Positions 1 through 64,000 of a stretch of 64,000 bases of DNA are shown one piece after another. Below the pieces are notes generated by a model, which was given only the letters and a program-made list of their open reading frames with translations, was not told the DNA's origin and did not search any database. Origin of the DNA: Isosphaeraceae bacterium (lineage in GTDB: Bacteria; Planctomycetota; Planctomycetia; Isosphaerales; Isosphaeraceae); the NCBI GenBank assembly GCA_021324445.1, contig JAJPJC010000040.1, positions 20,542-84,541 of the forward strand, written 5' to 3'. The position numbers and the translations under genes were made by a program. The first letter of the stretch is position 1. The number at the start of each line of letters is the position of its first letter.

Positions 1-100
1 CCGCCTCGCCGACAACCTGAATCGCCGGATCGGCGGCCAGGATCGACGCCAGCAGCGTGCGGGCCGTCGCGGAGTCGTCGACGATCAGGACGCGGATCAT
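1..100 (-). CDS. cheB: CheB-type response regulator/methylesterase, N-terminal fragment
   Basis: Only about 33 codons are in the window; the gene runs off the left edge. The start is ATG at 98-100. The protein opens MIRVLIVDDSATARTLL, the first beta strand, the paired Asp of the acidic pocket and the first helix of a receiver domain. Receiver start plus position after CheR, CheW, MCP and CheA points to CheB, the glutamyl methylesterase that resets receptor methylation. The start lies 21 nt after the CheA stop, so it is probably in the same operon. A lone receiver protein (CheY) cannot be excluded from this fragment. Confidence 0.7.
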   Translation of the reverse strand, partial: MIRVLIVDDSATARTLLASILAADPAIQVVGEA

Positions 101-121
101 GGGGTTTGGTCCTCGGTCCTC

Positions 122-2398
122 TTAAAGGAGCTGCGCGATGGTCTCGAGCAAGTCCTTCTGGTCGAAGCGACTCTTGACGATGTAGGCGTCGGCCCCGACG
201 TCGATGCCGCGCGCCTTGTCGCGATCGCTGGATCGCGCGGTGATCAAGATGACCGGCAGGTTCTGGGCCCGTTTCGAGCGGCGAATGGCCTCGGTCAGCG
301 CGAAGCCGTCCATCCGGGGCATCTCGACGTCGGTGATCACGAGGTCGACGTCCTGCTCCTGGAGGAGCGCCCAGCCGGCCGCGCCGTCGTTGGCGGTCAG
401 CACCTCGTACCCGGCCGCCTCCAGGATGCTTTTCTCCAGGGTCCGCGTGGTGATGGAGTCGTCGACCACGAGCAGGCGCTTCCGCGCGGCCGGGTCCGTC
501 CGGGCCGGCGCGGGGGCTTCCGTCGGGCCGAGGGTCCGGCTCGATGCCGTGCGGATCACGGTCGCGGCGTTCAGGACCAGGGCGATCTGCCCCGAGGGGA
601 GGATCGTCGCCCCCGAGAAGTGGCGGATGCGACGGATGCGCGTACCCAGGCCCTTGACCACGATCTCGTGTTCGGCGATCAGCTCATCGACCAGGAAGGC
701 CATTCGCCGCTCGCCGGCGGCCACGATCAGGCCAGGCCGCTTGCCGGCGGCGCCGGCGGCCGGCCGCGCCGGCAGGCCAAGCACCTCCGCCAGCACGGCC
801 ACCGGCAGCGGCGACCGGTCGTGCACGAGCATGTCCCGTTCCCCCACGCAACGGATGTCGTCCGGGCCGACCCGCACCAGGCGCTGCACGTTGGTGCTCG
901 CCCAGGCGAAGACCTGACCACCCGCCTCGACCAGCAGGGCGCGCAGGGTGGTCAGAGTCAGGGGGACAGCCAGTGCGAAGCGCGTGCCGTTGCCGGGTGT
1001 GTGAGAGACCTCGATGGTGCCGTGGAGCGATTCGACCCGGCTCTTGACCACGTCGAGCCCCACGCCGCGGCCGGAGATGCTGGTGATCAGCGGGGCCGTG
1101 GAGAACCCGGGCAGGAAGATGCACGTCGCCAGGTCGCGCGGGTCGCCCGGCTCGGGGAGCTGGCGCTGGCGCACCTGCTGGCGCACGGCCTCGAGGTCGA
1201 GGCCCCGACCGTCGTCGGCGACCACCACTTCCACCTGCGTGCCGCGGAGTGCCGCCGAGACCGTGATCTGCCCCGCGGCCGGCTTGCCGGCGGCCCGCCG
1301 CTCCTCGGGCTGCTCGATCCCATGATCGACGGCGTTGCGGACCAGGTGGTAGAGCGGGTCCCTCAGCCCCTCGAGGATCGAACGGTCCAGCTCGACCTGG
1401 CCCCCCTCGACCACCAGCTCGATCTGCTTCCCGCCGGCATGAGCCAGGTCGCGAACCAGGCGGTCGAGGCCCTGGCAGGCCTCGGCGAAGGGGAGCATGC
1501 GGAGCCGGAGCACCGCGTCGTCGAGCAGGTCGGCCGCCTGGTCGAGCTGGCGGCCGTCGTTCTCCAGGACCCTGGCCAGGCGATCCAGGTCCTTCTCGAG
1601 GCGGCGCAGGTTCTCGCCGACCTGGCCGAGCACCACCGCCGTGCGGCGGGGCAGCGACTTCCCCGGGGCGGCCCAAGCCCGCGGAGACAGGATGCCGTCC
1701 TCACCCCTCCCCAGCGCCCGGAACGGCCGCTCGCCCCGGCGCCATTCGGTCCGCCACCGCGCCAGGAACTCGCGGACCGCGGCCAGCTCTTCGGCCCGAG
1801 ACTCGACGCGGCGCCGCGCCACGAGCAACTCGCCGCTGTGCGCCAGCAGCGCGTCCAGCTTCTCGGCCGGGACGCGCACCAAGCCCACGCTCGCCGCGGG
1901 CGTTTGGGGTGCCGGCGTCTCGACGGCCGGCCGGCCGGGAGGTGGGACGCCCGCCTCGCGAGCGGGCGGGGCCGGCTCGAGGACCCGGGTTGTCCGGGGA
2001 GCCACGGCGGCCTCCAGCCGCGGGAGCAGGGCGGCCAGGGGTGAGTCGGCCAGGTCCCGTTGCTCCCGCAGACGCATCCCGGCCTCTTCCAGCGCATCGG
2101 CCGTCGCGAACAGCAACGTGAAGGACTCCGGATCGAAGGGCACCGGCTCGTCCCGCGCCAGGCCCAGCAGGTCCTCGAGCCGGTGGCAGGCTTCCTCGAT
2201 CAGGGGCAGGTCCACCGAGCGTGCCGCACCCTTGAGGCTATGCGCCGTCCGGAGCAGCTCCTTGAGCCGTTCGGCCCGGCCGGCTTCGGCCGGTCCCTTC
2301 TCCAGCGCCAGCAACTCGCGGTTCAAGGCGCGCACGTGCTCCTGAAGCTCACCGAGGAAGGTGGTCTTCAGCCGGGCGATGAGCTGGGCCTTATCCAT
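122..2398 (-). CDS. cheA: Hybrid chemotaxis histidine kinase CheA with C-terminal receiver
   Basis: A 758-residue cytoplasmic kinase. Residues 1-110 form an HPt domain with the phospho-accepting His53 in AHSLKGAA. A dimerisation region follows, then a GHKL ATPase with N box HLVRNAVDHGIE, DDGRG and GRGVGLDVV. A CheW-like coupling domain spans about 480-610. A receiver domain (about 635-758) has the VVDDS acidic pair, the phospho-Asp in ITDVEMPRMDG and a late Lys in YIVKS. A CheA-REC fusion is typical of Wsp, Frz and other alternative-function chemosensory systems rather than flagellar ones; in WspE the receiver acts as a phosphate sink or modulator. It lies 13 nt after the MCP gene and 21 nt before the CheB-like start. 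Confidence 0.95.
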   Translation of the reverse strand: MDKAQLIARLKTTFLGELQEHVRALNRELLALEKGPAEAGRAERLKELLRTAHSLKGAARSVDLPLIEEACHRLEDLLGLARDEPVPFDPESFTLLFATADALEEAGMRLREQRDLADSPLAALLPRLEAAVAPRTTRVLEPAPPAREAGVPPPGRPAVETPAPQTPAASVGLVRVPAEKLDALLAHSGELLVARRRVESRAEELAAVREFLARWRTEWRRGERPFRALGRGEDGILSPRAWAAPGKSLPRRTAVVLGQVGENLRRLEKDLDRLARVLENDGRQLDQAADLLDDAVLRLRMLPFAEACQGLDRLVRDLAHAGGKQIELVVEGGQVELDRSILEGLRDPLYHLVRNAVDHGIEQPEERRAAGKPAAGQITVSAALRGTQVEVVVADDGRGLDLEAVRQQVRQRQLPEPGDPRDLATCIFLPGFSTAPLITSISGRGVGLDVVKSRVESLHGTIEVSHTPGNGTRFALAVPLTLTTLRALLVEAGGQVFAWASTNVQRLVRVGPDDIRCVGERDMLVHDRSPLPVAVLAEVLGLPARPAAGAAGKRPGLIVAAGERRMAFLVDELIAEHEIVVKGLGTRIRRIRHFSGATILPSGQIALVLNAATVIRTASSRTLGPTEAPAPARTDPAARKRLLVVDDSITTRTLEKSILEAAGYEVLTANDGAAGWALLQEQDVDLVITDVEMPRMDGFALTEAIRRSKRAQNLPVILITARSSDRDKARGIDVGADAYIVKSRFDQKDLLETIAQLL

Positions 2399-2411
2399 GG
2401 CAGGGGTCCCC

Positions 2412-4097
2412 TCAGGACTTGGTGATATTGGTGAGCTGGGTACCCAGCGCGTTGAGGTTCTGGGCGGCTTGTTCGATCTGGCGGATCGCCGCGAGGTTCT
2501 GCCGGGCCACCAGGTCGAGGTTCTTCATCGCCTGATGAATCTGGGACATCCCGGTGGCCTGCTGGCCGGCCGAGGCCGTGATCTGTGCCGACGCCTGGGC
2601 CGCCTCGGTCAGGGTCTCGGTCAGGGTCTTGATGGTCTCCCCGGCCTGGCTGGCCACCCCGGTCGTGAGGGTGACGCCCTTGGTGACCTCCTCGGTGGAC
2701 AAGACCGCGGCGTTGGTCGCCTTCTGGATCTCGCCCAGGATCTGCCGCACCTGGGTGGTCGCCTTCTTGGACTGGTTGGCCAGCGCCTTGACCTCGCCGG
2801 CCAGCACGGTAAAGCCCCGGCCATATTCGCCGGCGCGGGAGGCCTCGATGGCCGCGTTGAGGGCCAGCAGGTTGGTCTGCTCGGCGATGTCATTTGCGGT
2901 GGCGATGATCTCGCCGATGGCCTGGGCCTGCTCGGCCAGCATGAGGATGTTCTCGGCAGTCGTTTCCATCTGCTCCTTGAGTTTCTCCAGGGCAGCGACT
3001 GCGTCGTCGACGGCCTTCTTGCCCACCTGGCCGATCGCGGCGGTGCGCTGGACGGCCTCGCCGACACCCTTGGCGCGCTGCGCCGCCTGGGAGGCGGTCT
3101 GAGCCACCTCCTCGACGGTGGTTACGGTCTGGGCCACGGCGCTGGCCTGCTCCTCGGCCCCGGCGGCCTGCTGCTGGGTGCTGGCCAGGATCTCCGAGCT
3201 GGTGGACGTCAGGCGCGCGACCGCCTCGTTGACGCTCTCGAGATAACGGGTCCGCTCCTTCTCCAACTGCTTGCGCCGAGTGATATCGGTATTGATCTCG
3301 AGATACGACTTGGCGCGGCCGTTCTCATCCCGTTCGAGCGTCCAGCGACTGAGCACGGTGATCCGCCGGCCGTCGGCGCCGGTATGAATCAGCTCGCCGT
3401 CCCAGCGACCCTTGCGGAGGAACGCCTCGAGGATTTCCTCCTTCGGTCTGGGGAATTCGGTTTGCAAGAACGTGTGGACGACCTGTCCCAGGACCTGCTC
3501 CTTCTTCCAGCCGTACAACCGCTCCGCGCCCTGGTTCCAGTAGATGATCCGCTCGTCCACGTCGCGGATCATGATGCAGTCGCTGGCCAGGTCGAGGAGT
3601 CCCACCCGGGCCTGGAGGGTTTCTTCCGCCTGCCGGCGGCCGGAGAGGTCGCGGGCGATCTTGCCGAAGCCCACCAGCTTCCCGGCCTTGTCCCGCAGCG
3701 CCGTCATGACGACGTTGGCCCAGAACCGCGAGCCGTCCTTGCGCAGCCGCCAACCCTCGTCTTCGAACTGCCCCTCGGCCGTCGCGACCCGCAAGGCCAT
3801 CTCCGGCTTGCCGCTGTCGACATCCTCGCGTGGATAGAAGATCGAGAAGTGCTTGCCGATGATCTCGCCGGCCTGATACCCCTTGATCCGCTCGGCCCCG
3901 GGATTCCAACTGCGGACGTGTCCGGCGGGGTCGAGCGTGAGGATCGCGAACTCGCGGACGCTTTCGAACAACAGCCGATAGTGCTCAGGGTCCTGAGGCG
4001 ACGTCCCGGCGGCGCGTTGGGGTGCCTTGGGAGACGCCTTCTTGTTCGGGGACGTCGCGGTCACGGGCGTTCGTTTTGAAGACGACGATCTGGCCAT
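2412..4097 (-). CDS. Soluble PAS-PAS methyl-accepting chemotaxis protein
   Basis: A 561-residue receptor with no signal peptide or membrane helix. After a basic, Ala/Pro-rich tail of about 35 residues come two PAS domains (about 37-160 and 165-285), then a long coiled coil with the MCP signalling tip around [20 protein letters not shown]. It should sense a cytoplasmic ligand or redox state and control the CheA-REC kinase. In Wsp operons the receptor (WspA) is membrane bound; here that role would be taken by a soluble protein. No C-terminal NWETF-like CheR tether is present; the protein ends TNITKS. The sensed signal cannot be told from sequence. Confidence 0.95.
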
Positions 4098-4118
4098 CGG
4101 GCTACCCCCGGGTTCGGT

Positions 4119-4799
4119 TCAGACTCCGGCGCCTTCGCCCTGGTCGACGACGAGGCGATCGTCTTGAAGGAGGACGGCGCCATCGAGCACGATCAACCCA
4201 TCCTCGGTCACGCCGTGTAGTGATCGCTGGCCCGGTCCCATGCCGGCCGCCTGCACGACGAGCACTTCGAGGGTCCGCAAGGTCCTGACCTCGCCGACGG
4301 CATCGGCCAGCAGGCCGAATTCGTTGCGCTCGCCGCCGAGGACGATGACCCAGGCGGGGTCGCTCCGGCTGCCGCCGGAGAGGCTCAGGAGCCGGCGCAG
4401 GTCGATGACAGCAAGGAGCTCGCCGCGAAGGTTGATGACTCCGGCGAAGGCGTCGGGTGCCCCGGGGACCGGCGTCAGCTCGCCCAGCGGTACGATCTTG
4501 CGGACGGAGCCCAGCTCGATGGCATAGTCCTGGCTCGCCAGGGAGAACGTCACGACCTCGAGGGCTTCGTCGTCGGCCGGCCCCCCGGCGGGGACTTGCG
4601 CCAGCGCGCGGGCACGCTCCTCGAGCACGGCCCTAGCTTGCTCGGGCGTCAGGCGCGGCTCCGCGCCGATGGCGGCCGCGACCCGCGCCAGGCGTTCGTG
4701 GATCGACAGCCCATCGTCTCGCTCGGTGCTTCGCCTCCTTCGGAGGGAGAGCGGGCCAGAATCGGCGGTCCCGCCGGCTGGGCGGCGCATGGGGTTCAT
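4119..4799 (-). CDS. cheW: CheW-like coupling protein with N-terminal extension (WspD-like)
   Basis: A 226-residue protein. The start chosen is ATG at 4799, which overlaps the CheR stop as ATGA; an upstream extension would run deep into CheR. The first 90 or so residues are charged and carry no recognised fold. Residues 95-220 are a CheW beta-barrel with VVTFSLASQDYAIEL, the GVINLRGELLAVIDL core and a final VLLQDDRL strand. It is expected to couple the MCP to CheA. Having two different CheW proteins either side of a CheR is the arrangement of WspB and WspD. Confidence 0.9.
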   Translation of the reverse strand: MNPMRRPAGGTADSGPLSLRRRRSTERDDGLSIHERLARVAAAIGAEPRLTPEQARAVLEERARALAQVPAGGPADDEALEVVTFSLASQDYAIELGSVRKIVPLGELTPVPGAPDAFAGVINLRGELLAVIDLRRLLSLSGGSRSDPAWVIVLGGERNEFGLLADAVGEVRTLRTLEVLVVQAAGMGPGQRSLHGVTEDGLIVLDGAVLLQDDRLVVDQGEGAGV

Positions 4800-6193
4800 C
4801 GGCAGGCCTCCCTGGCAGTCTCGAGCTGTGCCAGCCGGGCTTCGGCCGCTCCCGCCAGCCGCCCCGCCGGTACGCCGTCGGTCAGCCGGACGATCTCCTC
4901 GGCCGACCCGGCTCGGCACAGGTCGCGCACGTTGCGGTAAGCGCGCCACGCCCCCGCGCGGTCGCCGCGCCGCTCCAGGAGTGAGCCCAGGGTGAAATGG
5001 ACGATTGCCAGCGACCGATCGAGATAGATCGCGCGCCGCGCGGCCTGGATGGCCTCCTCATCCCGACCCAGATCCACCAGGAGCACGGCCCGAAGGTAAT
5101 GCAGCTCGCTCGCCAGCGGGTGCTGCTCCGTCGCCGCCGCGCAGGCCCGCTCGGCCTCCGCCACGTCCTCGTTCGCCAGCGCCCGGATCCGCAGCGCCGT
5201 CTCGGACCAGTCGGCGCCGAGTGGGCTCGGGAGGGTCCCGCTCGCGCGGGGCCACGGCTCCGGCATGGCGGGAGGGCGAGGCTCCGGCGGAGCCTCGGCG
5301 GGCGTGGGCTCGGCGGGAGCCGCGGCCTCCGGGGTCGGCTCGCCCCCGCGGCGAATCGGTCGTGAGGCCGGCCGGGGTCCCCTCCTGTAGAAGACGCCCT
5401 GGTCGCTCACCACGGTCTCCAAGGGGGCGTCCTCGGCCAGCGGAGGGTCGGTGGAAGCCGTGAGCAGCCAGCCACCCGCGGCGAGCGCGTCGTACAGCCG
5501 GCGCGCGACCCTGCGGACCGTCTCCCGGTCGAAATAGATCAGGACGTTGCGACAGAGGATCAGATCCATTCCCCAGACCCCGGTCGCCGGCGACGGGTAG
5601 ACATCCCGCGCCAGGTTGAGGCAATCCCACGTGACCAGCCTCCGCACGTGCTCGGCGACGGCGTAGTGGGTTCCTTGTGGCTTCAGGTAGGGGCGGGCGG
5701 CCTCGGCGCCCTCGCCGCGGAGCGACCAGGCGCCGTAGAGTCCGCGCCGCGCTTTTCTCAGCATCGCCCGCGAGAGATCGGTCGCCAGCAGGCGGCAATG
5801 GTCCGCCACTCCCTCCTCCAGGAACAGGATCGCCAGCGAGTACGCCTCCTCGCCGGAGGCGCACCCTGCGCTCCAGGCCCGCAGGACATGATCGCCCTCC
5901 TTGCGGCGGCGGATCTCGGGCAGGACCGTGTGCCGGAGGAACTGGAACTGAGCCGGCTCGCGAAAGAAGTAGGTCTCACCGACGGTCAGTTCCGCCAGCA
6001 GGTCGTCCAGGAGGTCGTCATCGGCTTCGAGCCGGCGGCGATACTCCTGCACATCCTCGCCGAGCCCGGCTCGGGCCATGGCGCCGGCGATCACCAGGTC
6101 GACGCTCGCACGTCGATCGGGGGTGAGGCTCAACCCGGTGCGGGCCTCGACCCAGGCTCGCAGGCCCTCGTAGGCATGCCGGGTCTCGGTCAT
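4796..6193 (-). CDS. cheR: CheR receptor methyltransferase with C-terminal TPR-like region
   Basis: A 465-residue protein. Residues 1-75 resemble the CheR N-terminal helical domain and end in GETYFFREP. The SAM-binding core follows with SAGCASGEEAYS near 108-119 and LILCRNVLIYF near 213. A Pro/Ala-rich linker (about 280-340) leads to helical repeats (about 345-450) with the TPR feel of ALRIRALANEDVAEAE and AIYLDRSLAIVHFTLGSLL. It would methylate glutamates on the neighbouring MCP. A CheR with a TPR tail is the architecture of WspC and FrzF, supporting an alternative-function chemosensory operon. It lies 18 nt after the first CheW and overlaps the second by 4 nt. Confidence 0.93.
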   Translation of the reverse strand: MTETRHAYEGLRAWVEARTGLSLTPDRRASVDLVIAGAMARAGLGEDVQEYRRRLEADDDLLDDLLAELTVGETYFFREPAQFQFLRHTVLPEIRRRKEGDHVLRAWSAGCASGEEAYSLAILFLEEGVADHCRLLATDLSRAMLRKARRGLYGAWSLRGEGAEAARPYLKPQGTHYAVAEHVRRLVTWDCLNLARDVYPSPATGVWGMDLILCRNVLIYFDRETVRRVARRLYDALAAGGWLLTASTDPPLAEDAPLETVVSDQGVFYRRGPRPASRPIRRGGEPTPEAAAPAEPTPAEAPPEPRPPAMPEPWPRASGTLPSPLGADWSETALRIRALANEDVAEAERACAAATEQHPLASELHYLRAVLLVDLGRDEEAIQAARRAIYLDRSLAIVHFTLGSLLERRGDRAGAWRAYRNVRDLCRAGSAEEIVRLTDGVPAGRLAGAAEARLAQLETAREACR

Positions 6194-6211
6194 GAGCGTC
6201 GCCCTCTTCCC

Positions 6212-6694
6212 TCATTCTGCACGATCCAGGGTCGCGGGCCTGGGGGCCGACCGGGCCGTGGCGATCAGCCCGCGGAGATCGAGCATGGGCACGAGACCAT
6301 CCGGGAGCCGCACCACCTCAGCGGCATCCTCCCAGCCCGGCAGGAGGTCGTGGACCGGCTCGAGTGCGGCGGCATCCGAGGCGAACAGCTCGATGGCCCG
6401 ATCGACACGCACGGCCATCGGCCGGCCGCTGCCTCCCGCCTCGAGGATGACCAAGTGGTCGGAGGGCTCCACGGCCTTGGACGGCAGATGCAGTCGTGCC
6501 CGGAGATCCAGGACCGGGACGACGACGCCGCGCACATCGATCACCCCTTCGATGACAGTCGAGTCGCTCGGTAGCGGCTGGATCGCGACGGCGCGCACGA
6601 GCTCTCGCACCTCGGACGCGCGCAATCCGTAGCGCTGCCCGCCGATCTCGACGATCAGGATCTCGCGGACCGGTTGTTCCACGATGTCACCCAC
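6212..6694 (-). CDS. cheW: CheW coupling protein (first gene of the che operon, WspB-like)
   Basis: A 160-residue protein that is essentially one CheW domain: ILIVEIGGQRYGLRASEV at the start, GVIDVRGVVVPVLDLRARL in the middle and GLVPMLDLRGLI at the end. The GTG at 6694 gives the full length; a second GTG at 6682 is also possible. This is the first gene of the six-gene chemosensory run, and the divergent metallo-beta-lactamase gene begins 168 bp away. Confidence 0.9.
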   Translation of the reverse strand: MGDIVEQPVREILIVEIGGQRYGLRASEVRELVRAVAIQPLPSDSTVIEGVIDVRGVVVPVLDLRARLHLPSKAVEPSDHLVILEAGGSGRPMAVRVDRAIELFASDAAALEPVHDLLPGWEDAAEVVRLPDGLVPMLDLRGLIATARSAPRPATLDRAE

Positions 6695-6808
6695 CCATCA
6701 ACCGGCCTGGATTCGGCAGGCCTCCGCGGCCCGGGGCTCCAGGAAATGCCATCCTCCTAGAATAGGTCCTCTCTCGATCGATTACGATCAAAATCGGTGC
6801 CGCGCCCC

Positions 6809-6817
6809 TGGTATAAT
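6809..6817 (+). promoter_or_regulatory. Extended -10 promoter for the B3 metallo-beta-lactamase gene
   Basis: TGGTATAAT at 6809-6817 contains a perfect TATAAT preceded by the TGn extension, which can compensate for the poor -35 (AT-rich CAAAAT about 17 nt upstream). Transcription would start near 6825 and give a leader of about 38 nt with a GGAGGAG ribosome site before ATG 6863. Seen directly; not tested. Confidence 0.5.
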
Positions 6818-6862
6818 CGTCCCATCGAGAGACGACGGCCAGACGCCGGAGGAGGAGTCGTC

Positions 6863-7930
6863 ATGAGAACCGGAGTCGCCGGGCTCATTCGGACACATCG
6901 CATCGCGAGGCTTGCCGTCGTTGGCCTTGCGGTCCTTGCGTCGCGCGCCGCCCGCGGGCAGGAGTCTGACCCCCGCTCCCCGCTGGCGCAGGCCGCCCAG
7001 GCCCTCGCGCGGAGGTCCATCGAGACCTCCTTCCGGCTGATGAACCGCCCGTTCGAGCCGTTCCGGCTGATCGGGAATGTCTATTACGTCGGCGCCTCGG
7101 ATGTCTCCTCGTTCCTGATCACGACGCCGGAGGGCCATATCCTCATCGACAGCGGGTTCGCGGCGACCGTCCCGCTGATCCGTGACGGCGTGCGGAAGCT
7201 CGGCTTCCGGTTCGAGGATATCCGGATCCTGCTCAACAGTCATGCCCACGTCGATCACGCGGGCGGGCACGCGCTCCTGAAGCGGTTGACCGGCGCGCGG
7301 ATCGTGATGAGCGCCGCGGACGCCCGCTTGCTCGCGCAGGGCGGCCGGGGCGACTTCCTGCCGGTCAGCGAGGAGGTCCTCGCCTACGAACCCGCGCAGG
7401 CGGATCGCATCATCGGCGATGGAGACCACGTCACGCTCGGCGGCGTGACCCTGACCGCCCACTTGACGCCCGGTCACACCCAGGGCTGCACGACCTGGAC
7501 CATGGTCGTGGAGGAGGCGGGAAAGAACCACGACGTGGTCTTCTACGGGAGCACGACACTTCTGCCCGGCGTCCGGCTGGTCGGGAATCCGAAGTATCCG
7601 GGGATGGCCGAGGATTTCGCCCGGACCTTCCGGGTGCTGAAGGCGCTCCCCTGCGACGTGTTCCTCGGGCCGCACGGCTCGCAGTTCGGCTTGAGGGAGA
7701 AGGCGCGGCGATTGGCGGCTGGTGAGAAACCGAATCCTTTCATCGATCCCGCAGGTTACCGAGCGTTCCTCGCACAGTCCGAGCAGGTGGTCGCGCAGCG
7801 GATGGAACGGGAACGGCGTGGAAGCGGATCCCGGCACGAGTCGGGCCAGGGCGATGGCGAGTCGCGACCGCCCGCCGGGCCGCCAGCCTCCGCCGCGAGC
7901 CGCTCGCAACCCGAAGGACGCGAACCGTGA
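6863..7930 (+). CDS. Subclass B3 metallo-beta-lactamase family hydrolase
   Basis: Start at ATG 6863 behind GGAGGAG, giving 355 residues with an N-terminal hydrophobic segment ending near ARG/QES, so probably exported. Zinc ligands are all present in B3 style: H127, H129, D131 and H132 in HAHVDHAGG, H205 in GHTQG and H271 in LGPHGSQF. B3 enzymes have the HxHxDH site with a late His and lack the Cys of B1/B2; the GHTxGCTTW signature seen here is typical. A beta-lactamase activity is plausible, but many environmental B3 homologues have not been assayed. The C-terminal 50 residues are a low-complexity Arg/Ser/Pro tail. It overlaps the next gene by one base (TGATG). Confidence 0.85.
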   Translation: MRTGVAGLIRTHRIARLAVVGLAVLASRAARGQESDPRSPLAQAAQALARRSIETSFRLMNRPFEPFRLIGNVYYVGASDVSSFLITTPEGHILIDSGFAATVPLIRDGVRKLGFRFEDIRILLNSHAHVDHAGGHALLKRLTGARIVMSAADARLLAQGGRGDFLPVSEEVLAYEPAQADRIIGDGDHVTLGGVTLTAHLTPGHTQGCTTWTMVVEEAGKNHDVVFYGSTTLLPGVRLVGNPKYPGMAEDFARTFRVLKALPCDVFLGPHGSQFGLREKARRLAAGEKPNPFIDPAGYRAFLAQSEQVVAQRMERERRGSGSRHESGQGDGESRPPAGPPASAASRSQPEGREP

Positions 7931-8685
7931 TGGAAACGATCCAGGTCTCCGCCGGACCGGCGCCGCAGGCCCCGCTGTCGGTGCCCGGCAAGCCCGTCGT
8001 GCTGGTGCCCTATTTTGCCGCCGTGGAGAAGGAGTGCGAAGAGGGGCTGCGCGCACTCGGGCAGGCCGGGATTCCGGTCCGCCGGGCCTCGTTCTCGGCG
8101 ATCGACCTGCTGCGCAGCGTGATGCTTTCCCACGCCCTGCGCGACGGCTACGACCGGTTCCTGTTCATCGATTCCGACATCGGCTTCGACCCCGCCGATG
8201 CCCTCCGCCTGCTCGCCCGGCCCGAGCCGGTCGTGGCCGGCATCTACATGAAGAAGAACGCCCGGGATTATTCCGGCGCCTTCGCCGCGGGGATCAATCA
8301 GGTCGTCTTCGGCCCCGCCGCACCGGGACTCTATCCCATGCTCTACGCCTCCGCCGGGTTCTTGCGAACCGGGGCCGAGGTCCTGCACCGGATGATCCAG
8401 GAACTGAAGCTCCCGGTGTGTCACTTCGGCTCGGTCCAGGGAATCTACCCGTTCTTCCTCCCCCTGTGCGTCCCCGACGGCCGCGGCGGCACCCGCTACT
8501 TGACCGAGGACTACAGCTTCTCCCACCGCCTGCACCAGATCGGCGTCACCCCGATGGCCGATACCACCATCAAGCTCTTCCACTTCGGAAAGTATGGTTT
8601 CAGCTACGAAGACCTGAATCCCCGACCCAGGATCCTCAACTGCACGGTCGACATCGATTATTCCGGGGAAGGGGATCGGCCGTGA
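7930..8685 (+). CDS. GT-A-like glycosyltransferase family protein, function unknown
   Basis: About 251 residues from ATG 7930 (a GTG three bases upstream is also in frame). The core has the order of a small GT-A nucleotide-sugar fold: VVLVPYFAAVEKE at the start, FLFIDSDIGFDP with a DxD-like metal site, VVAGIYMKKNARDYSGAF, and a late TEDYSFSHRLHQIG reminiscent of the catalytic ED region. No signal peptide or membrane helix is seen. It is translationally coupled to the metallo-beta-lactamase gene, but the functional link, if any, is unclear. The exact donor and acceptor cannot be predicted. Confidence 0.6.
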   Translation: METIQVSAGPAPQAPLSVPGKPVVLVPYFAAVEKECEEGLRALGQAGIPVRRASFSAIDLLRSVMLSHALRDGYDRFLFIDSDIGFDPADALRLLARPEPVVAGIYMKKNARDYSGAFAAGINQVVFGPAAPGLYPMLYASAGFLRTGAEVLHRMIQELKLPVCHFGSVQGIYPFFLPLCVPDGRGGTRYLTEDYSFSHRLHQIGVTPMADTTIKLFHFGKYGFSYEDLNPRPRILNCTVDIDYSGEGDRP

Positions 8686-8690
8686 GGGAC

Positions 8691-8705
8691 GCCCGCTGCG
8701 CGGGC
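8691..8705 (+). terminator. Short GC hairpin after the glycosyltransferase-like gene
   Basis: GCCCGC-TGC-GCGGGC forms a perfect 6-bp stem 5 nt after the upstream stop codon. There is only TTCCC after it, no U-run, so an intrinsic terminator role is tentative. Confidence 0.3.
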
Positions 8706-8741
8706 TTCCCAGTGGTCAGCGGTCAGCCGGGGATCGCCGCA

Positions 8742-8784
8742 CGGAGCCGGCTCCTACAAGAACAGGCTGTAGGAGGGGGCTCCG
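8742..8784. repeat. 43-bp imperfect inverted repeat between convergent genes
   Basis: The arms CGGAGCCGGCTCCTACA (8742-8758) and TGTAGGAGGGGGCTCCG (8768-8784) pair over 17 positions with two mismatches around a 9-nt spacer. It lies between two converging genes and could be a bidirectional terminator or a REP-like intergenic element. The sequence style (TGTAGGAG...GGCTCC) is of the kind found as dispersed intergenic repeats, but copies elsewhere cannot be checked here. Confidence 0.55.
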
Positions 8785-8809
8785 TCCCCCGACTGCTAGC
8801 TGCTCTGAT

Positions 8810-9769
8810 TCACACCACTGGCCCATTCACATCCGGCACGGAAGCCGGTTGGTCGCGGCTGAGGACCTGCTGGCGCAGGGCGGCGGCGCCGAGCAGGCCG
8901 CCTAACCCCATCGACTCGACGGCCGTACTGGGGACGAGCATCAGCGCGCCCTTCTCCTTGAGGCCCTCGTAGAGGATGTTCATGGCCCGCAGGTGGAGGG
9001 CCGTCGGGTTGTGCTCATACGACGAGGCCGCCAGGGAGAACAGATGGGCGATCTCGACCTCAGCCTGGCCAAGGATGATCCGGGCCTCCTTCTCGCGGGC
9101 CGCCTGGGCCTCGCGCGACATCGCATCTTGAAGCAACTCGGGGATGACCACGTCGCGCATCTCGACCGACTGGACCGTCACGCCCCACGGGTTGGATCGT
9201 TCGTCGATCAGCTTCTGGAGCTGGGCCTCGATCTGCTCGCGGCCGCGCAGCAGCACGGTCAGCGGCGTGCGGCCAATGATGTCGCGCAGGGCCGTCTGCG
9301 CCGCCCAACTGACCGCCAGCTTGTAGTCCTGGACCTCCAGCGCCGCCTTTTCGGGGTCATAAGCCATCCAGAACAAGACGGCGTCCACGTTCACCGGGAC
9401 GGTGTCGCAGGTGAGGGTCTGCTCGGCGGCAAAGCTGGTGGTGATGATGCGCTGATCGATCCAGGATGAGACCTGGTCGATGCCGGGGATGATCCAGAAC
9501 AGCCCCGGTCCGCGCAAGCCCGTGTACTTGCCCAGCCGCAGGATGACCCCGCGCTCCCATTGCTGGGCGACCTTGGGCGAGGCGGCTGCGATCAAGCCCA
9601 GCGGGATGCCGATGATCACCGGCAGCGGGTGCTCCCAGAGCACGGTGAGGCCGACTCCGGCGCCGAAGCCGATCACCAGGAGGAGAAAGGAGACGACGTT
9701 GATGCGCGGCGGGTCCGGCGGATTGCGCCGACTCTTCGCCGCTTCAGGGTTGCTCGACACGTTCGGCAT
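8810..9769 (-). CDS. SPFH/band 7 (stomatin-like) membrane protein
   Basis: 319 residues from ATG 9769, placed behind GGGAGAGG. Two adjacent hydrophobic segments (about residues 23-65) anchor the N-terminus, followed by the SPFH domain: WERGVILRLGKYTGLRGPGLFWIIPGID, RIITTSFAAEQTLTCDTVPV in pieces, then DVVIPELLQDAMSREAQAAREKEARI leading into a helical stalk. This is a slipin/stomatin-type scaffold, thought to organise membrane microdomains and sometimes acting with NfeD proteases; no NfeD gene is adjacent. The start lies within the end of the GntR gene (26-nt overlap), so the two are co-transcribed and probably co-regulated. Confidence 0.9.
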   Translation of the reverse strand: MPNVSSNPEAAKSRRNPPDPPRINVVSFLLLVIGFGAGVGLTVLWEHPLPVIIGIPLGLIAAASPKVAQQWERGVILRLGKYTGLRGPGLFWIIPGIDQVSSWIDQRIITTSFAAEQTLTCDTVPVNVDAVLFWMAYDPEKAALEVQDYKLAVSWAAQTALRDIIGRTPLTVLLRGREQIEAQLQKLIDERSNPWGVTVQSVEMRDVVIPELLQDAMSREAQAAREKEARIILGQAEVEIAHLFSLAASSYEHNPTALHLRAMNILYEGLKEKGALMLVPSTAVESMGLGGLLGAAALRQQVLSRDQPASVPDVNGPVV

Positions 9770-10157
9770 GGGACCTCTCCCGTTTCTGATCCAACCATCG
9801 GGTCTTGAGGAAGGCAACCGCTTCGGCCGCCGGGACGCCCAGCTCGGCCGCCCCGGCCAGGAAACGATCCGCCAGCATCGTCAGTTGCCGCTCGCGATCG
9901 GGGAGCGACGCGGCCCGGCCCCCTCTGTCCCGGATGAAGGTGCCGACGCCCCGGCGCGTCTCCAGCACGCCGGCGCGCTCCAGCTCGCCGTAGACCTTCG
10001 CCACCGTGTTCGCATTGATCCGCAGCTCGACCGCAAGCTGCCGGACTGTCGGCAGCTTGTCGCCAGGATGCAACCGCCCGGTCGCGATCGCCACGCGGAT
10101 CGCGCGTTCAAGCTGGGCATACAAGGGCGTCGGGTCCGAGGCGTCGATCGTGAACAC
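9744..10157 (-). CDS. GntR family regulator, short YtrA-type
   Basis: 137 residues if GTG 10157 is the start; this gives the usual YtrA N-terminus FTIDASDPTPLYAQLERAIR. The winged helix covers about residues 8-75 with GDKLPTVRQLAVELRINANTVAKVY as the recognition region (quoted over two motifs). The C-terminal part is a short helical tail of about 60 residues with no large ligand-binding domain, as expected of YtrA-like members. Such regulators usually repress their own operon of membrane proteins, fitting the overlapping SPFH gene downstream. A longer in-frame version starting at 10298 exists, but its extra residues look non-coding. Confidence 0.85.
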   Translation of the reverse strand: MFTIDASDPTPLYAQLERAIRVAIATGRLHPGDKLPTVRQLAVELRINANTVAKVYGELERAGVLETRRGVGTFIRDRGGRAASLPDRERQLTMLADRFLAGAAELGVPAAEAVAFLKTRWLDQKRERSHAERVEQP

Positions 10158-10172
10158 GGCCGTCTTGTCCTG

Positions 10173-10194
10173 TTGTCCTATAAAAACGGTACAA
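10173..10194. promoter_or_regulatory. Candidate GntR/YtrA operator upstream of the gntR start
   Basis: Plus-strand TTGTCC...GTACAA encloses an AT-rich centre: the 6-base arms match as inverted repeats at 5 of 6 positions across a 22-bp site. It lies 16 bp upstream of the GTG start, where a repressor site for autoregulation would be expected. On the minus strand it overlaps a TATAGG that could be a -10 element. Confidence 0.4.
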
Positions 10195-10294
10195 GTCGAG
10201 CGACCGGAAGTCAAGTCCGCGGTGGCTCGGCGAGGTGGTCCGCTGGTCAGCGTTGCGTTGGCCGCCAGGTTCACCCGATCCTCACGTGACACGA

Positions 10295-10969
10295 TCACGT
10301 TCCGCCCGGGGTGGGTTTCGCCAGGCGGTCACCGAGACGATTCAGCTTCGCGATGACGGCGACGGCCTGCTGCCGGCCCTGACGGGCGAGGCTGGCTCCC
10401 AGAGTTGTGGCCTGACCCACGAGCTGCTGGAGGCTTGTGAGGAAGAGGTTGTTTGCGATGTCGGTCTGATCCGAGTAGGCACTCTGAACTTCCACGCCCC
10501 AGGCGACGTCGAGGGCCTGGGTGAACCGGGCGGCATGCGCTGCTCCCAGGTTGAGGAGGTGTCGATCGCGATGGATGGCGGCGGCGAGGGCGCGTTCCCG
10601 CGCCGGGTCGCTTGCGCTGTGGTCCAACTCAGCGGTCAGCCCATCGATCGCGGTGGCCCCCCGGCTGGCGAGCTGCGCGCCGGCGGCCTCGACCTCGCGA
10701 GCCGCGGCGTCGAGCGCGTGCAGCGTGGTGGTCTGGATCGCCTCGACCTGATGGTAGGCCGCGCCAAGCTGCTGAGGCGTAGGGGATCCGATGGGCCCTG
10801 GTCCGATGGGCACCGGGTTGGTCGGCGAGGTCCCGGCGAGCAGGATCCGTCCCTCGAGGGCTTCGACGGTCAGCCGGATCGGTCGGAGCCGCTGATCGTG
10901 ACGAGAATGACGATGGTAAGGCGTCCCTGTTGCCCTCGGCGGCACCGGGAACGCGGATCGGGCGGCCAT
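10295..10969 (-). CDS. Hypothetical protein with N-terminal LExRxLL motif
   Basis: 224 residues. A basic N-terminus leads to LEGRILLA at 38-45, a variant of the LEPR-x-LL motif seen near the N-terminus of many planctomycete surface or exported proteins; its role is not established to my knowledge. The remainder (about 65-215) is predicted helical and Ala-rich, with heptad-like stretches such as LHALDAAAREVEAAGAQL, so probably a coiled coil. No catalytic motif is seen. The left end of the ISAs1 element is 47 bp upstream of the ATG, so the element has replaced the native upstream region. Confidence 0.6.
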   Translation of the reverse strand: MAARSAFPVPPRATGTPYHRHSRHDQRLRPIRLTVEALEGRILLAGTSPTNPVPIGPGPIGSPTPQQLGAAYHQVEAIQTTTLHALDAAAREVEAAGAQLASRGATAIDGLTAELDHSASDPARERALAAAIHRDRHLLNLGAAHAARFTQALDVAWGVEVQSAYSDQTDIANNLFLTSLQQLVGQATTLGASLARQGRQQAVAVIAKLNRLGDRLAKPTPGGT

Positions 10970-11016
10970 GGGATCGACTCCATTCGGTGGCGGCCGCGCA
11001 CCCGAGGGCCGGGCCG

Positions 11017-12383
11017 GCAGGGCTTACGCACCAGGATAGGGAAGCTTGGCGCTCTAGGAAAACTTGGTCTGCCTCTTCTTCTATAGTGAGGCTGGCCGGG
11101 AATCGAACCCTTGGTGTAGGATCGATCCCCAGGATTCCCATTCCACTTCAGGGACGTCCACACCATGACCGCCAGCCCCGATACTTCCTTGTCTCCTGAC
11201 CTCCACGACCCGGCCTCGCTCCTGGACTCTTTCACCGAGCTGGAGGATCCCCGACGCGAACAGGGGCGAATTCACCAGCTCGACGATATGATCTTCATAT
11301 CCATCTGCGCCGTCACTTGCGGCGCTGATAGCTGGGAAGACATCGCCGCCTACGCTCACGCCAAGATCGACTGGCTCCAGACCGTCCTGTCCTTGCCCGG
11401 CGGCGTCCCCTCGCACGATACCTTGCGACGGGTCTTTTGTCTGCTGGACCCGGTGGCCTTCCAGAAGTGTTTCTACGCCTGGATGACGGCGATCATGACA
11501 CGCCGGGGCTTGACCTCCGTCCCTGCCGATCCGCCGGAACTCAGGCCGGTGGCCATCGACGGTAAGACCCAATGCGGTTCGGCTCGACGCACCCTCGGGC
11601 AATCGGCCTTGCCTGTCGTCAGCGCCTTCGCCGTGGAGAACCACCTGAGCTTGGGCCAGGTGGCCACCGACGCCAAATCCAACGAGATTACGGCCATTCC
11701 CGAGTTGCTCGAGCTGCTGGACCTCGAAGGGACCGTGGTGACCATCGACGCGATGGGCTGTCAGAAAGACATCGCCGCCCAGATCATCAACGGCGGTGGC
11801 GAGTATGTGCTGGCTGTCAAGGAGAACCAGCCCCATCTCCATGAGGACATCGAGCGGGCGTTCGGCGAGGCGCTGGACCAGGGCGAGGTCGGGATCGACT
11901 TCACCGAGTGTCAGACCGAAGGTCCCCGTAAGGGTCGTCAGGAGCCGCGCACCTGCTGCGTGATCACCAACCCGAAGGGCATCCGGAACGCGGGGTTGTG
12001 GACGGGTCTGACGGCGATCGCCATGGTGATCAGTGAGCGGGTGGTCAACGGTGTCGCCAGCAGCGAGACCCGCTACTGCATCGGCAGGGTGTCGGGGACG
12101 GCTCAGGAGTATCTGCGTTGGGTGCGCGGTCATTGGGGGATCGAGAACTCCCTGCACTGGATTCTGGACGTGTGTTTCCGCGAGGACGACCAACGGCATC
12201 GGGCCGGCAACAGTGCGGAGAACCTGGCGTGGCTCCGCAAACTGGCGCTGTGTCTGCTCAAATCGGCGAAGAAGAGTAAAGGGAAGAGTATCCACACACG
12301 ACGACTCCTCGCCGGGTGGAAAAACGACGATCTGCTGAGTGTACTGGCTCAAATCCCGGCGAATTCTGGTGCGTAAGCCCTGC
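11017..12383 (+). mobile_element. ISAs1-family insertion sequence, apparently intact
   Basis: The ends are 18-bp perfect inverted repeats, GCAGGGCTTACGCACCAG at 11017-11034 and its complement at 12366-12383. The element is 1,367 bp with one transposase gene, as usual for ISAs1-type elements. The first 10 bases outside each end (GGCCGGGCCG on the left and GAGGAGCTGC on the right) do not match, so no target-site duplication is visible; the junctions may have been rearranged since insertion. About 130 bp of non-coding sequence lie between the left repeat and the transposase start. Confidence 0.88.
11165..12376 (+). CDS. ISAs1-family DDE transposase
   Basis: 403 residues, full length. The N-terminal part contains the conserved DPRREQGRIHQLDDMIFISICAV region (in pieces) typical of ISAs1 proteins. 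Catalytic acids are recognisable at VAIDGKT, VTIDAMGCQKD and the late IENSLHWILDV region. The stop codon lies inside the right inverted repeat. There is no frameshift or internal stop, so the enzyme may be active. Confidence 0.95.
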   Translation: MTASPDTSLSPDLHDPASLLDSFTELEDPRREQGRIHQLDDMIFISICAVTCGADSWEDIAAYAHAKIDWLQTVLSLPGGVPSHDTLRRVFCLLDPVAFQKCFYAWMTAIMTRRGLTSVPADPPELRPVAIDGKTQCGSARRTLGQSALPVVSAFAVENHLSLGQVATDAKSNEITAIPELLELLDLEGTVVTIDAMGCQKDIAAQIINGGGEYVLAVKENQPHLHEDIERAFGEALDQGEVGIDFTECQTEGPRKGRQEPRTCCVITNPKGIRNAGLWTGLTAIAMVISERVVNGVASSETRYCIGRVSGTAQEYLRWVRGHWGIENSLHWILDVCFREDDQRHRAGNSAENLAWLRKLALCLLKSAKKSKGKSIHTRRLLAGWKNDDLLSVLAQIPANSGA

Positions 12384-12428
12384 GAGGAGCTGCCGTGATG
12401 TGCGAGTGTCAAATCATCGGCCGAAGAG

Positions 12429-12794
12429 TCATCGCTTTTGATACACCTTCTGCATGACGATGTGTCCGTGGGCCCGCTCGTTCCAATGGTTGAGTGACGC
12501 CAGGTATCTGCCCGCCTCCTCAGAACGCCCAGCGGCGCGGGCGTCGCGCCACTTCCGATGGAGCTCCCACGCCTTTTGCTCGCACAGCAACTCCTGCTCG
12601 GTGTGATAAGCCACGAGATGGCGGCGGTACGACTCCTCGGCCAGGGGCACCATCACGACCGCCGCGGCGGCCACGGCGAGGAGCATCTGTCGCATCGTGA
12701 ACCGAGGCCGGGGAAGTTTCCTGGCCGAGCCTCCGAGGAATCGGGCCGTGACCGCTTCCGGATGGAGCATGACCGCCCGAGCCGAACCGCTCAT
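12429..12794 (-). CDS. Small single-pass membrane protein, unknown
   Basis: 121 residues. Residues 28-55 hold PRFTMRQMLLAVAAAAVVM, a basic patch followed by one transmembrane helix, a pattern common in small planctomycete membrane proteins. The C-terminal half is charged and helical (EQELLCEQKAWELHRKWRDA). The start overlaps the PIN toxin stop by 4 nt, so it is the third gene of the antitoxin-toxin operon. Its role is unknown. Confidence 0.6.
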   Translation of the reverse strand: MSGSARAVMLHPEAVTARFLGGSARKLPRPRFTMRQMLLAVAAAAVVMVPLAEESYRRHLVAYHTEQELLCEQKAWELHRKWRDARAAGRSEEAGRYLASLNHWNERAHGHIVMQKVYQKR

Positions 12795-13210
12795 GGCATC
12801 GATGAGAGCAGCACGATACGATGCGTGGGCAGGCTGCGCTGGAGCCGCTCGCCCGCCGTGAGCAACTCACATCCCTCCCGTTCGATCAACGCCACGTAAA
12901 GGCAGTCATAGACTCCGATCCGGGCCCGGGAGGAAAGCTCGTAGGCCCGTGGCAGGAGCGGCAAGTAGGGATGCAAAGCGGGGAGTATGGCGATCATACT
13001 GCGGAAATGCGACTGCCCTTCAGTGGGCGTGATTCGACCTTGCCTTTCAGCCTTCGTCAGAGAATGCGCGACTTCGACGGGGAAGACATCGGGTGCGATC
13101 AGGTCGTGCACCTGACGCTGGAAGTCGTCCCGGATGCGAATCGCCTTGTCGGAGTCGGCTTCCGTCAGAAGCCACTTGAGTCCGACATTCGAGTCGAGGA
13201 CGTATTTCAT
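12791..13210 (-). CDS. PIN-domain (VapC-type) toxin
   Basis: 139 residues spanning one PIN domain, the fold of VapC endoribonucleases. Acidic site residues are D6 in YVLDSNV, E46 in FPVEVAHSL and D102 in GVYDCLYVALIE. The position usually filled by the Asp of TADERL reads TAGERL (G120, E121), so the fourth metal ligand may be lost or shifted. It starts one base inside the stop of the upstream antitoxin gene (TAATG), a typical toxin-antitoxin coupling. Confidence 0.85.
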   Translation of the reverse strand: MKYVLDSNVGLKWLLTEADSDKAIRIRDDFQRQVHDLIAPDVFPVEVAHSLTKAERQGRITPTEGQSHFRSMIAILPALHPYLPLLPRAYELSSRARIGVYDCLYVALIEREGCELLTAGERLQRSLPTHRIVLLSSMP

Positions 13211-13425
13211 TAGTCTTCGCCGTCGCGCAGCGCACGAATGGTCGGCACAGCGAAATCGAGCAATCCATTCCGGCGGTAGACCTCCTCTCGTGTCCTGTCC
13301 ATGCGTTCGCAGGCCTTGCGCATCGCCTCGGGATCGCGAATCCCCTTCATCGCGCGCTCGATCCCCTCTTGCAGTTCGGCCAGGATCTCCGGAGTGAATG
13401 GCGACGTACCTTCAGATTGGTCCAT
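13210..13425 (-). CDS. Antitoxin-like small protein paired with the PIN toxin
   Basis: 71 residues, starting at ATG 13425 behind GGAGGA. It is acidic and helical with ILAELQEGIERAMKGIRDPEAM and ends in a segment (LLDFAVPTIRALRDGED) that could wrap the toxin. There is no recognisable DNA-binding N-terminus. The one-base overlap with the toxin gene and its order are what identify it. Confidence 0.6.
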   Translation of the reverse strand: MDQSEGTSPFTPEILAELQEGIERAMKGIRDPEAMRKACERMDRTREEVYRRNGLLDFAVPTIRALRDGED

Positions 13426-13922
13426 GGGTGAGTCCTCCGTTCCGATTGGAGCTGGGCTCGGATCGACCGAGGGAACTCAACGCTCTCGGCGATGAGTTCG
13501 GACAATCTGTCGCGGAAGTCGGGATTCAACGACCGGCTCCCCTTTGAAAGCCCAAGCGTCCAGCGAGCGGCTACATCATTTCCAGGCGTTCCGTCGACGT
13601 GGTCGGGGGTTCGTCCCGATCCACGTTCCCTGCCGGGTCGTGAAGGGGCACGATGCGAAGTCGATCCCGTGAAGAAACCATGATCGAGGTCATCCACTTC
13701 GACAGTCAAGGCGGTCCCGCCCGATGATCTCGCGGCGAGAGGATTCCTCGATTGTGGCATTTCCAGGGCGACGATGCCAGGCCAGGTTCGATCGGAGGAG
13801 CCTGGCCTCTTGCGGTGTTCGCCCGGCGGGGCTTTCCGTGGGCCGAGACCGACCAGCGTCCTGATCCCAACCCGTTCGCGGAACTTTCACGAAGCCGGGG
13901 ATTTCACGCGAGGCTGATGCCC
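13426..13922. other. 497-bp stretch with no intact gene
   Basis: Contains the upstream region of the antitoxin gene and a decayed coding fragment (13470-13532, minus). Reading frames here are broken and lower in GC third-position bias than the neighbours. Nothing else is recognised. Confidence 0.6.
13470..13532 (-). pseudogene. Remnant of a nucleotidyltransferase-type N-terminus
   Basis: About 20 codons read SLNPDFRDRLSELIAESVEF, close to the usual opening of small nucleotidyltransferase/AbiEii-like proteins (LNPDFRDLLSAL..GVEF). The expected glycine-rich catalytic motif does not follow; the frame runs into unrelated sequence. This suggests a truncated partner gene replaced by the PIN module. 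Short, so it could be chance. Confidence 0.3.
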
Positions 13923-14747
13923 TCAAGACAGGTTCAGCAGCCGGAGGATGTTCCCCGAGAGCACCTTGGCCTCATGCTCCTTGGGCAGCTTGAGCAGGCG
14001 GATCTTGAACAGCTCGACCCGCGAGTCGACCAGCGGGCCGTCGCTGCCGAAGAGGATCTTCTCCGGCGGCAGCTCGCGCGCGGCCATCTCCAGGAACTCG
14101 AAGAAGACGACCGACGACGTCTCGAGGTAGACGTTCGGATACCGCTTGGCCACGTCGATCGCGGCGAGGTGCTCGGCGTAATTCGCCGACGCGAAGCTGC
14201 CCAGGTGCGCCATGATGAACGAGACCTCGGGGTAGAGTGAGGCGATCTGGTGGTAGTCGGACACCTTGGGCGGATGGAACAGGATGGGGATCTTCAGCTC
14301 GGCCACCGTGTCGAGCATCTCTCGGGTCGGGATCTTGTGCAGCTTCAGGCCCTTGAGCCCCATCTCGCGGACTTCCTTGGTGAGCAGGCGGCGGATCTTG
14401 CCGGCCTCGGTCTCGGGGTCGTGCTTGGCGAAGCCGATGAACCGGTCGGGGTACTTGGCCACCAGGCCGGCGATCTCCTGGTTCGCCTTCTCGTAAGTCG
14501 GATTGTGGATCGGGAAGATGACGGTCTTGTCGATCCCCGCCTCCTCGGCGCGGCGGAGCGTGACCTGGGGATCGGCGTAGCTGGACCAGGGGGCGGTCAT
14601 CGTCTCGCCCTTGCCCGCGTGGCAGTGACAATCGATGATCAGGCCCGGGGACTTCGATTGCTGGGCCAGTTCGGCCGCCAGGGACTCGGCCACCGGCAGG
14701 GCACCCCCGAATACCAACCCGCTCCGAAGGAGATCGCGGCGACGCAT
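13923..14747 (-). CDS. Amidohydrolase 2-family TIM-barrel hydrolase, Tat-type signal
   Basis: 274 residues. The N-terminus MRRRDLLRSGLVFGGALPVA resembles a Tat signal, so export in folded form is likely. The barrel shows the metal-binding IDCHCHAG after strand 1, LKGLKLHK, IPILFHPP, VSFIMAHLG and the final KILFGSDGPLVDSR with the active-site Asp. This is the layout of amidohydrolase-related decarboxylase/hydrolase proteins (PF04909 type). The substrate is unknown. It stands alone, divergent from the M28 peptidase gene 219 bp away. Confidence 0.85.
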   Translation of the reverse strand: MRRRDLLRSGLVFGGALPVAESLAAELAQQSKSPGLIIDCHCHAGKGETMTAPWSSYADPQVTLRRAEEAGIDKTVIFPIHNPTYEKANQEIAGLVAKYPDRFIGFAKHDPETEAGKIRRLLTKEVREMGLKGLKLHKIPTREMLDTVAELKIPILFHPPKVSDYHQIASLYPEVSFIMAHLGSFASANYAEHLAAIDVAKRYPNVYLETSSVVFFEFLEMAARELPPEKILFGSDGPLVDSRVELFKIRLLKLPKEHEAKVLSGNILRLLNLS

Positions 14748-14966
14748 GGTGATGATCCTCGGCGATGGATGGAGAGCATGGTGGGACGATCATGAGGAAC
14801 CAGCACATCGTAGGCGTTCGGGATCTCGAGCGAAAGCCTCTCCCGTCCGGTCGGATTGTGGGTTGCATCGGGCGGGCGAATGGTCTGAAATGGGGAGTCC
14901 GATCGGACAGGTGACGCGGTCGCCCGGCTCGATCGGTGCGTCTCCGAACACGAATTGGGTGAGCTG

Positions 14967-16562
14967 ATGACGTCCTGGCGAACGCTCGTTCTGGTGGCGG
15001 CCGTCTTGGTCACTCTGTCCCCGCGCATTCGGGCCGGGGGCGCGCCGGATGGGAGCCGTTGGTGGTCGCACGTCCGGGTCCTGGCCGATGACCGGTTCGA
15101 AGGGCGCGATACCGGCAGCGCGGGCCATCGCAAGGCGGCCGAGTACGTGGCGAAGGAGTTCGCGCGCGCCGGCCTCGAACCCGCCGGAACCGAGGGGTAT
15201 CTCCAGCCGGTGCCCTTGCGGTCCCTGGAGCTCGACGCGAACCATTCGAGCTTGACTCTGATCCGGAATGGGTCGATCGAGCCACTGACTCTGCGCCGGG
15301 ACGCAATCATCACGTTGCGGGTCGATCCGCCGCCATCGCTGGAGGCCGAGCTCGTGTTCGCCGGCTATGGGCTGTCGATCCCCGAGGCCGGTCACGACGA
15401 CTTCAACGGCCTGAACGTCCACGGCAAGCTGGTGGTCCACCTGGCCGGAGCCCCTCCTTCGATCCCCGGTCCCCTGGCCGCGCACCGGCAATCGCTCGCC
15501 GAGCGCGCGGCCGTGTTGAAGCGGCTGGGCGCCATCGGCACCGTCGCCATCCCCAACCCGAAGACCATGGACATGCCCTGGGAGCGCCTGGAAGTGTCGC
15601 TGTCCCTGCCGTCGATGCGGCTGGCCGACCCGGCGCTGGACGAGAGCCGTGGGCTGAAGCTGGCCGTCGCCGTCAACCCGGCCCATGCGGAGAAGGTGTT
15701 CGCCGGCTCGGGCCACACGTTCGGAGAGGTGCTCGAGCGGGCCAGGTCCGGCAAGCCGCTGCCGCACTTCGCCATCCCGGCCCGGCTCAAGGCAACGACC
15801 GCCGTGACGCGAACCGACGTGCGCTCGCAGAACGTGGTGGCCGTGCTGCCAGGATCGGATCCGCAGCTCAAGGGCGAGTACGTCGTCTTCTCGGCGCACC
15901 TCGATCACCTGGGCATCGGCAAGCCGATTCAGGGCGATTCGATCTACAACGGCGCGATGGACAATGCCTCCGGCGTCGCCACGCTGCTCGACGTCGCGGC
16001 CCTGTTGAAGGAAAGCCGGGCGAAGCTGCGCCGATCGGTGCTATTTGTTGCCGTGACGGCGGAGGAGAAAGGTCTGCTCGGGTCCCGGTTCTTCGCCCAA
16101 TCGCCCACGGTAGACCCCAAAGCCATCGTGGCCGACATCAATATCGACATGATCCTGCCGCTTTACCCGCTCAAGAAGTTGACGATGTTTGGCAGCAATG
16201 AGTCCGACCTCGGCCATGATGCCGGGGCGGTCGCTGAGGCGATGGGCGTCGTGCCGCGGCCCGATCCGATCCCGGAGCGGAACGTGTTCATCCGGAGCGA
16301 TCAGTACAGCTTCATCCGGCGCGGCATCCCGTCATTGATGGTGATGGTCGGCTTCGACAAGGGTACGCCCGAGGAGCAGATCGTGATGCGATGGCTTCGG
16401 GAGCGCTACCACGCGCCTTCAGACGATCTGGATCAGCCGGTGGACAAGCCGGCCGCCGGCGCGTTCGACGCGCTGGTGGCCAAGCTGCTGGAGCGCGTCG
16501 CCAACCGCGACCAGCGCCCGCGCTGGAACGACTCCTCGTTCTTCAGGCGATTCTCGGAATGA
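14967..16562 (+). CDS. Secreted M28-family zinc aminopeptidase
   Basis: 531 residues from ATG 14967, with a signal peptide (TLVLVAAVLVTLSPRIRAGG). The middle region (about 130-290) resembles a PA insert domain. The di-zinc site of M28 peptidases is complete: His in SAHLDHLG, bridging Asp in MDNASGVA, general base Glu pair in TAEEKGLLG, Asp in DINIDMI and a late His in YHAPSDD. It should remove N-terminal residues from peptides outside the cytoplasm. Confidence 0.92.
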   Translation: MTSWRTLVLVAAVLVTLSPRIRAGGAPDGSRWWSHVRVLADDRFEGRDTGSAGHRKAAEYVAKEFARAGLEPAGTEGYLQPVPLRSLELDANHSSLTLIRNGSIEPLTLRRDAIITLRVDPPPSLEAELVFAGYGLSIPEAGHDDFNGLNVHGKLVVHLAGAPPSIPGPLAAHRQSLAERAAVLKRLGAIGTVAIPNPKTMDMPWERLEVSLSLPSMRLADPALDESRGLKLAVAVNPAHAEKVFAGSGHTFGEVLERARSGKPLPHFAIPARLKATTAVTRTDVRSQNVVAVLPGSDPQLKGEYVVFSAHLDHLGIGKPIQGDSIYNGAMDNASGVATLLDVAALLKESRAKLRRSVLFVAVTAEEKGLLGSRFFAQSPTVDPKAIVADINIDMILPLYPLKKLTMFGSNESDLGHDAGAVAEAMGVVPRPDPIPERNVFIRSDQYSFIRRGIPSLMVMVGFDKGTPEEQIVMRWLRERYHAPSDDLDQPVDKPAAGAFDALVAKLLERVANRDQRPRWNDSSFFRRFSE

Positions 16563-16957
16563 CGGCATTCCCGAATCATGAGTTCGCTCAAGAATGACCC
16601 GCGCTCGTTCAGCCGGAAGTGGCTTGCCAAGAGAGCTCGATTTCGTTTGCAAGTCGGGCGTCATGACCTATCTGTTTAGAGAGTAGGTCCTTTCGGTGGG
16701 CCTCGCCGCTGGTTGGCTCGACTGGCCCCCGGGAGCTCTGAAGTTCCAAGAAGACCACCGGCGGTCATTCCTCATGCCTGGGCCGGGAACCTCTGGGCCG
16801 CATGTGTCCGTGTCCCCGGTACCAGTCCCAACTGCGGGGCGGGGCAGTGGTGAGAGCGGATTCGGGAGCTCGGGTTCCGAGTCCCGGCTCTCCCGTCGCT
16901 TCGTCGTCGGGCTGGGCTCGATCGAGGTCCTTCTCGGATTCGTGTTGGGGATGATCC
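16563..16957. other. 395-bp intergenic region, no convincing gene
   Basis: One 91-codon open frame (16696-16971, plus) overlaps the kinase start but has low-complexity Gly/Ser/Pro content and no strong ribosome site, so it is not called. The region probably carries the kinase promoter; no clear pair of promoter boxes was found. Confidence 0.5.
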
Positions 16958-18007
16958 ATGACCTTGTTTGATTCGGCGAATGGGCTCGGCCGCGACCTGA
17001 GGCTGGCCGCCGCGACGGCGGTCAGCACCTCTGCCGGCGCGCCGGGTCTCACGCTGGCGCCGGATGATGAGGTTGACGAGTGGCTCGACCGGCTCTCGAG
17101 TGGTGAAATGGACGCCGGCGATGAGAGTGCCCTCTCATCATTGCGAGCCGACTCGGAGCTCCCGGTGGGATCGAGCGCCGAGGCGCGGCTCGGACGTTAT
17201 CAGATCATGGGAGTCCTCGGGGAGGGTCGATATGCCCAGGTCTTCAAGGGGTATGACCCGATCCTGGAGCGGGCCGTTGCGCTGAAGGTGCCGCGCCCGA
17301 GCGTCGTCCCCAAGGACCGGGTCGGGGCGCGCTTCCTCGGCGAGGCGCGGGCCCTGGCCCGGCTCCGGCACCCGGGGATCGTTCCGGTCTTCGAGCTGGG
17401 TCACGACGGCGGCCGATGCTTCATCGCCATGGCGCTGATCGAGGGCCACAGCCTGGCCGAGCTGCGCGATCGCGACCACCGCTCGATCGATTTCCGACGC
17501 GCCGCGCAGATCGTCGCCGAGGTCGCCCTGGCGCTGGATCACGCCCACGGACAGGGGGTCCTCCACCGCGACGTCAAGCCCGCCAACATCTTGTTCGATC
17601 GGTCTGGGCATGTTTATCTGACGGACTTCGGCCTCGCCCACCGGCCCGGATCGGGAGAGCCGGCGGCGCGTCCCGGGGCCGTGGTCGGGACACCGGCCTA
17701 TGCCGCTCCGGAACAAGCCTCGGGAGACCATGCCCAGGTCGTGCCGGCCAGCGATCAGTACAGCCTGGGCGCGGTCCTCTACGAGCTGCTCTGCGGCCGG
17801 ACCCCGTTTTGCGGACCACCGCTGTATGTGCTCTACCAGGCGATGAGCCAGGACCCGCCCTCGCCCCGAGCGATCCGGCCGGCGGTACCGGCTCCCCTGG
17901 CCGCCATCTGCCTCAAGACCCTGGCGCGCGCTCCTGAGCGGCGCTACGGGTCGTGCGCCGAGCTGGCCGAGGGCCTCAGGCGCTGGGCCCGGTCCGGGAG
18001 CGATTGA
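16958..18007 (+). CDS. Soluble Ser/Thr protein kinase (Hanks type)
   Basis: 349 residues. After a variable 75-residue N-terminus comes a full kinase domain: glycine loop LGEGRYAQVF, Lys in VALKVPRP near 109, catalytic loop HRDVKPANILFD near 203, DFGLA, APEQAS and the late DQYSLGAVLYELLCGRTPF. All catalytic residues are present, so it should be active. It ends shortly after the kinase domain, with no membrane helix or sensor domain, unlike the large planctomycete kinases. Its 3' end overlaps the convergent membrane protein gene by 32 bp. Confidence 0.95.
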   Translation: MTLFDSANGLGRDLRLAAATAVSTSAGAPGLTLAPDDEVDEWLDRLSSGEMDAGDESALSSLRADSELPVGSSAEARLGRYQIMGVLGEGRYAQVFKGYDPILERAVALKVPRPSVVPKDRVGARFLGEARALARLRHPGIVPVFELGHDGGRCFIAMALIEGHSLAELRDRDHRSIDFRRAAQIVAEVALALDHAHGQGVLHRDVKPANILFDRSGHVYLTDFGLAHRPGSGEPAARPGAVVGTPAYAAPEQASGDHAQVVPASDQYSLGAVLYELLCGRTPFCGPPLYVLYQAMSQDPPSPRAIRPAVPAPLAAICLKTLARAPERRYGSCAELAEGLRRWARSGSD

Positions 18008-18812
18008 CGCTTCCTGACTTCCGCCCGCACTCGCTCGACGAGACTCCCCATTCCAAAGCGGGGTCGTTCGCAGCTCGCTGGGACCGGTCAACCATCCACA
18101 CGGCCCCACCCGAGAGGACTGCCCCAACCACCGCCCCGGCCGTCGCACCCATGGCCGATCCCAGTTCCTCGGTCATATACCACGCGTATTGCAAGCGATT
18201 TGCTCCCTGAAGGCGGGCCCGCACCACGAAGTCGGTCACGCGGCGAAAGGCGTCGATATGCACCGAACCGATGACACAGGCCAGCAGCAACCCCAGCACC
18301 AAGCCGCCGGCGAATCGAGGCCGGCGGCCGGCCAAGAGCAGTAAGAAGCCGGCGATGCCCCCGATCATGATGCCCAGGATCGCCCCGGTCGGGACCGTTA
18401 AGTGGGCGATCTCCCGCGCGGAATCCAGGAGTTGCCGACGAAATGAGAGGAAGTCCCGAAGGCTCATCGACAGGAGAAACTGGCCCTGCGTGGGGACCAT
18501 CCAGAACAGCACGTAGGCCCCACTGATCGGGGTGACGATCAGGATGAGGATCGGGAGGGCGGCCTCGATGGCCCAGCGTTTCTTGCCCCCGAGGATGAGG
18601 GCCAGGACGGCCGATGTGGCGGCAGCGATGGCAAACGCACCGGTGAAATCCAGGATCTCAAAAGTCCTGTACTGACGCCGCCCCGTTCCGATGTAAGCCG
18701 TTGCGAAGAACCCAAGGGCGATCAGCCAGATCGACACCATGGCCAGCGACCTCGCGAGGAATCGCAGGCGTCGAGCCATTCCCGAGAAGAGGTTGAGGCA
18801 TCGCGCCGCCAT
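17976..18812 (-). CDS. Multi-pass membrane protein, unknown
   Basis: 278 residues with about six hydrophobic segments (roughly 20-42, 55-75, 83-108, 145-165, 168-188 and 225-245) and a charged C-terminal tail of about 30 residues. An alternative ATG lies at 18779. No family motif is recognised. The tail overlaps the kinase gene end to end, so the last 10 residues are encoded antisense to the kinase C-terminus. Confidence 0.65.
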   Translation of the reverse strand: MAARCLNLFSGMARRLRFLARSLAMVSIWLIALGFFATAYIGTGRRQYRTFEILDFTGAFAIAAATSAVLALILGGKKRWAIEAALPILILIVTPISGAYVLFWMVPTQGQFLLSMSLRDFLSFRRQLLDSAREIAHLTVPTGAILGIMIGGIAGFLLLLAGRRPRFAGGLVLGLLLACVIGSVHIDAFRRVTDFVVRARLQGANRLQYAWYMTEELGSAMGATAGAVVGAVLSGGAVWMVDRSQRAANDPALEWGVSSSECGRKSGSVNRSRTGPSA

Positions 18813-18909
18813 CGTCTGTCCTCAGGCTGATGCCAGGAATAACCGCCGAAACTGTCCTCTATTCTGCTCCTTCATCGCATCCGGTAGGCGGCTGGTGTCG
18901 GTCATGCTG

Positions 18910-19170
18910 TCACTTCTCCTCGGACGCCACAATGATGACCCGGGAATGTTCCAGGAGCTTGACCGCGGTGTCGAGGGGACGGACCAAGCCGTTCTCCACG
19001 ATACCCGCCACTGCCACAGGGCGCCGCCGGTATCGGCCGAGGTGGGCTTCCATCGATGAGGGGGCCGCGTCGGTCGGTAGTTCGGGGGGTGCCAACGGGG
19101 GCTCCGCCGCGATCTGCTCGTCTCGCAATCGACGCTCAGGGCTGCGTAGGTCAACACCAGGAGTCGTCAT
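18910..19170 (-). CDS. Antitoxin-like small protein downstream of a broken toxin gene
   Basis: 86 residues. The first half is charged and disordered; the second half reads VAVAGIVENGLVRPLDTAVKL and ends VIIVASEEK, the VxENGxxRPL pattern of short antitoxins (DUF104-like or similar). It follows the frameshifted toxin-like gene by 12 nt, the reverse-order toxin-antitoxin arrangement. With its partner broken it may be an orphan. Confidence 0.5.
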   Translation of the reverse strand: MTTPGVDLRSPERRLRDEQIAAEPPLAPPELPTDAAPSSMEAHLGRYRRRPVAVAGIVENGLVRPLDTAVKLLEHSRVIIVASEEK

Positions 19171-19182
19171 CGGGCGTCCCTC

Positions 19183-19439
19183 TCAGTATGCAGTGATCAC
19201 GAAGATGGGCACTTCGCCCAACTCGCCGAAGATGTCGGGGATCTCATCGTCCTCTTGATCGTACCGCCAGATCACCCAGATCCGGCGGCCCGACGGTGTT
19301 GCAGCGAACATCCGGAAGGAACCGTCCTGCGCTCCTGGAGGGTGAAGACCTGGTCGAATGCCGCCTCGACCTCCTCCGCAGAGAGGCCGCGGGCATCGAT
19401 CTTCTGCAGGTTCCCCTCGATCCACTTGAATTGCCTCAT
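19183..19439 (-). pseudogene. Frameshifted toxin-like gene (BrnT/RelE-like size)
   Basis: Two overlapping frames together give one protein of about 85 residues: MRQFKWIEGNLQKIDARGLS up to VFTLQER in one frame, then DGSFRMFAATPSGRRIWVIW through to PIFVITAY in another. The switch lies near 19326-19332, where one missing base would restore QER-x-DGSF. The pattern W.E.N..KI...G.S..EVE..F followed by G.RIWVIWRYD is like a small BrnT-type toxin. Either the toxin is inactivated or the base is a sequencing error. Confidence 0.55.
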
Positions 19440-19533
19440 GCACAGGCTCCCTCGCCGCTCAATCGTAGGATAGCCCCTATACGATGGCGCGAGCAAGGGG
19501 ACAAGCGAACCGGGGCCACCGGACGACGCCCCT

Positions 19534-22488
19534 CTATTTGAGCGACGCGAGATACTCCAGCAGGTCGGCGGCTTGCTGGGCGGTGAGGCTCCGGAACAGC
19601 AGGTCAGGCATGAGCGATGGCTTCTGGGGCGTGAGGCTCTCGACGTCCGAGACCGCGGTCCGGATCTCCTTGTTCTGGGCGTCGCGCAAGACGATCGTGT
19701 TCTCGTTCCGCTCGACGAGCAGGCCGGAGGAGACCAGTCCGGAGCGGGTCTCGAGGCGGTACACGGTGTACTTCGGGTCCACCGAGCGCGACGGCTCGAG
19801 GATCTGCTGGAGCAGCTCGGCCCGGGGATACTTGGCGCCGATCTTGCCCAGGTCCGGACCGAGCGCCACGCCGACTCCCTCGAGGCGGTGACAGCTCTTG
19901 CAGTTGACCACCGACTCGGCGGCGAAGATCGCCCGGCCCCGACCGACATCCCCCTTGAGGTCGAGGATGACCCGGGGATCGATGACGTCTCCCAGCCGTC
20001 GGATTCGATCCGACTCGGGCACGAACCGCTCGAACAGGTCGCGCACCTCGGTGGAGGGATGATCTTGCGTCGCGGCGATGATCGCGCGGCGGACGGCCGC
20101 GGGGAACGCCCCATGGTCGAGTGCTCGCGCCAGGACGATCGCCCGGCTCGTCGTGGCGGTCAGATGCCGGATCGCGTCGCTGCGCGACTCGCGGGCGGGA
20201 GCCGCATCCTTTCGCAGCGCCTGGATGAGGGCGGCGATCCGTTCCCGCTCGGACCGCGACGCGGCCGTCACCTGGGGGTTCGGCATCCGCTTGATCCACT
20301 CCTCGAAGAAGTCGAGCGCCGCCTGGTCCACCACCCGGGAGCCCACCCGAGGCATGCGCGCTCCGCCGAGCGTGGCCATCCGGTAATACAGCACCGAGTG
20401 CTCCGGCTCGCCGGGTGCGATGATCTGGGCGTCCTGGATCCCGAAGGTCCCCTGCACGGGCCGGCCGCCCACCGCCTTGGTGCTCTCGAGCGTATTCCCG
20501 TAGGCCAGCTCGATGAACGAGTTGCCGCCGCCGTCGGAGACGTGGCAGATCGAACAGTTGACGTGGAGATACGTGCGGGCCCGGTCATTCAGGTCGGCAT
20601 GCCGGTCGTACGGGTTGATGAACCTCGGCAACGAGGAAAGCGAGTCGCCCAGCGGTGTCTTGAACAGGCCGATGTGGTCCAGGGCGCGGATCTGGTTATC
20701 CACGACGCCGCCATAGTCGTGGTCCTTGTTCATCTGCGAGGCATTGAGACCCAGGACGAACCCGGCGGCGCGCGAGTGGCAGAACATGCACTCGTTGCGG
20801 CCGGGCACGCGCCAGGTCGTCCGCCGGATGCCCCCGGGCGCGGCAGTGTCCTTGATGGAGAAGACCGTATCGGCGCCGTGGGCCTCGACGAGCGTAGCGT
20901 CGGTCCGTGCGTCGTTCCAGAGGTAGGTGTAGCCCATCCAGTGGTCGTCCTGCTTGACGAGGATCCGGGTCTCGACCGGCACCCGCGATTTCGGGTTGCC
21001 CGCTTCCCGGTCCAGGGAGAGTGTCTGGACGGCGACCATGCCGTCGGGGTAGGCCCAGGAGCGGGCATCCGAGATCTGGGTGCCGCCGGGTAGCGCGAAA
21101 TAACGCTCCGGGTGCGCTCCGTCGGACCAGTACGGGGCATTCACCGAATAGGGGATGACGCCGGGCGCGACGCGACGCTCCGGAACCGAGGCGAACAGCC
21201 CGGTCGCGCTCAACGTCCGCGGAAACGAGCTGACGGCGGCGTCCGGCGGCGTGCGCTCCAGGGCGTGGATGAAGCCGGTCGTGTTGTCGACCGCCAGGAT
21301 ATCGCCGGCCCGGCTGACGGCGAAGCTGGCGATGAAGACCGCGGTGTCGGCCAGTTCCTTGTGCCAGGTAACCTTCTGCCCGTCGTACCTCAGGCCCCAG
21401 ACCTTGCCGTACTGGTAGTCGCCGTAGACATAGGCCCCGCGCAGCTCGGGGAACTTCGCCCCGTGATACACATAACCGCCGGTGATCGATCGGCATTCGG
21501 TGTGGTGATGCTCGACGACGGGAGGGAGGATCGCGCCGGGCCCAATCTTCTTGTGCGGGTGGAACGGGTGGCTCCCCTCCTGGACGCTCCAGCCGTAGTT
21601 GCCGCCCTTCTGGATTACCCGGATCATCTCCCAGAGGTCCTGGCCGACATCGCCGACCCAGAGCCGGCCCGTTTCGGGGTCGAAGCTCATCCGCCAGGGG
21701 TTGCGGAGCCCGAAGGCCCAGATCTCCGGCCGCGCCCCGGGATGATGGACGAACGGATTGTCCTTTGGGATCGAGTAGCTCCGGCCGGGTTCCGGATGAT
21801 CGACGTCGATTCGCATGATCACCGCCAGGAGATCATCGACCCCCTGGCCGGTGTTCTTGACGTCGGAACCACCGCTGCCGTCGCCCGTGGCGATATAGAG
21901 GCAGCCATCGGGCCCGATGATCGCCTCGCCGCCGTTGTGCCCGCCCGCGGGCCACTCGATGATGACCTTCTCGGAGCCGGGTTTGATCCGACGCGGGTGC
22001 TTCCGCGTGGTCTCATAGCGCGAGACCCGGCTCAGCGGGGGGCCCTTCGTGCCCTCGGGGGGCGTCGGGCTGAAGACGAAGACCTGGCCGTTCTCCCTGT
22101 AAAGGGGGTGAAAGGAGAGCGCATAGAGCTGCCGCTTGATGTCCAGGAAGAGCTCGGGCTTGTCGGCGTCGGGATCATCGATGGGGAAGCTGTAGATCTT
22201 CCCGTTATTCTCGCCCACCAAGAGCCGGTTGGTGTCCGGTTCCTGGGCGATCCAGACCGGCCCCTGGAACTTGAGGCGGGGAAAGACCCGCTTGAGCCGG
22301 TAGGGAGGGGGCGGTTCGGGCGAGCCGGTGATCCGCGAAGTCCAGGGCACACGCTCCGTCAGCCCGAACCGCTTGGCCGGAGGTCTCTGTCTCTCGGTGG
22401 GATCCTCGCCGTGGGCGGCCCGCCCGGCCACGATCCACGCCGTGAGGATCAACCCAGAATAGACGAGGAACAGGGCGCAACGTCGCAT
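19534..22488 (-). CDS. PQQ-type sugar dehydrogenase fused to cytochrome c domains
   Basis: 984 residues from ATG 22488 (GGTGAG upstream), with signal peptide MRRCALFLVYSGLILTAWIV. An alternative ATG at 22604 would add 39 residues before the signal. Residues about 55-400 form a glucose/sorbosone dehydrogenase beta-propeller (GGHNGGEAIIGPDG, ATGDGSGG, WAFGLRNPWRMSFD, GDVGQDLWEMI). The middle (about 400-780) has two CxxCH sites, CMFCH near 564 and CSICH near 643. The C-terminus (about 850-984) is a Pirellula/Verrucomicrobium-type haem domain with CKSCH near 860. It would oxidise an aldose or polyol in the periplasm and pass electrons through three haems. Confidence 0.88.
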   Translation of the reverse strand: MRRCALFLVYSGLILTAWIVAGRAAHGEDPTERQRPPAKRFGLTERVPWTSRITGSPEPPPPYRLKRVFPRLKFQGPVWIAQEPDTNRLLVGENNGKIYSFPIDDPDADKPELFLDIKRQLYALSFHPLYRENGQVFVFSPTPPEGTKGPPLSRVSRYETTRKHPRRIKPGSEKVIIEWPAGGHNGGEAIIGPDGCLYIATGDGSGGSDVKNTGQGVDDLLAVIMRIDVDHPEPGRSYSIPKDNPFVHHPGARPEIWAFGLRNPWRMSFDPETGRLWVGDVGQDLWEMIRVIQKGGNYGWSVQEGSHPFHPHKKIGPGAILPPVVEHHHTECRSITGGYVYHGAKFPELRGAYVYGDYQYGKVWGLRYDGQKVTWHKELADTAVFIASFAVSRAGDILAVDNTTGFIHALERTPPDAAVSSFPRTLSATGLFASVPERRVAPGVIPYSVNAPYWSDGAHPERYFALPGGTQISDARSWAYPDGMVAVQTLSLDREAGNPKSRVPVETRILVKQDDHWMGYTYLWNDARTDATLVEAHGADTVFSIKDTAAPGGIRRTTWRVPGRNECMFCHSRAAGFVLGLNASQMNKDHDYGGVVDNQIRALDHIGLFKTPLGDSLSSLPRFINPYDRHADLNDRARTYLHVNCSICHVSDGGGNSFIELAYGNTLESTKAVGGRPVQGTFGIQDAQIIAPGEPEHSVLYYRMATLGGARMPRVGSRVVDQAALDFFEEWIKRMPNPQVTAASRSERERIAALIQALRKDAAPARESRSDAIRHLTATTSRAIVLARALDHGAFPAAVRRAIIAATQDHPSTEVRDLFERFVPESDRIRRLGDVIDPRVILDLKGDVGRGRAIFAAESVVNCKSCHRLEGVGVALGPDLGKIGAKYPRAELLQQILEPSRSVDPKYTVYRLETRSGLVSSGLLVERNENTIVLRDAQNKEIRTAVSDVESLTPQKPSLMPDLLFRSLTAQQAADLLEYLASLK

Positions 22489-22837
22489 GAAGAGGCTCAC
22501 CGGGTCGGATGCAGGAGTGACTCTGGCCGTGGTCGCGTTGGACGGGGACATCGCCTTGGCTCCGTGCTCCAGGGCGGTGCTCGCTTTGGTCGTCGTGGCC
22601 ATCGCCAGCGTTTCTCCCGAACTGCGGGATTTCGACGGTTCCTGAGGATACCGCACTCCGCCGGGGACGTCGACACGAAGGGTCACCAGCGACTCGCTCC
22701 GGTGGGAGTGACGCCCGGCACCCGCTACCCAGGATTTTGCTTGCACCGGCACGGCGACGGGGCGATATTCATCCCGGGACGGGGACGATCGGTCCCCACG
22801 GGATGGAGAGACTACCGGGAGCGAAAGGACGAAGCTC
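22489..22837. other. 349-bp divergent intergenic region
   Basis: Lies between the start of the PQQ protein gene (minus) and the alpha/beta hydrolase gene (plus). The first 120 bp could encode an N-terminal extension of the PQQ protein. GAAAGGA precedes the plus-strand ATG at 22838. No clear promoter boxes were identified. Confidence 0.4.
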
Positions 22838-24019
22838 ATGCCCACCTTCAAGAACAGTTATGTGATCACCAATCGGTTGCATCCCTGGAACACCGTCTTC
22901 GATATCGAGCCGCTTCCCGGCGGCACGATGTGGTTCTTCACGGCGCCGAGCCCCTACGACCCGGAGACCAGCGACTATCAAGCGGTTGCGCAGACGCCCA
23001 GCACGACGGCGCCCGCGTCGTTCCTGAGTGCCCTGACAGCCGACCTCCAGGCACAGGGCTCGTCGCCCCAGCTCACGATTCTGATCCACGGGCTGAGCAC
23101 TCTGCTCAGCGACGCAATCGGCGGGCTTTCTCAGATGGGGAATGGTCTCCAGCAATACGCCAACTACGGCGGCCTGGTGATCGTGTTCGACTGGCCCAGC
23201 TTCGATGAGATCGAGAGCGGCCTCGACTACTCGATCCTCCCCTACAGCTTCCCGCCGACGGCGACCAGCGGCAGTATCCGCGGCAACGTCAACGGCTCGG
23301 CGGCTGCGTTCCAGAACCTGCTGGCGATGATCGCGAGCTTGCAAGGCAGTCTCCCCGGGCTCCAGGTGAACGTCGTCTGTCACTCGGAAGGCAACTATAT
23401 GCTGATGCTGGGTCTGTACTACCTGGCCCAGTCTGGAGGGACCGCCAGGCTGTCCGAGGTGCTTCTGCTGGCGGCCGACATCAACAACGGAGCGCTGCAA
23501 GAGGCGCCGGCGGACGCCCTGACCGGCCAGGGTCTGGCGATCGCCCAGAATTCGTCGCGGGTGACGGTCTACTCCACCACCAACGACACGGTCCTGGCGG
23601 GGTCGGAGCTTGTCTACGAGCTGTTCCACAACTCCGAATACCTCGGGCGGCTGGGCCTGGAGGGTCCAGCGAGCTTTGCCAGCGGGGCGCTGGCCGGGAA
23701 TGTGATCGGACTGGATTGCTCGGCGGTCATCAACCGGCAGGCGCTCCAGGGAATCCTGCCCCCGAACATCCTGCTCCACTCGGCGTACTTCTATGTCCCG
23801 CAGATCCTCGCCGACATCGCCGCGACGCTGAACGGGACAGCGGCCGGGCAGATCCCGAATCGAGTGGCCACCGGGGCCCAGGACGGGCAGCAATACGCGA
23901 TGCAACTCCAGCCGCAGCAGCAGGTGCGCTCGGTGCGGCGGGCCAGTCCGAGGGTCGCGGCGGCCAGGCTGCCGGGGGTGGCACCGCCCGGTGGAGGACC
24001 GACCGGGCCAACTCCGTGA
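22838..24019 (+). CDS. Alpha/beta hydrolase-fold protein (DUF900-like), unknown
   Basis: 393 residues, no signal peptide. The fold is suggested by LTILIHGLSTL (oxyanion strand with HG), VIVFDWPSFDE and the nucleophile elbow NVVCHSEGNYML, where Ser sits in xHSxG context. LLLAADINN follows, as in DUF900/esterase-like proteins. The C-terminal 60 residues are Gln/Arg/Pro-rich and disordered. Substrate unknown. Confidence 0.65.
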   Translation: MPTFKNSYVITNRLHPWNTVFDIEPLPGGTMWFFTAPSPYDPETSDYQAVAQTPSTTAPASFLSALTADLQAQGSSPQLTILIHGLSTLLSDAIGGLSQMGNGLQQYANYGGLVIVFDWPSFDEIESGLDYSILPYSFPPTATSGSIRGNVNGSAAAFQNLLAMIASLQGSLPGLQVNVVCHSEGNYMLMLGLYYLAQSGGTARLSEVLLLAADINNGALQEAPADALTGQGLAIAQNSSRVTVYSTTNDTVLAGSELVYELFHNSEYLGRLGLEGPASFASGALAGNVIGLDCSAVINRQALQGILPPNILLHSAYFYVPQILADIAATLNGTAAGQIPNRVATGAQDGQQYAMQLQPQQQVRSVRRASPRVAAARLPGVAPPGGGPTGPTP

Positions 24020-24380
24020 TCCTCCGGCCGATCGGACCGGATGCCGGCCCCGCGCCACGATTCCCACGAGCGTCTCAACCGGCAAAGATGGGGCAAGCGG
24101 GATCTCCGGTCGGGGCGTAACACCGTTCACGACAAGACCTCGACGCGGTAAGATGAGGGAAATACGGCCAACTCTCGTGCCCAGGCGGACGACACAATAC
24201 ACCAGAGATCGTCGCGCCCGCGACCGCCAGGTCGCAGGAGCCGATGGATTCGGTTCAACCGGTTTTGCAGCTCAGATCATCGGGTGTTCGGCTGTGAATC
24301 GCATTCACGATCGGGGGATCCGCCTGGCTTTGGCACCAGCGCGGAATGGCCGTGGACCCTCGGCCCCAGGGAGGTGTTCG
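24020..24380. other. 361-bp region upstream of the CARDB protein gene
   Basis: No gene seen. It holds a palindrome GTGAAT-CGC-ATTCAC at 24294-24308 that could be an operator, and the AGGGAGG ribosome site before GTG 24381. Confidence 0.45.
24294..24308. promoter_or_regulatory. 15-bp palindrome, candidate operator
   Basis: GTGAATCGCATTCAC has perfect 6-base arms around CGC and lies 72 bp before the GTG start of the CARDB protein gene. No regulator is identified. Confidence 0.3.
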
Positions 24381-25499
24381 GTGTTGCCTAGCGAATCTCG
24401 ACAATTCCGCCCGGAGCGACGCGCTCGACGCCGGACCAATCGGGCCGACCTGGAGCTCCTGGAGTCGCGCGCGTTGCTGGCGTTCTCCACGCTGGGGTTC
24501 TCGCTCCCCGACCTGCAGATCACCGGCACGGCCGGCCCGGTTGCCGCCTGGGGCGGGACCCTCGATGTGACCGCCACGATCGTCAACCGCGGCACCAGCA
24601 CGATCACCAATCCGATCGCCCAGGCGCCGGGGTCGGCCAGCACGGCCGACACCCCGGCCCAGCAGGTGACCGTCCTGATCACGCCGCATCGCAACTCCCT
24701 GCGCGGCGCCGTCACGCTGGGCACGTTCCAGGCCCCGACGATCCCCCAGAACAACCTGGAGCAGGTCACCGAGGAGTTCACCCTCCCATCCCGGCCGCAC
24801 GGGTTCCCGGCTCGAAGCGGCAGGACGTTCTATGTCCGCCTGGTGGCCAACTCCAACAACCAGATCGTGGTAGCCAGCACGTCGAATAACCTCAGCCCAC
24901 CGATCCCGGTCACGCTGGTTTCCCAGGCCTTGCCGGCATTGCAGGCGGTCGATCTGGAAGTCCCATCGCGGTTGCAGCCGGGCGACACGATCGCTCCGAC
25001 CATCTCGGTCGCGAACCTGGGGACGGCGCCATCGGGTCCGGTCCAGGTCGCCCTGGTCGCCTCCACCACTCGGAGCTTCACCGTCGGCAGCTCGATCGTC
25101 GCGCTGTACAACATCGCCAATATTCCCGCGGCCTCGCAGACGCCCACTGGCGGTACCCTCGCGTCTGTCGGTCAAAACCTCACGCCGCCCAGCAGCGTCG
25201 TGACCTTTACCGGCCCGGCCGTCACGCTGCCGACCAGCCCGGCGACGTACTTCCTGGGAGTCGTCGTGGATCCCTTCGGCAAGGTCGCGCAGCTCAGTCC
25301 GTCGAGCGGCCGCCTCAGCTCGATCGTGACCGTCGGACCACCGATCCCGGGCCTGCCCCCGGCCGGAGTCGTATCGACGGCCAGCACCAACCTGTTCCCC
25401 CTCCCGGCGTCTGGCACCTTGATCGGGGTCCTGTCCACCTCGAGCACCAGCTCGAGCACGGGCTCCAGCACCAGTTCGACGACCATCGTCAACTCGTGA
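24381..25499 (+). CDS. Cell-surface type protein with LExRxLL motif and CARDB-like repeats
   Basis: 372 residues from GTG 24381 behind GGGAGG; the in-frame upstream sequence looks non-coding. LESRALLA at 27-34 matches the planctomycete LExRxLL N-terminal motif. Two Ig-like, CARDB-style beta domains follow (about 40-180 and 185-325), each with the pattern DLxV/I..P....G......I.N.G. The last 25 residues are nearly all Ser/Thr (STSSTSSSTGSS), a likely flexible tail. Probably an exported adhesive or scaffolding protein; no enzyme motif is present. Confidence 0.7.
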   Translation: MLPSESRQFRPERRARRRTNRADLELLESRALLAFSTLGFSLPDLQITGTAGPVAAWGGTLDVTATIVNRGTSTITNPIAQAPGSASTADTPAQQVTVLITPHRNSLRGAVTLGTFQAPTIPQNNLEQVTEEFTLPSRPHGFPARSGRTFYVRLVANSNNQIVVASTSNNLSPPIPVTLVSQALPALQAVDLEVPSRLQPGDTIAPTISVANLGTAPSGPVQVALVASTTRSFTVGSSIVALYNIANIPAASQTPTGGTLASVGQNLTPPSSVVTFTGPAVTLPTSPATYFLGVVVDPFGKVAQLSPSSGRLSSIVTVGPPIPGLPPAGVVSTASTNLFPLPASGTLIGVLSTSSTSSSTGSSTSSTTIVNS

Positions 25500-25523
25500 C
25501 AGACTCGGTGACCACCACCGTAT

Positions 25524-25547
25524 GACCACGGACGTCAGTCCGTGGTC
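25524..25547 (+). terminator. 10-bp stem, GTCA loop hairpin after the CARDB gene
   Basis: GACCACGGAC-GTCA-GTCCGTGGTC is a perfect 10-bp inverted repeat 24 bp after the stop codon. No U-tract follows. It may act as a terminator or mRNA 3' stabiliser, and its stem-GTCA-stem design is repeated in the next element. Confidence 0.45.
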
Positions 25548-25576
25548 CGGATGGGGAACCCCCAACCTCGCACGTC

Positions 25577-25823
25577 AGAGTCTGTTCCCAAAGCCCCGGA
25601 GGGGCGGTGGTCAAGAGCCAGGGGCGTCAGCCCCTGGTCGACCGCGGAGAGCCGAGCCCCCCCTCTCTTCCCAGCAGCCCCGCAGGGGCGACAGGGGTGA
25701 CTCTCGCCCCTGCGGGGCTCTCCCAAGGGGAGAGGGGCGCCGGAACGGTCCCAGGGGCTGCCGCCCCTGGCTCCTGACCACCGCCCCCATTCAGGGGCTC
25801 AGATCCCTTGAGGCACAGACTCT
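25577..25823. repeat. 247-bp nested inverted repeat (MITE-like)
   Basis: Outer ends AGAGTCTGT (25577) and ACAGACTCT (to 25823) are complementary. Inside, 37-base arms at 25601-25637 and 25751-25787 match as inverted repeats at 35 of 37 positions. Each arm contains its own hairpin: CAGGGGC-GTCA-GCCCCTG on the left and CAGGGGC-TGCC-GCCCCTG on the right. In the centre AGCCCCGCAGGGGCGA and its exact complement form a 16-bp stem with a 12-nt loop. No coding frame is present. A small non-autonomous element or a recombined REP-like pair is likely. Confidence 0.7.
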
Positions 25824-26082
25824 CAGTGCCATCGCCGCGCCGGCAGATCGGGCTGACGCCCGAGGTTGGATGACGGTCGTCCCGCCCGAACCACGGTCTC
25901 ACCCACGCGGTCACCTGGTTGGCAGATGATTTCTGTGGAGTAGCGTCGTCCGCGCGGCGTGGGTGTTGGATCGCACCGAGGGACTTGGCGATCGGGACCG
26001 GGTGGAGTTAACCTCAAAGAGGGCGTGGATGGCGCCGGGTGTTTCTGGGGCGAGGTTGATCCGAGCATCGGGGAGAAGGACC

Positions 26083-26541
26083 ATGAACGTCAAGCGACCG
26101 ATCACCGCGACGATCACGGTGGGCGACCAACCCACGGAGGAGGACCTGGCGCAGTTGAAGGAGGAAGGGTACACGGGGGTGGTCAACCTGCGGAATGAGG
26201 GCGAGCCCGAGCAGCCAATGAGTCCCCATCAGGAGGGGGAGAAGGTGCGCGGCTTGGGGATGGAGTATCTCCACTATGGAGTCGGGACGGCGCCACTCTC
26301 GGCTCAGGGCGTGACCTCGGTCTGTGATTTCGTCGACCGGCATGCTCAGGGAGCGCAGAAGGTGCTGGTTCATTGCCGGAAGGGAGGGCGCGCGCTGGCC
26401 CTGCTGCTGCTCCAGCAGGCCAGGGCCAACCAGTGGAGCGCGGACGAGGCGATCGCCCGGGGCAAGGCCATGGGCCTGGAGGTCGAGGGCGGACTGCGGA
26501 CGATGGTCGAAACCTACTTGCGGGAACATCCGGCATCCTGA
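26083..26541 (+). CDS. DUF442-like tyrosine-phosphatase-fold protein
   Basis: 152 residues from ATG 26083 behind GGAGAAGGA. The small phosphatase fold is seen in ITVGDQPTEEDLAQLKEEGY, VVNLRNEGE and the P-loop VHCRKGGRA, where Cys and Arg are four residues apart as in DUF442 proteins rather than the classical spacing. A final helical region follows. The family hydrolyses phosphate esters or is fused to sulfide-metabolism hydrolases; substrate unknown here. Confidence 0.75.
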   Translation: MNVKRPITATITVGDQPTEEDLAQLKEEGYTGVVNLRNEGEPEQPMSPHQEGEKVRGLGMEYLHYGVGTAPLSAQGVTSVCDFVDRHAQGAQKVLVHCRKGGRALALLLLQQARANQWSADEAIARGKAMGLEVEGGLRTMVETYLREHPAS

Positions 26542-26625
26542 GCTGCTCGGGGCGTGGCGCGTCGAGATCGCCAGGGACGCCGCGCCTCGCGCAGGGAGCG
26601 CGCGCCAGCTGGCCCGATCGGAAGG

Positions 26626-28269
26626 TCATTCCCGGCAGGGTTTGTTCGCCTTGTAGAACGCCAGCCGGGCTTCGAAGCTCACACCGCGACGGCCGCCGTA
26701 GTCCATGGCGCGCTGGAGCACGGAGGGGGCGTTGGCGCGCAGGAGCTGGATGGCCTCTTTCTGCCAGCGCAGCGCTGAGGGGTAGTCGCCGACTTCGGCG
26801 TAGGCGGCGGCGAGTGTGTCCAGGCAATCGGGATCGCGCCACCCGGTGAGCTCGCAGGCGCGGATTGCCTCGGCCACGGCGCGAGGACCATCTCGGACAG
26901 CGCCGTTGTTGCAAGTCGCCAGGATGCGGGCCAGCGTCCGATGGGCCTCGGCGTTGTCCGGGGCCATCCGGATCAATTCGCTCAGCTCGAAGACCGCCCG
27001 GTCGAAGATCCGCCGCTGCTTCCAGATCAGGGCGTGATTGATGTAGGCGGTGAGATAATTGCGGTCGAGCTGGATGGCTCGCTCGTAATCGGCGAGGGCG
27101 GCATCGAGCTTCAGGTGCCTGCGCCATTCGTTCCCCCGGGCCACGTAGAATGCGGGGTTCGCCGGCTCGGCCCGGAGGGCGTCGTCGTAGTCGGCGATCG
27201 CCTCCTCGTGCCGTCCCTGGGCCGACCAGGAATTGGCCCGCGCGACGCGGTATCCGGCATTTCCGGGATCGAGCCGGATGGCATCGGTGTAATCGGCGAC
27301 CTCGCGGTCGAGGCGATATTTCCGGGCCCAGGCCTGGGCCCGGCACACGTACGCTGGGGCAAAGTTCGGATCCAGCCGCAGCGCCGCCGTCGCGTCGTCG
27401 ATGGCCTTGTTGTACTGCTTCTGCTCAATCCAGGAACGGGCACGAGCCACCAGGTCCGGGGCTGTCTTGGGCTCGGGCTCAGGGGCCGGGCCACCCTCCC
27501 CGCGCGGCGGGTCATCCGCCCGGGTCGGGCGCGGAGCAGACGCCAGCACCACACTCGCGGGCACGACCGGCCTCGGCGGTCGATTCGATGGGTCGAGCCG
27601 GATCACCGCATCCAGGTCGGCACGGGCGCGCTGGGAATCGTCCTTGGAGAGCCAGATGCGGGCCCGGATCACGTAAGCCCCGCTGGATTTCGGATCGAGC
27701 TGGATCGCCCTGTCGCAGTCGGCCAGTGCCTGGTCGAGCTGCTCCCGGCGGAGCAGGAAAAGACCCCGTTGGAGATAGAACCGGGCCTGATCGGGCTTGA
27801 GTTGAATCGCCTGACTCAGGTCGGCGATCGCGCGATCGTTGGCGCCGTGCGCCGCCCAGACCCGACCCCTCATCCAGTAGGCATCGTCGTTGTGGGGGCT
27901 CCGGGCGATCTCCTGCGTGAAGTAATCGATCGCCTGCTCGTAGGGGATGACCTGGTCGCGCCGGACCCATCCGCGCCGGCTCTTGTCGTGGGACACCAGC
28001 AGGAGCCGCTCCCCTTGAACCGATTCGATCACGAAGCTGAGGTAATCCTGGCCTGGGGCCAGCCAGTCCCCGGTAAGCAGAGCAGTATCGGATTCCTTGA
28101 AGACGACCTCAGTCCCGGGGGAAAGCCAGGTCCCGGGTTCCGAGTCGGACTCGCGCTGGGACGCGGCGAGGGCGTGCCTTGCGATCAGGGCCACGATCAG
28201 CAGCCCGAGCGGAGCGGGGAATCCTCGCTTCAGCCGGCCGGTTCCTCGTGGACCGACGAACCTCTTCAT
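26626..28269 (-). CDS. Exported TPR-repeat protein
   Basis: 547 residues with a basic N-terminus and a hydrophobic signal (APLGLLIVALIARHALA). Residues 45-105 look like an SH3-like domain (VVFKESDTALLTGDWL ... RRGWVRRDQVI). Two TPR blocks follow (about 110-235 and 275-470) separated by a Pro/Ala linker. Each repeat has the A..D...AI.LDP pattern, for example AIADLSQAIQLKPDQARFY. Likely a periplasmic protein-interaction scaffold. It stands alone. Confidence 0.8.
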   Translation of the reverse strand: MKRFVGPRGTGRLKRGFPAPLGLLIVALIARHALAASQRESDSEPGTWLSPGTEVVFKESDTALLTGDWLAPGQDYLSFVIESVQGERLLLVSHDKSRRGWVRRDQVIPYEQAIDYFTQEIARSPHNDDAYWMRGRVWAAHGANDRAIADLSQAIQLKPDQARFYLQRGLFLLRREQLDQALADCDRAIQLDPKSSGAYVIRARIWLSKDDSQRARADLDAVIRLDPSNRPPRPVVPASVVLASAPRPTRADDPPRGEGGPAPEPEPKTAPDLVARARSWIEQKQYNKAIDDATAALRLDPNFAPAYVCRAQAWARKYRLDREVADYTDAIRLDPGNAGYRVARANSWSAQGRHEEAIADYDDALRAEPANPAFYVARGNEWRRHLKLDAALADYERAIQLDRNYLTAYINHALIWKQRRIFDRAVFELSELIRMAPDNAEAHRTLARILATCNNGAVRDGPRAVAEAIRACELTGWRDPDCLDTLAAAYAEVGDYPSALRWQKEAIQLLRANAPSVLQRAMDYGGRRGVSFEARLAFYKANKPCRE

Positions 28270-28497
28270 CGTGCCGCGCTCCCGCGATCGAGGATGGAAG
28301 GAATCGACAGCCGGCCGGGCGGACCGAGAACGCTGGATTGGAGCCCATGACAGCTCGGCCCAGAGCCCCCTAAGTCATTCATGGTAGCCGCCGTCGAGTT
28401 GTTAAGCAAATGCAGAACATCCGCGTTGTGTCGGCCAGCCGCCCCCGGCTGAGAGTGGGCGCCGGAGCGGCTGCCCCACCGCCCCGAGGGAGAGCTT

Positions 28498-29946
28498 CTA
28501 TTTCGGGTCGAGGTGCTCGGCGGATCGCTCCGCCGTCTGCCGGACCTCGTCCCAGATCGGCCCATACACTTCCTTATCGAACGGTGGGCAGCCGGTGGGG
28601 AACTGGCCCAGCTGGTTGTGCTTGGAGCGCATCAGGGCCGTGCAGTAGCTGAAGGTGCGGCAGAGGCGCTTGCGGTCCAGCGGCTGGCCGCGCGCCAGGC
28701 GGAGGGCGAAATCGGGCTGGGTCAGGGCCCCGCGGCCGATCCCGACGAAGGAGGTACGGCCCGCGGCGACGTTCGCCGCGCCGGCCTCGAACGCAAAGGC
28801 CTGGAGCCAGCTATACCCCGAGCCGACCACGGCCAGCTCCGGATGCGCCGCCTGCATCGCGGCCGTCAGCCGGAAGTGCCGGGCGACGCCGACGAGTGGG
28901 TGCTCGGGGGTCTCGTAGCCGTCCGGCGGCGGATACTCGAACGGACGGACGAGGTGTGGACTCGCATAGGGGTTGCCGGCCGAGACGTTGATCAGCGTCA
29001 CGCCGAGATCGCGCAGCAGGCCCACCAGCGCGATCGGCTCGGCGAGGTCGGCCTCCGAGGGGTCGTCCTGGCGGGTGCCCCACGACGACTCGATCGGGAG
29101 CGAGAAGGGGCCGGGGATCCCTCGGCCATCCATCCCGTTCTGGTAGGGGACGCCGTCGAAGACGTTCAAGCGAGTGGCGAGAATCCGTCCGGGATGGTCC
29201 GACCGGACGCGCCCCACGACCTCGCGGATGAACCGCGTTCGGTTCTCGAACGAGCCGCCGTACTTGCCGGGTCGTGTCCGAGCCCCGAGCAGCTCGTTGA
29301 GCAGGTAGCGATGACACTGCTTGAAGTCCACGAAGTCGAAGCCGATCCGGAACGCCAGCGCGGCCGCCTCGACGTACCGGTCCTGGAGCCGGTCGAGCGC
29401 GTCATCGCTGATGAGCGGGTCATCCGGTCCGGCGATCCGGCCCGTGGGCTTGTCGACGACGGTCCGGGGATCGAGCAGCGGGTCGTGCTGGGCGAGGATC
29501 GGCTGCTCGAACGAGTAGCGGCCGGAGTGGGTCAATTGCAGCCCGACCAGCAGGTCGTCATCGCGGCCAACCGACTCAAGATGGGCTTGTCGGGCCGCGT
29601 GGAGCAGTCGTTCCAGTGCCCGGGCAGTGGCCGGACTGATGACGAGCTGGCGGGGGTTGGCCCGCCCCTCCGGGACGACCGCGGCGGCTTCGCCCCAGAT
29701 CAGCTTCGCCCCGCCGGCACCGAAGCGCCGGTAACGGCGATCGGTCAGCTCGCCCGGAGCACCATCACGATTGCCATCGCATCCCTCCATCGGCTGAATC
29801 GCCAGTCGATTCCCCACCGTTCGTCCGCTGATCGCGATCGGCTGCAACAGTGGGGAAAGGTCCGCGGACAGGTGGAAATCCAGGCCCAGTCCCCAGGCGT
29901 CCGCCAGCAGTGCCTGACTCGTCTTGTACTTGAAATACCGCGACAC
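28498..29946 (-). CDS. NADH:flavin oxidoreductase (Old Yellow Enzyme family)
   Basis: 482 residues. The TIM barrel of OYE-like flavoproteins is recognisable: NRLAIQPMEGCDG, GAKLIWGEAAAV, LQLTHSGRYS, then AAALAFRIGFDFVDFKQCHRYLLNELLG (in pieces) with an H/N-type substrate pair, TRPGKYGGSFENRTRF, and late FMN-binding VVGSGYSWLQ and FVGIGRGALTQPD. The C-terminus has several Cys (CRTFSYCTALM, CPPF) but no obvious FeS ligand set. It reduces an activated C=C bond or related substrate using FMN; the actual substrate is not predictable. Confidence 0.85.
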   Translation of the reverse strand: MSRYFKYKTSQALLADAWGLGLDFHLSADLSPLLQPIAISGRTVGNRLAIQPMEGCDGNRDGAPGELTDRRYRRFGAGGAKLIWGEAAAVVPEGRANPRQLVISPATARALERLLHAARQAHLESVGRDDDLLVGLQLTHSGRYSFEQPILAQHDPLLDPRTVVDKPTGRIAGPDDPLISDDALDRLQDRYVEAAALAFRIGFDFVDFKQCHRYLLNELLGARTRPGKYGGSFENRTRFIREVVGRVRSDHPGRILATRLNVFDGVPYQNGMDGRGIPGPFSLPIESSWGTRQDDPSEADLAEPIALVGLLRDLGVTLINVSAGNPYASPHLVRPFEYPPPDGYETPEHPLVGVARHFRLTAAMQAAHPELAVVGSGYSWLQAFAFEAGAANVAAGRTSFVGIGRGALTQPDFALRLARGQPLDRKRLCRTFSYCTALMRSKHNQLGQFPTGCPPFDKEVYGPIWDEVRQTAERSAEHLDPK

Positions 29947-30026
29947 GTGTTTGCTCGATGCTCATCAGGTGGAAGGGAGTGGCGACAGCCCGGAACCGAA
30001 TGCTCCGGGACCGGGGTTCCGCCGCG

Positions 30027-30917
30027 TCAGGGGCGATCGTCCTCGTCGAGGGTGTGCGCGTCGTCGTCGGTGCCGGGTTCGTCCCGCGGTTCCCACGAGA
30101 GCGGCCCGGCCTGAGCATCGCGGTCGCGGCGATACCAGCTCCAGAGCAGGCGGTGGGTCGCGTACTCGAGCAGGGCCTGGGAGCTGGGGAATTCGTGCGC
30201 GCCGTCCTCGCGGTGCTCGAGCAAAGAGCGGGTCGAGGGGGTGATATAGGCGGCCTCGGCTCGGGCGCAGAGGTCGGCCACGAAGATCGGGAAGTTCTCC
30301 GCGGCCGACTGGCTGAGCCGACGCCCCAGGTAGGCATAATTCATCTGGTTCTCGACGACGCGAAAGGCTCGCCGCGGGTCGCGGCGGACGACGATGACTT
30401 CGCCGATTGGGTCGCGGGGGATCCGCATGGCGCGGCTCTGGCGGGGGAACGGTCGGGGCTTCATCAAGGTCAACGCGCGGATCCCCGCCACCATCGTCGA
30501 CGGCCACCGGGGCGGCTGGACGTGGCGATACTCATCCTCCACGGCGATCCGGCCGGCACAGATCAGCTCGATCCGGTCCCACGGCACCCAGTGGGTCGGC
30601 TCCCCGCGCAACCCCTCGATCCGGAAACCTTCCTTCAAGCAGGCGGCGCGATGGATCGTCCGCGCCGGACTCAGCTCCGGGAACTGGTCGGCCCGCCACG
30701 CCTCGGCCGGGATCTCCAGCTCGAAGAGTCCGTCCAGCAGCTTGCGGACCTCGGCCTCCTCCAACGGCTGAGGCCAGGTCCCCGGCGCACGCGCCAGCCA
30801 CTGCATCGCGTCGGTCGGGTGCATCCCCGTCACACGACAGAACAGATCGCGGACGGGGTGGGGCTCCCCGATCGCCTCAAAGATCACCAGTCGGTATCGA
30901 GCCGGAGTCGTCGGCAT
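30027..30917 (-). CDS. Conserved-looking hypothetical protein
   Basis: About 296 residues from ATG 30917 (an in-frame ATG at 30944 is possible). The protein is mixed alpha/beta, with YRLVIFEAIGEPHPVRDLFC at the start, HWVPWDRIELICAGRI in the middle and a charged acidic tail (DDDAHTLDEDDRP). There is no signal peptide, membrane segment or known catalytic motif. It follows the Uma2 gene by 57 bp in the same direction and may share its transcript. Function unknown. Confidence 0.6.
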   Translation of the reverse strand: MPTTPARYRLVIFEAIGEPHPVRDLFCRVTGMHPTDAMQWLARAPGTWPQPLEEAEVRKLLDGLFELEIPAEAWRADQFPELSPARTIHRAACLKEGFRIEGLRGEPTHWVPWDRIELICAGRIAVEDEYRHVQPPRWPSTMVAGIRALTLMKPRPFPRQSRAMRIPRDPIGEVIVVRRDPRRAFRVVENQMNYAYLGRRLSQSAAENFPIFVADLCARAEAAYITPSTRSLLEHREDGAHEFPSSQALLEYATHRLLWSWYRRDRDAQAGPLSWEPRDEPGTDDDAHTLDEDDRP

Positions 30918-30974
30918 GATCGGTGCAGACTCCACCAACCGCAAAAGAGGCCGTTCGCCGTCTTCGAGCCATCT

Positions 30975-31706
30975 TCAGCGGCCGCGCCGCGGTCCGCTCC
31001 TCTTGCCGCGCTGGGGTCCATTCTTCTTCGGTGGGCCCTTGGCGGCCGGCTGCTGCGGCAATCCAAAGAGCTCGCTGACCTGGACCGAGAAACCGGGCAG
31101 GACATCGCCGCCGTCGAGCCGCATCGAGGCCGTCAGCCGGGTGAAGCGGTCCGGCGCCGTGTAAACGTCGACCACCCGGGTCCGCGGCCGCACGAACCAG
31201 ACCAGGCGGACCCCCTTCGCGAAGTAGTCCTGGAGCTTCTCGTCCATCTCCTTGCGGGTGTTGCTCCGGCTGACGACCTCCACGGCCAGGTCGGGGACGA
31301 GCAGAGGGATCGGCTGTGCGGGGATCGCGCCCCCGCGCAAGCGGCCCGATGAGAAGAACGATACATCGGGAATCCGAACCAAGCCGATGTCGAGCTGGAT
31401 CGCGCCCCCTTCACCAGCCACCCGTCCTAGTCCCCGCGGTTTGACGAAGTTGTTCAGGAGGGTGCAGATCTCAATTGCGATGAAGGATTCCTCGAGTCCC
31501 ATGGTCTTCATCACCAAGATGCCGTCGACCAGCTCATAGAGCCGGTCTTCGTGGTCGTTGAGCCAATTGACGTCCTCGACGGTCCCCAGTCCTGGGGGAG
31601 GGTCTTGGCGGATGCGCTCGAACGGGATCGGGCCGAACCGGCGGTACAGATCGGCGACAGTCCAGACCTTGTGCGGAGGCTTCCTGGGCGCGCTGATGGT
31701 GGCCAT
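30975..31706 (-). CDS. Uma2 family (PD-(D/E)xK fold) protein
   Basis: 243 residues. The Uma2/DUF820 pattern is present: ELVDGILV, EICTLLNNFV, VRIPDVSFFS with the Asp, and PDLAVEVVSRSNT...MDEKLQDYFAKGVRLVWFV with the E-x-V motif and the conserved Tyr. The fold is that of restriction-like endonucleases; biological roles in planctomycetes, where the family is greatly expanded, are unknown. The last 35 residues are Lys/Arg/Gly-rich and could bind nucleic acid. Confidence 0.88.
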   Translation of the reverse strand: MATISAPRKPPHKVWTVADLYRRFGPIPFERIRQDPPPGLGTVEDVNWLNDHEDRLYELVDGILVMKTMGLEESFIAIEICTLLNNFVKPRGLGRVAGEGGAIQLDIGLVRIPDVSFFSSGRLRGGAIPAQPIPLLVPDLAVEVVSRSNTRKEMDEKLQDYFAKGVRLVWFVRPRTRVVDVYTAPDRFTRLTASMRLDGGDVLPGFSVQVSELFGLPQQPAAKGPPKKNGPQRGKRSGPRRGR

Positions 31707-31982
31707 GGCGAAATCTCTTCCTGGAACAGAAACACGAGCCGAAACCTATCCTATCATGCCCGGTGCGGCCAGCCAATCGTTCGCGCGCTGAGGCGGTGGG
31801 AAGCCGGCAGCCCAAAACCGGGGCGGGCGGCCATCGAGTCGCTCAAAGCAGAGCGAGTAGGTTTACCGGCGCCGGGCTTTTGTTAGGCTGGGGAGGATCT
31901 GGACCCTGGCGGCTCGGGGCCGGCCGAGGCCAGCCGGAGGGGATCGCCCTCGCGGCGCGTTGGACTTCGAAGGGATGGACCG

Positions 31983-32885
31983 TTGCGACAGATCGGAACG
32001 TTGCCCAAGCACCTGGATCCGAGGGCCTTCGCCGACCACCTGCTGACCCTCGGCATGAAGACACGGATCGATGAGCGGCCCGCGGGGTGGGACCTCTGGA
32101 TTTACAACGAGGACCACTTCGGTCGGGCGCGGGAGGAGCTCCAGGGCTACCTCGGCAATCCCGAGAACCCGCGCTACCGCGAGGCAACCCAGGCCGCCCA
32201 GGCGATCCGCCGTCGCGAGCAGCAACTGGACAAGCAGTTCCGCAAGAATTATCGCGAGGTGAGCGACCAGTGGGCATATCCCAACTTCCGGCGCCGGCCC
32301 CTGACGACGATCCTCTTCGCCCTCTGCGTGGTCGTCTTCATCTGGCAGCAGGCGCCCTCGGGACGCGCGCTGGAAATGAGGTTGTTCCTGGCGCCCTACA
32401 GCCGCGATGCCCTGGGGCATTATCACGATGATGGCCTGGGCCCGATCCTCCACGGCGAGGTCTGGCGGCTCGTGACGCCGATCTTCATGCACGGCAGTCT
32501 CCTGCATCTCTTCTTCAACATGGGCTGCCTCAACTACTTCGGCACGATGATCGAGGTCCGGCGGGGGACGCTCCGGCTGGCCGGCCTGGTCCTGGTCTCG
32601 GCGGTCCTCTCCAATCTGGGCCAGTACCTCTGGATGGAGCGGACCGACCCCGGCGGGATCCACGTCTTCCTGGGGATATCCGGCGTCGGGTGTGCCTTGT
32701 TCGGCTACATCTGGATGAAAGGACTCCACGAGCCGGAACAGGGGATGATCTTGCATCCCAACAGCATCACGATGATGCTCCTCTTCCTGGTCATCTGCAC
32801 GACCGGCGCGATCCCGTCAATCGCCAATGCGGCGCACTTCGTGGGCCTGGCCGTGGGAATCGTCTTCGGGGTCTTGAGGTATTAG
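31983..32885 (+). CDS. GlpG-like rhomboid intramembrane serine protease
   Basis: 300 residues. The start is TTG 31983, seven bases after AGGGA; the nearby ATG at 31975 is out of frame. The N-terminal 95 residues resemble the GlpG cytoplasmic domain. Six membrane segments follow. The catalytic Ser is in FLGISGVGCALFGY (near 233) and the His in NAAHFVGLAVG (near 285). IWMKGLHEPEQGM after the Ser motif resembles E. coli GlpG. It cleaves transmembrane helices of unknown substrates. Confidence 0.9.
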   Translation: MRQIGTLPKHLDPRAFADHLLTLGMKTRIDERPAGWDLWIYNEDHFGRAREELQGYLGNPENPRYREATQAAQAIRRREQQLDKQFRKNYREVSDQWAYPNFRRRPLTTILFALCVVVFIWQQAPSGRALEMRLFLAPYSRDALGHYHDDGLGPILHGEVWRLVTPIFMHGSLLHLFFNMGCLNYFGTMIEVRRGTLRLAGLVLVSAVLSNLGQYLWMERTDPGGIHVFLGISGVGCALFGYIWMKGLHEPEQGMILHPNSITMMLLFLVICTTGAIPSIANAAHFVGLAVGIVFGVLRY

Positions 32886-32919
32886 CTCGGCCGTCGGCGT
32901 TTGAGCCGGAGCCAGGGAC

Positions 32920-34101
32920 ATGAGTTCGCCGTGGATGGTCGCAGGTGCCCCGGGGGCCGCCGTGATCGGTGGAGGCTTCATCGGCCCGGTCCACGTCGAA
33001 GCCCTACGTCGGATCGGTGTCCAGGTGGTCGGCCTCCTGGGCGGCGCGCCCGATCGCGCCGAGGTGGCGGCGCGGCGGCTGGCCCTCCCGAAGGTCTATC
33101 GTTCGCTCGACGAGCTCCTGGGCGATGAGCGGGTGGGGGTCGTCCACGTGGCCTCGCCCAACGCGCTGCACTTCCCCCAGGCTCGGCGGGTGCTGGAGTC
33201 GGGGCGCCATGTCCTCTGTGAGAAGCCGCTGGCGACGTCGTCGGAGGAGACCGCGGCCTTGCGCAGCCTGGCCGAGTCGCGTCCGGAGCAGGCGGCGGCG
33301 GTGAACTACAACATCCGGTATTACCCGCTCTGCCGGCAGGTCCGCGAGCGAATCGCCAGCGGCACTCTGGGCCGCGTGCTCAGCGTCACGGGCTCCTACG
33401 TCCAGGATTGGTTGCTGTACCCCGAGGATTACAACTGGCGCGTCGAGCCCGACGGCCGGACCAACCTCCGCGCCGTGGCCGATATCGGCACCCACTGGAT
33501 GGACCTGGCTCAGTTCCTGATCGGCAGGCCGATCCGCGCCGTCAACGCCGACCTGGCCACGTTCCACACGCAACGGCTCAAGCCCACCGGGCCGGCCGAC
33601 ACCTTCAGCGGCCCGGCCGCGACGGCCGGCTCCCCGACGGCTCGAGCCGTCGCGATCACGACCGAGGACCACGCCGCGGTCCTCCTCCGCTTCGATGATG
33701 GCGTGCGCGGAGCGTTCCACGTCTCCCAGGTCACGGCCGGCCGCAAGAACCGCCTCACGATCGAGATCGCCGCGACCGAGGGAGCACTCGCCTGGGACAG
33801 CGAGTCGCCCAACCGGCTCTGGATCGGTTCGCGCCGGGGTCCCAACCAGCTCCTGGAGCGCGACCCCGCCTTGCTCGGCTCTTCCGCCGCCGCGATCAGC
33901 CACTACCCGGGCGGCCACGCCGAGGGGTTCCCCGATACGTTCAAGCAGCTCTTTCTTGATGTCTACGGCTGGATCGTCGACGACCCGGCAGCCCGACAGC
34001 CCCCGACCTTCCCGAGTTTCGCCGATGGCGACCAGGAGGTCCGGATCTGCGAGGCCATCGCCCGCAGCGCCGCCGCCGGCCAATGGGTCTCCGTTTCCTG
34101 A
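32920..34101 (+). CDS. Gfo/Idh/MocA family NAD(P)-dependent oxidoreductase
   Basis: 393 residues. The Rossmann domain starts AVIGGGFIGPVHVEAL, and the family motif CEKPLATSSEE appears near 105. VADIGTHWMDLAQF carries the conserved GxHxxD active-site residues. A C-terminal beta-sheet domain completes it. Members oxidise or epimerise sugars and cyclitols. It is followed by a sugar isomerase-like gene 193 bp away and a glycosyltransferase, a common planctomycete sugar-catabolism pairing. Confidence 0.92.
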   Translation: MSSPWMVAGAPGAAVIGGGFIGPVHVEALRRIGVQVVGLLGGAPDRAEVAARRLALPKVYRSLDELLGDERVGVVHVASPNALHFPQARRVLESGRHVLCEKPLATSSEETAALRSLAESRPEQAAAVNYNIRYYPLCRQVRERIASGTLGRVLSVTGSYVQDWLLYPEDYNWRVEPDGRTNLRAVADIGTHWMDLAQFLIGRPIRAVNADLATFHTQRLKPTGPADTFSGPAATAGSPTARAVAITTEDHAAVLLRFDDGVRGAFHVSQVTAGRKNRLTIEIAATEGALAWDSESPNRLWIGSRRGPNQLLERDPALLGSSAAAISHYPGGHAEGFPDTFKQLFLDVYGWIVDDPAARQPPTFPSFADGDQEVRICEAIARSAAAGQWVSVS

Positions 34102-34163
34102 GCGGCTGGTGGCGGATGGCCCGAACCTCTTGCGATCTCGGGGAATTCCGCGATACTAACCAC

Positions 34164-34260
34164 TATTACCCCGGCCGGAAAGAACCTCCTACCAGCCCGA
34201 GGCGCCAGCGAGGGAATTCCGGTGCGGGCCAGCCACTCACTCTTCATTGCCGGGGTAATA
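34164..34260. repeat. 12-bp inverted repeat arms flanking 73 bp
   Basis: TATTACCCCGGC at 34164-34175 and its exact complement GCCGGGGTAATA at 34249-34260 bracket 73 bp upstream of the TIM-barrel isomerase gene (start 34295). GGGAATTCCG also occurs near each arm (34141 and 34213). The element could be a regulator site pair or a small mobile remnant. Confidence 0.5.
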
Positions 34261-34294
34261 ACCACCAGTCAGAGTCCACTACCCGGGTGCAGCC

Positions 34295-35212
34295 ATGAAG
34301 CTTGGATTCGTCTCGGCGATCTTGCCGGATTATACGTTGGAGCAGGTGTTCCGCTTCGCGCGCGACGCGGGCTTCACCGGCGTGGAGCTGATGTGCTGGC
34401 CGCCCGGCAAGACCGAGCGCCGCTATGCGGGCGTGACGCACGTGGACGTCACGAACATGTCGATGGATGCGATCGAGAAGATTCAAGACCTGGTGGCGAT
34501 CCAGCAAGTGGCCATCTCGGGCCTGGGATACTATCCCAACGCCTTGTCGGCCGACCCGGCCGAGGCCGAGCTGGCCGTGGGGCACCTCCGCCGGGTGATC
34601 GACGCGGCGGCGGCGCTGGGTGTCGGCGTGGTGAACACGTTCATCGGCCGCGACCCGGCCCGGTCGGTCGACGACAACTGGCCGCACTTCCTGGAGGTCT
34701 GGCGGCCCCTGATCGCCCACGCCGAGAGCCGGAATGTCCGGATCGGGATCGAGAACTGCCCGATGCTCTTCACCCGGGACGAGTGGCCTGGCGGCAAGAA
34801 CCTGGCGACGTCGCCGGCGATCTGGAGGCGGATGTTCCAGGACATCCCCAGCCCGAACTTCGGCTTGAACTTCGACCCGTCTCACTTCATCTGGCAGCAG
34901 ATGGATTACCTCGCCCCGCTGGCCGAATTCCGCGACCGGATCTTTCACGTCCACGCCAAGGACGCGCGAATCGACCGGGCCGCCCTCGATCAGCACGGCG
35001 TGCTGTCCTATCCCAAGCTGTGGCACACACCCAAGATCCCCGGGCTGGGCGACGTCCGCTGGGGCGCCTTCTTCGGCGTCTTGAGCGACATCGGCTACAA
35101 TGGGCATGTCGCCATCGAGGTTGAGGACCGCGCCTTCGAGGGCTCGCTGGAGTCGCGGCTGGAGTCGCTGATCATCAGCCGGCGTTATCTGCTCCAATTT
35201 TGTGGTGGCTGA
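34295..35212 (+). CDS. Sugar phosphate isomerase/epimerase-type TIM barrel protein
   Basis: 305 residues. AP endonuclease-2 style barrel: [63 protein letters not shown] with a metal-binding Glu, [14 protein letters not shown] with Asp/His, [11 protein letters not shown] and a final HVAIEVED. These are the usual divalent-metal ligands of the xylose-isomerase-like family. It is probably a sugar or inositol derivative isomerase working with the upstream Gfo/Idh/MocA enzyme. The next gene starts immediately after its stop codon. Confidence 0.9.
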
Positions 35213-36247
35213 ATGACAGAGAACTCGCCTGCCTCCAACGGGAGGCTCGACCTCTCGGTCCTGATCCCGGTCTACAATGAGGTCGACAACGTCGAGCCGC
35301 TCCACGACGAGCTGGACACGGTCCTGCGTCCGGGGCCGTCGAGCTACGAGCTGATCTTCGTCAACGACGGCTCGACCGACGGCACGGCCGCCCGGCTGGA
35401 GGCGATCCAGCGGCGGGATCCGGAACACGTCCGGGTCGCGCTGTTGCGGCGCAACTGCGGCCAGACCGCGGCGTTGTCGGCCGCGCTCGATCTGGCGCGG
35501 GGCGAGGTCCTCATTCCCATCGACGGCGACCGCCAGAACGACCCGGCCGACATTCCCCGGCTGCTGGAGGCGCTGAAGGCCGGTTACGATGTCGTCTCGG
35601 GCTGGCGCAAGGACCGCAAGGACGCCCTCCTCTCGCGGAAGATCCCCTCGCGGATCGCCAACCGACTGGTGGCGCGGCTCTCGGGCGTGCCGCTGCACGA
35701 CTTCGGCTGCACGTTGAAAGCTTATCGCCGCCGCGTGCTCGAAGGCGTGCGACTCTATGGCGAGATGCACCGGTTCATCCCGATCTTCGCCGCCTGGCAG
35801 GGCGCGCGGGTCACCGAGCTGGTCGTCAACCATCGCCCACGGACCGCCGGCAAGACCAAGTACGGCCTGGGCCGGACCTTCAACGTCGTCCTCGACTTGA
35901 TCCTGATCCGCTTCCTCCAGCGCTACGGGCAGCGGCCCCTCCACTTCTTCGGCCGGTTCGGGCTCTGGTCGTTCGGCCTCAGCGTGTTCTGCTTCCTGGC
36001 GATGCTCTACTTCAAGTACATCTTCCCCTGGTTCAACTTCTGGGGCGTCAAACTACCCCGCAAGGACTTCGTCGAGACGCCACTCCCCTCCTTGACGGTC
36101 ATGTTCTTCCTGGCCGGCGTCGTGAGCATCTTGCTCGGCATCCAGTCCGAGCTGGTCATGCGGACCTACTATGAAGCCCAGGGCAAGACGACGTACCTAC
36201 TCGGCGAGATCCGGCAGGGGACGCAGCCGGATCAGCGCGACCCGTGA
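35213..36247 (+). CDS. Family 2 glycosyltransferase (GtrB/ArnC/DPM1-like) with two membrane helices
   Basis: 344 residues. The GT-A domain has LSVLIPVYNEVDNV, ELIFVNDGSTDGT, IPIDGDRQNDPADIP (the DxD-type site) and GCTLKAYRRRV. Two C-terminal transmembrane helices lie near 245-270 and 290-315. This is the architecture of polyprenyl-phosphate sugar transferases. It starts at the ATG directly abutting the isomerase stop, so the two are co-translated; a lipid-linked sugar made from the product of the upstream enzymes is a reasonable inference. Confidence 0.92.
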   Translation: MTENSPASNGRLDLSVLIPVYNEVDNVEPLHDELDTVLRPGPSSYELIFVNDGSTDGTAARLEAIQRRDPEHVRVALLRRNCGQTAALSAALDLARGEVLIPIDGDRQNDPADIPRLLEALKAGYDVVSGWRKDRKDALLSRKIPSRIANRLVARLSGVPLHDFGCTLKAYRRRVLEGVRLYGEMHRFIPIFAAWQGARVTELVVNHRPRTAGKTKYGLGRTFNVVLDLILIRFLQRYGQRPLHFFGRFGLWSFGLSVFCFLAMLYFKYIFPWFNFWGVKLPRKDFVETPLPSLTVMFFLAGVVSILLGIQSELVMRTYYEAQGKTTYLLGEIRQGTQPDQRDP

Positions 36248-36371
36248 CTCAGCGCATCCGTCGCGCGAGCTTGGCCCCTGGCCGGCGTGCCCGATGCCGA
36301 CGTTGATCGACGTCCGGACCTCGGGTTCACGTCGGTAGCAGTCCGATGTATGATTGGGAGAGGCCCGCTCC

Positions 36372-36749
36372 GTGAACCTGATTCCCCTCGGGCGATTCTC
36401 TCGATTAGGCAGGTCTACCAGGAAGATTCCAATCTTGGTCGAACCCATCGAAAACGCCGGATACCGGGCCACGAGTGGACCACCCTTGGCGGCCTCGGTT
36501 GAGGGGGCGACCCGCCAGGAGGCCCTCGATCGACTCCACGCGGAGATCGATCGCCGCAGGGCGGACGGGGCGGTCGTCATGCCCTTGGACATCACCACGA
36601 CCGAGGAGAATCCTTGGCTCGCGATGGCCGGGATGTTCCGGAACAATCCCCGCTTCGACGAGTGGCAAGCGGCGATCGAGGAAAACCGGCGCAAGCTCGA
36701 TGAGGAGGATCCCCTTCTCACATGGGAGGAGGATCCCCCCCTGCCATGA
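36372..36749 (+). CDS. HicB-like antitoxin of a PIN toxin pair
   Basis: About 125 residues if GTG 36372 is used; the start is uncertain because the recognisable part begins at KIPILVEPIENAGYRATSG. That is the opening strand of HicB-type antitoxins, followed by EGATRQEALDRLHAEIDRR and an acidic tail. The stop overlaps the downstream PIN start as ATGA. The partner toxin is frameshifted (next entry), so this module may be non-functional. Confidence 0.55.
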   Translation: MNLIPLGRFSRLGRSTRKIPILVEPIENAGYRATSGPPLAASVEGATRQEALDRLHAEIDRRRADGAVVMPLDITTTEENPWLAMAGMFRNNPRFDEWQAAIEENRRKLDEEDPLLTWEEDPPLP

Positions 36750-37167
36750 CCCCGTACATCCTCGATACAGATATCCTGTCGTTATACCAGCGGGGTCATC
36801 CCAAGGTGCGGCAGCAGTGCCGGGCTCGGCCAACGCGTCATCTGGCGATCACGGTCATCAGCGTGGAGGAGCAGCTCTCCGGCTGGTACACCGCGATCCG
36901 GAAAGCCCGGAGCCCGGACGACTTGGCCCTGGCCTACGAAAGCCTGGCGGACTCGCAATTCGAAGCATGGCTCGCTTGGCGATTCTCCCCTTCACGACTG
37001 CGGCGATCGCGCGATCTCAGTACCTCATCGGCCTGAGACTGAACGTCAGACATACGGATCTACGAATCGCCGCCATCGTCTTGGAGCACGGCGGCACCCT
37101 CGTCACCCGCAACGCCCGGGACTTCAGCCGCGTCCCAGGCCTGGTGCTGGAGGACTGGTCAATCTGA
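36746..37167 (+). pseudogene. Frameshifted PIN-domain (VapC-like) toxin
   Basis: The first frame gives MTPYILDTDILSLYQRGHP to LAYESLADS with the opening PIN Asp pair and the EEQLSGWYTAIRKA helix. The rest continues in a different frame: LAILPFTTAAIARSQYL, LNVRHTDLRIAAIVLEHGGT and LVTRNARDFSRVPGLVLEDW. The frame change falls near 36955-36975. Both halves are strongly PIN-like, so the gene was intact recently. The end overlaps the convergent PhyH gene by 9 bp. Confidence 0.7.
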
Positions 37168-37947
37168 GTCCGCCGTGTACCACTCCAGCCCGCCGGGGAG
37201 TTCTTCGGCGGCGTACTCGAGATGGATCACGCGGCGATGCCCCTGGCCTGTGCCGGATGCCGAAGCGTGCAGGAGCAACGGCCGCATGATCACGGCACCT
37301 CCCGCCGGGACGAGGCAGTCGACGGCCATCGAGCCGGCGCGAGCCGACCAGGTCGCGATCGCTCCCGGATCGACCTGGCCGGCGGCATGCGAGCCGGGCA
37401 GTACCCGCATCGGTCCGCTTTCCGGCCCGCAGTCATCGAGGTGGAGGCGGACCGTCACCATCCGCGCCAGCAACTCCGCGGGCGCAAGGGCGTGAGCGAT
37501 TCCTCCCTTGAGCGTCCACGGTCCGAAACCCGGCACATCCAAGCGACGACGGACGGCGATCGTCCGGTCCTGGTGCCAGGGGAGATTCCAGTTGGCACTC
37601 GGCGTCTTGTCAAAGAAGAGGCCCCGCACCGCGAAGGCACCCGGTCCGAGGATCGGCTCGACGATCGTCATCAACGAGGCCGAACGCGCCAGCCGGCGGA
37701 CCTCGGCGACCCGCCAGAGCAAGTCGCGTCCCCCGTAAACCTCGCCCCGCCGGTCGAGCCGGCCATCGTGCTCGCCCATCGCGTACGTCCGCGTCGCCTC
37801 GAGCAGCTCGGCCACCTGATCGGGCGACAGAACGTGGTCGAGAATCGCGAATCCCTCCCGGTCAAAGCGCTCGAACCGGCGCGCGATCAGTTCAGCGGTC
37901 GCAATCAAGGCCGAGACTCCGCGGGTTGACCTGGCAGGCAGGGTCAT
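37159..37947 (-). CDS. Phytanoyl-CoA dioxygenase (PhyH)-type Fe(II)/2OG oxygenase
   Basis: 262 residues from ATG 37947; a longer frame upstream is antisense to the TPR protein gene start and unlikely. The double-stranded beta-helix is supported by GFAILDHVLSPDQVAELL, the iron-binding NLPWHQDRTIAV (HxD), VRLHLDDCGPESGPMRVLPGSH and the late His/Arg in HASASGTGQGHRRVIHLEY (split). Likely an alpha-ketoglutarate-dependent hydroxylase of an unknown small molecule. It stands alone. Confidence 0.85.
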   Translation of the reverse strand: MTLPARSTRGVSALIATAELIARRFERFDREGFAILDHVLSPDQVAELLEATRTYAMGEHDGRLDRRGEVYGGRDLLWRVAEVRRLARSASLMTIVEPILGPGAFAVRGLFFDKTPSANWNLPWHQDRTIAVRRRLDVPGFGPWTLKGGIAHALAPAELLARMVTVRLHLDDCGPESGPMRVLPGSHAAGQVDPGAIATWSARAGSMAVDCLVPAGGAVIMRPLLLHASASGTGQGHRRVIHLEYAAEELPGGLEWYTADSD

Positions 37948-38089
37948 CGTGATGCGGGGAGTTTCGACGAAATCCCCGACCTTGGCCAGCCCAGTTGGCC
38001 GGTGGAGGCCAGCGGCTCGCGGGAGAGCCCTCCCCGAGGCCCGGCCGACTTTGGTAAGGTGGAAGGAACAAGCCGAGGAGGGTCCAGGC

Positions 38090-40993
38090 ATGGGATATGG
38101 CATCGTGATGGTGGTGGCGACGATCGTCGTCCAGCAGCCGGCGTCGAAGGCGGAGGAGAAGGGGAAGGCCAAGGCGCCCTCGGCCGCCGTCGAGACGAAG
38201 CTGAAGGAGGCGCGGCGGCTCTTGCAGAACGGTCGCTACGCCGAGGCCGAGGAAGCCTTCACGGCCATTCCGGCCGAGGCGAAGAAAGAGCCGGGGGGGC
38301 TCTCGCCGGCACACAAGGTCGCGATGGCCCTGGGCCTGGCCGAGTGCCAGTCCAGCCAGGGGGAATACGCCAAGGCGATCGAGGGACTCAAGGCGGCCGC
38401 GGCGGCGGAACCCAAGAGCGCCGACCTGCCGGCGCGGCTGGCCGAGCTGTACCTGACGCGGGGCGACTGGGAGGCCGCCGAGACGGCGATGCGCCAGGCC
38501 GAGAAGCTCGACCCCGACCACTTGCTGGCCCGGTTCGTCGAGGCGCGCCTCCTGGAGCTGCGCGGCGAGATCGACAAGGCCGTCGTCGCCTGGAAATGGT
38601 TCGTCGACCGCCACAACGAACAGCGGCCGGAGATCATCCGCAACGCCGCGGCCCTCCTCCTGGTCGGCCAGGCGGCGGAGCGCTACTACCGCGCCAGCGC
38701 GCGCGGCGAGGAGCTCAGCGACTCGCTCAACGACGTGATCAATGAGATCTATGAAGGAGCCCTGCGCGTCGACCCCAACTGCTGGCAAGCGCCCTGGCTG
38801 GAAGGGCGGCTGTTCCTCTCGGCCTACAACGAGCGGGCCGCGGCACGCGAGCTGGCCCGCGCCCAGCAGATCAACCCGCTCTCGCCCGAGGTGCTCGCGA
38901 CGCTCGGCCAGGCCGACTTGCAGGGCTACCGCCTGGCCTCGGGCCGGGCCAAGGCCGAGCGCGCCCTGGCCATCAACCCCCACTTCGCGCCGGCCTACGT
39001 CCTGCTGGCAGACCTGAACATCTCCGACGAGCGGTTCGTCGAGGCCAACGCCGCGGCGAAGAAGGCGGTCGCCGAGAATCCCCGCGACGAGGAAGCCCTG
39101 GGGCGGTTGGCCGCCTCCTGCCGCCTGCTGGTCGACCCCGTCGGCGCGGCCGCGGCCGAGCTGGCGGCCCTGGGCAACAACCCCCGGCCCGCCACCTTCT
39201 ACGCCGCCCTGGGGGAACGCCTGGCCGACCGCCGCAAGTACCACTCCGCCGAGCGCGCCTTCCTGCTGGCCGCCGCCGCCGATCCCGCCCGCGCCGAGGC
39301 CCCGATCGGGCTGGGCATGCTCTACATGCAGGTCGGTCGCGAGTCCGAGGCCAAGAGCCTCTTCGACGCCGCCTTCGCTGCCGACCCCTTCAACGTCCGC
39401 GCCGACAACATGATGAAGGTCCTGCGGCACATGGCCGCCTATGCCCCCATCGAGTCCCGGCACTTCAGCGTCCTGGTCGACCCGACCCAGGACGAGCTGC
39501 TGGGCCGGTACATGGCGCGCTACCTGGAATCGATCTACGCGACCTTGACCTCGCGGTTCGGCTACGTCCCGCCGGCCAAGACCAAGATCGAGATCCTCAA
39601 GAACCACCAGTGGTTCAGCGGCCGGACGATCGGCCTCCCCTTCGTCCCCACGGTGGGCGCCTGCACCGGCCGGGTCGTGGCCCTGGCCAGCCCCCGGGCG
39701 ACCAAGATGCCCTTCAACTGGGCCCGGGTGCTCACCCACGAGGTCACCCACGTCATCACCTTGCAGCAGACCGAGTTCAACATCCCCCACTGGTACACCG
39801 AGGCCCTGGCCGTCGAGAGCGAGGGCTTCCCCCGCCCCCAGGACTGGAACCGGATGCTCCTGGAACGCGTGCCGAGCCGGCAGAAGCTCCTGAACCTCGA
39901 CACCATCAATCTCGGCTTCATCCGGCCCAAGGAGCCGGAAGACCGCCAGTTGGCGTACTGCCAGGCCCAGCTCTACGCCCGTTACATGCTCAAGCGGTTC
40001 GGCGACGATGCCCTGATCAAGATGCTCATGGCCTATCGCCGGGGACTCACCACTGACCGCGCCATCACCGCGTGCTTCCACGTCGCCAAGGACGACTTCG
40101 AGAAGGGCTACCTGTCCTACCTGGACGAAGTAGTCAAGACCATCCGCACCCGGGTCAGCGAGGAAGAACCGGTCAAGTTCTCGCAGTTGGAGCGCCAGCT
40201 CAAGGCGAAGCCCGACGACCCCGAGCTGAACGCGCGGATGGCCTACGAGCACTTCGCCCGGCGGAACTACGCGGAAGCCCGGCCGTTCGCCGACAAGGCG
40301 CTGGAGCTCAAGCCGCACCATCCGCTGGCCAGCTACGTCAAGGCCCGGCTGTTGCAGTCGATCGGCGACCGCCCCGAGGCGATCCTCGCGGTGCTCGAGC
40401 CGGCGCTGGATCCGAAGCGGCCCAACGAGCGGGTGATCGATCTCCTGGCCCAGCTCAAGATGGAGGCCGGCCAGCTCGACGAGGCGGCGTCGCTCTACGA
40501 GCTGGCGCGGAAGGACGATCCCTATCACACCAAGTGGATCGCCGGGTTGGCCCGGGTCCACCTGCGGCAGAAGGAGACGGCCAAGTTCCTCAACGACCTG
40601 GCGATGATCGCGGCCAACGATGCCGATGACCTCGCGGTCCGCAAGGCGCTGGCCGAACGCTACCTGGCCCAGGGAAACGCCGCGGCGTCCGAGAAATGGG
40701 CCAACGAGTGCTTGCACATCGACGTCTATGACCCGACCGTCCACGTCCTCCTGGCCGACGCCCGGGCCGCCGGCCGGAAGTTCGGCGAGGCGATCGAGGA
40801 ATACCAAACCGCATTGGAGCTGAAGGCCAAGAAGCCCAACGACCTGAAGGTCAAGCTGGCCCGGGCCCAACTGGGCAAGGGCGACCGCGACGCCGCCAGG
40901 GCCACGCTCGACGGCATCCTCAAGGAGGATCCCGAGCACCCCGAGGCCAAGGCGCTCCGGGAGGAGATCGAGAACGCGAAGAAGAAGGGATGA
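38090..40993 (+). CDS. Large TPR protein with HExxH metallopeptidase (peptidase MA-like) domain
   Basis: 967 residues from ATG 38090, following GAGGAGGG. A short hydrophobic N-terminus suggests export. TPR repeats fill about 30-440. A gluzincin-type domain at about 455-700 carries LTHEVTHVITLQQ (HExxH) near 549 and WYTEALAVESEG, whose Glu is the third zinc ligand. A second TPR block covers about 705-965. The arrangement is common in planctomycetes and may be a protein-quality peptidase. The DUF433 gene starts 3 nt after its stop. Confidence 0.88.
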   Translation: MGYGIVMVVATIVVQQPASKAEEKGKAKAPSAAVETKLKEARRLLQNGRYAEAEEAFTAIPAEAKKEPGGLSPAHKVAMALGLAECQSSQGEYAKAIEGLKAAAAAEPKSADLPARLAELYLTRGDWEAAETAMRQAEKLDPDHLLARFVEARLLELRGEIDKAVVAWKWFVDRHNEQRPEIIRNAAALLLVGQAAERYYRASARGEELSDSLNDVINEIYEGALRVDPNCWQAPWLEGRLFLSAYNERAAARELARAQQINPLSPEVLATLGQADLQGYRLASGRAKAERALAINPHFAPAYVLLADLNISDERFVEANAAAKKAVAENPRDEEALGRLAASCRLLVDPVGAAAAELAALGNNPRPATFYAALGERLADRRKYHSAERAFLLAAAADPARAEAPIGLGMLYMQVGRESEAKSLFDAAFAADPFNVRADNMMKVLRHMAAYAPIESRHFSVLVDPTQDELLGRYMARYLESIYATLTSRFGYVPPAKTKIEILKNHQWFSGRTIGLPFVPTVGACTGRVVALASPRATKMPFNWARVLTHEVTHVITLQQTEFNIPHWYTEALAVESEGFPRPQDWNRMLLERVPSRQKLLNLDTINLGFIRPKEPEDRQLAYCQAQLYARYMLKRFGDDALIKMLMAYRRGLTTDRAITACFHVAKDDFEKGYLSYLDEVVKTIRTRVSEEEPVKFSQLERQLKAKPDDPELNARMAYEHFARRNYAEARPFADKALELKPHHPLASYVKARLLQSIGDRPEAILAVLEPALDPKRPNERVIDLLAQLKMEAGQLDEAASLYELARKDDPYHTKWIAGLARVHLRQKETAKFLNDLAMIAANDADDLAVRKALAERYLAQGNAAASEKWANECLHIDVYDPTVHVLLADARAAGRKFGEAIEEYQTALELKAKKPNDLKVKLARAQLGKGDRDAARATLDGILKEDPEHPEAKALREEIENAKKKG

Positions 40994-40996
40994 TCG

Positions 40997-41227
40997 ATGG
41001 ACTGGCGCGACCGGATCGAAGTGAACCCGAAGATCCTGGTTGGTAAACCCGTGATCAAGGGGACTCGGCTCGCCGTCGAGCACATCCTCGAGTTGCTGGC
41101 TCAGGGGTGGACCCTCGAGCAGGTCCTCAAGAGTTATCCGCAGTTGACCGAGGTCGACATTCGGGCGGCGCTGTCTTATGCGGCTGAGATGTACAAGGGA
41201 GGCGGAGGTCCGGAGATACCTGCGTGA
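40997..41227 (+). CDS. DUF433 small protein
   Basis: 76 residues with the DUF433 pattern: RIEVNPKILVGKPVIKGTRL, VEHILELLAQGWTLEQVL and DIRAALSYA. DUF433 proteins often act as antitoxins of DUF5615 PIN-type toxins, but no such toxin follows; the next gene is a sulfatase starting 7 nt later. It may be an orphan. Confidence 0.85.
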   Translation: MDWRDRIEVNPKILVGKPVIKGTRLAVEHILELLAQGWTLEQVLKSYPQLTEVDIRAALSYAAEMYKGGGGPEIPA

Positions 41228-41234
41228 CCAACCG

Positions 41235-42575
41235 ATGGTGTCCACCTTGAAGGTCTTGCCCAGCAGTGTGATCCTCCTGGCCGGCCTGGCCGGCTTGACG
41301 TCGTACGCGTTTGCCGCCGAGGGCGATCGCCCGCCCAACGTCGTGCTGATCATCGCCGACGACATGGGCTGGACCGACTACGGCTTCATGGGTCATCCTC
41401 GGATCCACACGCCCCGGCTCGATCGCCTGGCGAGCCAGAGCCTGGTCTTTCGCCGCGGTTATGTCACGAGCAGCCTCTGCTCGCCGAGCCTGGCCAGCAT
41501 CCTGACCGGCCGGTATCCTCATCAGCATAAGATCACGAGCAACGACCCTCCGCTCCCGCCCGGTGTGGACGAGCGCGCGGCCCCGCGCGATCCCGAGTTC
41601 CTGGCCCGTCGGCGGGCGATGATCCAGGTCTTCGACGACATGCCGGCCTTGCCGCGGCTGCTGGCATCGAAGGACTATCTCAGCTTCCAGTCGGGTAAGT
41701 GGTGGGGCGGTTCGTATCAGCGTGGCGGCTTCACGCACGGCATGACCCACGGGGAACCGGACCGCGGCGGCCGCCACGGCGACGCCGGGCTGGCGATCGG
41801 CCGCCGGGGGATGAAGCCCGTCTTCCTGTTCATCGAGCTGGCCGAAGTGCGCAAGGCCCCGTTCTTCCTCTGGTACGCGCCGATGATGCCCCACCAGCCG
41901 CACAATCCCCCGGAACGGCTCCTGGCCCATTACCGCGAGACGGCCCCGTCGCCGGCGGTCGCGAAATACTGGGCCATGTGCGAGTGGTTCGACGAGACCT
42001 GTGGGGAGCTGCTCGACTTCCTCGACGCCCAGAAGCTCGCCCAGGACACCCTGGTGATCTTCCTGGCTGACAACGGCTGGATCCAGGATCCCCAGGCGGA
42101 GCGGTCCGCGCCCCGTTCGAAGCAGTCGCCGTACGACGGCGGCCTCCGGACCCCGATCCTGGTGCGCTGGCCGGGCAAGGTCGCGGCTCAGATCTGTGAC
42201 ACCCCGGTCAGCGCGATCGACATCGCGCCGACGGTCCTCCAGGCCGCCGGGATCGAGCGGCCGGCCGGGCTGGAGGGAATCAACCTGCTCGACGCCAAGG
42301 CCGTCGCCGGCCGCCCGGCCATCTTCGGCGCGGTCTTCACCCACAATGCCGTCGATATCCATGATCCGGCGTCCAGCCTGCGGTCTCGCTGGATCGTCGC
42401 CGGCGATTGGAAGCTGATCGCCCCCGATCGCCGCAATACCCCCGATGGCGTCGTCGAGCTCTTCGACGTGGGCCACGACCCGGGTGAGACCCGCAACCTG
42501 GCGGGCGAACACCGCCAGCGCGTGGTCGACCTGATGGCCCGGCTCGACGCCTGGTGGGCGGCCGGTCCCCGGTAA
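41235..42575 (+). CDS. Exported sulfatase with non-canonical CxPxL site
   Basis: 446 residues from ATG 41235 with a signal peptide (VILLAGLAGLTSYAFAAE). The sulfatase fold is clear: NVVLIIADDMGWTDYGFMG (metal Asp pair), HTPRLDRLASQ, the TGRYPHQHKI region, FFLWYAPMMPHQPH and IFLADNGW (late metal site). The activation motif reads CSPSL from C82 instead of CxPxR. The Arg is important for formylglycine-generating enzyme recognition in the canonical motif; CxPSL variants do occur in planctomycete sulfatases. The substrate is probably a sulfated polysaccharide or related ester. Confidence 0.88.
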   Translation: MVSTLKVLPSSVILLAGLAGLTSYAFAAEGDRPPNVVLIIADDMGWTDYGFMGHPRIHTPRLDRLASQSLVFRRGYVTSSLCSPSLASILTGRYPHQHKITSNDPPLPPGVDERAAPRDPEFLARRRAMIQVFDDMPALPRLLASKDYLSFQSGKWWGGSYQRGGFTHGMTHGEPDRGGRHGDAGLAIGRRGMKPVFLFIELAEVRKAPFFLWYAPMMPHQPHNPPERLLAHYRETAPSPAVAKYWAMCEWFDETCGELLDFLDAQKLAQDTLVIFLADNGWIQDPQAERSAPRSKQSPYDGGLRTPILVRWPGKVAAQICDTPVSAIDIAPTVLQAAGIERPAGLEGINLLDAKAVAGRPAIFGAVFTHNAVDIHDPASSLRSRWIVAGDWKLIAPDRRNTPDGVVELFDVGHDPGETRNLAGEHRQRVVDLMARLDAWWAAGPR

Positions 42576-42622
42576 TCGCGATTGCCCTCGCACGCGACGG
42601 CTCGCGGCTTTAAGATGGTCTC

Positions 42623-42952
42623 ATGAACGTGCCAACCCCAACCGCGAGCGGCTTGACACTTTCCGCCTTGCAGACGATCATCTTACAAATGTACGGCGAG
42701 AAGGACGCGGCGCGCGGCGACGCGGCCACGTTCCTCTGGCTGACCGAGGAGTTTGGCGAGCTGGCCACGGCGCTGCGCTCGGGCACCCGCGACGAGCTGG
42801 CCGCGGAGATGGCCGACGTCCTGGCCTGGCTGGCCACTCTGGCCAACATCCGGGGCATCGACCTGGAAGCAGCCGTCGTGCGCAAGTACGGCCGGGCCTG
42901 CCCGGGATGCAACGCCATGCCCTGCGCCTGCGACCCGGCGGAGAAACCCTGA
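42623..42952 (+). CDS. MazG-like nucleotide pyrophosphohydrolase
   Basis: 109 residues. The all-alpha MazG site is present as LTEEFGELATALRSG with the first Glu pair and LAAEMADVLAWLATLANI with the E..D pair. The C-terminal CPGCNAMPCACDP adds four Cys that could bind a metal, unusual for the core domain but seen in some bacterial homologues. It would hydrolyse (d)NTPs to NMP and pyrophosphate. Confidence 0.88.
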   Translation: MNVPTPTASGLTLSALQTIILQMYGEKDAARGDAATFLWLTEEFGELATALRSGTRDELAAEMADVLAWLATLANIRGIDLEAAVVRKYGRACPGCNAMPCACDPAEKP

Positions 42953-42991
42953 TGGCGCGGAGCGCCGACCCGCTTGGGCCCGGGAGGCGCC

Positions 42992-43492
42992 ATGAGATTC
43001 CTCCCGGATCATTATGTCGAGGCCGCATCGGAACGGATCGAACCAGCAGTGGACCTCTTTCGTATAGGGCACTACTCGCTCGCACTGGACACCGCCGGCC
43101 GGGCGGTGGAATGCCTTCTCCGAGCTTACTTCTTCCGAAGAAACGGCGTGGACGCGAAGCTCGAGGGGGCGCATGACATCCTCAAGCTATTCAGGGCCAG
43201 CGGCCTCAAGGAAATTGCCTTGGGAGCCCACCAGCGGCGCGGCGATTCCGAAGGCCAGAGCGAACGCTTCGGTCGAGCACTGGGAGCCGACATTCACGAC
43301 GTCGGGCAGATCTGGTCCGACGACCTTCGCTACGCTTCCGAGAGTCGCCTCAGGACTCATCTCAGGCAGATGAATCTTCACCGGGGTGTGAAGGGGGATT
43401 TCCTCAAGTTCAACGCCCAGCGGCTGGTCGAAGCCGCTCGCCGGATTGTCGCCGAAGGAGTTGAGCGATGGAGTGACTCGAAGAGAAAGTAA
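42992..43492 (+). CDS. HEPN-like domain protein
   Basis: 166 residues from ATG 42992 behind GGAGGC. All-helical, with IGHYSLALDTAGRAVECLLR, AYFFRRNG and a late AQRLVEAARRIVAEG; this resembles a HEPN domain, often RNase or toxin-like when it carries Rx4-6H. A possible match is R124-x4-H129 in RTHLRQMNLH, but it is not certain. The 3' end overlaps the following small gene by 25 bases. Confidence 0.55.
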   Translation: MRFLPDHYVEAASERIEPAVDLFRIGHYSLALDTAGRAVECLLRAYFFRRNGVDAKLEGAHDILKLFRASGLKEIALGAHQRRGDSEGQSERFGRALGADIHDVGQIWSDDLRYASESRLRTHLRQMNLHRGVKGDFLKFNAQRLVEAARRIVAEGVERWSDSKRK

Positions 43493-43716
43493 GCAGACTT
43501 CTGCAACAGCGGTTTGGCCGGAGGGCCAAGGTCGAGCTTGATAGTAATGCCGACGGCATCATCGGGAAAGTCATCTCGACGAAGTTTCGCGGTGTCGACA
43601 CGAGGGATCGTATGGACATGGTCTATGACACCTTGGATGACTCGTTGACCCCCGAGGAAACGCGGCGAATCGTGATCATCGGACCCTACACTCCCGAGGA
43701 AACCCGAGACGATTGA
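43468..43716 (+). pseudogene. Small gene with in-frame TGA at codon 3
   Basis: AAGGAG lies 7 nt before ATG 43468, but the codons read ATG GAG TGA CTC GAA. From CTC onward there are 79 codons of well-behaved protein: LEEKVSRLLQQRFGRRAKVE, then VISTKFRGVDTRDRMDMVYD and LTPEETRRIVIIGPYTPEE. There is no ATG, GTG or TTG between the TGA and mid-gene. A TGG-to-TGA nonsense change, a sequencing error or use of a rare start (CTG 43501) are possible. It overlaps the HEPN gene end and could be its partner. Length compares with short uncharacterised proteins. Confidence 0.5.
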
Positions 43717-43763
43717 ATCTCCGGTCCCGATCCACTCTTTGCCCACAGGAATCGCCATCTTCC

Positions 43764-46079
43764 ATGAGATCCAACTCGGAAATTCGAACGATCCGACTGC
43801 GGTGCCGACGCCCACCGGGCTGGCTGGCCGCGGTCTGGGTGGGCCTCTGTGTGCTGGTCGTCCCAGCGGCGGTCCCCGCGGCCTCGCCCCGGGTCGAGGT
43901 TGTCAACCTGCGGGTGGGCTTCGATGCCTCGATCGCGTTGCGATCGCCGGACCTGTTCAAGGTGGGGACCTGGACGCCGGTCTGGGTCCAGCTTCATGGG
44001 GGCGACGATCGGTTCAGCGGGATCCTGGAGCTCCTGGTCGCCGACGACGACGGGACCCCGACGTCGTACCGGATGCCGGTGGACGTGGGGCCCAAGCAGA
44101 CTCAGCCGTTGACGGCGTATGTCCGGCCCGGCGCGCGCGATCCGGCGCTGACGATCCGGCTGTGGGACCGCGACGGCCGGCGGGTGGCCAGTGTCTCGCA
44201 GGATATCCTGATGCCGCAGCCGCCGATACCACTCATGCCGGACGAGACGCTGATCCTGACCATGGGCCAGCCTCAGGGCGTGGATACGATCCCGGATCTC
44301 CCCGGCTTCCAGCGCGGCGGCCAGCCGTCACCCTCCGGTCGAAAGACCGGCGACGAGATCCTGACGGCCCGGATCGATGCCCAGGCCGGGCGGCTGCCGG
44401 GCCGCTGGTATGGCTTCGACGCGGCCCGGGCCGTCGTCCTCGACACCGACGATGGCGCAGCGCTGGCGGCGCTCGATGGGCTGCGCGGTCAGGCCCTGGT
44501 GGAATGGGTCAGGCGGGGCGGCCACCTGGTCGTCTCTGTCGGCACCAACTGGCAGGCGGTGCGGGACAGCATCCTCGCGCCCATCCTGCCGGGATTGCCC
44601 AGCGGCCAGGAGCGGGTCACCTCGCTGGCGGCTCTGGAGGCCTTCGCCGGCGCCAGCAAGCCGATCACGCCACCCGGCACGCCGGCGGTGATGGTCACCA
44701 AGCTGGAGGGGATCGCCCAGCGCGGGGGGGTGGTCCTGACCGGCGTGACGTCGAACCTGCCGCTGATCGTCCGCGGCCCGTACGGGTTCGGCCGCGTGAC
44801 CCTGATCGCGCTGGATGTGGATCAGAAGCTGTTCTCCCAATGGCCCGATCGGGGCCTGTTCTGGGTCCGGGCCATCGACCTGCGCCGCCAGCGCGCCGAT
44901 CAGGCCGCGGCCGGTCTTCAGCTTGGTGGCGGCACGCGGTTCGCCCGCGCCGGAATCTCCGACCTGGCCAGCCAGCTCCGCGTCGCGCTTGAGCAGTTCC
45001 CGGGCGTGAAGCTGATCCCCTTCGGCTGGGTCGCCTTCTTCATCTTCCTGTACATCCTGCTCATCGGCCCGGGCGATTACTTCTTCCTCAAGAAGGTGCT
45101 CAAGCGGATGGAGCTGACCTGGATCACCTTCCCCACGATCGTGGTGGCCGTCAGCCTGGCGGCCTACTATGCGGCCTATCTGCTCAAGGGGAACGATCTG
45201 CTGGTCAACAAGGTGGACGTGATCGACGTCGACCAGCCCGATGGCCTGGTGCGCGGCTGGACCTGGGCGAGCGTGTTCAGCCCGCAGAACCGCGACTACA
45301 ACCTGCGGGCAATCCCCTTGCCGCTGGACCGCGACGCGCCCCAGGTCCTCGCCCCGGGCCCCGGCGAGCCCCGCCCGCCCGCGGGGACCGAGGTCCTGAT
45401 GAGCTGGTTCAGCTCGCCCGAGGACCAGTTCGGCGCCATGGGCAGCTCCAGTCGCCGGTTCAGCTTCGCCGCCAGTGGCTACGCCTATCAGCCCACCGGC
45501 GCGGTCGAGATGCTGGAGAACGTCCGCATTCCGATCTGGAGCACCAAGGGGATCACGGCACGATGGTTCGGCCCGGGCCCGCACCTGGTGGATTCCGACC
45601 TCCAGGACCTGGGGAACGATCGGCTGGCCGGGATCGTGACCAATCGGCTCGACATCCCCCTGGAGGAGGCGATCCTCGCCTTCGGCAAGGAAGTCTATCT
45701 CCTGGGGACCGTGGCCCCCGGGGAGACCATCCGGCTCGGGACCAACGACCGCCACCTCTCCGGCTACCTCAAGGATCTCCAGCCCAAGTATCTGGATCAG
45801 CCGGCCGGGAACCGTGACCTGCGGATCCACCGGGCCGACCTGATGCTCGCCGTGATGTTCCACGACAGCGAGTCGACTCTGGCCAGCGATCGCGTCCTGT
45901 CCAGCGACCCGCTCCACGACGTCGACCTCAGTGGGCAACTGGCCCTGAAGCGGCCGATGGTCGCGGCCCGGATCAAGCGACCCGGGTCGCGGCTGGTCCT
46001 GGAGAACCCGCCGTCGCCGCCCAAGGTCGATCAGACGACCCTGGTTCGAATCATCTTGCCGTTGAGCAAGGCCCAGTAG
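43764..46079 (+). CDS. Large exported membrane protein associated with an ABC ATPase
   Basis: 771 residues from ATG 43764, with a signal peptide (GWLAAVWVGLCVLVVPAAVP). A long extracytoplasmic region (about 30-430) contains a GATase-like part (ALVEWVRRGGHLVVSVGTNW). Two membrane helices lie near 435-455 and 470-490, and a second soluble beta-rich region follows. This layout resembles auxiliary membrane subunits found beside ABC-2 type transporters (GldG-like or DUF4350-like). The ATPase gene follows by 97 bp. Transport substrate unknown. Confidence 0.7.
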   Translation: MRSNSEIRTIRLRCRRPPGWLAAVWVGLCVLVVPAAVPAASPRVEVVNLRVGFDASIALRSPDLFKVGTWTPVWVQLHGGDDRFSGILELLVADDDGTPTSYRMPVDVGPKQTQPLTAYVRPGARDPALTIRLWDRDGRRVASVSQDILMPQPPIPLMPDETLILTMGQPQGVDTIPDLPGFQRGGQPSPSGRKTGDEILTARIDAQAGRLPGRWYGFDAARAVVLDTDDGAALAALDGLRGQALVEWVRRGGHLVVSVGTNWQAVRDSILAPILPGLPSGQERVTSLAALEAFAGASKPITPPGTPAVMVTKLEGIAQRGGVVLTGVTSNLPLIVRGPYGFGRVTLIALDVDQKLFSQWPDRGLFWVRAIDLRRQRADQAAAGLQLGGGTRFARAGISDLASQLRVALEQFPGVKLIPFGWVAFFIFLYILLIGPGDYFFLKKVLKRMELTWITFPTIVVAVSLAAYYAAYLLKGNDLLVNKVDVIDVDQPDGLVRGWTWASVFSPQNRDYNLRAIPLPLDRDAPQVLAPGPGEPRPPAGTEVLMSWFSSPEDQFGAMGSSSRRFSFAASGYAYQPTGAVEMLENVRIPIWSTKGITARWFGPGPHLVDSDLQDLGNDRLAGIVTNRLDIPLEEAILAFGKEVYLLGTVAPGETIRLGTNDRHLSGYLKDLQPKYLDQPAGNRDLRIHRADLMLAVMFHDSESTLASDRVLSSDPLHDVDLSGQLALKRPMVAARIKRPGSRLVLENPPSPPKVDQTTLVRIILPLSKAQ

Positions 46080-46176
46080 CTCCGAGGGTTGCCCGGAGGG
46101 GATTCGACGGGCGCCCGGGCCGAAGACCCCGCACTCTACCGATTCGTCGATCGACCTGGACACGAGGCACACTGCG

Positions 46177-47103
46177 ATGATCGAGACGCATGAATTGACC
46201 AAGATGTACGGCGAGCTCTACGCTCTGAACCGGCTCAACCTCACACTGCACCAGGGGGATGTCTACGGGTTCATCGGCCCCAACGGCGCCGGCAAGACGA
46301 CGACCATGCGGATCCTGGCCACGCTCTTGAATCCCTCCTGGGGCGAGGCGACGGTCTGCGGCTACTCGATCTACACCGGCTCGAAGGAGATCCGCCGGGT
46401 GATCGGCTACATGCCCGACTTCTTCGGCGTCTATGATGACATGAAGGTGATCGAATACCTCGAGTTTTTCGCCTCGGCCTACCGGATCAAGGGGGCCGCG
46501 CGGCGGAAGATCTGCGAGGAGGTCCTCGAGCTGGTCGACCTGACCTACAAGCGCGACGCCCTGGTGACCAGCCTGTCCCGCGGCATGACCCAGCGCCTGG
46601 GCTTGGCCCGGACGCTGTTGCACGACCCCCAGGTGCTCCTCCTGGACGAGCCGGCCTCCGGGCTGGACCCCCGCGCCCGCATCGAGATGCGCGCCCTGCT
46701 CAAGGAGCTGCGCACCATGGGCAAGACGATCCTGGTCTCCAGCCATATCCTCCCCGAGCTGGCCGACATCTGCAACAAGATCGGCATCATCGAGCAGGGC
46801 TGCCTGCTGGTCAACGGCGCGGTGACCGACGTGATGCGGCAGGTCCGCACCGACATCGTGCTGAACATCGCCGTCTCCGAGCGCATGACCGATGCCGCCA
46901 ACCTGCTGGAGAACCAGCCCGAGGTCGACCACGTCCAGGACAAGAACGGCGTCCTGGTGGTCAAGCTCAACGAGGGGATCAACCAGTACAGCTTCCTGGC
47001 CAACCGCCTGATCGAGCAGGGGTACGAGCTGACTCTCTTCAAGGAAGACGAGATCAACCTCGAGACGGCCTTCATGCATCTGACCAAGGGGATCACGAGC
47101 TGA
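46177..47103 (+). CDS. ABC transporter ATP-binding protein
   Basis: 308 residues. Walker A is GPNGAGKTT, the Q-loop lies in IGYMPDFFGVYDD, the signature is LSRGMTQRLGLARTLL (a degenerate LSGGQ), Walker B is VLLLDEPASGLDP and the H-loop is VSSHILPEL. The C-terminal 80 residues are an accessory domain as in ABC-2 drug/lipid or gliding-type exporters. It probably works with the upstream membrane protein; an additional permease is not in the window. Confidence 0.94.
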   Translation: MIETHELTKMYGELYALNRLNLTLHQGDVYGFIGPNGAGKTTTMRILATLLNPSWGEATVCGYSIYTGSKEIRRVIGYMPDFFGVYDDMKVIEYLEFFASAYRIKGAARRKICEEVLELVDLTYKRDALVTSLSRGMTQRLGLARTLLHDPQVLLLDEPASGLDPRARIEMRALLKELRTMGKTILVSSHILPELADICNKIGIIEQGCLLVNGAVTDVMRQVRTDIVLNIAVSERMTDAANLLENQPEVDHVQDKNGVLVVKLNEGINQYSFLANRLIEQGYELTLFKEDEINLETAFMHLTKGITS

Positions 47104-47152
47104 GGCGGTCCCCGTTCTCCATTGGACTCACCCCCTCACCGGCGCATCGTCC

Positions 47153-47227
47153 GTTAATTCTCTCGCGGGGCCCTTGACGGGAGACCCTGCGAGGGCTAAG
47201 CTGCACACGATCTGTTAATTCAGTCGC
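47153..47227 (+). promoter_or_regulatory. Promoter and flanking direct repeats for blaI-type operon
   Basis: TTGACG (47174-47179) and TAAGCT (47197-47202) are separated by 17 bp, a good sigma-70-like promoter. Two near-identical direct repeats flank it: GTTAATTCTCTCGC (47153-47166) and GTTAATTCAGTCGC (47214-47227), 61 bp apart. They are well placed as operators for the BlaI-type repressor encoded just downstream. Confidence 0.55.
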
Positions 47228-47248
47228 ACCAGGTGGAGTGCCGGGGAG

Positions 47249-47686
47249 ATGCCGCGGCTGCCATCGGAGACCTTGACCGGGCGCGAGTCGGAGATCATGG
47301 ACGTCCTCTGGAACCTGGGCGAGGCGACGGCCGAGCAGGTTCGCGAGGAGCTGAGCGGCTCGTCGCACGACTCGACCGTACGGACTCTGCTCCGCGTCCT
47401 GGAGCGGAAGGGGTATGCCGCTCATGAGGTGCGGGGGAAGGCGTACCTCTACCGCGCGGTGGTCCCGCGGCAGAAGGCGCAGCGGCGGGCGCTGCGCACC
47501 CTCCTGGCCCGGTTCTTCGGCGGATCGGCCGAGGACCTGGTCCTCCGCCTGATCGAGGACGAACGGATTACCCCCGAACAACTCGACGCACTCCGGGAGG
47601 CCGCGTCTCAGCCGAAACCCAGGCCCGGGCGCCGGCGCGGGACCGGGCCGGACCGCACCCGGCGCCGGGAAGGAGGCGAGCGATGA
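47249..47686 (+). CDS. BlaI/MecI/CopY family winged-helix repressor
   Basis: 145 residues. The winged helix occupies 5-80: LTGRESEIMDVLWNLGEATAEQV, STVRTLLRVLERKGYAAHEV and the wing GKAYLYRAVV. A dimerisation segment follows with ARFFGGSAEDLVLRLIED. The last 25 residues are Arg/Gly-rich. It overlaps the M56 sensor gene by 4 nt, the usual BlaI-BlaR1 arrangement in which the sensor peptidase triggers repressor loss. Confidence 0.93.
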   Translation: MPRLPSETLTGRESEIMDVLWNLGEATAEQVREELSGSSHDSTVRTLLRVLERKGYAAHEVRGKAYLYRAVVPRQKAQRRALRTLLARFFGGSAEDLVLRLIEDERITPEQLDALREAASQPKPRPGRRRGTGPDRTRRREGGER

Positions 47687-50600
47687 GCCGCATGATGGGT
47701 CTTGAGTCCGAGGTGATGCGCCGGGCGGCTGCCTTCGGCCTCGACCTGGCGCTGAAGTCCACCGCCTGGCTCCTGCTGGCGATCGCGATCCACGCCCTGC
47801 TGGGGCGCCGCCGGGTGCTGGCCCGTTCGGCGCTCTGGAACGCATGCCTGGCGGGCCTGCTGGTCCTCCCCCCGATCGTGGCCTGGTCCCCTCCGCTGCG
47901 CGTCGGTGGACTCCAGCGGCTCGACGGCGACGCGATCGCTCAGCCCCTCCCCAACGCCCCCGCGGATGCGATCGATCCTCAGGGAGCGCGATCGGAATCC
48001 GGGCGCGAGCTCGTCCTGGCTCACCAGGTTGCTGATCCCGGCCACGGCGCAGGCATCCCGCGGACCGGCGGGCCACGGGCGGCCGCCGTCACCTCGCAGC
48101 AGAAGGCCAGCGGGCCTTCGCTCCCCGCGCCTGGGCCGAATCGGCTGCCGGGCCTCGCGGGAGCTGCACTTGCCCTGGTGGTCTATCTCCTGGGGGGAGC
48201 CGTGTTGGCGTTGCGGCTGCTCGGTTCGCTCGCGGCGGTGGCTCGCCTGCGGCGGTGGAGCGTCCCGGTCGAGATTCCGATCTGGCGCGAGGGACTCGAG
48301 CGGTGGAGGGCCTGGTTGGGGATCACGCGTCCGGTCGCGCTGGACTGGTCCGACCGCGTGACCGTGCCGGTTGCCATCGGTTGGCTGCGGCCGTCGATCC
48401 TCTTGCCCGACTCCCTGGTCAGGACGAGCAACCCGCGCCTGATGGATACCGTGTTGCTCCACGAGCTGGGCCACATCCGGCGCGGGGACTATGCCTGGAA
48501 TATCGCGTGCAAGCTGGTGCAGGTGGTGTACTGGCCGCAACCGCTGATCTGGCTGGCTGGTCCGCTGATCCGCGGCGTGCGCGAGCGGGCGTGTGATGAG
48601 CTCTGTGTCCACGCCCTGGGTGGCGCGCAAGGCTACCGTGCGGCCTTGATCCAGATCGCCGCCGGACTGGCCGGGCCGCGGCCGGTTCGGGGGCTGGCAA
48701 TGGGGCTGGGACTGGCGATCACCCGATCGCCGCGGCTGGCCCGCCGCCTGGCCCAGATCGAGCGGACGCGCGGCCTGGCATCCTGCCGGTTGAGCCGGCC
48801 GGGGCGCTGGATGATCCTCGCCGTTGCCATCGCGGCCGCCGGCCTCCTGGGCGCGCTCCAGGGGAGACGCGGGGAGACCCAGGCGCAGACCGCCACACAG
48901 GCGAAGAAGGCCGAGCCGGCCAATGGCCTTCAACCGGCCCAGCGTCCCGAACCCGATGCCGTCGAGCTGACCGTCCTCGACGCGAAGACCGGCCAACCGA
49001 TCGCCGGCGCGACCGTCTTGAACTGGATTGCTTTCCGGAAGGACTACCTGACGACCGATGACCAGGGCCGTGTGCGCGTCCCCCGGTCGCCCGATTTGTC
49101 CCGCGAACGGGTTGCGATCGACGTCTGGAAGGACGGCTACGTTCAGCAGCGGTTCGGCTGGGGGCGGCACCATGACGACGGCCCGATCCCCGAGCGGTTC
49201 ACAGTCAAGCTCCTGCCCGGCGAGGTGACCTATGGGGGTGTGGTGAAGGATGAACAGGGCAAGCCGATCCCGGGCGTGCTGGTCGAGCTCTGGGGCTACG
49301 TGAAGGAGAAGAAAGAGCCGCACGAGCTCTGCTTCCTGGTCCGCTCGACCACCGACGCTCAGGGCCGATGGCGCAACAGCAGCCTGCGCGAGATGACCTT
49401 CGTCTACCTTTATCTGTCGCATCCGGATTTCCTCACCGACAACGATCGTCATCCGAGGAAGTTTGGAAGTCCGAGCGATCGGGACAAACCGCCCTCGACC
49501 GAGCTGGACCGGTTGCGGAAGCAGACCGACGTGCAGGTCATGGAGCGCGGGGTCGAGCTGCGTGGGAAGGTCCGCGACGATCGGGGCCGGCCGATCGCCG
49601 GGGCCGAAGTCGCCTGGGTCGAGGATCAACACCAGTTCAACCCCGACATCCCCAAGACGACGACCGACAGCCAAGGCGAGTTCCGGTTCGCTCATGCTCG
49701 GCCCGGAAAGCTGGCCGTGCTGGCCAAGGCCCCGGGCCACGCTCCCGGATTGGTGGAAGTCAAGGCCGGGTCCAAGACCGAGCCGGTCGAGCTCCGCTTG
49801 CGGCCGGGCCGGGTGCTCCGGGGGCGGGTCGTCGATCTCGAAGACCAGCCGATCGAGGGCGCCTTCGTCAACGTCGACACCTGGCGCGATTATCGCTGCC
49901 TGGGCGTCTACCTGCTCACGGATCGACAGGGACGCTTCCACTGGGATGACGCCCCGTCGGATGATCTCAAGCTGAACGTCTCCAAGATCGGCTACCAGGG
50001 AATCCACCTCAGGGATGTTCCCGCCGAGTCGAAAGAGGTCGCCTTCACGCTGACCCCGTCGCTCCAGGTCTCGGGCCGGATCCACGACGCGGCGACGGGG
50101 AAGGCCCCCCGCGGGCTCGTCGAGATCGAGCGGGGGACCGTCGATCCCCGGACGGGCGAGGTTGCCCGATGGATGAAGGATCATCGGATGTTCGTGATTC
50201 AGGGTCGTGTCTCCGGCGACATCGACGCGACCAACTCCACGACCCTCAAGCTCCGGGTCACTGCCGCCGGTTACGAGCCGTTCGTCTCGCGGGCGATCCG
50301 GAGCAACGAAGGCTACGTCAAGCTCGATGTCGACCTGAAGGCCCTTACCACAACGCGGGCCAGCGGCCCCTCGGGGGTCGTCCGCGCGCCGGGCGGTCAA
50401 CCGCTGGCCGGCGCGCAGGTCGTGATGGCGAAGCTGGAGTCGGCGGGGGGATCTCGGAGGGGTCAGTGGGTCTCGATCGAGCATGGCCGCCTCGCTCATC
50501 CCGATCAGTCCATGATCGTGACGACCGGATCGAACGGCCGGTTCACGTTCCCGCCGACGGACGAGCCTTACCAGGTCCTGGCCTTCACGGATGCGTACTA

Positions 50601-51816
50601 TGCCGTGGCCGCCAAGGACGATTTCGAAAGGACCCATGAGCTGAAGACGCAGCCCTGGGGTCGGATCGAGGGGCAACTGTTCATCGGGTCGAAACCCGGA
50701 GCCGGCTGCTACGTGAGTGCCCACGCAGCCGGTACGCGCAGCTCGGCGGAGCCCGGTTTCAGCGTGTCGGACGAGCCCGAGACCGATGCCGAGGGGCGCT
50801 TCACATTTCGGCAAGTCTTTGCTGGGAACATCCTTCTCTTCTACGGGCTGAAAAAACAAGGGAAGCAGGTCTGGAGCCGCGGGAATCGGATCGTCGCAGT
50901 TGAAGCGGGCGCGACGACGCGGGTGACGCTCGGAGGCCAGGGGCGTCCGGTGATCGGCCGCATCGCTCCACCGCCCGATTTCGGCCGTCCCCTGGACTTC
51001 TCGGAGGGGATCACCTTCCGGATCGAGAGCAACAAGCCCTGGAGCTACTTTCCCCCGGACGTGCTCCAGAGCGAGGATGTCCTGGACGGCATGTTCAAGG
51101 CGAGTCGGACCCCGGGGCAGATCGAATACCAGGGGCAATACGTCCAGATGAGCCCGACGGTCGCCGAGGATGGCTCGTTCCGGGCCGAGGATGTACCGGC
51201 CGGAACGTACCGGTTGACCAACTGGCTTGGCAGGCGCGCCGCGTCCGCATCGGGTCGACAGATCGCCACTTTGGAACATTTCTTCACGGTGCCGGAGATG
51301 CCCGGTGGACGGAGCGATGAGCCGCTCGACCTGGGCACCGTGACCCTGAGCCTGGGACCGCCCAGGCCACTCTCCGACGGCGATGTTGCACCGCCTTTCG
51401 AGATCAAGACCCTCGACGGCAAGCCGCTGAGGCTGGCCGATTACCGGGGCAAGCTGGTGTTGCTCAACTTCTGGGCTCCCTGGAACAATCAGTCGCTGTT
51501 CCAGATCCCCTATCTCAAGGACGTGGCCAAGACTTACGCGGGCGACCGGTTCGCGATCATCAACCTGATCCCCGATGCCAACCCGTCGGAACCGATGCGC
51601 CTGGCGGCCAAGGTCGGCCTGCCCGGCGCTTTGGGATTCCTGGGTCAATGGTCCACCAGCCCCGTGATCCGGGACTACGGGGTCGAATACCTGCCGGCGA
51701 CGTTCCTGATCGGCCCCGATGGCAAGATTCTCGTGGCAAGCGGACGCAACCCGACCCGTCTCTGGATGACGCAGTTCAAGGACGAAGTCGCCAGGGCGCT
51801 GAAGAAGTCGGATTGA
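47683..51816 (+). CDS. BlaR1-type M56 peptidase fused to beta-rich repeats and a cysteine-less thioredoxin fold
   Basis: 1,377 residues. The N-terminal 400 residues are M56/BlaR1-like: about four membrane helices and the zinc motif LLHELGHIRRGD near 260. In place of the penicillin-binding sensor there is a long extracytoplasmic region (about 420-1200) with several carboxypeptidase regulatory-like domains, for example VELTVLDAKTGQPIAGATV and ELRGKVRDDRGRPIAGAEV. The C-terminus (about 1230-1377) is TlpA/AhpC-like: APPFEIKTLDGKPLRLADYR, VLLNFWAPW and LPATFLIGPDG. The CxxC after the Trp is replaced by NNQS, so it cannot do thiol redox chemistry. The input signal is unknown. Confidence 0.9.
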   Translation: MSRMMGLESEVMRRAAAFGLDLALKSTAWLLLAIAIHALLGRRRVLARSALWNACLAGLLVLPPIVAWSPPLRVGGLQRLDGDAIAQPLPNAPADAIDPQGARSESGRELVLAHQVADPGHGAGIPRTGGPRAAAVTSQQKASGPSLPAPGPNRLPGLAGAALALVVYLLGGAVLALRLLGSLAAVARLRRWSVPVEIPIWREGLERWRAWLGITRPVALDWSDRVTVPVAIGWLRPSILLPDSLVRTSNPRLMDTVLLHELGHIRRGDYAWNIACKLVQVVYWPQPLIWLAGPLIRGVRERACDELCVHALGGAQGYRAALIQIAAGLAGPRPVRGLAMGLGLAITRSPRLARRLAQIERTRGLASCRLSRPGRWMILAVAIAAAGLLGALQGRRGETQAQTATQAKKAEPANGLQPAQRPEPDAVELTVLDAKTGQPIAGATVLNWIAFRKDYLTTDDQGRVRVPRSPDLSRERVAIDVWKDGYVQQRFGWGRHHDDGPIPERFTVKLLPGEVTYGGVVKDEQGKPIPGVLVELWGYVKEKKEPHELCFLVRSTTDAQGRWRNSSLREMTFVYLYLSHPDFLTDNDRHPRKFGSPSDRDKPPSTELDRLRKQTDVQVMERGVELRGKVRDDRGRPIAGAEVAWVEDQHQFNPDIPKTTTDSQGEFRFAHARPGKLAVLAKAPGHAPGLVEVKAGSKTEPVELRLRPGRVLRGRVVDLEDQPIEGAFVNVDTWRDYRCLGVYLLTDRQGRFHWDDAPSDDLKLNVSKIGYQGIHLRDVPAESKEVAFTLTPSLQVSGRIHDAATGKAPRGLVEIERGTVDPRTGEVARWMKDHRMFVIQGRVSGDIDATNSTTLKLRVTAAGYEPFVSRAIRSNEGYVKLDVDLKALTTTRASGPSGVVRAPGGQPLAGAQVVMAKLESAGGSRRGQWVSIEHGRLAHPDQSMIVTTGSNGRFTFPPTDEPYQVLAFTDAYYAVAAKDDFERTHELKTQPWGRIEGQLFIGSKPGAGCYVSAHAAGTRSSAEPGFSVSDEPETDAEGRFTFRQVFAGNILLFYGLKKQGKQVWSRGNRIVAVEAGATTRVTLGGQGRPVIGRIAPPPDFGRPLDFSEGITFRIESNKPWSYFPPDVLQSEDVLDGMFKASRTPGQIEYQGQYVQMSPTVAEDGSFRAEDVPAGTYRLTNWLGRRAASASGRQIATLEHFFTVPEMPGGRSDEPLDLGTVTLSLGPPRPLSDGDVAPPFEIKTLDGKPLRLADYRGKLVLLNFWAPWNNQSLFQIPYLKDVAKTYAGDRFAIINLIPDANPSEPMRLAAKVGLPGALGFLGQWSTSPVIRDYGVEYLPATFLIGPDGKILVASGRNPTRLWMTQFKDEVARALKKSD

Positions 51817-51947
51817 CCTGGCCGGCCGGCGGGCGGGCGCACGTCGCTCGATGATGCCCGAGGATTACGGTCGAGGTCGGATCGGAGATTGTGGCCAACT
51901 TCAACCCTGGAAGTCACCGGAATGGGCTCGCGCACCACGCGGTGGAC

Positions 51948-52766
51948 CTACCTGTTGGAGGTCGCTCCCGTCTGACGGATCAGCTCGTCGGCCCAGGCCT
52001 GGTCCTCGGGCCGCAGCCGGGGCACGCACGGCTTGCTGTAGTCGATGCGGTCGCGATAACTGCCCAGTTCATAGGTTTGCGTCAGCACGTCCTGGATCTC
52101 GAGCGTCACGTCGGGATCGTTACCGGCCAAAGGGATCAGGATCCGCGGCAGCCTGCGGCGCAGGCTTGCCGGGTAGAGTTCATACAAGTCGCGGTGTCCC
52201 TTCGCCCGGTTGACGCAACTCAGATAGTCGTAATCGCCGGCCCGGCGTCGCACCCTCGATTTGGCAAGGGCCAGGACGTGAGGACCCTTGCGCAAGAGAT
52301 CGATTTCGACCAGATGCACACGGCTGCGAAGAACTTCCCGCTGTTTCTCTTTATAGGACGTTCGGCCGGGTCCGGCGTACTTGTTCGAAGGACCGACAAC
52401 CTCAATGACGGTGACGACCTTCTGCCCTGACGTCCGGTCCAGGATGGTGACGTAGGACTCGTGGACTTCGAGAGGAGGCGCCTTGACCAGCAAGGGCGTC
52501 TCTTCGTCGAGCACCGCCACGGCCGGTTGCATCGTGGCGTGGGGAGGCGCGGCTGACTCCGCTTTGGTTCGTCGCACCCAGACGTCGGGGCCGATCTCTC
52601 GCTCTGGGCCCTCGCGGTAAACTCGTTCCTCGATCGCGGCGATGTACCGGGGACGGACGAGTCGTTGGAGGGCGTCGCCCAGGTAGACGATCATCCTGCT
52701 GTGCACCCCCGGCCAGAGCCGGTCGTCTTCGAGGTACGGGTCCATGCCAGGAAAGATCATGCCCAT
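51948..52766 (-). CDS. DUF4058 family protein
   Basis: 272 residues with the DUF4058 signature opening MIFPGMDPYLEDDRLWPGVHS and later ESYVTILDRTSGQKVVTVIEV (in parts), SPSNK-like GPSNKYAG and LVEIDLLRKG. The family is expanded in planctomycetes and cyanobacteria and may have a nuclease-like fold related to Uma2; function unknown. It is divergent from the ThuA-like gene. Confidence 0.9.
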   Translation of the reverse strand: MGMIFPGMDPYLEDDRLWPGVHSRMIVYLGDALQRLVRPRYIAAIEERVYREGPEREIGPDVWVRRTKAESAAPPHATMQPAVAVLDEETPLLVKAPPLEVHESYVTILDRTSGQKVVTVIEVVGPSNKYAGPGRTSYKEKQREVLRSRVHLVEIDLLRKGPHVLALAKSRVRRRAGDYDYLSCVNRAKGHRDLYELYPASLRRRLPRILIPLAGNDPDVTLEIQDVLTQTYELGSYRDRIDYSKPCVPRLRPEDQAWADELIRQTGATSNR

Positions 52767-52972
52767 GACGAGGTCCCCTTTCAGGTCCGGCCTCGACGCC
52801 CCTCATTGATTCTAGCGGCTGACGGTCGGGATGCAACGATCGTTCGGAAGATGTGCCGCGGCCGATGACGCCGCCGGCATGTTGCCAGCGCGGGGAGCCG
52901 GCCGCTATAACGGCAAGGCGAGGAAGCAAGGACAATCCTTGAAGAAGCTGTTTCTGCACGAGGTCACCGATC

Positions 52973-54025
52973 ATGATTCTGCGCGCGTGTTGTGCCAGGC
53001 GTGTTGTCTTTGGGCTGGGAGGGAGCCGCGCCCTGCCAAGCCTGGTCTGGATCGGCCTGTCGATGACCGCCTGGGGAGCTGCCGCGGCCGGCGGGGCCGA
53101 GCCGCTCCAGCCGTCGACAGCCCGGCCGCGCGTGCCGCACGTCGTCTTCGTCACCGGTGACGAGGAGTATCGCAGCGAGGAGTCGATGCCGATGCTGGCT
53201 CGGATCCTCCACCGCGACTACGGCTTCCAGGTCACGGTCTGCTACGCCCTGGGGAAGGACGGCACGATCGACCCGAATAACCTGGAGAACATCGGGGGAC
53301 TGGAGGCGGTCGACGACGCCGATCTCCTGGTGATGTTCACCCGGTTCCGCAAGCTCCCCGACGACCAGCTCCGGCATATCGTCCGCTACGCCGAGTCGGG
53401 CAAGCCGATGGTCGGCTTCCGCACCGCGACGCATGCGTTCCGCTATGGGAGCGGTCCCCACGCCGTGGCGATGGACGACGCCTGGCCCATCCAGGTCTTC
53501 GGCCAGAAGTGGATCACCCACCACGGCCACTTCGGCGACGGCCATGAGCTCCTCACCGAGGTGACGATCAATCCCGAGTTCAAGGACCACCCGGTCCTGC
53601 GCGGTGTCCAGCCGTTCCAGGCTTATTCCTGGCTCTATCACGTCGAGGGGGGCGGCGACCGCCTCAGCGGCGACTGCACGCGGCTGCTGATCGGCCGGGC
53701 GCTCAAGACCAGCCATCAGAAGGAGCTGGACCGCTTCCCGATCACCAACCCGGTCGCGTGGACCAAGACGTCTCCGCCCGGTAGCGGCCGGCCGGCCCGC
53801 GTGTTCTTCACCACGCTGGGCCATCCCTACGACTTCCAGCAGGAGGCGATGCGGAAGCTGGCGATCAATGGCATCCTCTGGTCCCTGGGGAGGGAGGACA
53901 CGATACCGCCTGAGGGGGCCAAGGCCGCGATCGCCGGCAAGTATGACCCGAACAACTCCGGGTTCGGCGCCAAGTTCAAACTCGGCCGGCGGCCCGAACC
54001 CATCGGCCGGGCCGCGCGGCCCTGA
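52973..54025 (+). CDS. Exported ThuA-like (trehalose utilisation family) protein
   Basis: 350 residues with a signal peptide (SLVWIGLSMTAWGAAAAGG). The class I glutamine-amidotransferase-like fold of ThuA is seen in HVVFVTGDEEYRSEESMPML, DADLLVMFTRFRKLPDDQ, GKPMVGFRTATHAF and GHPYDFQQEAMRKLAINGIL. ThuA-like proteins in planctomycetes are linked to carbohydrate breakdown, but the reaction is not settled. It ends 101 bp before a convergent gene. Confidence 0.9.
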   Translation: MILRACCARRVVFGLGGSRALPSLVWIGLSMTAWGAAAAGGAEPLQPSTARPRVPHVVFVTGDEEYRSEESMPMLARILHRDYGFQVTVCYALGKDGTIDPNNLENIGGLEAVDDADLLVMFTRFRKLPDDQLRHIVRYAESGKPMVGFRTATHAFRYGSGPHAVAMDDAWPIQVFGQKWITHHGHFGDGHELLTEVTINPEFKDHPVLRGVQPFQAYSWLYHVEGGGDRLSGDCTRLLIGRALKTSHQKELDRFPITNPVAWTKTSPPGSGRPARVFFTTLGHPYDFQQEAMRKLAINGILWSLGREDTIPPEGAKAAIAGKYDPNNSGFGAKFKLGRRPEPIGRAARP

Positions 54026-54063
54026 GAATCCCGGCGCGACCCGCGGCGGAAGGAATGACAGGA

Positions 54064-54091
54064 CAGGCACCCGCGGGACCGCGAGTGCCTG
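54064..54091. terminator. Hairpin between convergent genes, bidirectional terminator candidate
   Basis: CAGGCAC and GTGCCTG form the outer stem and GCGG/CCGC an inner one, in a 28-bp palindromic structure between the ThuA-like gene end (54025) and the convergent gene end (54127). There is no clear T-run on either side. Confidence 0.45.
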
Positions 54092-54126
54092 CCCCGTCGG
54101 CCATCATGAGCCGGCAATGGCTCGGC

Positions 54127-55545
54127 TCAGGGGGTTTCGCCACCCAGGGCCGTGACAGACCCGGATGCGCTCACATTGGAGGTCTGGAACGGGGGATTCC
54201 GCTGGGCCGCGGTGCCATTGAAGATGAACAGCCGGGAGAACCCGGACACTGAGCCCTCGACATACATGTTATTATAGATGTTCGCTCCGATCCCGAACAC
54301 GCTACCAGGGTTGATGATGACGTTGCCCTGGATGAAGCTGCCGATCGAGGGGATCGTCACGGTGACGATCGAATTGGCGACGCTCGTGTAATTGAGGGAG
54401 AGGATGTTGGAACCGGTCCCCGTCCCCTTGGGTGGCTGACTCACCAGGCCGAGGTTCCGGCCGATGAGGAAATTGGCGCCGTTGGACAGCGTGATGTTGG
54501 TGCCGACGTTGAGCAGGTTCAGGTCGCGGCCGATGGAGATGCCGGTCCCGGGCCCGCTCAGGCTGATCCCGTTGAGCACGTCGAGCGTGTTCACGTCGCC
54601 GCCGGTCGTGATCGACGCCCCGGGCAGGATCGCATCGAAGGCGATCCGATCGATGGAGGTCGTGCCGTCGGCGACCAGGGGGCCGGACAGGTCGGCCGTC
54701 TGGAATCCCAGGATATCCCCGATCTCGCCGCTGGTCACCGTGATCTGGCCGATGTTGAGGATGTGGTTCCGGAGGGCTTCCCCGTAGGCGACACTGTGGG
54801 CGTAGCCTTTCTTCTGGGGTTGCGGGAGGGGGTTGATCGTCAGCTCCACGTTGTTGGTCGTGCCGTCGAGGATGAGCCCGACGCGTCCGCCCGACATGGG
54901 ATAAGCCCGGATGATCCCGATCGGCTGGGGATAGTTGGCGCTCTGCTGTGCGACCTGCGAGGCGGGGGATGTGGCCCCGGCCTGCCCGGGCGCTCCCTCC
55001 GCGGTCGTGGTCGCCAAGGTGTTGGAGGTGTACGAGAGCTTGAGCATGTAGTGGGAGGTGTCGGGCGCCGTCACCTCGACGGCCTGGCCGCCGTGCGCCA
55101 CCTGGGTGCCGATGTAGTGAATCAGGGGGAATCCTCGCGAGTTGTTGAAATGGGGCACGTTATGGCTGAGCTGCGGCGGTGCCTTGAGGTTCCGCGCCGC
55201 GCGGGCGGAGGTGTGCTTGAGCAAGAACGCACTCTCGGCCAGGTAGTTCTTGCCAAAGGGCGAGCTGAAGCAGAGCAGCCGCACTTCCAACTGCCCGTCC
55301 ACAGTGGGACAAAACAGCCGGGATGGGGACCGGCGGTCTACCGGCAACCACCGGCCGATCCCAGCCAATCCGCGTCGGAATCCGCGTGGGGTTCGGAAGG
55401 GGAATGCCGGCGACCATCCTCGCGTGCGAGCCTGACGGAGGAACGCGCCAACAGCCCTCCTCACCAGGAGGGCCCACGTCGAGACGGTGTGCGCGGCGGG
55501 TCGGGATGGACGCGGAGTGTCCATCTCTGTATGAGATTGCGTCAT
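54127..55545 (-). CDS. Large beta-rich exported-type protein, unknown
   Basis: 472 residues from ATG 55545, which has AGGAGGA nine bases upstream; longer frames are rejected on that basis. A basic N-terminus of about 85 residues leads to LEVRLLCF at 86-93, a weak LExRxLL-type motif. From about 190 the protein is Asn/Gly/Ser/Thr-rich with repeats of the form IGRDLNLLNVGTNI and IGRNLGLV, suggesting a beta-helix or beta-solenoid. No catalytic motif. Probably a surface structural or adhesive protein. Confidence 0.7.
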   Translation of the reverse strand: MTQSHTEMDTPRPSRPAAHTVSTWALLVRRAVGAFLRQARTRGWSPAFPFRTPRGFRRGLAGIGRWLPVDRRSPSRLFCPTVDGQLEVRLLCFSSPFGKNYLAESAFLLKHTSARAARNLKAPPQLSHNVPHFNNSRGFPLIHYIGTQVAHGGQAVEVTAPDTSHYMLKLSYTSNTLATTTAEGAPGQAGATSPASQVAQQSANYPQPIGIIRAYPMSGGRVGLILDGTTNNVELTINPLPQPQKKGYAHSVAYGEALRNHILNIGQITVTSGEIGDILGFQTADLSGPLVADGTTSIDRIAFDAILPGASITTGGDVNTLDVLNGISLSGPGTGISIGRDLNLLNVGTNITLSNGANFLIGRNLGLVSQPPKGTGTGSNILSLNYTSVANSIVTVTIPSIGSFIQGNVIINPGSVFGIGANIYNNMYVEGSVSGFSRLFIFNGTAAQRNPPFQTSNVSASGSVTALGGETP

Positions 55546-55888
55546 GCGACGATCCTCCTGATCGCTGCCAACCGGTGCTCGGCAAGCCCCCTTCGTCCCG
55601 CTCGACCCCCACCCGTTGACGGACGGCCGAGGAACCGCCCGGTCCCTCGCAATCCCGCCGGATTCCACCGGCATCGCAAAGGACGATGATCGGGACTGCT
55701 CCGGTTGTATCCTGGGCTGCTTCCTCTTATCGGCGCGCCGACGCGGTCCGTGGCGCTCGATCGGGAGTCGGCCCATGCTTTCGGTTCGGTCCGTGCGACT
55801 TGCGGCGGATCGCGCGGACGCGCCTCTCTTGCCGCAGGGATCGGTTGTAGGGAATGTAGGGCCGGCTGGGCCGGCCCGGGCCCGCCGA
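55546..55888. other. 343-bp intergenic region
   Basis: Contains the upstream region of the beta-rich protein gene and the 3' flank of the DUF3634-like gene, including a GC palindrome (GGGCCGGCTGGGCCGGCCC) near 55859. No gene supported. Confidence 0.5.
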
Positions 55889-56185
55889 CTAACCGGTCAG
55901 GTGCCAGAGGTTGCGCAACTGCTGCCGGCAGTTCGGCGGGATGGCACCGGAGAAGGTCAAGGCGATCCGCGAGCCGTTGGCCACGCCCCGGACTACGCCA
56001 CGCCTCACCCCATGACGGTCGCAGGTCTCGCCGATCTGCTGGAGGAACGCCTGGCTGACCTTGCCGCGGACCAGCCGTACTTTGCCCGCCTCGACCCGGA
56101 CGACGAACACCGGCCGCGGCTGGAGCGCCGAGAAGAGTCCCCAGACCACGATCAGCACGAGAGCCAGCAGGAAGAGCAACTGCAC
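55889..56185 (-). CDS. DUF3634-like small membrane protein
   Basis: About 98 residues from GTG 56185 (GAGG eight bases upstream). One membrane helix at the start (VQLLFLLALVLIVVWGLF), then a small soluble domain VFVVRVEAGKVRLVRGKVSQ (20) with GVVRGVANG and a C-terminal NCRQQLRNLW. The pattern fits DUF3634. A longer form starting at 56293 would overlap the DUF1501 gene by 59 bp. Confidence 0.7.
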   Translation of the reverse strand: MQLLFLLALVLIVVWGLFSALQPRPVFVVRVEAGKVRLVRGKVSQAFLQQIGETCDRHGVRRGVVRGVANGSRIALTFSGAIPPNCRQQLRNLWHLTG

Positions 56186-56234
56186 CAGGATCGCCTCAGC
56201 TCGATCACCCTGGAGGCGCGTCTTGCCGAGCCAT

Positions 56235-57542
56235 TCAGCCGAACAGCTCGTGCACGCTCTTGCCGCCGTCGACGATCTTGATCGGGCGGCCAATCGGGGT
56301 CATGGTCTCCTTGGTCGGGTCGACCTTGAGCGCGTGGCAGATCGAGGCGAGCAGGTCGGGGACGGAGACGGGGCGGTCCTTGACTTCGGTCCCATCGGCG
56401 TTGGATCGGCCGATGACCTGACCCCCCTTGATGCCGCCGCCGGCCAGGGCGACGTTGAAGACCTTGGGGAAGTGGTCGCGGCCGGCGTTGGGGTTGATCT
56501 TGGGCGTGCGGCCGAACTCGCCCATCCAGACGACCAGGGTGCGTTCGAGCAGGCCGTGGCGCTTCAGGTCGAGGATCAGCGTGGCGAAGGCCGGGTCGAC
56601 CACACCGGCGAGCTTGCCGACGCGTTCGTGGTTCTGCTGATGGGTATCCCAGCCATTGGAGCGGACCTCGACGAAGGTGACGCCGGCCTGGACCAGCCGG
56701 CGGGCCAGCAGGCAGCCCTGGCCGAAGGGGGTCTTGCCGTAGCTGGAGCGCAGCGGCTCGGGCTCCTCCTCCAGGTTGAAGGCGCGCATCTGCGGGGAGA
56801 GGATCATCCGGGCGGTCTGGCGGTACAAGGCGCGATGGTCGCGCACCCGGTCAAGACCGCCGATGCGCTCGAAGCCCGCCGCCTCGAGGTGGTCCAGCAG
56901 GCCCAACCGGCGGCGGAACCGATCGGTGGCGACCCGCGGCTGCGTGTTCTCCGGCGGCTTCTCCGGGTTCTGGACCACGAACGGCTCCATCGCGGCGCCC
57001 AGGAAGCCGGCGCCGATGGTCGGCCCGCCGACGCTCACGATATGGGGCAAGTCGAAGTGGCTCTCGCCCAGCTCGCCCGAGATCGAGCAGCCGATGTGCG
57101 GATGCTTGATCGTCGCCGACGGCACGTAGCCGGTATGGAGCTGATAGGTCGCGCGCTGATGGTTCCCTTCCTTGTTGGTCATGGACCGCACCAGGGCGAT
57201 CTCGTTCATGACCCTGGCGGTCTGCGACCAGCCCTCGGCGATCGCGATCCCGGAGACGGCCGAGGCGATCGCCTTGGTCTCGCCGCCATGCTCGGTGCCG
57301 GGCTTGGGATCGAAGGTCTCGAGCTGGCTGGGGCCGCCGGCCATCCAGAGCAGGATGCACGCCGTCTGGCGCTTCCGCAGGTCGGCCGCCTGGAGCGCCA
57401 TCCAGTCGGTGAAGCTCAGGGGCAACACCCCGGATGCGGCCAGGCCCGCCGCCCCCAGGCCGATCGTCTGGAGGAAGCGCCGGCGGCCCACCACGCCCTC
57501 ACCGTTCATCGCCACCTGCATCAGTTCGCGTTCCAGATTCAT
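56235..57542 (-). CDS. DUF1501 family protein with Tat-type signal
   Basis: 435 residues from ATG 57542. GRRRFLQTIGLGAAGLAASG is a twin-arginine-type leader. DUF1501 motifs include CILLWMAGGPSQLETFDPKPG, IALVRSMTNKEGNHQRATY (pieces), DTHQQNHERVGKL and LVVWMGEFGRTPKINPNAGRDHF. The family belongs to the alkaline phosphatase/sulfatase-like superfamily, is abundant in planctomycetes and is nearly always next to a DUF1549/DUF1553 protein, as here. Reaction unknown. Confidence 0.92.
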   Translation of the reverse strand: MNLERELMQVAMNGEGVVGRRRFLQTIGLGAAGLAASGVLPLSFTDWMALQAADLRKRQTACILLWMAGGPSQLETFDPKPGTEHGGETKAIASAVSGIAIAEGWSQTARVMNEIALVRSMTNKEGNHQRATYQLHTGYVPSATIKHPHIGCSISGELGESHFDLPHIVSVGGPTIGAGFLGAAMEPFVVQNPEKPPENTQPRVATDRFRRRLGLLDHLEAAGFERIGGLDRVRDHRALYRQTARMILSPQMRAFNLEEEPEPLRSSYGKTPFGQGCLLARRLVQAGVTFVEVRSNGWDTHQQNHERVGKLAGVVDPAFATLILDLKRHGLLERTLVVWMGEFGRTPKINPNAGRDHFPKVFNVALAGGGIKGGQVIGRSNADGTEVKDRPVSVPDLLASICHALKVDPTKETMTPIGRPIKIVDGGKSVHELFG

Positions 57543-57586
57543 GGGTCTTGGCCTCGATGATTCGTTTCGGGGGAGATCGGCTCGGT

Positions 57587-59617
57587 TCACCGCCGGGTGA
57601 TGAACTCAGTTGTATTGATCAAACTCCAATAAATATCTTCGAATCCCTCGCGGAGGTCTCCGACGGTCGCCAGGTAATGCCGGCAGATCTCGGCTTCCTT
57701 GGCCGTGGGGGACCGGGACAGGACGCGGAGGTACAGGGCGTTGATCGCGGCGTGCTCGTTGGGAGCCGTGGCCAGGATCTCGCCCAGGACGGTCCCGGGC
57801 CGGGCCTGGGTCCGGTTATGGATCATCGGGCTGTTCATGAGGAAAAGCGCCTGGGGGATGGTGCCCAGGACATCGTCGTTGGCGACCGAGGGATCGACTC
57901 CGAAGAGTCGCTCGAAGAGGGCGCGGGGTGCGCCGCGGCCCATCAGGGCGGCGGCCTTCTTGGTCGCCGGCGCGGGCAACCCGGTGGCCGCGGCGACCTT
58001 CTGGGCCGCGGCCTTCGCCTTGGGCTGGGCCGGCGCCCGGCTGGGGTCGCCCAGGCTGACGGCGGCCTTCCTGGCCGGGCCCGGTCTGACAGCCTGGCCG
58101 CGCGGCCTGGCGTTGGCACCCGGGTTGGGGATCAGGTTGCCGTTGGCGTCCAGGGGCAAGGCCAGGGCCTGGACCAGGGCTTCGAACACCTGGTCGGCGC
58201 GGAGGCGGCTGGGGCAGCCCGAGGCGAACGGGGTCTTGCCGGCCGGGTTGGCCGTCGACCGGACCCGCCGCTGATAGGCGGTCGTATTGAGCAGGGTGCG
58301 GAACAGCCATCGGATGTCATAACCGCCGCGCTGCCACTGGGTGGCCAGCGGTTCGAGCACCTCGGGAGCCCGGGGGGTGCGCTCCGGCCCCAGGTCGTCG
58401 ATCGGCTCGTAGAAGGCCTCGCCCATCAGGGCATACCAGATCCGGTTGATGAACGCCTTGGCGAACCAGGGGTTGTCCTGGCCGGTGATGTACGAGGCGA
58501 CCAGAGCCCGCCGTTGCTCGGCGCTCATGGACACGGGCAGGACCGGCTCAGGCTGTTTCGAACCCGAGGGCGAGAGGAAGAACCGCGGGGCGACCGGGAT
58601 CTGTTTGGTCGGGTTCTCCTTATCGGGCATGGCGTATCGGGGCCGGCCCTTGGCCACGACGGAGAAGACCGGGAGCTGACCCGGGGCCGCCCGGACGACC
58701 GGCTGCGGCTGCATGCCGGCGAAGAAGGCGGCGAACTCGTGGAACTGCCGCCGCTTCCACGAGTCGGTCTTGTGGTCATGGCACTGAGCGCACTGGATCT
58801 GCACGCCCAGGAAGATCCGCGACACCTCACCGGCCAGCTCCACCGGCTGCGCCTGGTAGGCCAGGGGGAAGCCGACGGCGCCATTCTCGTCGTTGCGCCC
58901 GGTCGCCGTGATCAGCCGGGCCGCGATCTCGTCCCAGGGGTTGTTGGCCCGGAATTGATCCGTCAGCCAATCTTCCAGCTCGTCGAACCGCACCTGGGCC
59001 AGGTTCTCGTTGGTGGCATGGAACTTCACCACGTCGCGCCAGTACTGGGCCCAGTTCCGCGCCCAGTCGGGGCTATTGAGCAGCGCATCGATGAGTCGGG
59101 CGCGCTTGTCGTGCGCGCGGTCGCGGACGAAGACCTGGACCTGTTCGGGGGTGGGGGGCTTGCCGATCAGGTCGAAATAGAGCCGCCGGACGAATTCGAC
59201 GTCGGTGGTCACCGGCGCCGGCTCGACCTTGGGATCATTCTTGCTCAGATACTGCTGGACCAGCCGGTCGAGCTCGGCGGAGGTCATCGTCGGCGGGGTC
59301 ACCGACCGCGGCGGCCGCTGCACCGGGATTGCCACAGGCGCGCCGCCGCCCTCGTGCTCGGCCCGGACGGCGGCCTGGAGCTGCCGCAGGGCCTGCATCA
59401 GCTCCCGCGCCTCCGGCGCCGTCAGCGCCGGCTTCGCGCCGGTCGGCTGGGCCGTGGGTTCACCTGGCTGGCCCTGAGCCGACTGTGACGCAACCGCCCA
59501 CGCCGCCGAACCGACGGCCACGATCGCGCCGATGCTCCAGGCCACGATCACGCCGAAGGCCGCACCCCGCATCCCGCGGCGTCCGAACGCTGGGTGGCTC
59601 GTCCCCGCTCGCTTCAT
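57587..59617 (-). CDS. DUF1549/DUF1553 (cytochrome c-associated) protein
   Basis: 676 residues with an N-terminal membrane anchor or signal (FGVIVAWSIGAIVAVGSAAW). DUF1549 is seen in FVRRLYFDLIGKPPTPEQV and WAQYWRDVVKFH; a CxxCH site occurs in VQIQCAQCHDHKTDSWKR; DUF1553 is seen in NPWFAKAFINRIWYALMGEAF. The region about 470-580 is an Ala/Pro/Lys-rich insertion. It is paired with the DUF1501 gene downstream (45 nt apart). A role in extracytoplasmic polysaccharide breakdown is suspected for such pairs. Confidence 0.9.
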   Translation of the reverse strand: MKRAGTSHPAFGRRGMRGAAFGVIVAWSIGAIVAVGSAAWAVASQSAQGQPGEPTAQPTGAKPALTAPEARELMQALRQLQAAVRAEHEGGGAPVAIPVQRPPRSVTPPTMTSAELDRLVQQYLSKNDPKVEPAPVTTDVEFVRRLYFDLIGKPPTPEQVQVFVRDRAHDKRARLIDALLNSPDWARNWAQYWRDVVKFHATNENLAQVRFDELEDWLTDQFRANNPWDEIAARLITATGRNDENGAVGFPLAYQAQPVELAGEVSRIFLGVQIQCAQCHDHKTDSWKRRQFHEFAAFFAGMQPQPVVRAAPGQLPVFSVVAKGRPRYAMPDKENPTKQIPVAPRFFLSPSGSKQPEPVLPVSMSAEQRRALVASYITGQDNPWFAKAFINRIWYALMGEAFYEPIDDLGPERTPRAPEVLEPLATQWQRGGYDIRWLFRTLLNTTAYQRRVRSTANPAGKTPFASGCPSRLRADQVFEALVQALALPLDANGNLIPNPGANARPRGQAVRPGPARKAAVSLGDPSRAPAQPKAKAAAQKVAAATGLPAPATKKAAALMGRGAPRALFERLFGVDPSVANDDVLGTIPQALFLMNSPMIHNRTQARPGTVLGEILATAPNEHAAINALYLRVLSRSPTAKEAEICRHYLATVGDLREGFEDIYWSLINTTEFITRR

Positions 59618-59751
59618 CAGATTCGCTCCCGCTAGGACAGGCGCTCTTGCCTGCGGTCAGATGGTCGGGAGAAGTCTCCGCCTGCACTTCTGGAGATTAA
59701 ACCCAAGATCGACCCAAGAGTTCCGTCGGAGCCCACGAAAGCAAACCGCTT

Positions 59752-59844
59752 TTTCTGCCATTTTGGCGGGTAGGTTCGTTCGGTCAGTTTGCCCCTCCCC
59801 GGCGATTTCTGCCATTTTGGCAGGAGGGTTCGTTTGGTCGATTT
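59752..59844. repeat. Two 39-bp direct repeats, 54 bp apart
   Basis: Copies at 59752-59790 and 59806-59844 agree at 33 of 39 positions. Both begin TTTCTGCCATTTTGGC, whose core TGCCA-TTT-TGGC(A) is a small palindrome, and both contain GGTTCGTT and GGTC at the same spacing. They lie just upstream of the promoter of the CsoR-like gene, as regulator binding sites would. Confidence 0.65.
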
Positions 59845-59863
59845 CGTGAATGGATATTATCTC

Positions 59864-59924
59864 TTGAATCTGCCCGGGCAGGAGATAGAATTGGAGGCCG
59901 TGACGATACCCCCCGGGGGGATTC
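59864..59924 (+). promoter_or_regulatory. Promoter with GC palindromes (candidate CsoR-family operators)
   Basis: TTGAAT (59864-59869) and TAGAAT (59886-59891) with a 16-bp spacer form a plausible promoter. The spacer contains the perfect palindrome CTGCCCGGGCAG (59870-59881). Just after the predicted start site lies GATACCCCCCGGGGGGATTC (59905-59924). CsoR-family operators are inverted repeats with runs of C then G, often beginning ATACCCC, so autoregulation is likely. Confidence 0.55.
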
Positions 59925-59943
59925 GACCTCGGAGGGTCAATCT

Positions 59944-60258
59944 TTGGCAAGATCAGTGTCGGAGGCGGCAGAGCGGATGAACTACCTGGACGATGACGCG
60001 GTCAAGACCCTGACCGATCGGCTCGCCCGGGCCGAGGGCTCGCTCCGGGGCATCAGCAGGATGGTCGCCGAGCGGCGTTGCGTGGACGAGATCCTGACGC
60101 AAGTCGCCGCGGTGAAGGGAGCCCTCAACCAGGTCACGTGCCTGCTCCTCGAACGGCAGCTGAAGGCGTGCTTCACTCAGTGCATGCCGTCCGGGGAGCC
60201 GGATGACAGGCTCCAGCGGCTCGCCAACGCCCTGTCGATGGTCGTGAAGCAATCCTGA
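59944..60258 (+). CDS. CsoR/CstR-like (DUF156) repressor with unusual Cys set
   Basis: 104 residues from TTG 59944 (GGAGG eight bases upstream); ATG 59977 is an alternative. The DUF156 four-helix pattern is clear: LTDRLARAEGSLRGISRMV, CVDEILTQVAAVKGALNQV and a final LQRLANALSMVV. In CsoR the ligands are Cys-His-Cys; here the His position is Gln72, the first Cys (C46) is one residue further from the conserved Gln than usual, the last Cys is C76, and C66 and C80 are extra. This rules out a standard Cu(I) site and leaves persulfide-type sensing (CstR-like) or another metal as options. The selenoprotein gene starts 26 nt later. Confidence 0.85.
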   Translation: MARSVSEAAERMNYLDDDAVKTLTDRLARAEGSLRGISRMVAERRCVDEILTQVAAVKGALNQVTCLLLERQLKACFTQCMPSGEPDDRLQRLANALSMVVKQS

Positions 60259-60284
60259 GCGTTCTCCACGTCGGGGGACCGGCG

Positions 60285-61685
60285 ATGAAGGTGGTCCTGA
60301 TCTCGACCTATGAGATGGGACGCCAGCCGTTCGGCCTGGCATCGCCGGCGGCCTGGCTGCGCCGAGCCGAGATCGAAGTCTGTTGCCTGGACTTGTCGCG
60401 GCAACGGCTCGATGAGGAGGCAATCCGCAACGCCGATGTCGTCGCCTTCTACCTTCCGATGCACACCGCGACGCGGATTGCCCTGAAGGTCGCCGAGAGG
60501 GTCCGGGCCCTGAAACCCGGCGCGCACCTCTGTGCGTACGGCCTCTATGCGCCGATGAACCAAGAACTCCTGCGGAAGATGGGATTCAAGACGATCATCG
60601 GCGGGGAGTTCGAGGGGGGATTGGTCAGCCTGGTCCGCGGTCTCCAGGGAGCCGGGGGGACGCCGGCCCCATCGACCAGAGCGGCGGTCACCCTCGCGAA
60701 GCAGCAGTTCCTCGTCCCCGACCGCGATGGACTGCCGGACCTCGCCGGATATGCCCAGCTGACCCTCCCGGACGGCTCGCGGCGCGTGGTCGGGTACACC
60801 GAGGCCAGCCGCGGCTGCAAGCATCTCTGCCGCCACTGCCCGATCGTGCCGGTCTACAACGGTCGGTTCCGGATCGTCCAGCGCGACGTCGTCCTCGCCG
60901 ACATCCGCCAGCAGGTGGCGCGAGGGGCGCGGCACATCACGTTCGGCGACCCGGATTTCTTCAACGGCGCCAAGCACGCCCTCGAGCTGGTCCGGTCCCT
61001 ACATGCCCAAGACCCGCGCCTGACCTACGATGTCACCATCAAGGTCGAGCACCTGCTGAAGTACGCCGGGCTCCTCTCGACGCTCCGAGAGACCGGTTGC
61101 TCGTTCGTGACCACGGCCGTCGAGTCGGTGGACGACCGAGTCTTGGAGATCCTCGACAAGGGGCACACCCGCGCGGACTTCGTCAGGGTCGTTGGAGTGT
61201 GCCGCCGGACGGGCATCAACCTGGTGCCGACCTTTGTCGCCTTCAACCCGTGGATCACGCTCGAGGGGTACAGGGACCTGCTGAAAACCCTGATCGAGCT
61301 GGACTTGGTGGACCATGTCGCCCCGATCCAGCTCGCCATCCGCCTCTTGATCCCCCAGGGTTCGCGCCTCTTGGAACGGTCGGAAGTTCAGCAGATCGTG
61401 CGTGGGTTCGACGAAACGGCTCTGTGTTACCGCTGGGAGCACCCCGACCCCCGCGTGGACGCCCTCCAGCGCGACGTGGAGGCCTGGGTGCAGGAGGCAG
61501 CGCCCCGCGCCGATCGGCGGTCCGTCTTCTGCGAGGTCTGGCGGCGTCTACATCGGGTCCTGGACAACCCGGTCGCACCACTGCCGGTTGAAGACGCACC
61601 CTTGCCGCGGGCGGCCATCCCGTTCTTGAACGAGCCGTGGTATTGCTGAGCGGAACCGACCTCGGAGCAGTTGGCTCCGTACTGA
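60285..61685 (+). CDS. Radical SAM selenoprotein with C-terminal Cys-Sec-Ala-Glu-Pro tail
   Basis: ATG 60285 follows GGGGGA by 7 nt. Residues 1-130 look like a degenerate B12-binding Rossmann domain (MKVVLISTYEMGRQPFGLAS, DVVAFYLPMHTATRIAL) lacking the DxHxxG His. The radical SAM cluster site is C178-x3-C182-x2-C185 in GCKHLCRHC; ITFGDPDFFNGAKHALELV, CSFVTTAVESVDDRVL and VPTFVAFNPW are typical core strands. The conventional stop TGA at 61647 follows TGC; reading it as Sec455 gives C-U-A-E-P-T-S-E-Q-L-A-P-Y before TGA 61683, i.e. 466 residues. A CUAEP tail matches a named radical SAM selenoprotein family as I recall it, and a SECIS-like hairpin is present. If TGA is a true stop, the protein is 454 residues. 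Confidence 0.85.
61647..61679 (+). promoter_or_regulatory. Sec codon (TGA) and bacterial SECIS-like hairpin
   Basis: The TGA is at 61647-61649. CGGAGC (61663-61668) pairs perfectly with GCTCCG (61674-61679) around the loop AGUUG. The loop begins 19 nt after the TGA, within the 16-37 nt window for bacterial SECIS elements, with G as its second base and the GU dinucleotide typical of SelB-binding loops. The hairpin overlaps the coding region between the Sec codon and the real stop, as in bacteria. Confidence 0.7.
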
Positions 61686-61804
61686 CTTGTGGCTCCGCAT
61701 GCTGCTCCGGCCTGGGGTATTACCGCATGGTCGTATCTCAACCAGATCCGAGAGGAGGCATGGGGAGATTCCGGACGAGGCTGCGCCCAGAGGGGGAGAA
61801 GGAC
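61686..61804. other. 119-bp gap before the SagB-like gene
   Basis: In the frame of the radical SAM gene, a stretch from GTG 61689 reads VAPHAAPAWGITAWSYLNQI and continues to 61910. It has no ribosome site and degenerates into Arg-rich sequence, so it is not called as a gene. The SagB-like frame is also open here, which leaves its start uncertain. Confidence 0.35.
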
Positions 61805-63211
61805 GTGTGGTCGAGTCCATGGGCGGCTTCCCCTCTCCGGTACAGACTTGCCCCGGGCGCATGCTTGGCGGGGTCCACGGCGTGTGTCCTGTCCTTCAAG
61901 AATCCAATAGGGGGCCTGGTTTCGTTCGACGCGCAATACCCAGATGTGGTGAACGCGCTGCTCTTGCTTTCACGAGGAGGAGCTGGACTACCGCAGCTCA
62001 CTTCCATCGCGGCGGTGGAGGGGGGCGGGATGGAGGTCGTCCGGCATCTCCACCGCTGTCTTGAAGAGCTGAAGCGAAACGACTGCTTGGAGTTGGTTTG
62101 GGAACCCGATGGCCGAGAGCGCGCCGTGATCCGGGCAATGTGCCGTGAATTCGCGTTCTCTCATCAGCGGCTGCAACCGGATGTTGCGGTCGTTTTGTCG
62201 AGGTTCGCGTACGTGAGACGTGACGGCGACGCGGGCGTGCTCGAGTCGCCCGAGGCGTTGTGCCGCATCGAATTCACCTGTGCCGAAACGTGGCATTGTC
62301 TGGGCATCCTGTCCAGGCCGACCTCGATTGCGATGGCAGTCGCGGCAGGCCAGTTCGGCATCGCCGAACTGGCCGACCTGTTGTGGCGGACCAGGTTCGT
62401 GGAACTGGCGGATGTGGCCGAGCCTGCGGAGCGGGCGAGCTGGGAGTTCCACGATCTGCTGTTCCATTGGCGCAGCCGCGCCGGCCGGGTCAGCGGGCCG
62501 CAGGGCGGCACGTACCGTCACATGCAGCGGGCAACCTCTCCGCCCGCGATCAAGCCCAGGATGTCCGACGACACCGTCCTCCTCGCCAGGCCGGTGGACG
62601 AGGATCCGCCTCGCGAAAGCAGCCTCGAAAGTCTCATGGAACGGCGACGCTCAGTCCGCGAGCAGGACGGTCGTGCGATCTCCGCGGAGCAACTCGGCCG
62701 CCTCCTGTATCGCGTGGCCCGCGTCCAGCGCAGGCTGCCGGGCGAGTACCAAGAGCTCCTGTTGCGACCGATTCCCGCAGCCGGGGCGATCCACGAGCTC
62801 GAGTTCTATCCGGTGGTCGGCCGATGCGACGGCCTCGACCGTGGCCTGTACCACTATCATTGCGAACTCCATACGCTCCATCGACTGGCAACGCCCGAGA
62901 GCGACGTCGAAGCCCTGCTTGCCGACGCGGCTCTCTCCTGGGGGAAGCCCGACGACCCCCCGCAGGTGTTGATCATCCTCGCTTCGCGGCTGCCACGCTT
63001 GGCGTGGAAATACGAGGGGATCGCCTACCGTCTGACGCTGCTCAACGCCGGCGCGGCGATCCAATCGCTGTACTTGCTGGCGACCGAGATGGGGCTGGCG
63101 TGTTCGGCGATCGGTGGGGGAGATTCCGGCGTGTTTGCAAGCGCGACCGCTCTCGACCCGCTGGTGGAGACCTCGGTCGCAGAGTTTGCGGTGGGGAGTA
63201 AGCGCGGGTAG
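61805..63211 (+). CDS. SagB/ThcOx-type nitroreductase-fold peptide dehydrogenase
   Basis: 468 residues if GTG 61805 is the start (GGAG six bases upstream); in-frame ATGs at 61727 and 61760 are alternatives. The N-terminal 260 residues begin PLRYRLAPGACLAGSTACVL and include a helical part (VVRHLHRCLEELKRNDCLEL), the accessory region of SagB proteins. Residues about 265-465 are an FMN-binding nitroreductase domain: SLESLMERRRSVREQ, ELEFYPVVGRCDGLDRGLYH and LNAGAAIQSLYLLATEMGLA with CSAIGGGDSG. In TOMM pathways such enzymes oxidise azolines to azoles. No YcaO cyclodehydratase is in view. Confidence 0.88.
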   Translation: MWSSPWAASPLRYRLAPGACLAGSTACVLSFKNPIGGLVSFDAQYPDVVNALLLLSRGGAGLPQLTSIAAVEGGGMEVVRHLHRCLEELKRNDCLELVWEPDGRERAVIRAMCREFAFSHQRLQPDVAVVLSRFAYVRRDGDAGVLESPEALCRIEFTCAETWHCLGILSRPTSIAMAVAAGQFGIAELADLLWRTRFVELADVAEPAERASWEFHDLLFHWRSRAGRVSGPQGGTYRHMQRATSPPAIKPRMSDDTVLLARPVDEDPPRESSLESLMERRRSVREQDGRAISAEQLGRLLYRVARVQRRLPGEYQELLLRPIPAAGAIHELEFYPVVGRCDGLDRGLYHYHCELHTLHRLATPESDVEALLADAALSWGKPDDPPQVLIILASRLPRLAWKYEGIAYRLTLLNAGAAIQSLYLLATEMGLACSAIGGGDSGVFASATALDPLVETSVAEFAVGSKRG

Positions 63212-63449
63212 ACGAACGCCCCGCGGGGGAGGCTGTGTTGCAGGCTGACCTGGAGATTCGTGGCCAACCTGTGCGTTGGACGCCAGAGGCTTCGCAGCCC
63301 GGTCGCCTGGTCGGTAGGCAGCACCGTAGGTCGAAGGAGGTGGAGAAGCCCGAGCATGACGTCTGTTGCGGTCGATCCTGAATCACAGCCGAATTCGGCC
63401 TTGGGATTGGGTTCCATGGCCGAAGCCGGGGCAAACGGAGGATAGATCA
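63212..63449 (+). other. 238-bp leader region of the repeat-protein gene, with small open frames
   Basis: Two short frames are noted but not called: GTG 63234 (48 codons, GGGGGAGG immediately upstream) and ATG 63356 (29 codons, MTSVAVDPESQPNSALGLGS), whose stop TAG 63443-63445 lies 4 nt before the next gene. The second may couple translation to the repeat-protein gene. Neither matches a known family. Confidence 0.35.
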
Positions 63450-64000
63450 ATGCCCGAGGAAACCGGCGCGAAAAGGCCCGAGGAGCCTCACCCGCCGAAG
63501 AAGGAAGAAGGGGGGGCGCCCACGCCGGGGGCCGGCAAGGTTTCCGGGGTCACCGAGATCTCGGCATCCGTGATTGCCGCCCTCGGCAAGAAGTTGGACG
63601 AACTCGCGAGGACCTTGACCGAGGACGAACAGATCGCCCTCGCGACGACGTTCGCGCTGGCCGCGAGGGGATTCCTCACCTTCGGGGGGCCGGAGGCGTG
63701 CGTCGGAAGCCTGAGGGTGGGACTCGGGCAAACCAGTCTCTTCGTTGAGAGGCTGAGCGGCAGTTCGGTTCCCAAGCTGTCAGAAACGCTCGTGGCCTCG
63801 TTGTGCCCGAGCAAGGCGAGCCGATTCTCGATCGAAGGTTTGGAGGTGGAGAAAACCATGACAGGAGCCAAGAGCGTCGCCGCCGCCGGGTTCTGCCGGA
63901 GCCCGGGCATGTACGCGGCCAAGAGCGTCGCCGCCGGCGCGATGTGCCGGAGCCCGGGCATGTACGCGGCCAAGAGCGTCGCCGCCGGCGCGATGTGCCG
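63450..64000 (+). CDS. Tandem-repeat peptide precursor candidate (partial, runs off the window)
   Basis: ATG 63450 has GGAGG eight bases upstream. 183 codons are open to the window end. Residues 1-30 are charged and Pro-rich; 36-76 form an amphipathic, acidic helix region (ISASVIAALGKKLDELARTL); 77-139 is a spacer with C84 and C119. From 140, a 17-residue unit AKSVAAGAMCRSPGMYA repeats in tandem: the first copy differs (AAGFC for AGAMC), the second is exact, and the third is cut by the window end. Each unit has one Cys, one Met-Tyr pair and Pro-Gly. The leader plus repeated-core layout and its place after radical SAM and SagB genes suggest a RiPP-like substrate; a structural repeat protein is the alternative. 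Confidence 0.75.
   Translation, partial: MPEETGAKRPEEPHPPKKEEGGAPTPGAGKVSGVTEISASVIAALGKKLDELARTLTEDEQIALATTFALAARGFLTFGGPEACVGSLRVGLGQTSLFVERLSGSSVPKLSETLVASLCPSKASRFSIEGLEVEKTMTGAKSVAAAGFCRSPGMYAAKSVAAGAMCRSPGMYAAKSVAAGAMC
63867..64000 (+). repeat. 51-bp in-frame tandem repeats
   Basis: Units at 63867-63917, 63918-63968 and 63969 to the window end. The second and the visible 32 bases of the third are identical at DNA level; the first differs only around codons 7-9. Such DNA identity implies recent duplication or gene conversion, so the copy number may vary between strains. Confidence 0.9.

Follow-up and report, generated by a model that had tools for sequence, protein, structure and literature searches.

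The window, a 64,000-nucleotide stretch whose end is also the end of its contig, very likely carries part of a RiPP gene cluster built around a multi-core precursor, as a precursor with leader and core is encoded beside genes for modifying enzymes. The reading preferred here, with a probability of roughly 0.7, is that this precursor is converted to thiazole peptides by a YcaO protein and a SagB dehydrogenase, and that a radical SAM protein with a CUAEP tail and an ATP-grasp ligase add an extra building block. The features of the window are as follows.

59977–60258, plus strand: CsoR/DUF156-type repressor, 93 aa, with altered metal ligands (best start ATG 59977; PF02583; alignments to 5fmn, 4m1p and 6ahx)
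60285–61685, plus strand: radical SAM protein with CUAEP tail, 466 aa if the UGA is read as selenocysteine (NF040546; translation)
61647–61649, plus strand: in-frame UGA (TGA), predicted selenocysteine codon (position common to 6/6 CUAEP loci; Cys homologues)
61663–61679, plus strand: SECIS-type hairpin with a 6-bp stem and AGUUN loop, starting 13 nt 3' of the UGA (covariation in six loci)
61760–63211, plus strand: SagB/ThcOx-type azoline dehydrogenase, 483 aa (best start ATG 61760, preceded by GAGGAGG; TIGR03605, PF22767, PF00881, CyaGox 5lq4)
63450–64000, plus strand: multi-core precursor gene (start ATG 63450), leader followed by repeats, open at the window end and continuing off the contig
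63867–64000, plus strand: tandem units of 51 bp or 17 residues, AKSVAA...CRSPGMYA (TRF: period 51, 2.6 copies, 95% matches)

The four genes given in order on one strand in the initial annotation are all present: the DUF156 repressor (PF02583, 66.7 bits, cut-off 22.8), the radical SAM gene with its predicted in-frame selenocysteine codon, the SagB-type dehydrogenase and the repeat precursor. The repeat units had been called identical; within the window this is true only of unit 2 and the truncated unit 3, unit 1 carrying AGF where the others have GAM. The annotation had also pointed beyond position 64,000, and both the end of the repeat gene and a YcaO gene were found on C202, a second contig from this genome that opens with the same repeat. 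The precursor P0002 (229 aa, five units) takes its 183 N-terminal residues from the window and its 46 C-terminal residues from C202 (L011, minus strand, approximately 20000–19880). As this protein runs across both contigs, C202 and the contig of the window (C421) are neighbours; the cluster is split in two by the draft assembly and the window is its left half. Contamination of the assembly is given as 8.51%, and the concern that C421 or C202 is foreign was provisionally set aside on account of the gene types on C421, which include PSCyt2, PSD1 and DUF1501, a GC content that is similar across all parts (0.66–0.68) and the join through P0002. PSCyt2, PSD1 and DUF1501 are typical of planctomycetes.

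Twenty non-self relatives of the precursor were found, sharing a common leader type (one relative is without its first part) and units spaced by KSVAA, most of them bearing Cys. Over these and the window's own protein there are 2–10 units per precursor, with Cys in 125 of 141 inter-unit segments, and thus the cores contain a residue of the Cys/Ser/Thr type. No model of Pfam or NCBIfam matched the precursor at E ≤ 0.1 and no PDB fold matched its predicted structure at E ≤ 0.001; the cluster provides a multi-core precursor family whose leader is without such matches in these searches, together with its associated enzymes. Within the phylum the precursor was found in its own genome only (1/392 genomes; 1/45 in the order), and two scans of viral contigs returned no relative of it or of the CUAEP protein. 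A pattern-based scan of GTDB contigs gave a match in a Bacteroidaceae MAG (41% over 44 residues) that was judged spurious.

Linkage of the other precursors was taken from exactly equal contig size rather than from gene order, for SagB and the CUAEP protein only. By this measure, five of the 20 non-self precursors lie on contigs of exactly the same size as those of close SagB proteins, and the remaining 15 had no SagB match on equal-sized contigs. It is very improbable that the repeat protein is instead an unmodified structural or surface protein, with SagB and YcaO acting on another substrate. Structural proteins do also have Ala- and Gly-rich tandem 17-residue units, and the relative P0003 gives weak stray matches to the Cin1 and IniB models, but no signal peptide or hydrophobic segment was seen by eye at the N-terminus, the leader is kept in the relatives, five of which share contig sizes with SagB, and the gene sits between SagB on one side and a RiPP C-methyltransferase and YcaO on the other.

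The enzymes on both sides of the precursor agree with a RiPP pathway, as the initial annotation had proposed, and that proposal is strengthened by the genes past the window end and by the five precursor/SagB pairs of contig sizes. SagB scored 142.8 bits with TIGR03605 (cut-off 78.4), placing it with the azoline dehydrogenases; it contains ThcOx (PF22767) and nitroreductase (PF00881) domains, and its best solved relative is CyaGox (5lq4, 183 bits). Behind the repeat on C202 lies a RiPP radical SAM C-methyltransferase (TIGR03975, 667 bits, cut-off 282). The YcaO protein is assigned by PF02624 (129.6 bits, cut-off 25.7); it lies under the cut-off of the SagD model TIGR03604 (131.8 against 219), and its E1-like part falls just under that of TIGR03882 (32.2 bits against 36.9). 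Further genes encode a fusion of sulfotransferase, ATP-grasp and LAL_C2 domains of the amino-acid ligase type, a methyltransferase, a DUF169 protein and an aminotransferase/oxygenase-like fusion, whose C-terminal part has weak WelO5/2OG-oxygenase matches and no convincing PDB relative. In the stretch of C202 that was read, neither a transporter nor a protease was recognised among the part of the ORFs that was run through Pfam.

Judging from these gene types, thiazole formation by YcaO and SagB is likely. The YcaO protein would engage the ordered leader (approximately residues 31–120) through its E1-like N-terminal part, each unit's Cys would be cyclised to a thiazoline and SagB would oxidise this to the thiazole, while the TIGR03975 enzyme may C-methylate the core. 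A protease as yet unfound would then cut at the constant KSVAA linker or close to it and release several small peptides. In its YcaO protein, whose putative E1-like part scores slightly below the cut-off, its SagB near CyaGox and its Cys-bearing core units, the cluster resembles those of the linear azole peptides and cyanobactins. The present cluster is unlike them in its precursor without Pfam, NCBIfam or PDB fold matches, in its B12-type C-methyltransferase and its sulfotransferase/ATP-grasp and aminotransferase/oxygenase-like fusions, and in that no PatA/PatG-type protease was recognised.

The radical SAM protein scored 634 bits with NF040546 (rSAM_CUAEP, cut-off 500) and has the C[UC]AEP tail, which places it in this family; in translation the tail reads CUAEPTSEQLAPY with the in-frame TGA as U. 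Its CX3CX2C motif lies at residues 178–185, the motif Cys being invariant in 45 aligned proteins. The AlphaFold model has a mean pLDDT of 86 (50–66 in the tail region) and resembles AprD4, TsrM, OxsB and MgmA, a likeness that does not settle the chemistry. No paper containing the word CUAEP was found in the literature search.

Selenocysteine is predicted at the UGA and is well supported by a covarying hairpin, by Cys homologues and by the SelA (498.8 bits), SelB (380 bits) and tRNA-Sec of the genome. In the hairpin, 34 of 36 cells are paired over six loci and three of the six pairs have changed on both sides; Cys replaces the UGA in seven of the 120 closest CUAEP proteins listed. That translation really ends at the UGA and the tail is never made is scarcely credible: 112 of these 120 proteins, the window's own included, do end one residue before the UGA place, these being protein records rather than DNA, but the UGA stands at the same place with the same tail behind it in all six CUAEP loci read, and the curated family takes its name from that tail, in addition to the support from the hairpin, the Cys homologues and the Sec machinery.

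The initial annotation had gone further and treated the CUAEP protein as a dedicated peptide-modifying partner of the repeat substrate, which is unsupported as stated. None of SagB, CsoR, YcaO and the precursor was found in the five other CUAEP loci read (one being only a 6.9-kb contig), so the radical SAM gene lies elsewhere in these relatives, a finding that had been named beforehand as counting against the proposal; as a control, none of the 20 non-self precursors matches any of the 120 closest listed CUAEP proteins in exact contig size. Of the five other CUAEP genomes, three give weak SagB-like matches, the best at 57 bits, and two give none. The CUAEP protein occurs in six of 392 genomes of the phylum and, among 45 genomes of the order, in its own only. 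It does not generally accompany this RiPP; its usual partner in the phylum sample is the ATP-grasp protein, which at E ≤ 1e-30 is present in five of the 392 genomes, all within the six CUAEP genomes (hypergeometric P 8e-11). The DUF169 of C202 (E ≤ 1e-30) is found in three, again all CUAEP genomes (P 2e-6). A NifU-type gene is often near the ATP-grasp gene in the other CUAEP genomes; neither the window nor 20 kb of C202 showed one. For the large family of CUAEP selenoproteins the phylum sample thereby yields genetic partners, an ATP-grasp amino-acid ligase, DUF169 and often a NifU-type scaffold, and the product of the family becomes a testable question.

The same data could mean that CsoR and CUAEP form an operon of their own, responsive to metal(loid)s or sulfur, which the RiPP cluster, beginning at SagB, merely adjoins. 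The five other loci and the contig-size control speak for this, and the radical SAM relatives (at least 7997 at E ≤ 1e-40, not all necessarily CUAEP proteins) far outnumber the 21 precursors. We nevertheless consider it rather unlikely, since the ATP-grasp and DUF169 partners are encoded on C202 on the far side of the precursor and YcaO, so that the CUAEP set encloses the RiPP genes and the CUAEP gene is tied to the cluster. CUAEP and SagB are also only 74 bases apart, and a CUAEP protein 86% identical to that of the window and a SagB 92% identical both lie on contigs of 20,597 bp; in another such pair, at 63% and 58% identity, the common contig size is 399,211 bp.

As CUAEP and the ATP-grasp ligase flank the RiPP genes at opposite ends, our own reading is a merger of two pathways in which these two would supply the thiazole peptides with a non-ribosomal building block. 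Should the two pathways indeed be fused in this cluster, the peptide may have chemistry new to RiPPs. In its weakest step, CUAEP would make a modified amino acid, its nearest characterised NCBIfam relative being ArsL of arsinothricin; the ATP-grasp domain might then attach this amino acid to the peptide after its release, in the manner of PGM1 in the pheganomycin pathway. There too an ATP-grasp ligase stands beside a ribosomal precursor, a likeness in gene context, whereas the present cluster contains YcaO, SagB and CUAEP and has its ligase as a fusion with a sulfotransferase. Branch 6 ATP-grasp loci, in the accessible part of their description, include some that also encode a SagB-like enzyme or YcaO (PMC8939145); compared by description, the present cluster differs in CUAEP and the KSVAA multi-core precursor, neither described in that part. 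No description of the CUAEP/SagB/repeat-precursor combination was found in the titles and abstracts listed by the literature searches.

The ArsL model (NF040542) is the next best NCBIfam match of CUAEP, at 296.7 bits under its cut-off of 450, and the protein is not classed as ArsL. The reaction predicted for ArsL is a transfer of the SAM aminocarboxypropyl group to arsenite; unlike ArsL, CUAEP carries the Sec-bearing tail. The model is named for a Cys-rich RCCLKC motif, and ArsL and CUAEP have the CX3CX2C motif in common (PMC8552651). A more specific proposal is doubtful: that thiazole peptides of ribosomal origin become linked to an amino acid bearing a metalloid (organo-arsenic or organo-selenium), which an ArsL-like selenoprotein would build from the aminocarboxypropyl group of SAM, with the repressor sensing a metalloid or reactive sulfur species.

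The altered ligands noted earlier for this repressor were confirmed. Copper-sensing CsoR proteins have the ligand set Cys-His-Cys. As read by eye from an alignment to Geobacillus CsoR (4m1p), at the residues which we take to be the metal ligands, the first Cys is replaced by Val and the His by Gln and the second Cys is kept, giving Val-Gln-Cys in place of the copper-sensing set. A Cys is present one residue ahead of the Val at the first ligand place.

The right end of the window is the end of its contig, C421 (84,541 bp, of which the window is bases 20542–84541), and falls within the repeat gene, in an assembly of 10.8 Mb in 567 contigs. The last 105 bases were found to have a single other match in the genome, with 100% identity, at the end of a second contig, C202. 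On the stretch fetched from this contig (L011), the gene was found on the minus strand, terminating in CRNPGLYGGGFCG and a stop codon, with a series of same-strand genes following. A database protein, P0002 (229 aa), agrees exactly with the window reading over its first 183 residues and with the C202 reading over its last 46. It holds five units; the assembly evidently broke within the repeat, and the true number of units could be different. The genes below were predicted in the 20 of 31 kb of C202 that were read, with Pfam run on part of the ORFs.

Genes following the repeat gene on C202
L011 19634-17679, minus: RiPP maturation radical SAM C-methyltransferase, 651 aa (TIGR03975, 667 bits, cut-off 282)
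L011 about 17677-16106, minus: YcaO protein (PF02624, 129.6 bits)
L011 16109-13899, minus: sulfotransferase/ATP-grasp fusion with LAL_C2 (amino-acid ligase type), 736 aa
L011 13747-12728, minus: methyltransferase (2-ketoarginine model 151.5 bits, ApyS model 104.1 bits, both below cut-offs)
L011 12647-10623, minus: class I/II aminotransferase fusion, 674 aa (NCBIfam matches including GntC, 270.9 bits, cut-off 415)
L011 9570-10427, minus: HMA-like, Cys-rich ORF directly after the aminotransferase fusion (heavy-metal-associated domain match weak, 14.3 bits only)

The N-terminal part of the YcaO protein scored 32.2 bits against the leader-binding model TIGR03882, slightly below the cut-off of 36.9, and its C-terminal end, PTPHPFG, is one which we take to resemble the proline-rich C-termini of YcaO enzymes that form azoles. 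The C-terminal part of the aminotransferase fusion shows a weak likeness to WelO5/2OG oxygenases. By eye, the Cys-rich protein is possibly exported. Next to it lies a DUF169 gene on the opposite strand, and farther along are genes for DUF1579, a MerR/B12-type regulator, a Mn catalase, a photolyase and a PALP enzyme. Of the ORFs run within these 20 kb, none was recognised as a transporter or protease. At the other side, the CsoR gene is likely to be the left edge of the cluster, as the genes to its left (DUF1549/DUF1553 and DUF1501) are on the opposite strand. PSCyt2/PSD1/DUF1501 genes are present in this genome.

A protein search with the precursor returned 21 proteins at E≤1e-3, P0002 included. 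Common to these is an N-terminal domain ending in FSIEGLEVEKTM, the first part of which is missing from P0013, followed by 2–10 units spaced by KSVAA. Cys was present in 125 of 141 inter-unit segments of at least three residues, as split by our own pattern, which yields some odd pieces. KSVAA is near-constant and the segment behind it is variable (CRNPGM, CQNLGM, GNMACR), a pattern that would fit an enzyme-recognised linker with the remainder as core. The AlphaFold model is ordered at about residues 31–120 (block means 81–96 pLDDT) and disordered in the units (overall mean 59.8), with no match to PDB folds at E≤0.001. Five relatives (P0008–P0012) terminate in MSGAFCRG.

Linkage in other contigs was judged from protein tables, an equal size of longest contig being taken as the same contig, with the best 120 matches each for SagB and for the window's radical SAM protein, termed CUAEP after its C-terminal tail. 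SagB and precursor share a contig size for five of the 20 non-self precursors (4564, 7212, 17804, 21535 and 48379 bp), these SagB proteins ranking 22, 12, 18, 19 and 8. No such sharing was seen for CUAEP and precursor (0/20), which also serves as a control for chance in the SagB result; of the 20 contigs with a precursor, 12 are shorter than 5 kb. Among the three longest (194,630, 153,121 and 48,379 bp), SagB was among the best 120 only for the last. The contigs of P0003, P0010 and P0011 (45,782, 194,630 and 153,121 bp) carry no SagB from the best 120. CUAEP and SagB share a contig size twice, at 20597 bp (86% and 92% identical to those of the window) and at 399211 bp (63% and 58%). It is strongly supported that the cluster is of RiPP type, and from the enzyme families YcaO and SagB would form thiazoles.

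The window CUAEP protein belongs to NF040546 (634 bits, cut-off 500), and after the UGA at 61647 it reads AEPTSEQLAPY before the stop. This family was above cut-off in six of 392 phylum genomes (own included), with one in-frame TGA per match and a tail reading CUAEP in five loci and CUSEP in one (L045:8847, minus strand). Behind the UGA, the six loci share a hairpin with an AGUUN loop in which 34 of 36 cells are paired and three of six pairs are changed on both sides, although these are few sequences and this DNA also encodes an E/D/G-Q-L/F-x-P stretch. Slid alignments reached at most 58% pairing; of 500 shuffles, two reached the observed pairing and two the covariation score, but pairs with both sides changed were at least as numerous in 18, cells of this kind in 36 and further pair types in 376. 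Within the best 120 matches (own included), 112 end in WYC or WFC at the place of the UGA, seven continue with Cys (six CCAEP, one CCAEH) and one differs. SelB (380 bits, cut-off 242), SelA (498.8 bits, cut-off 268) and tRNA-Sec are present in the genome. Among NCBIfam models, ArsL ranks next (296.7 bits, below the cut-off of 450); this enzyme is predicted to make the C-As bond of hydroxyarsinothricin by moving the 3-amino-3-carboxypropyl group from SAM to arsenite (PMC8552651).

By tblastn at 1e-4, no CsoR, SagB, YcaO or precursor was found in the remaining five CUAEP loci (20 kb for four, the fifth a 6.9-kb contig); the C-methyltransferase query matched just one of them, weakly and at radical SAM genes. 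In three of the five, a protein homologous to the ATP-grasp portion of the C202 fusion is encoded within 2 kb of CUAEP (38.6–46% identity, ~400 residues). With the ATP-grasp of locus L042 as query, matches at E≤1e-30 were confined to five of 392 genomes (G000, G020, G044, G058, G081), all with CUAEP; the sixth CUAEP genome, G061, gave none (P 8e-11 for co-occurrence, a rough guide only as genomes are not independent samples). The C202 DUF169 at the same threshold matched three of the 392 genomes, all with CUAEP (G000, G081, G044), lying between CUAEP and ATP-grasp in G081 (64% identity) and on a separate contig in G044 (38%). NifU-type genes adjoin or lie near ATP-grasp in G081 and G058 (Pfam), G044 (tblastn) and G020 (by eye), whereas neither the window nor the 20 kb read from C202 yielded one. 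A set of CUAEP, NifU-type scaffold and ATP-grasp ligase, with DUF169 in one, recurs in other genomes of the phylum at L042:8974-13448, L043:10606-13465, L045:6529-10269 and L065:9207-10810, in some near SufT-like, rhodanese or HesB-like genes; RiPP genes of the window's kind were not found with these sets.

In the window's genome, CUAEP lies at one end of the RiPP genes and ATP-grasp and DUF169 at the other, and it is mainly due to this nesting that the whole is taken as one cluster. Of 45 genomes of the order, only the window's own was found to carry CUAEP, and the same holds for the precursor, which fits their joint gain by transfer. The genomes covered by the order search are of one family only (3.4–10.9 Mb); this and the PSCyt2/PSD1/DUF1501 genes suggest Planctomycetota, perhaps Isosphaeraceae. 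As no RiPP precursor was found in the other loci, which mostly carry an amino-acid-ligase-type enzyme, a building-block role is favoured for CUAEP, with an acceptor atom that could be As, Se, S or a further element. A metal(loid) or sulfur theme would fit the changed ligands of CsoR and the weakly HMA-like ORF, which are no proof of it. PMC8939145 describes PGM1 and also reports loci in which ATP-grasp occurs with SagB-like enzymes and others in which it occurs with YcaO. No description of the present combination, nor the word CUAEP, was found in the literature searched, and NF040546 is absent from the main text of PMC13188914, a review published in 2026 on the selenoproteins of prokaryotes. 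The sole Rfam gathering-level match in the window was an Acido-Lenti-1 RNA (RF01687, 44.7 bits) at 25592-25637 on the minus strand.
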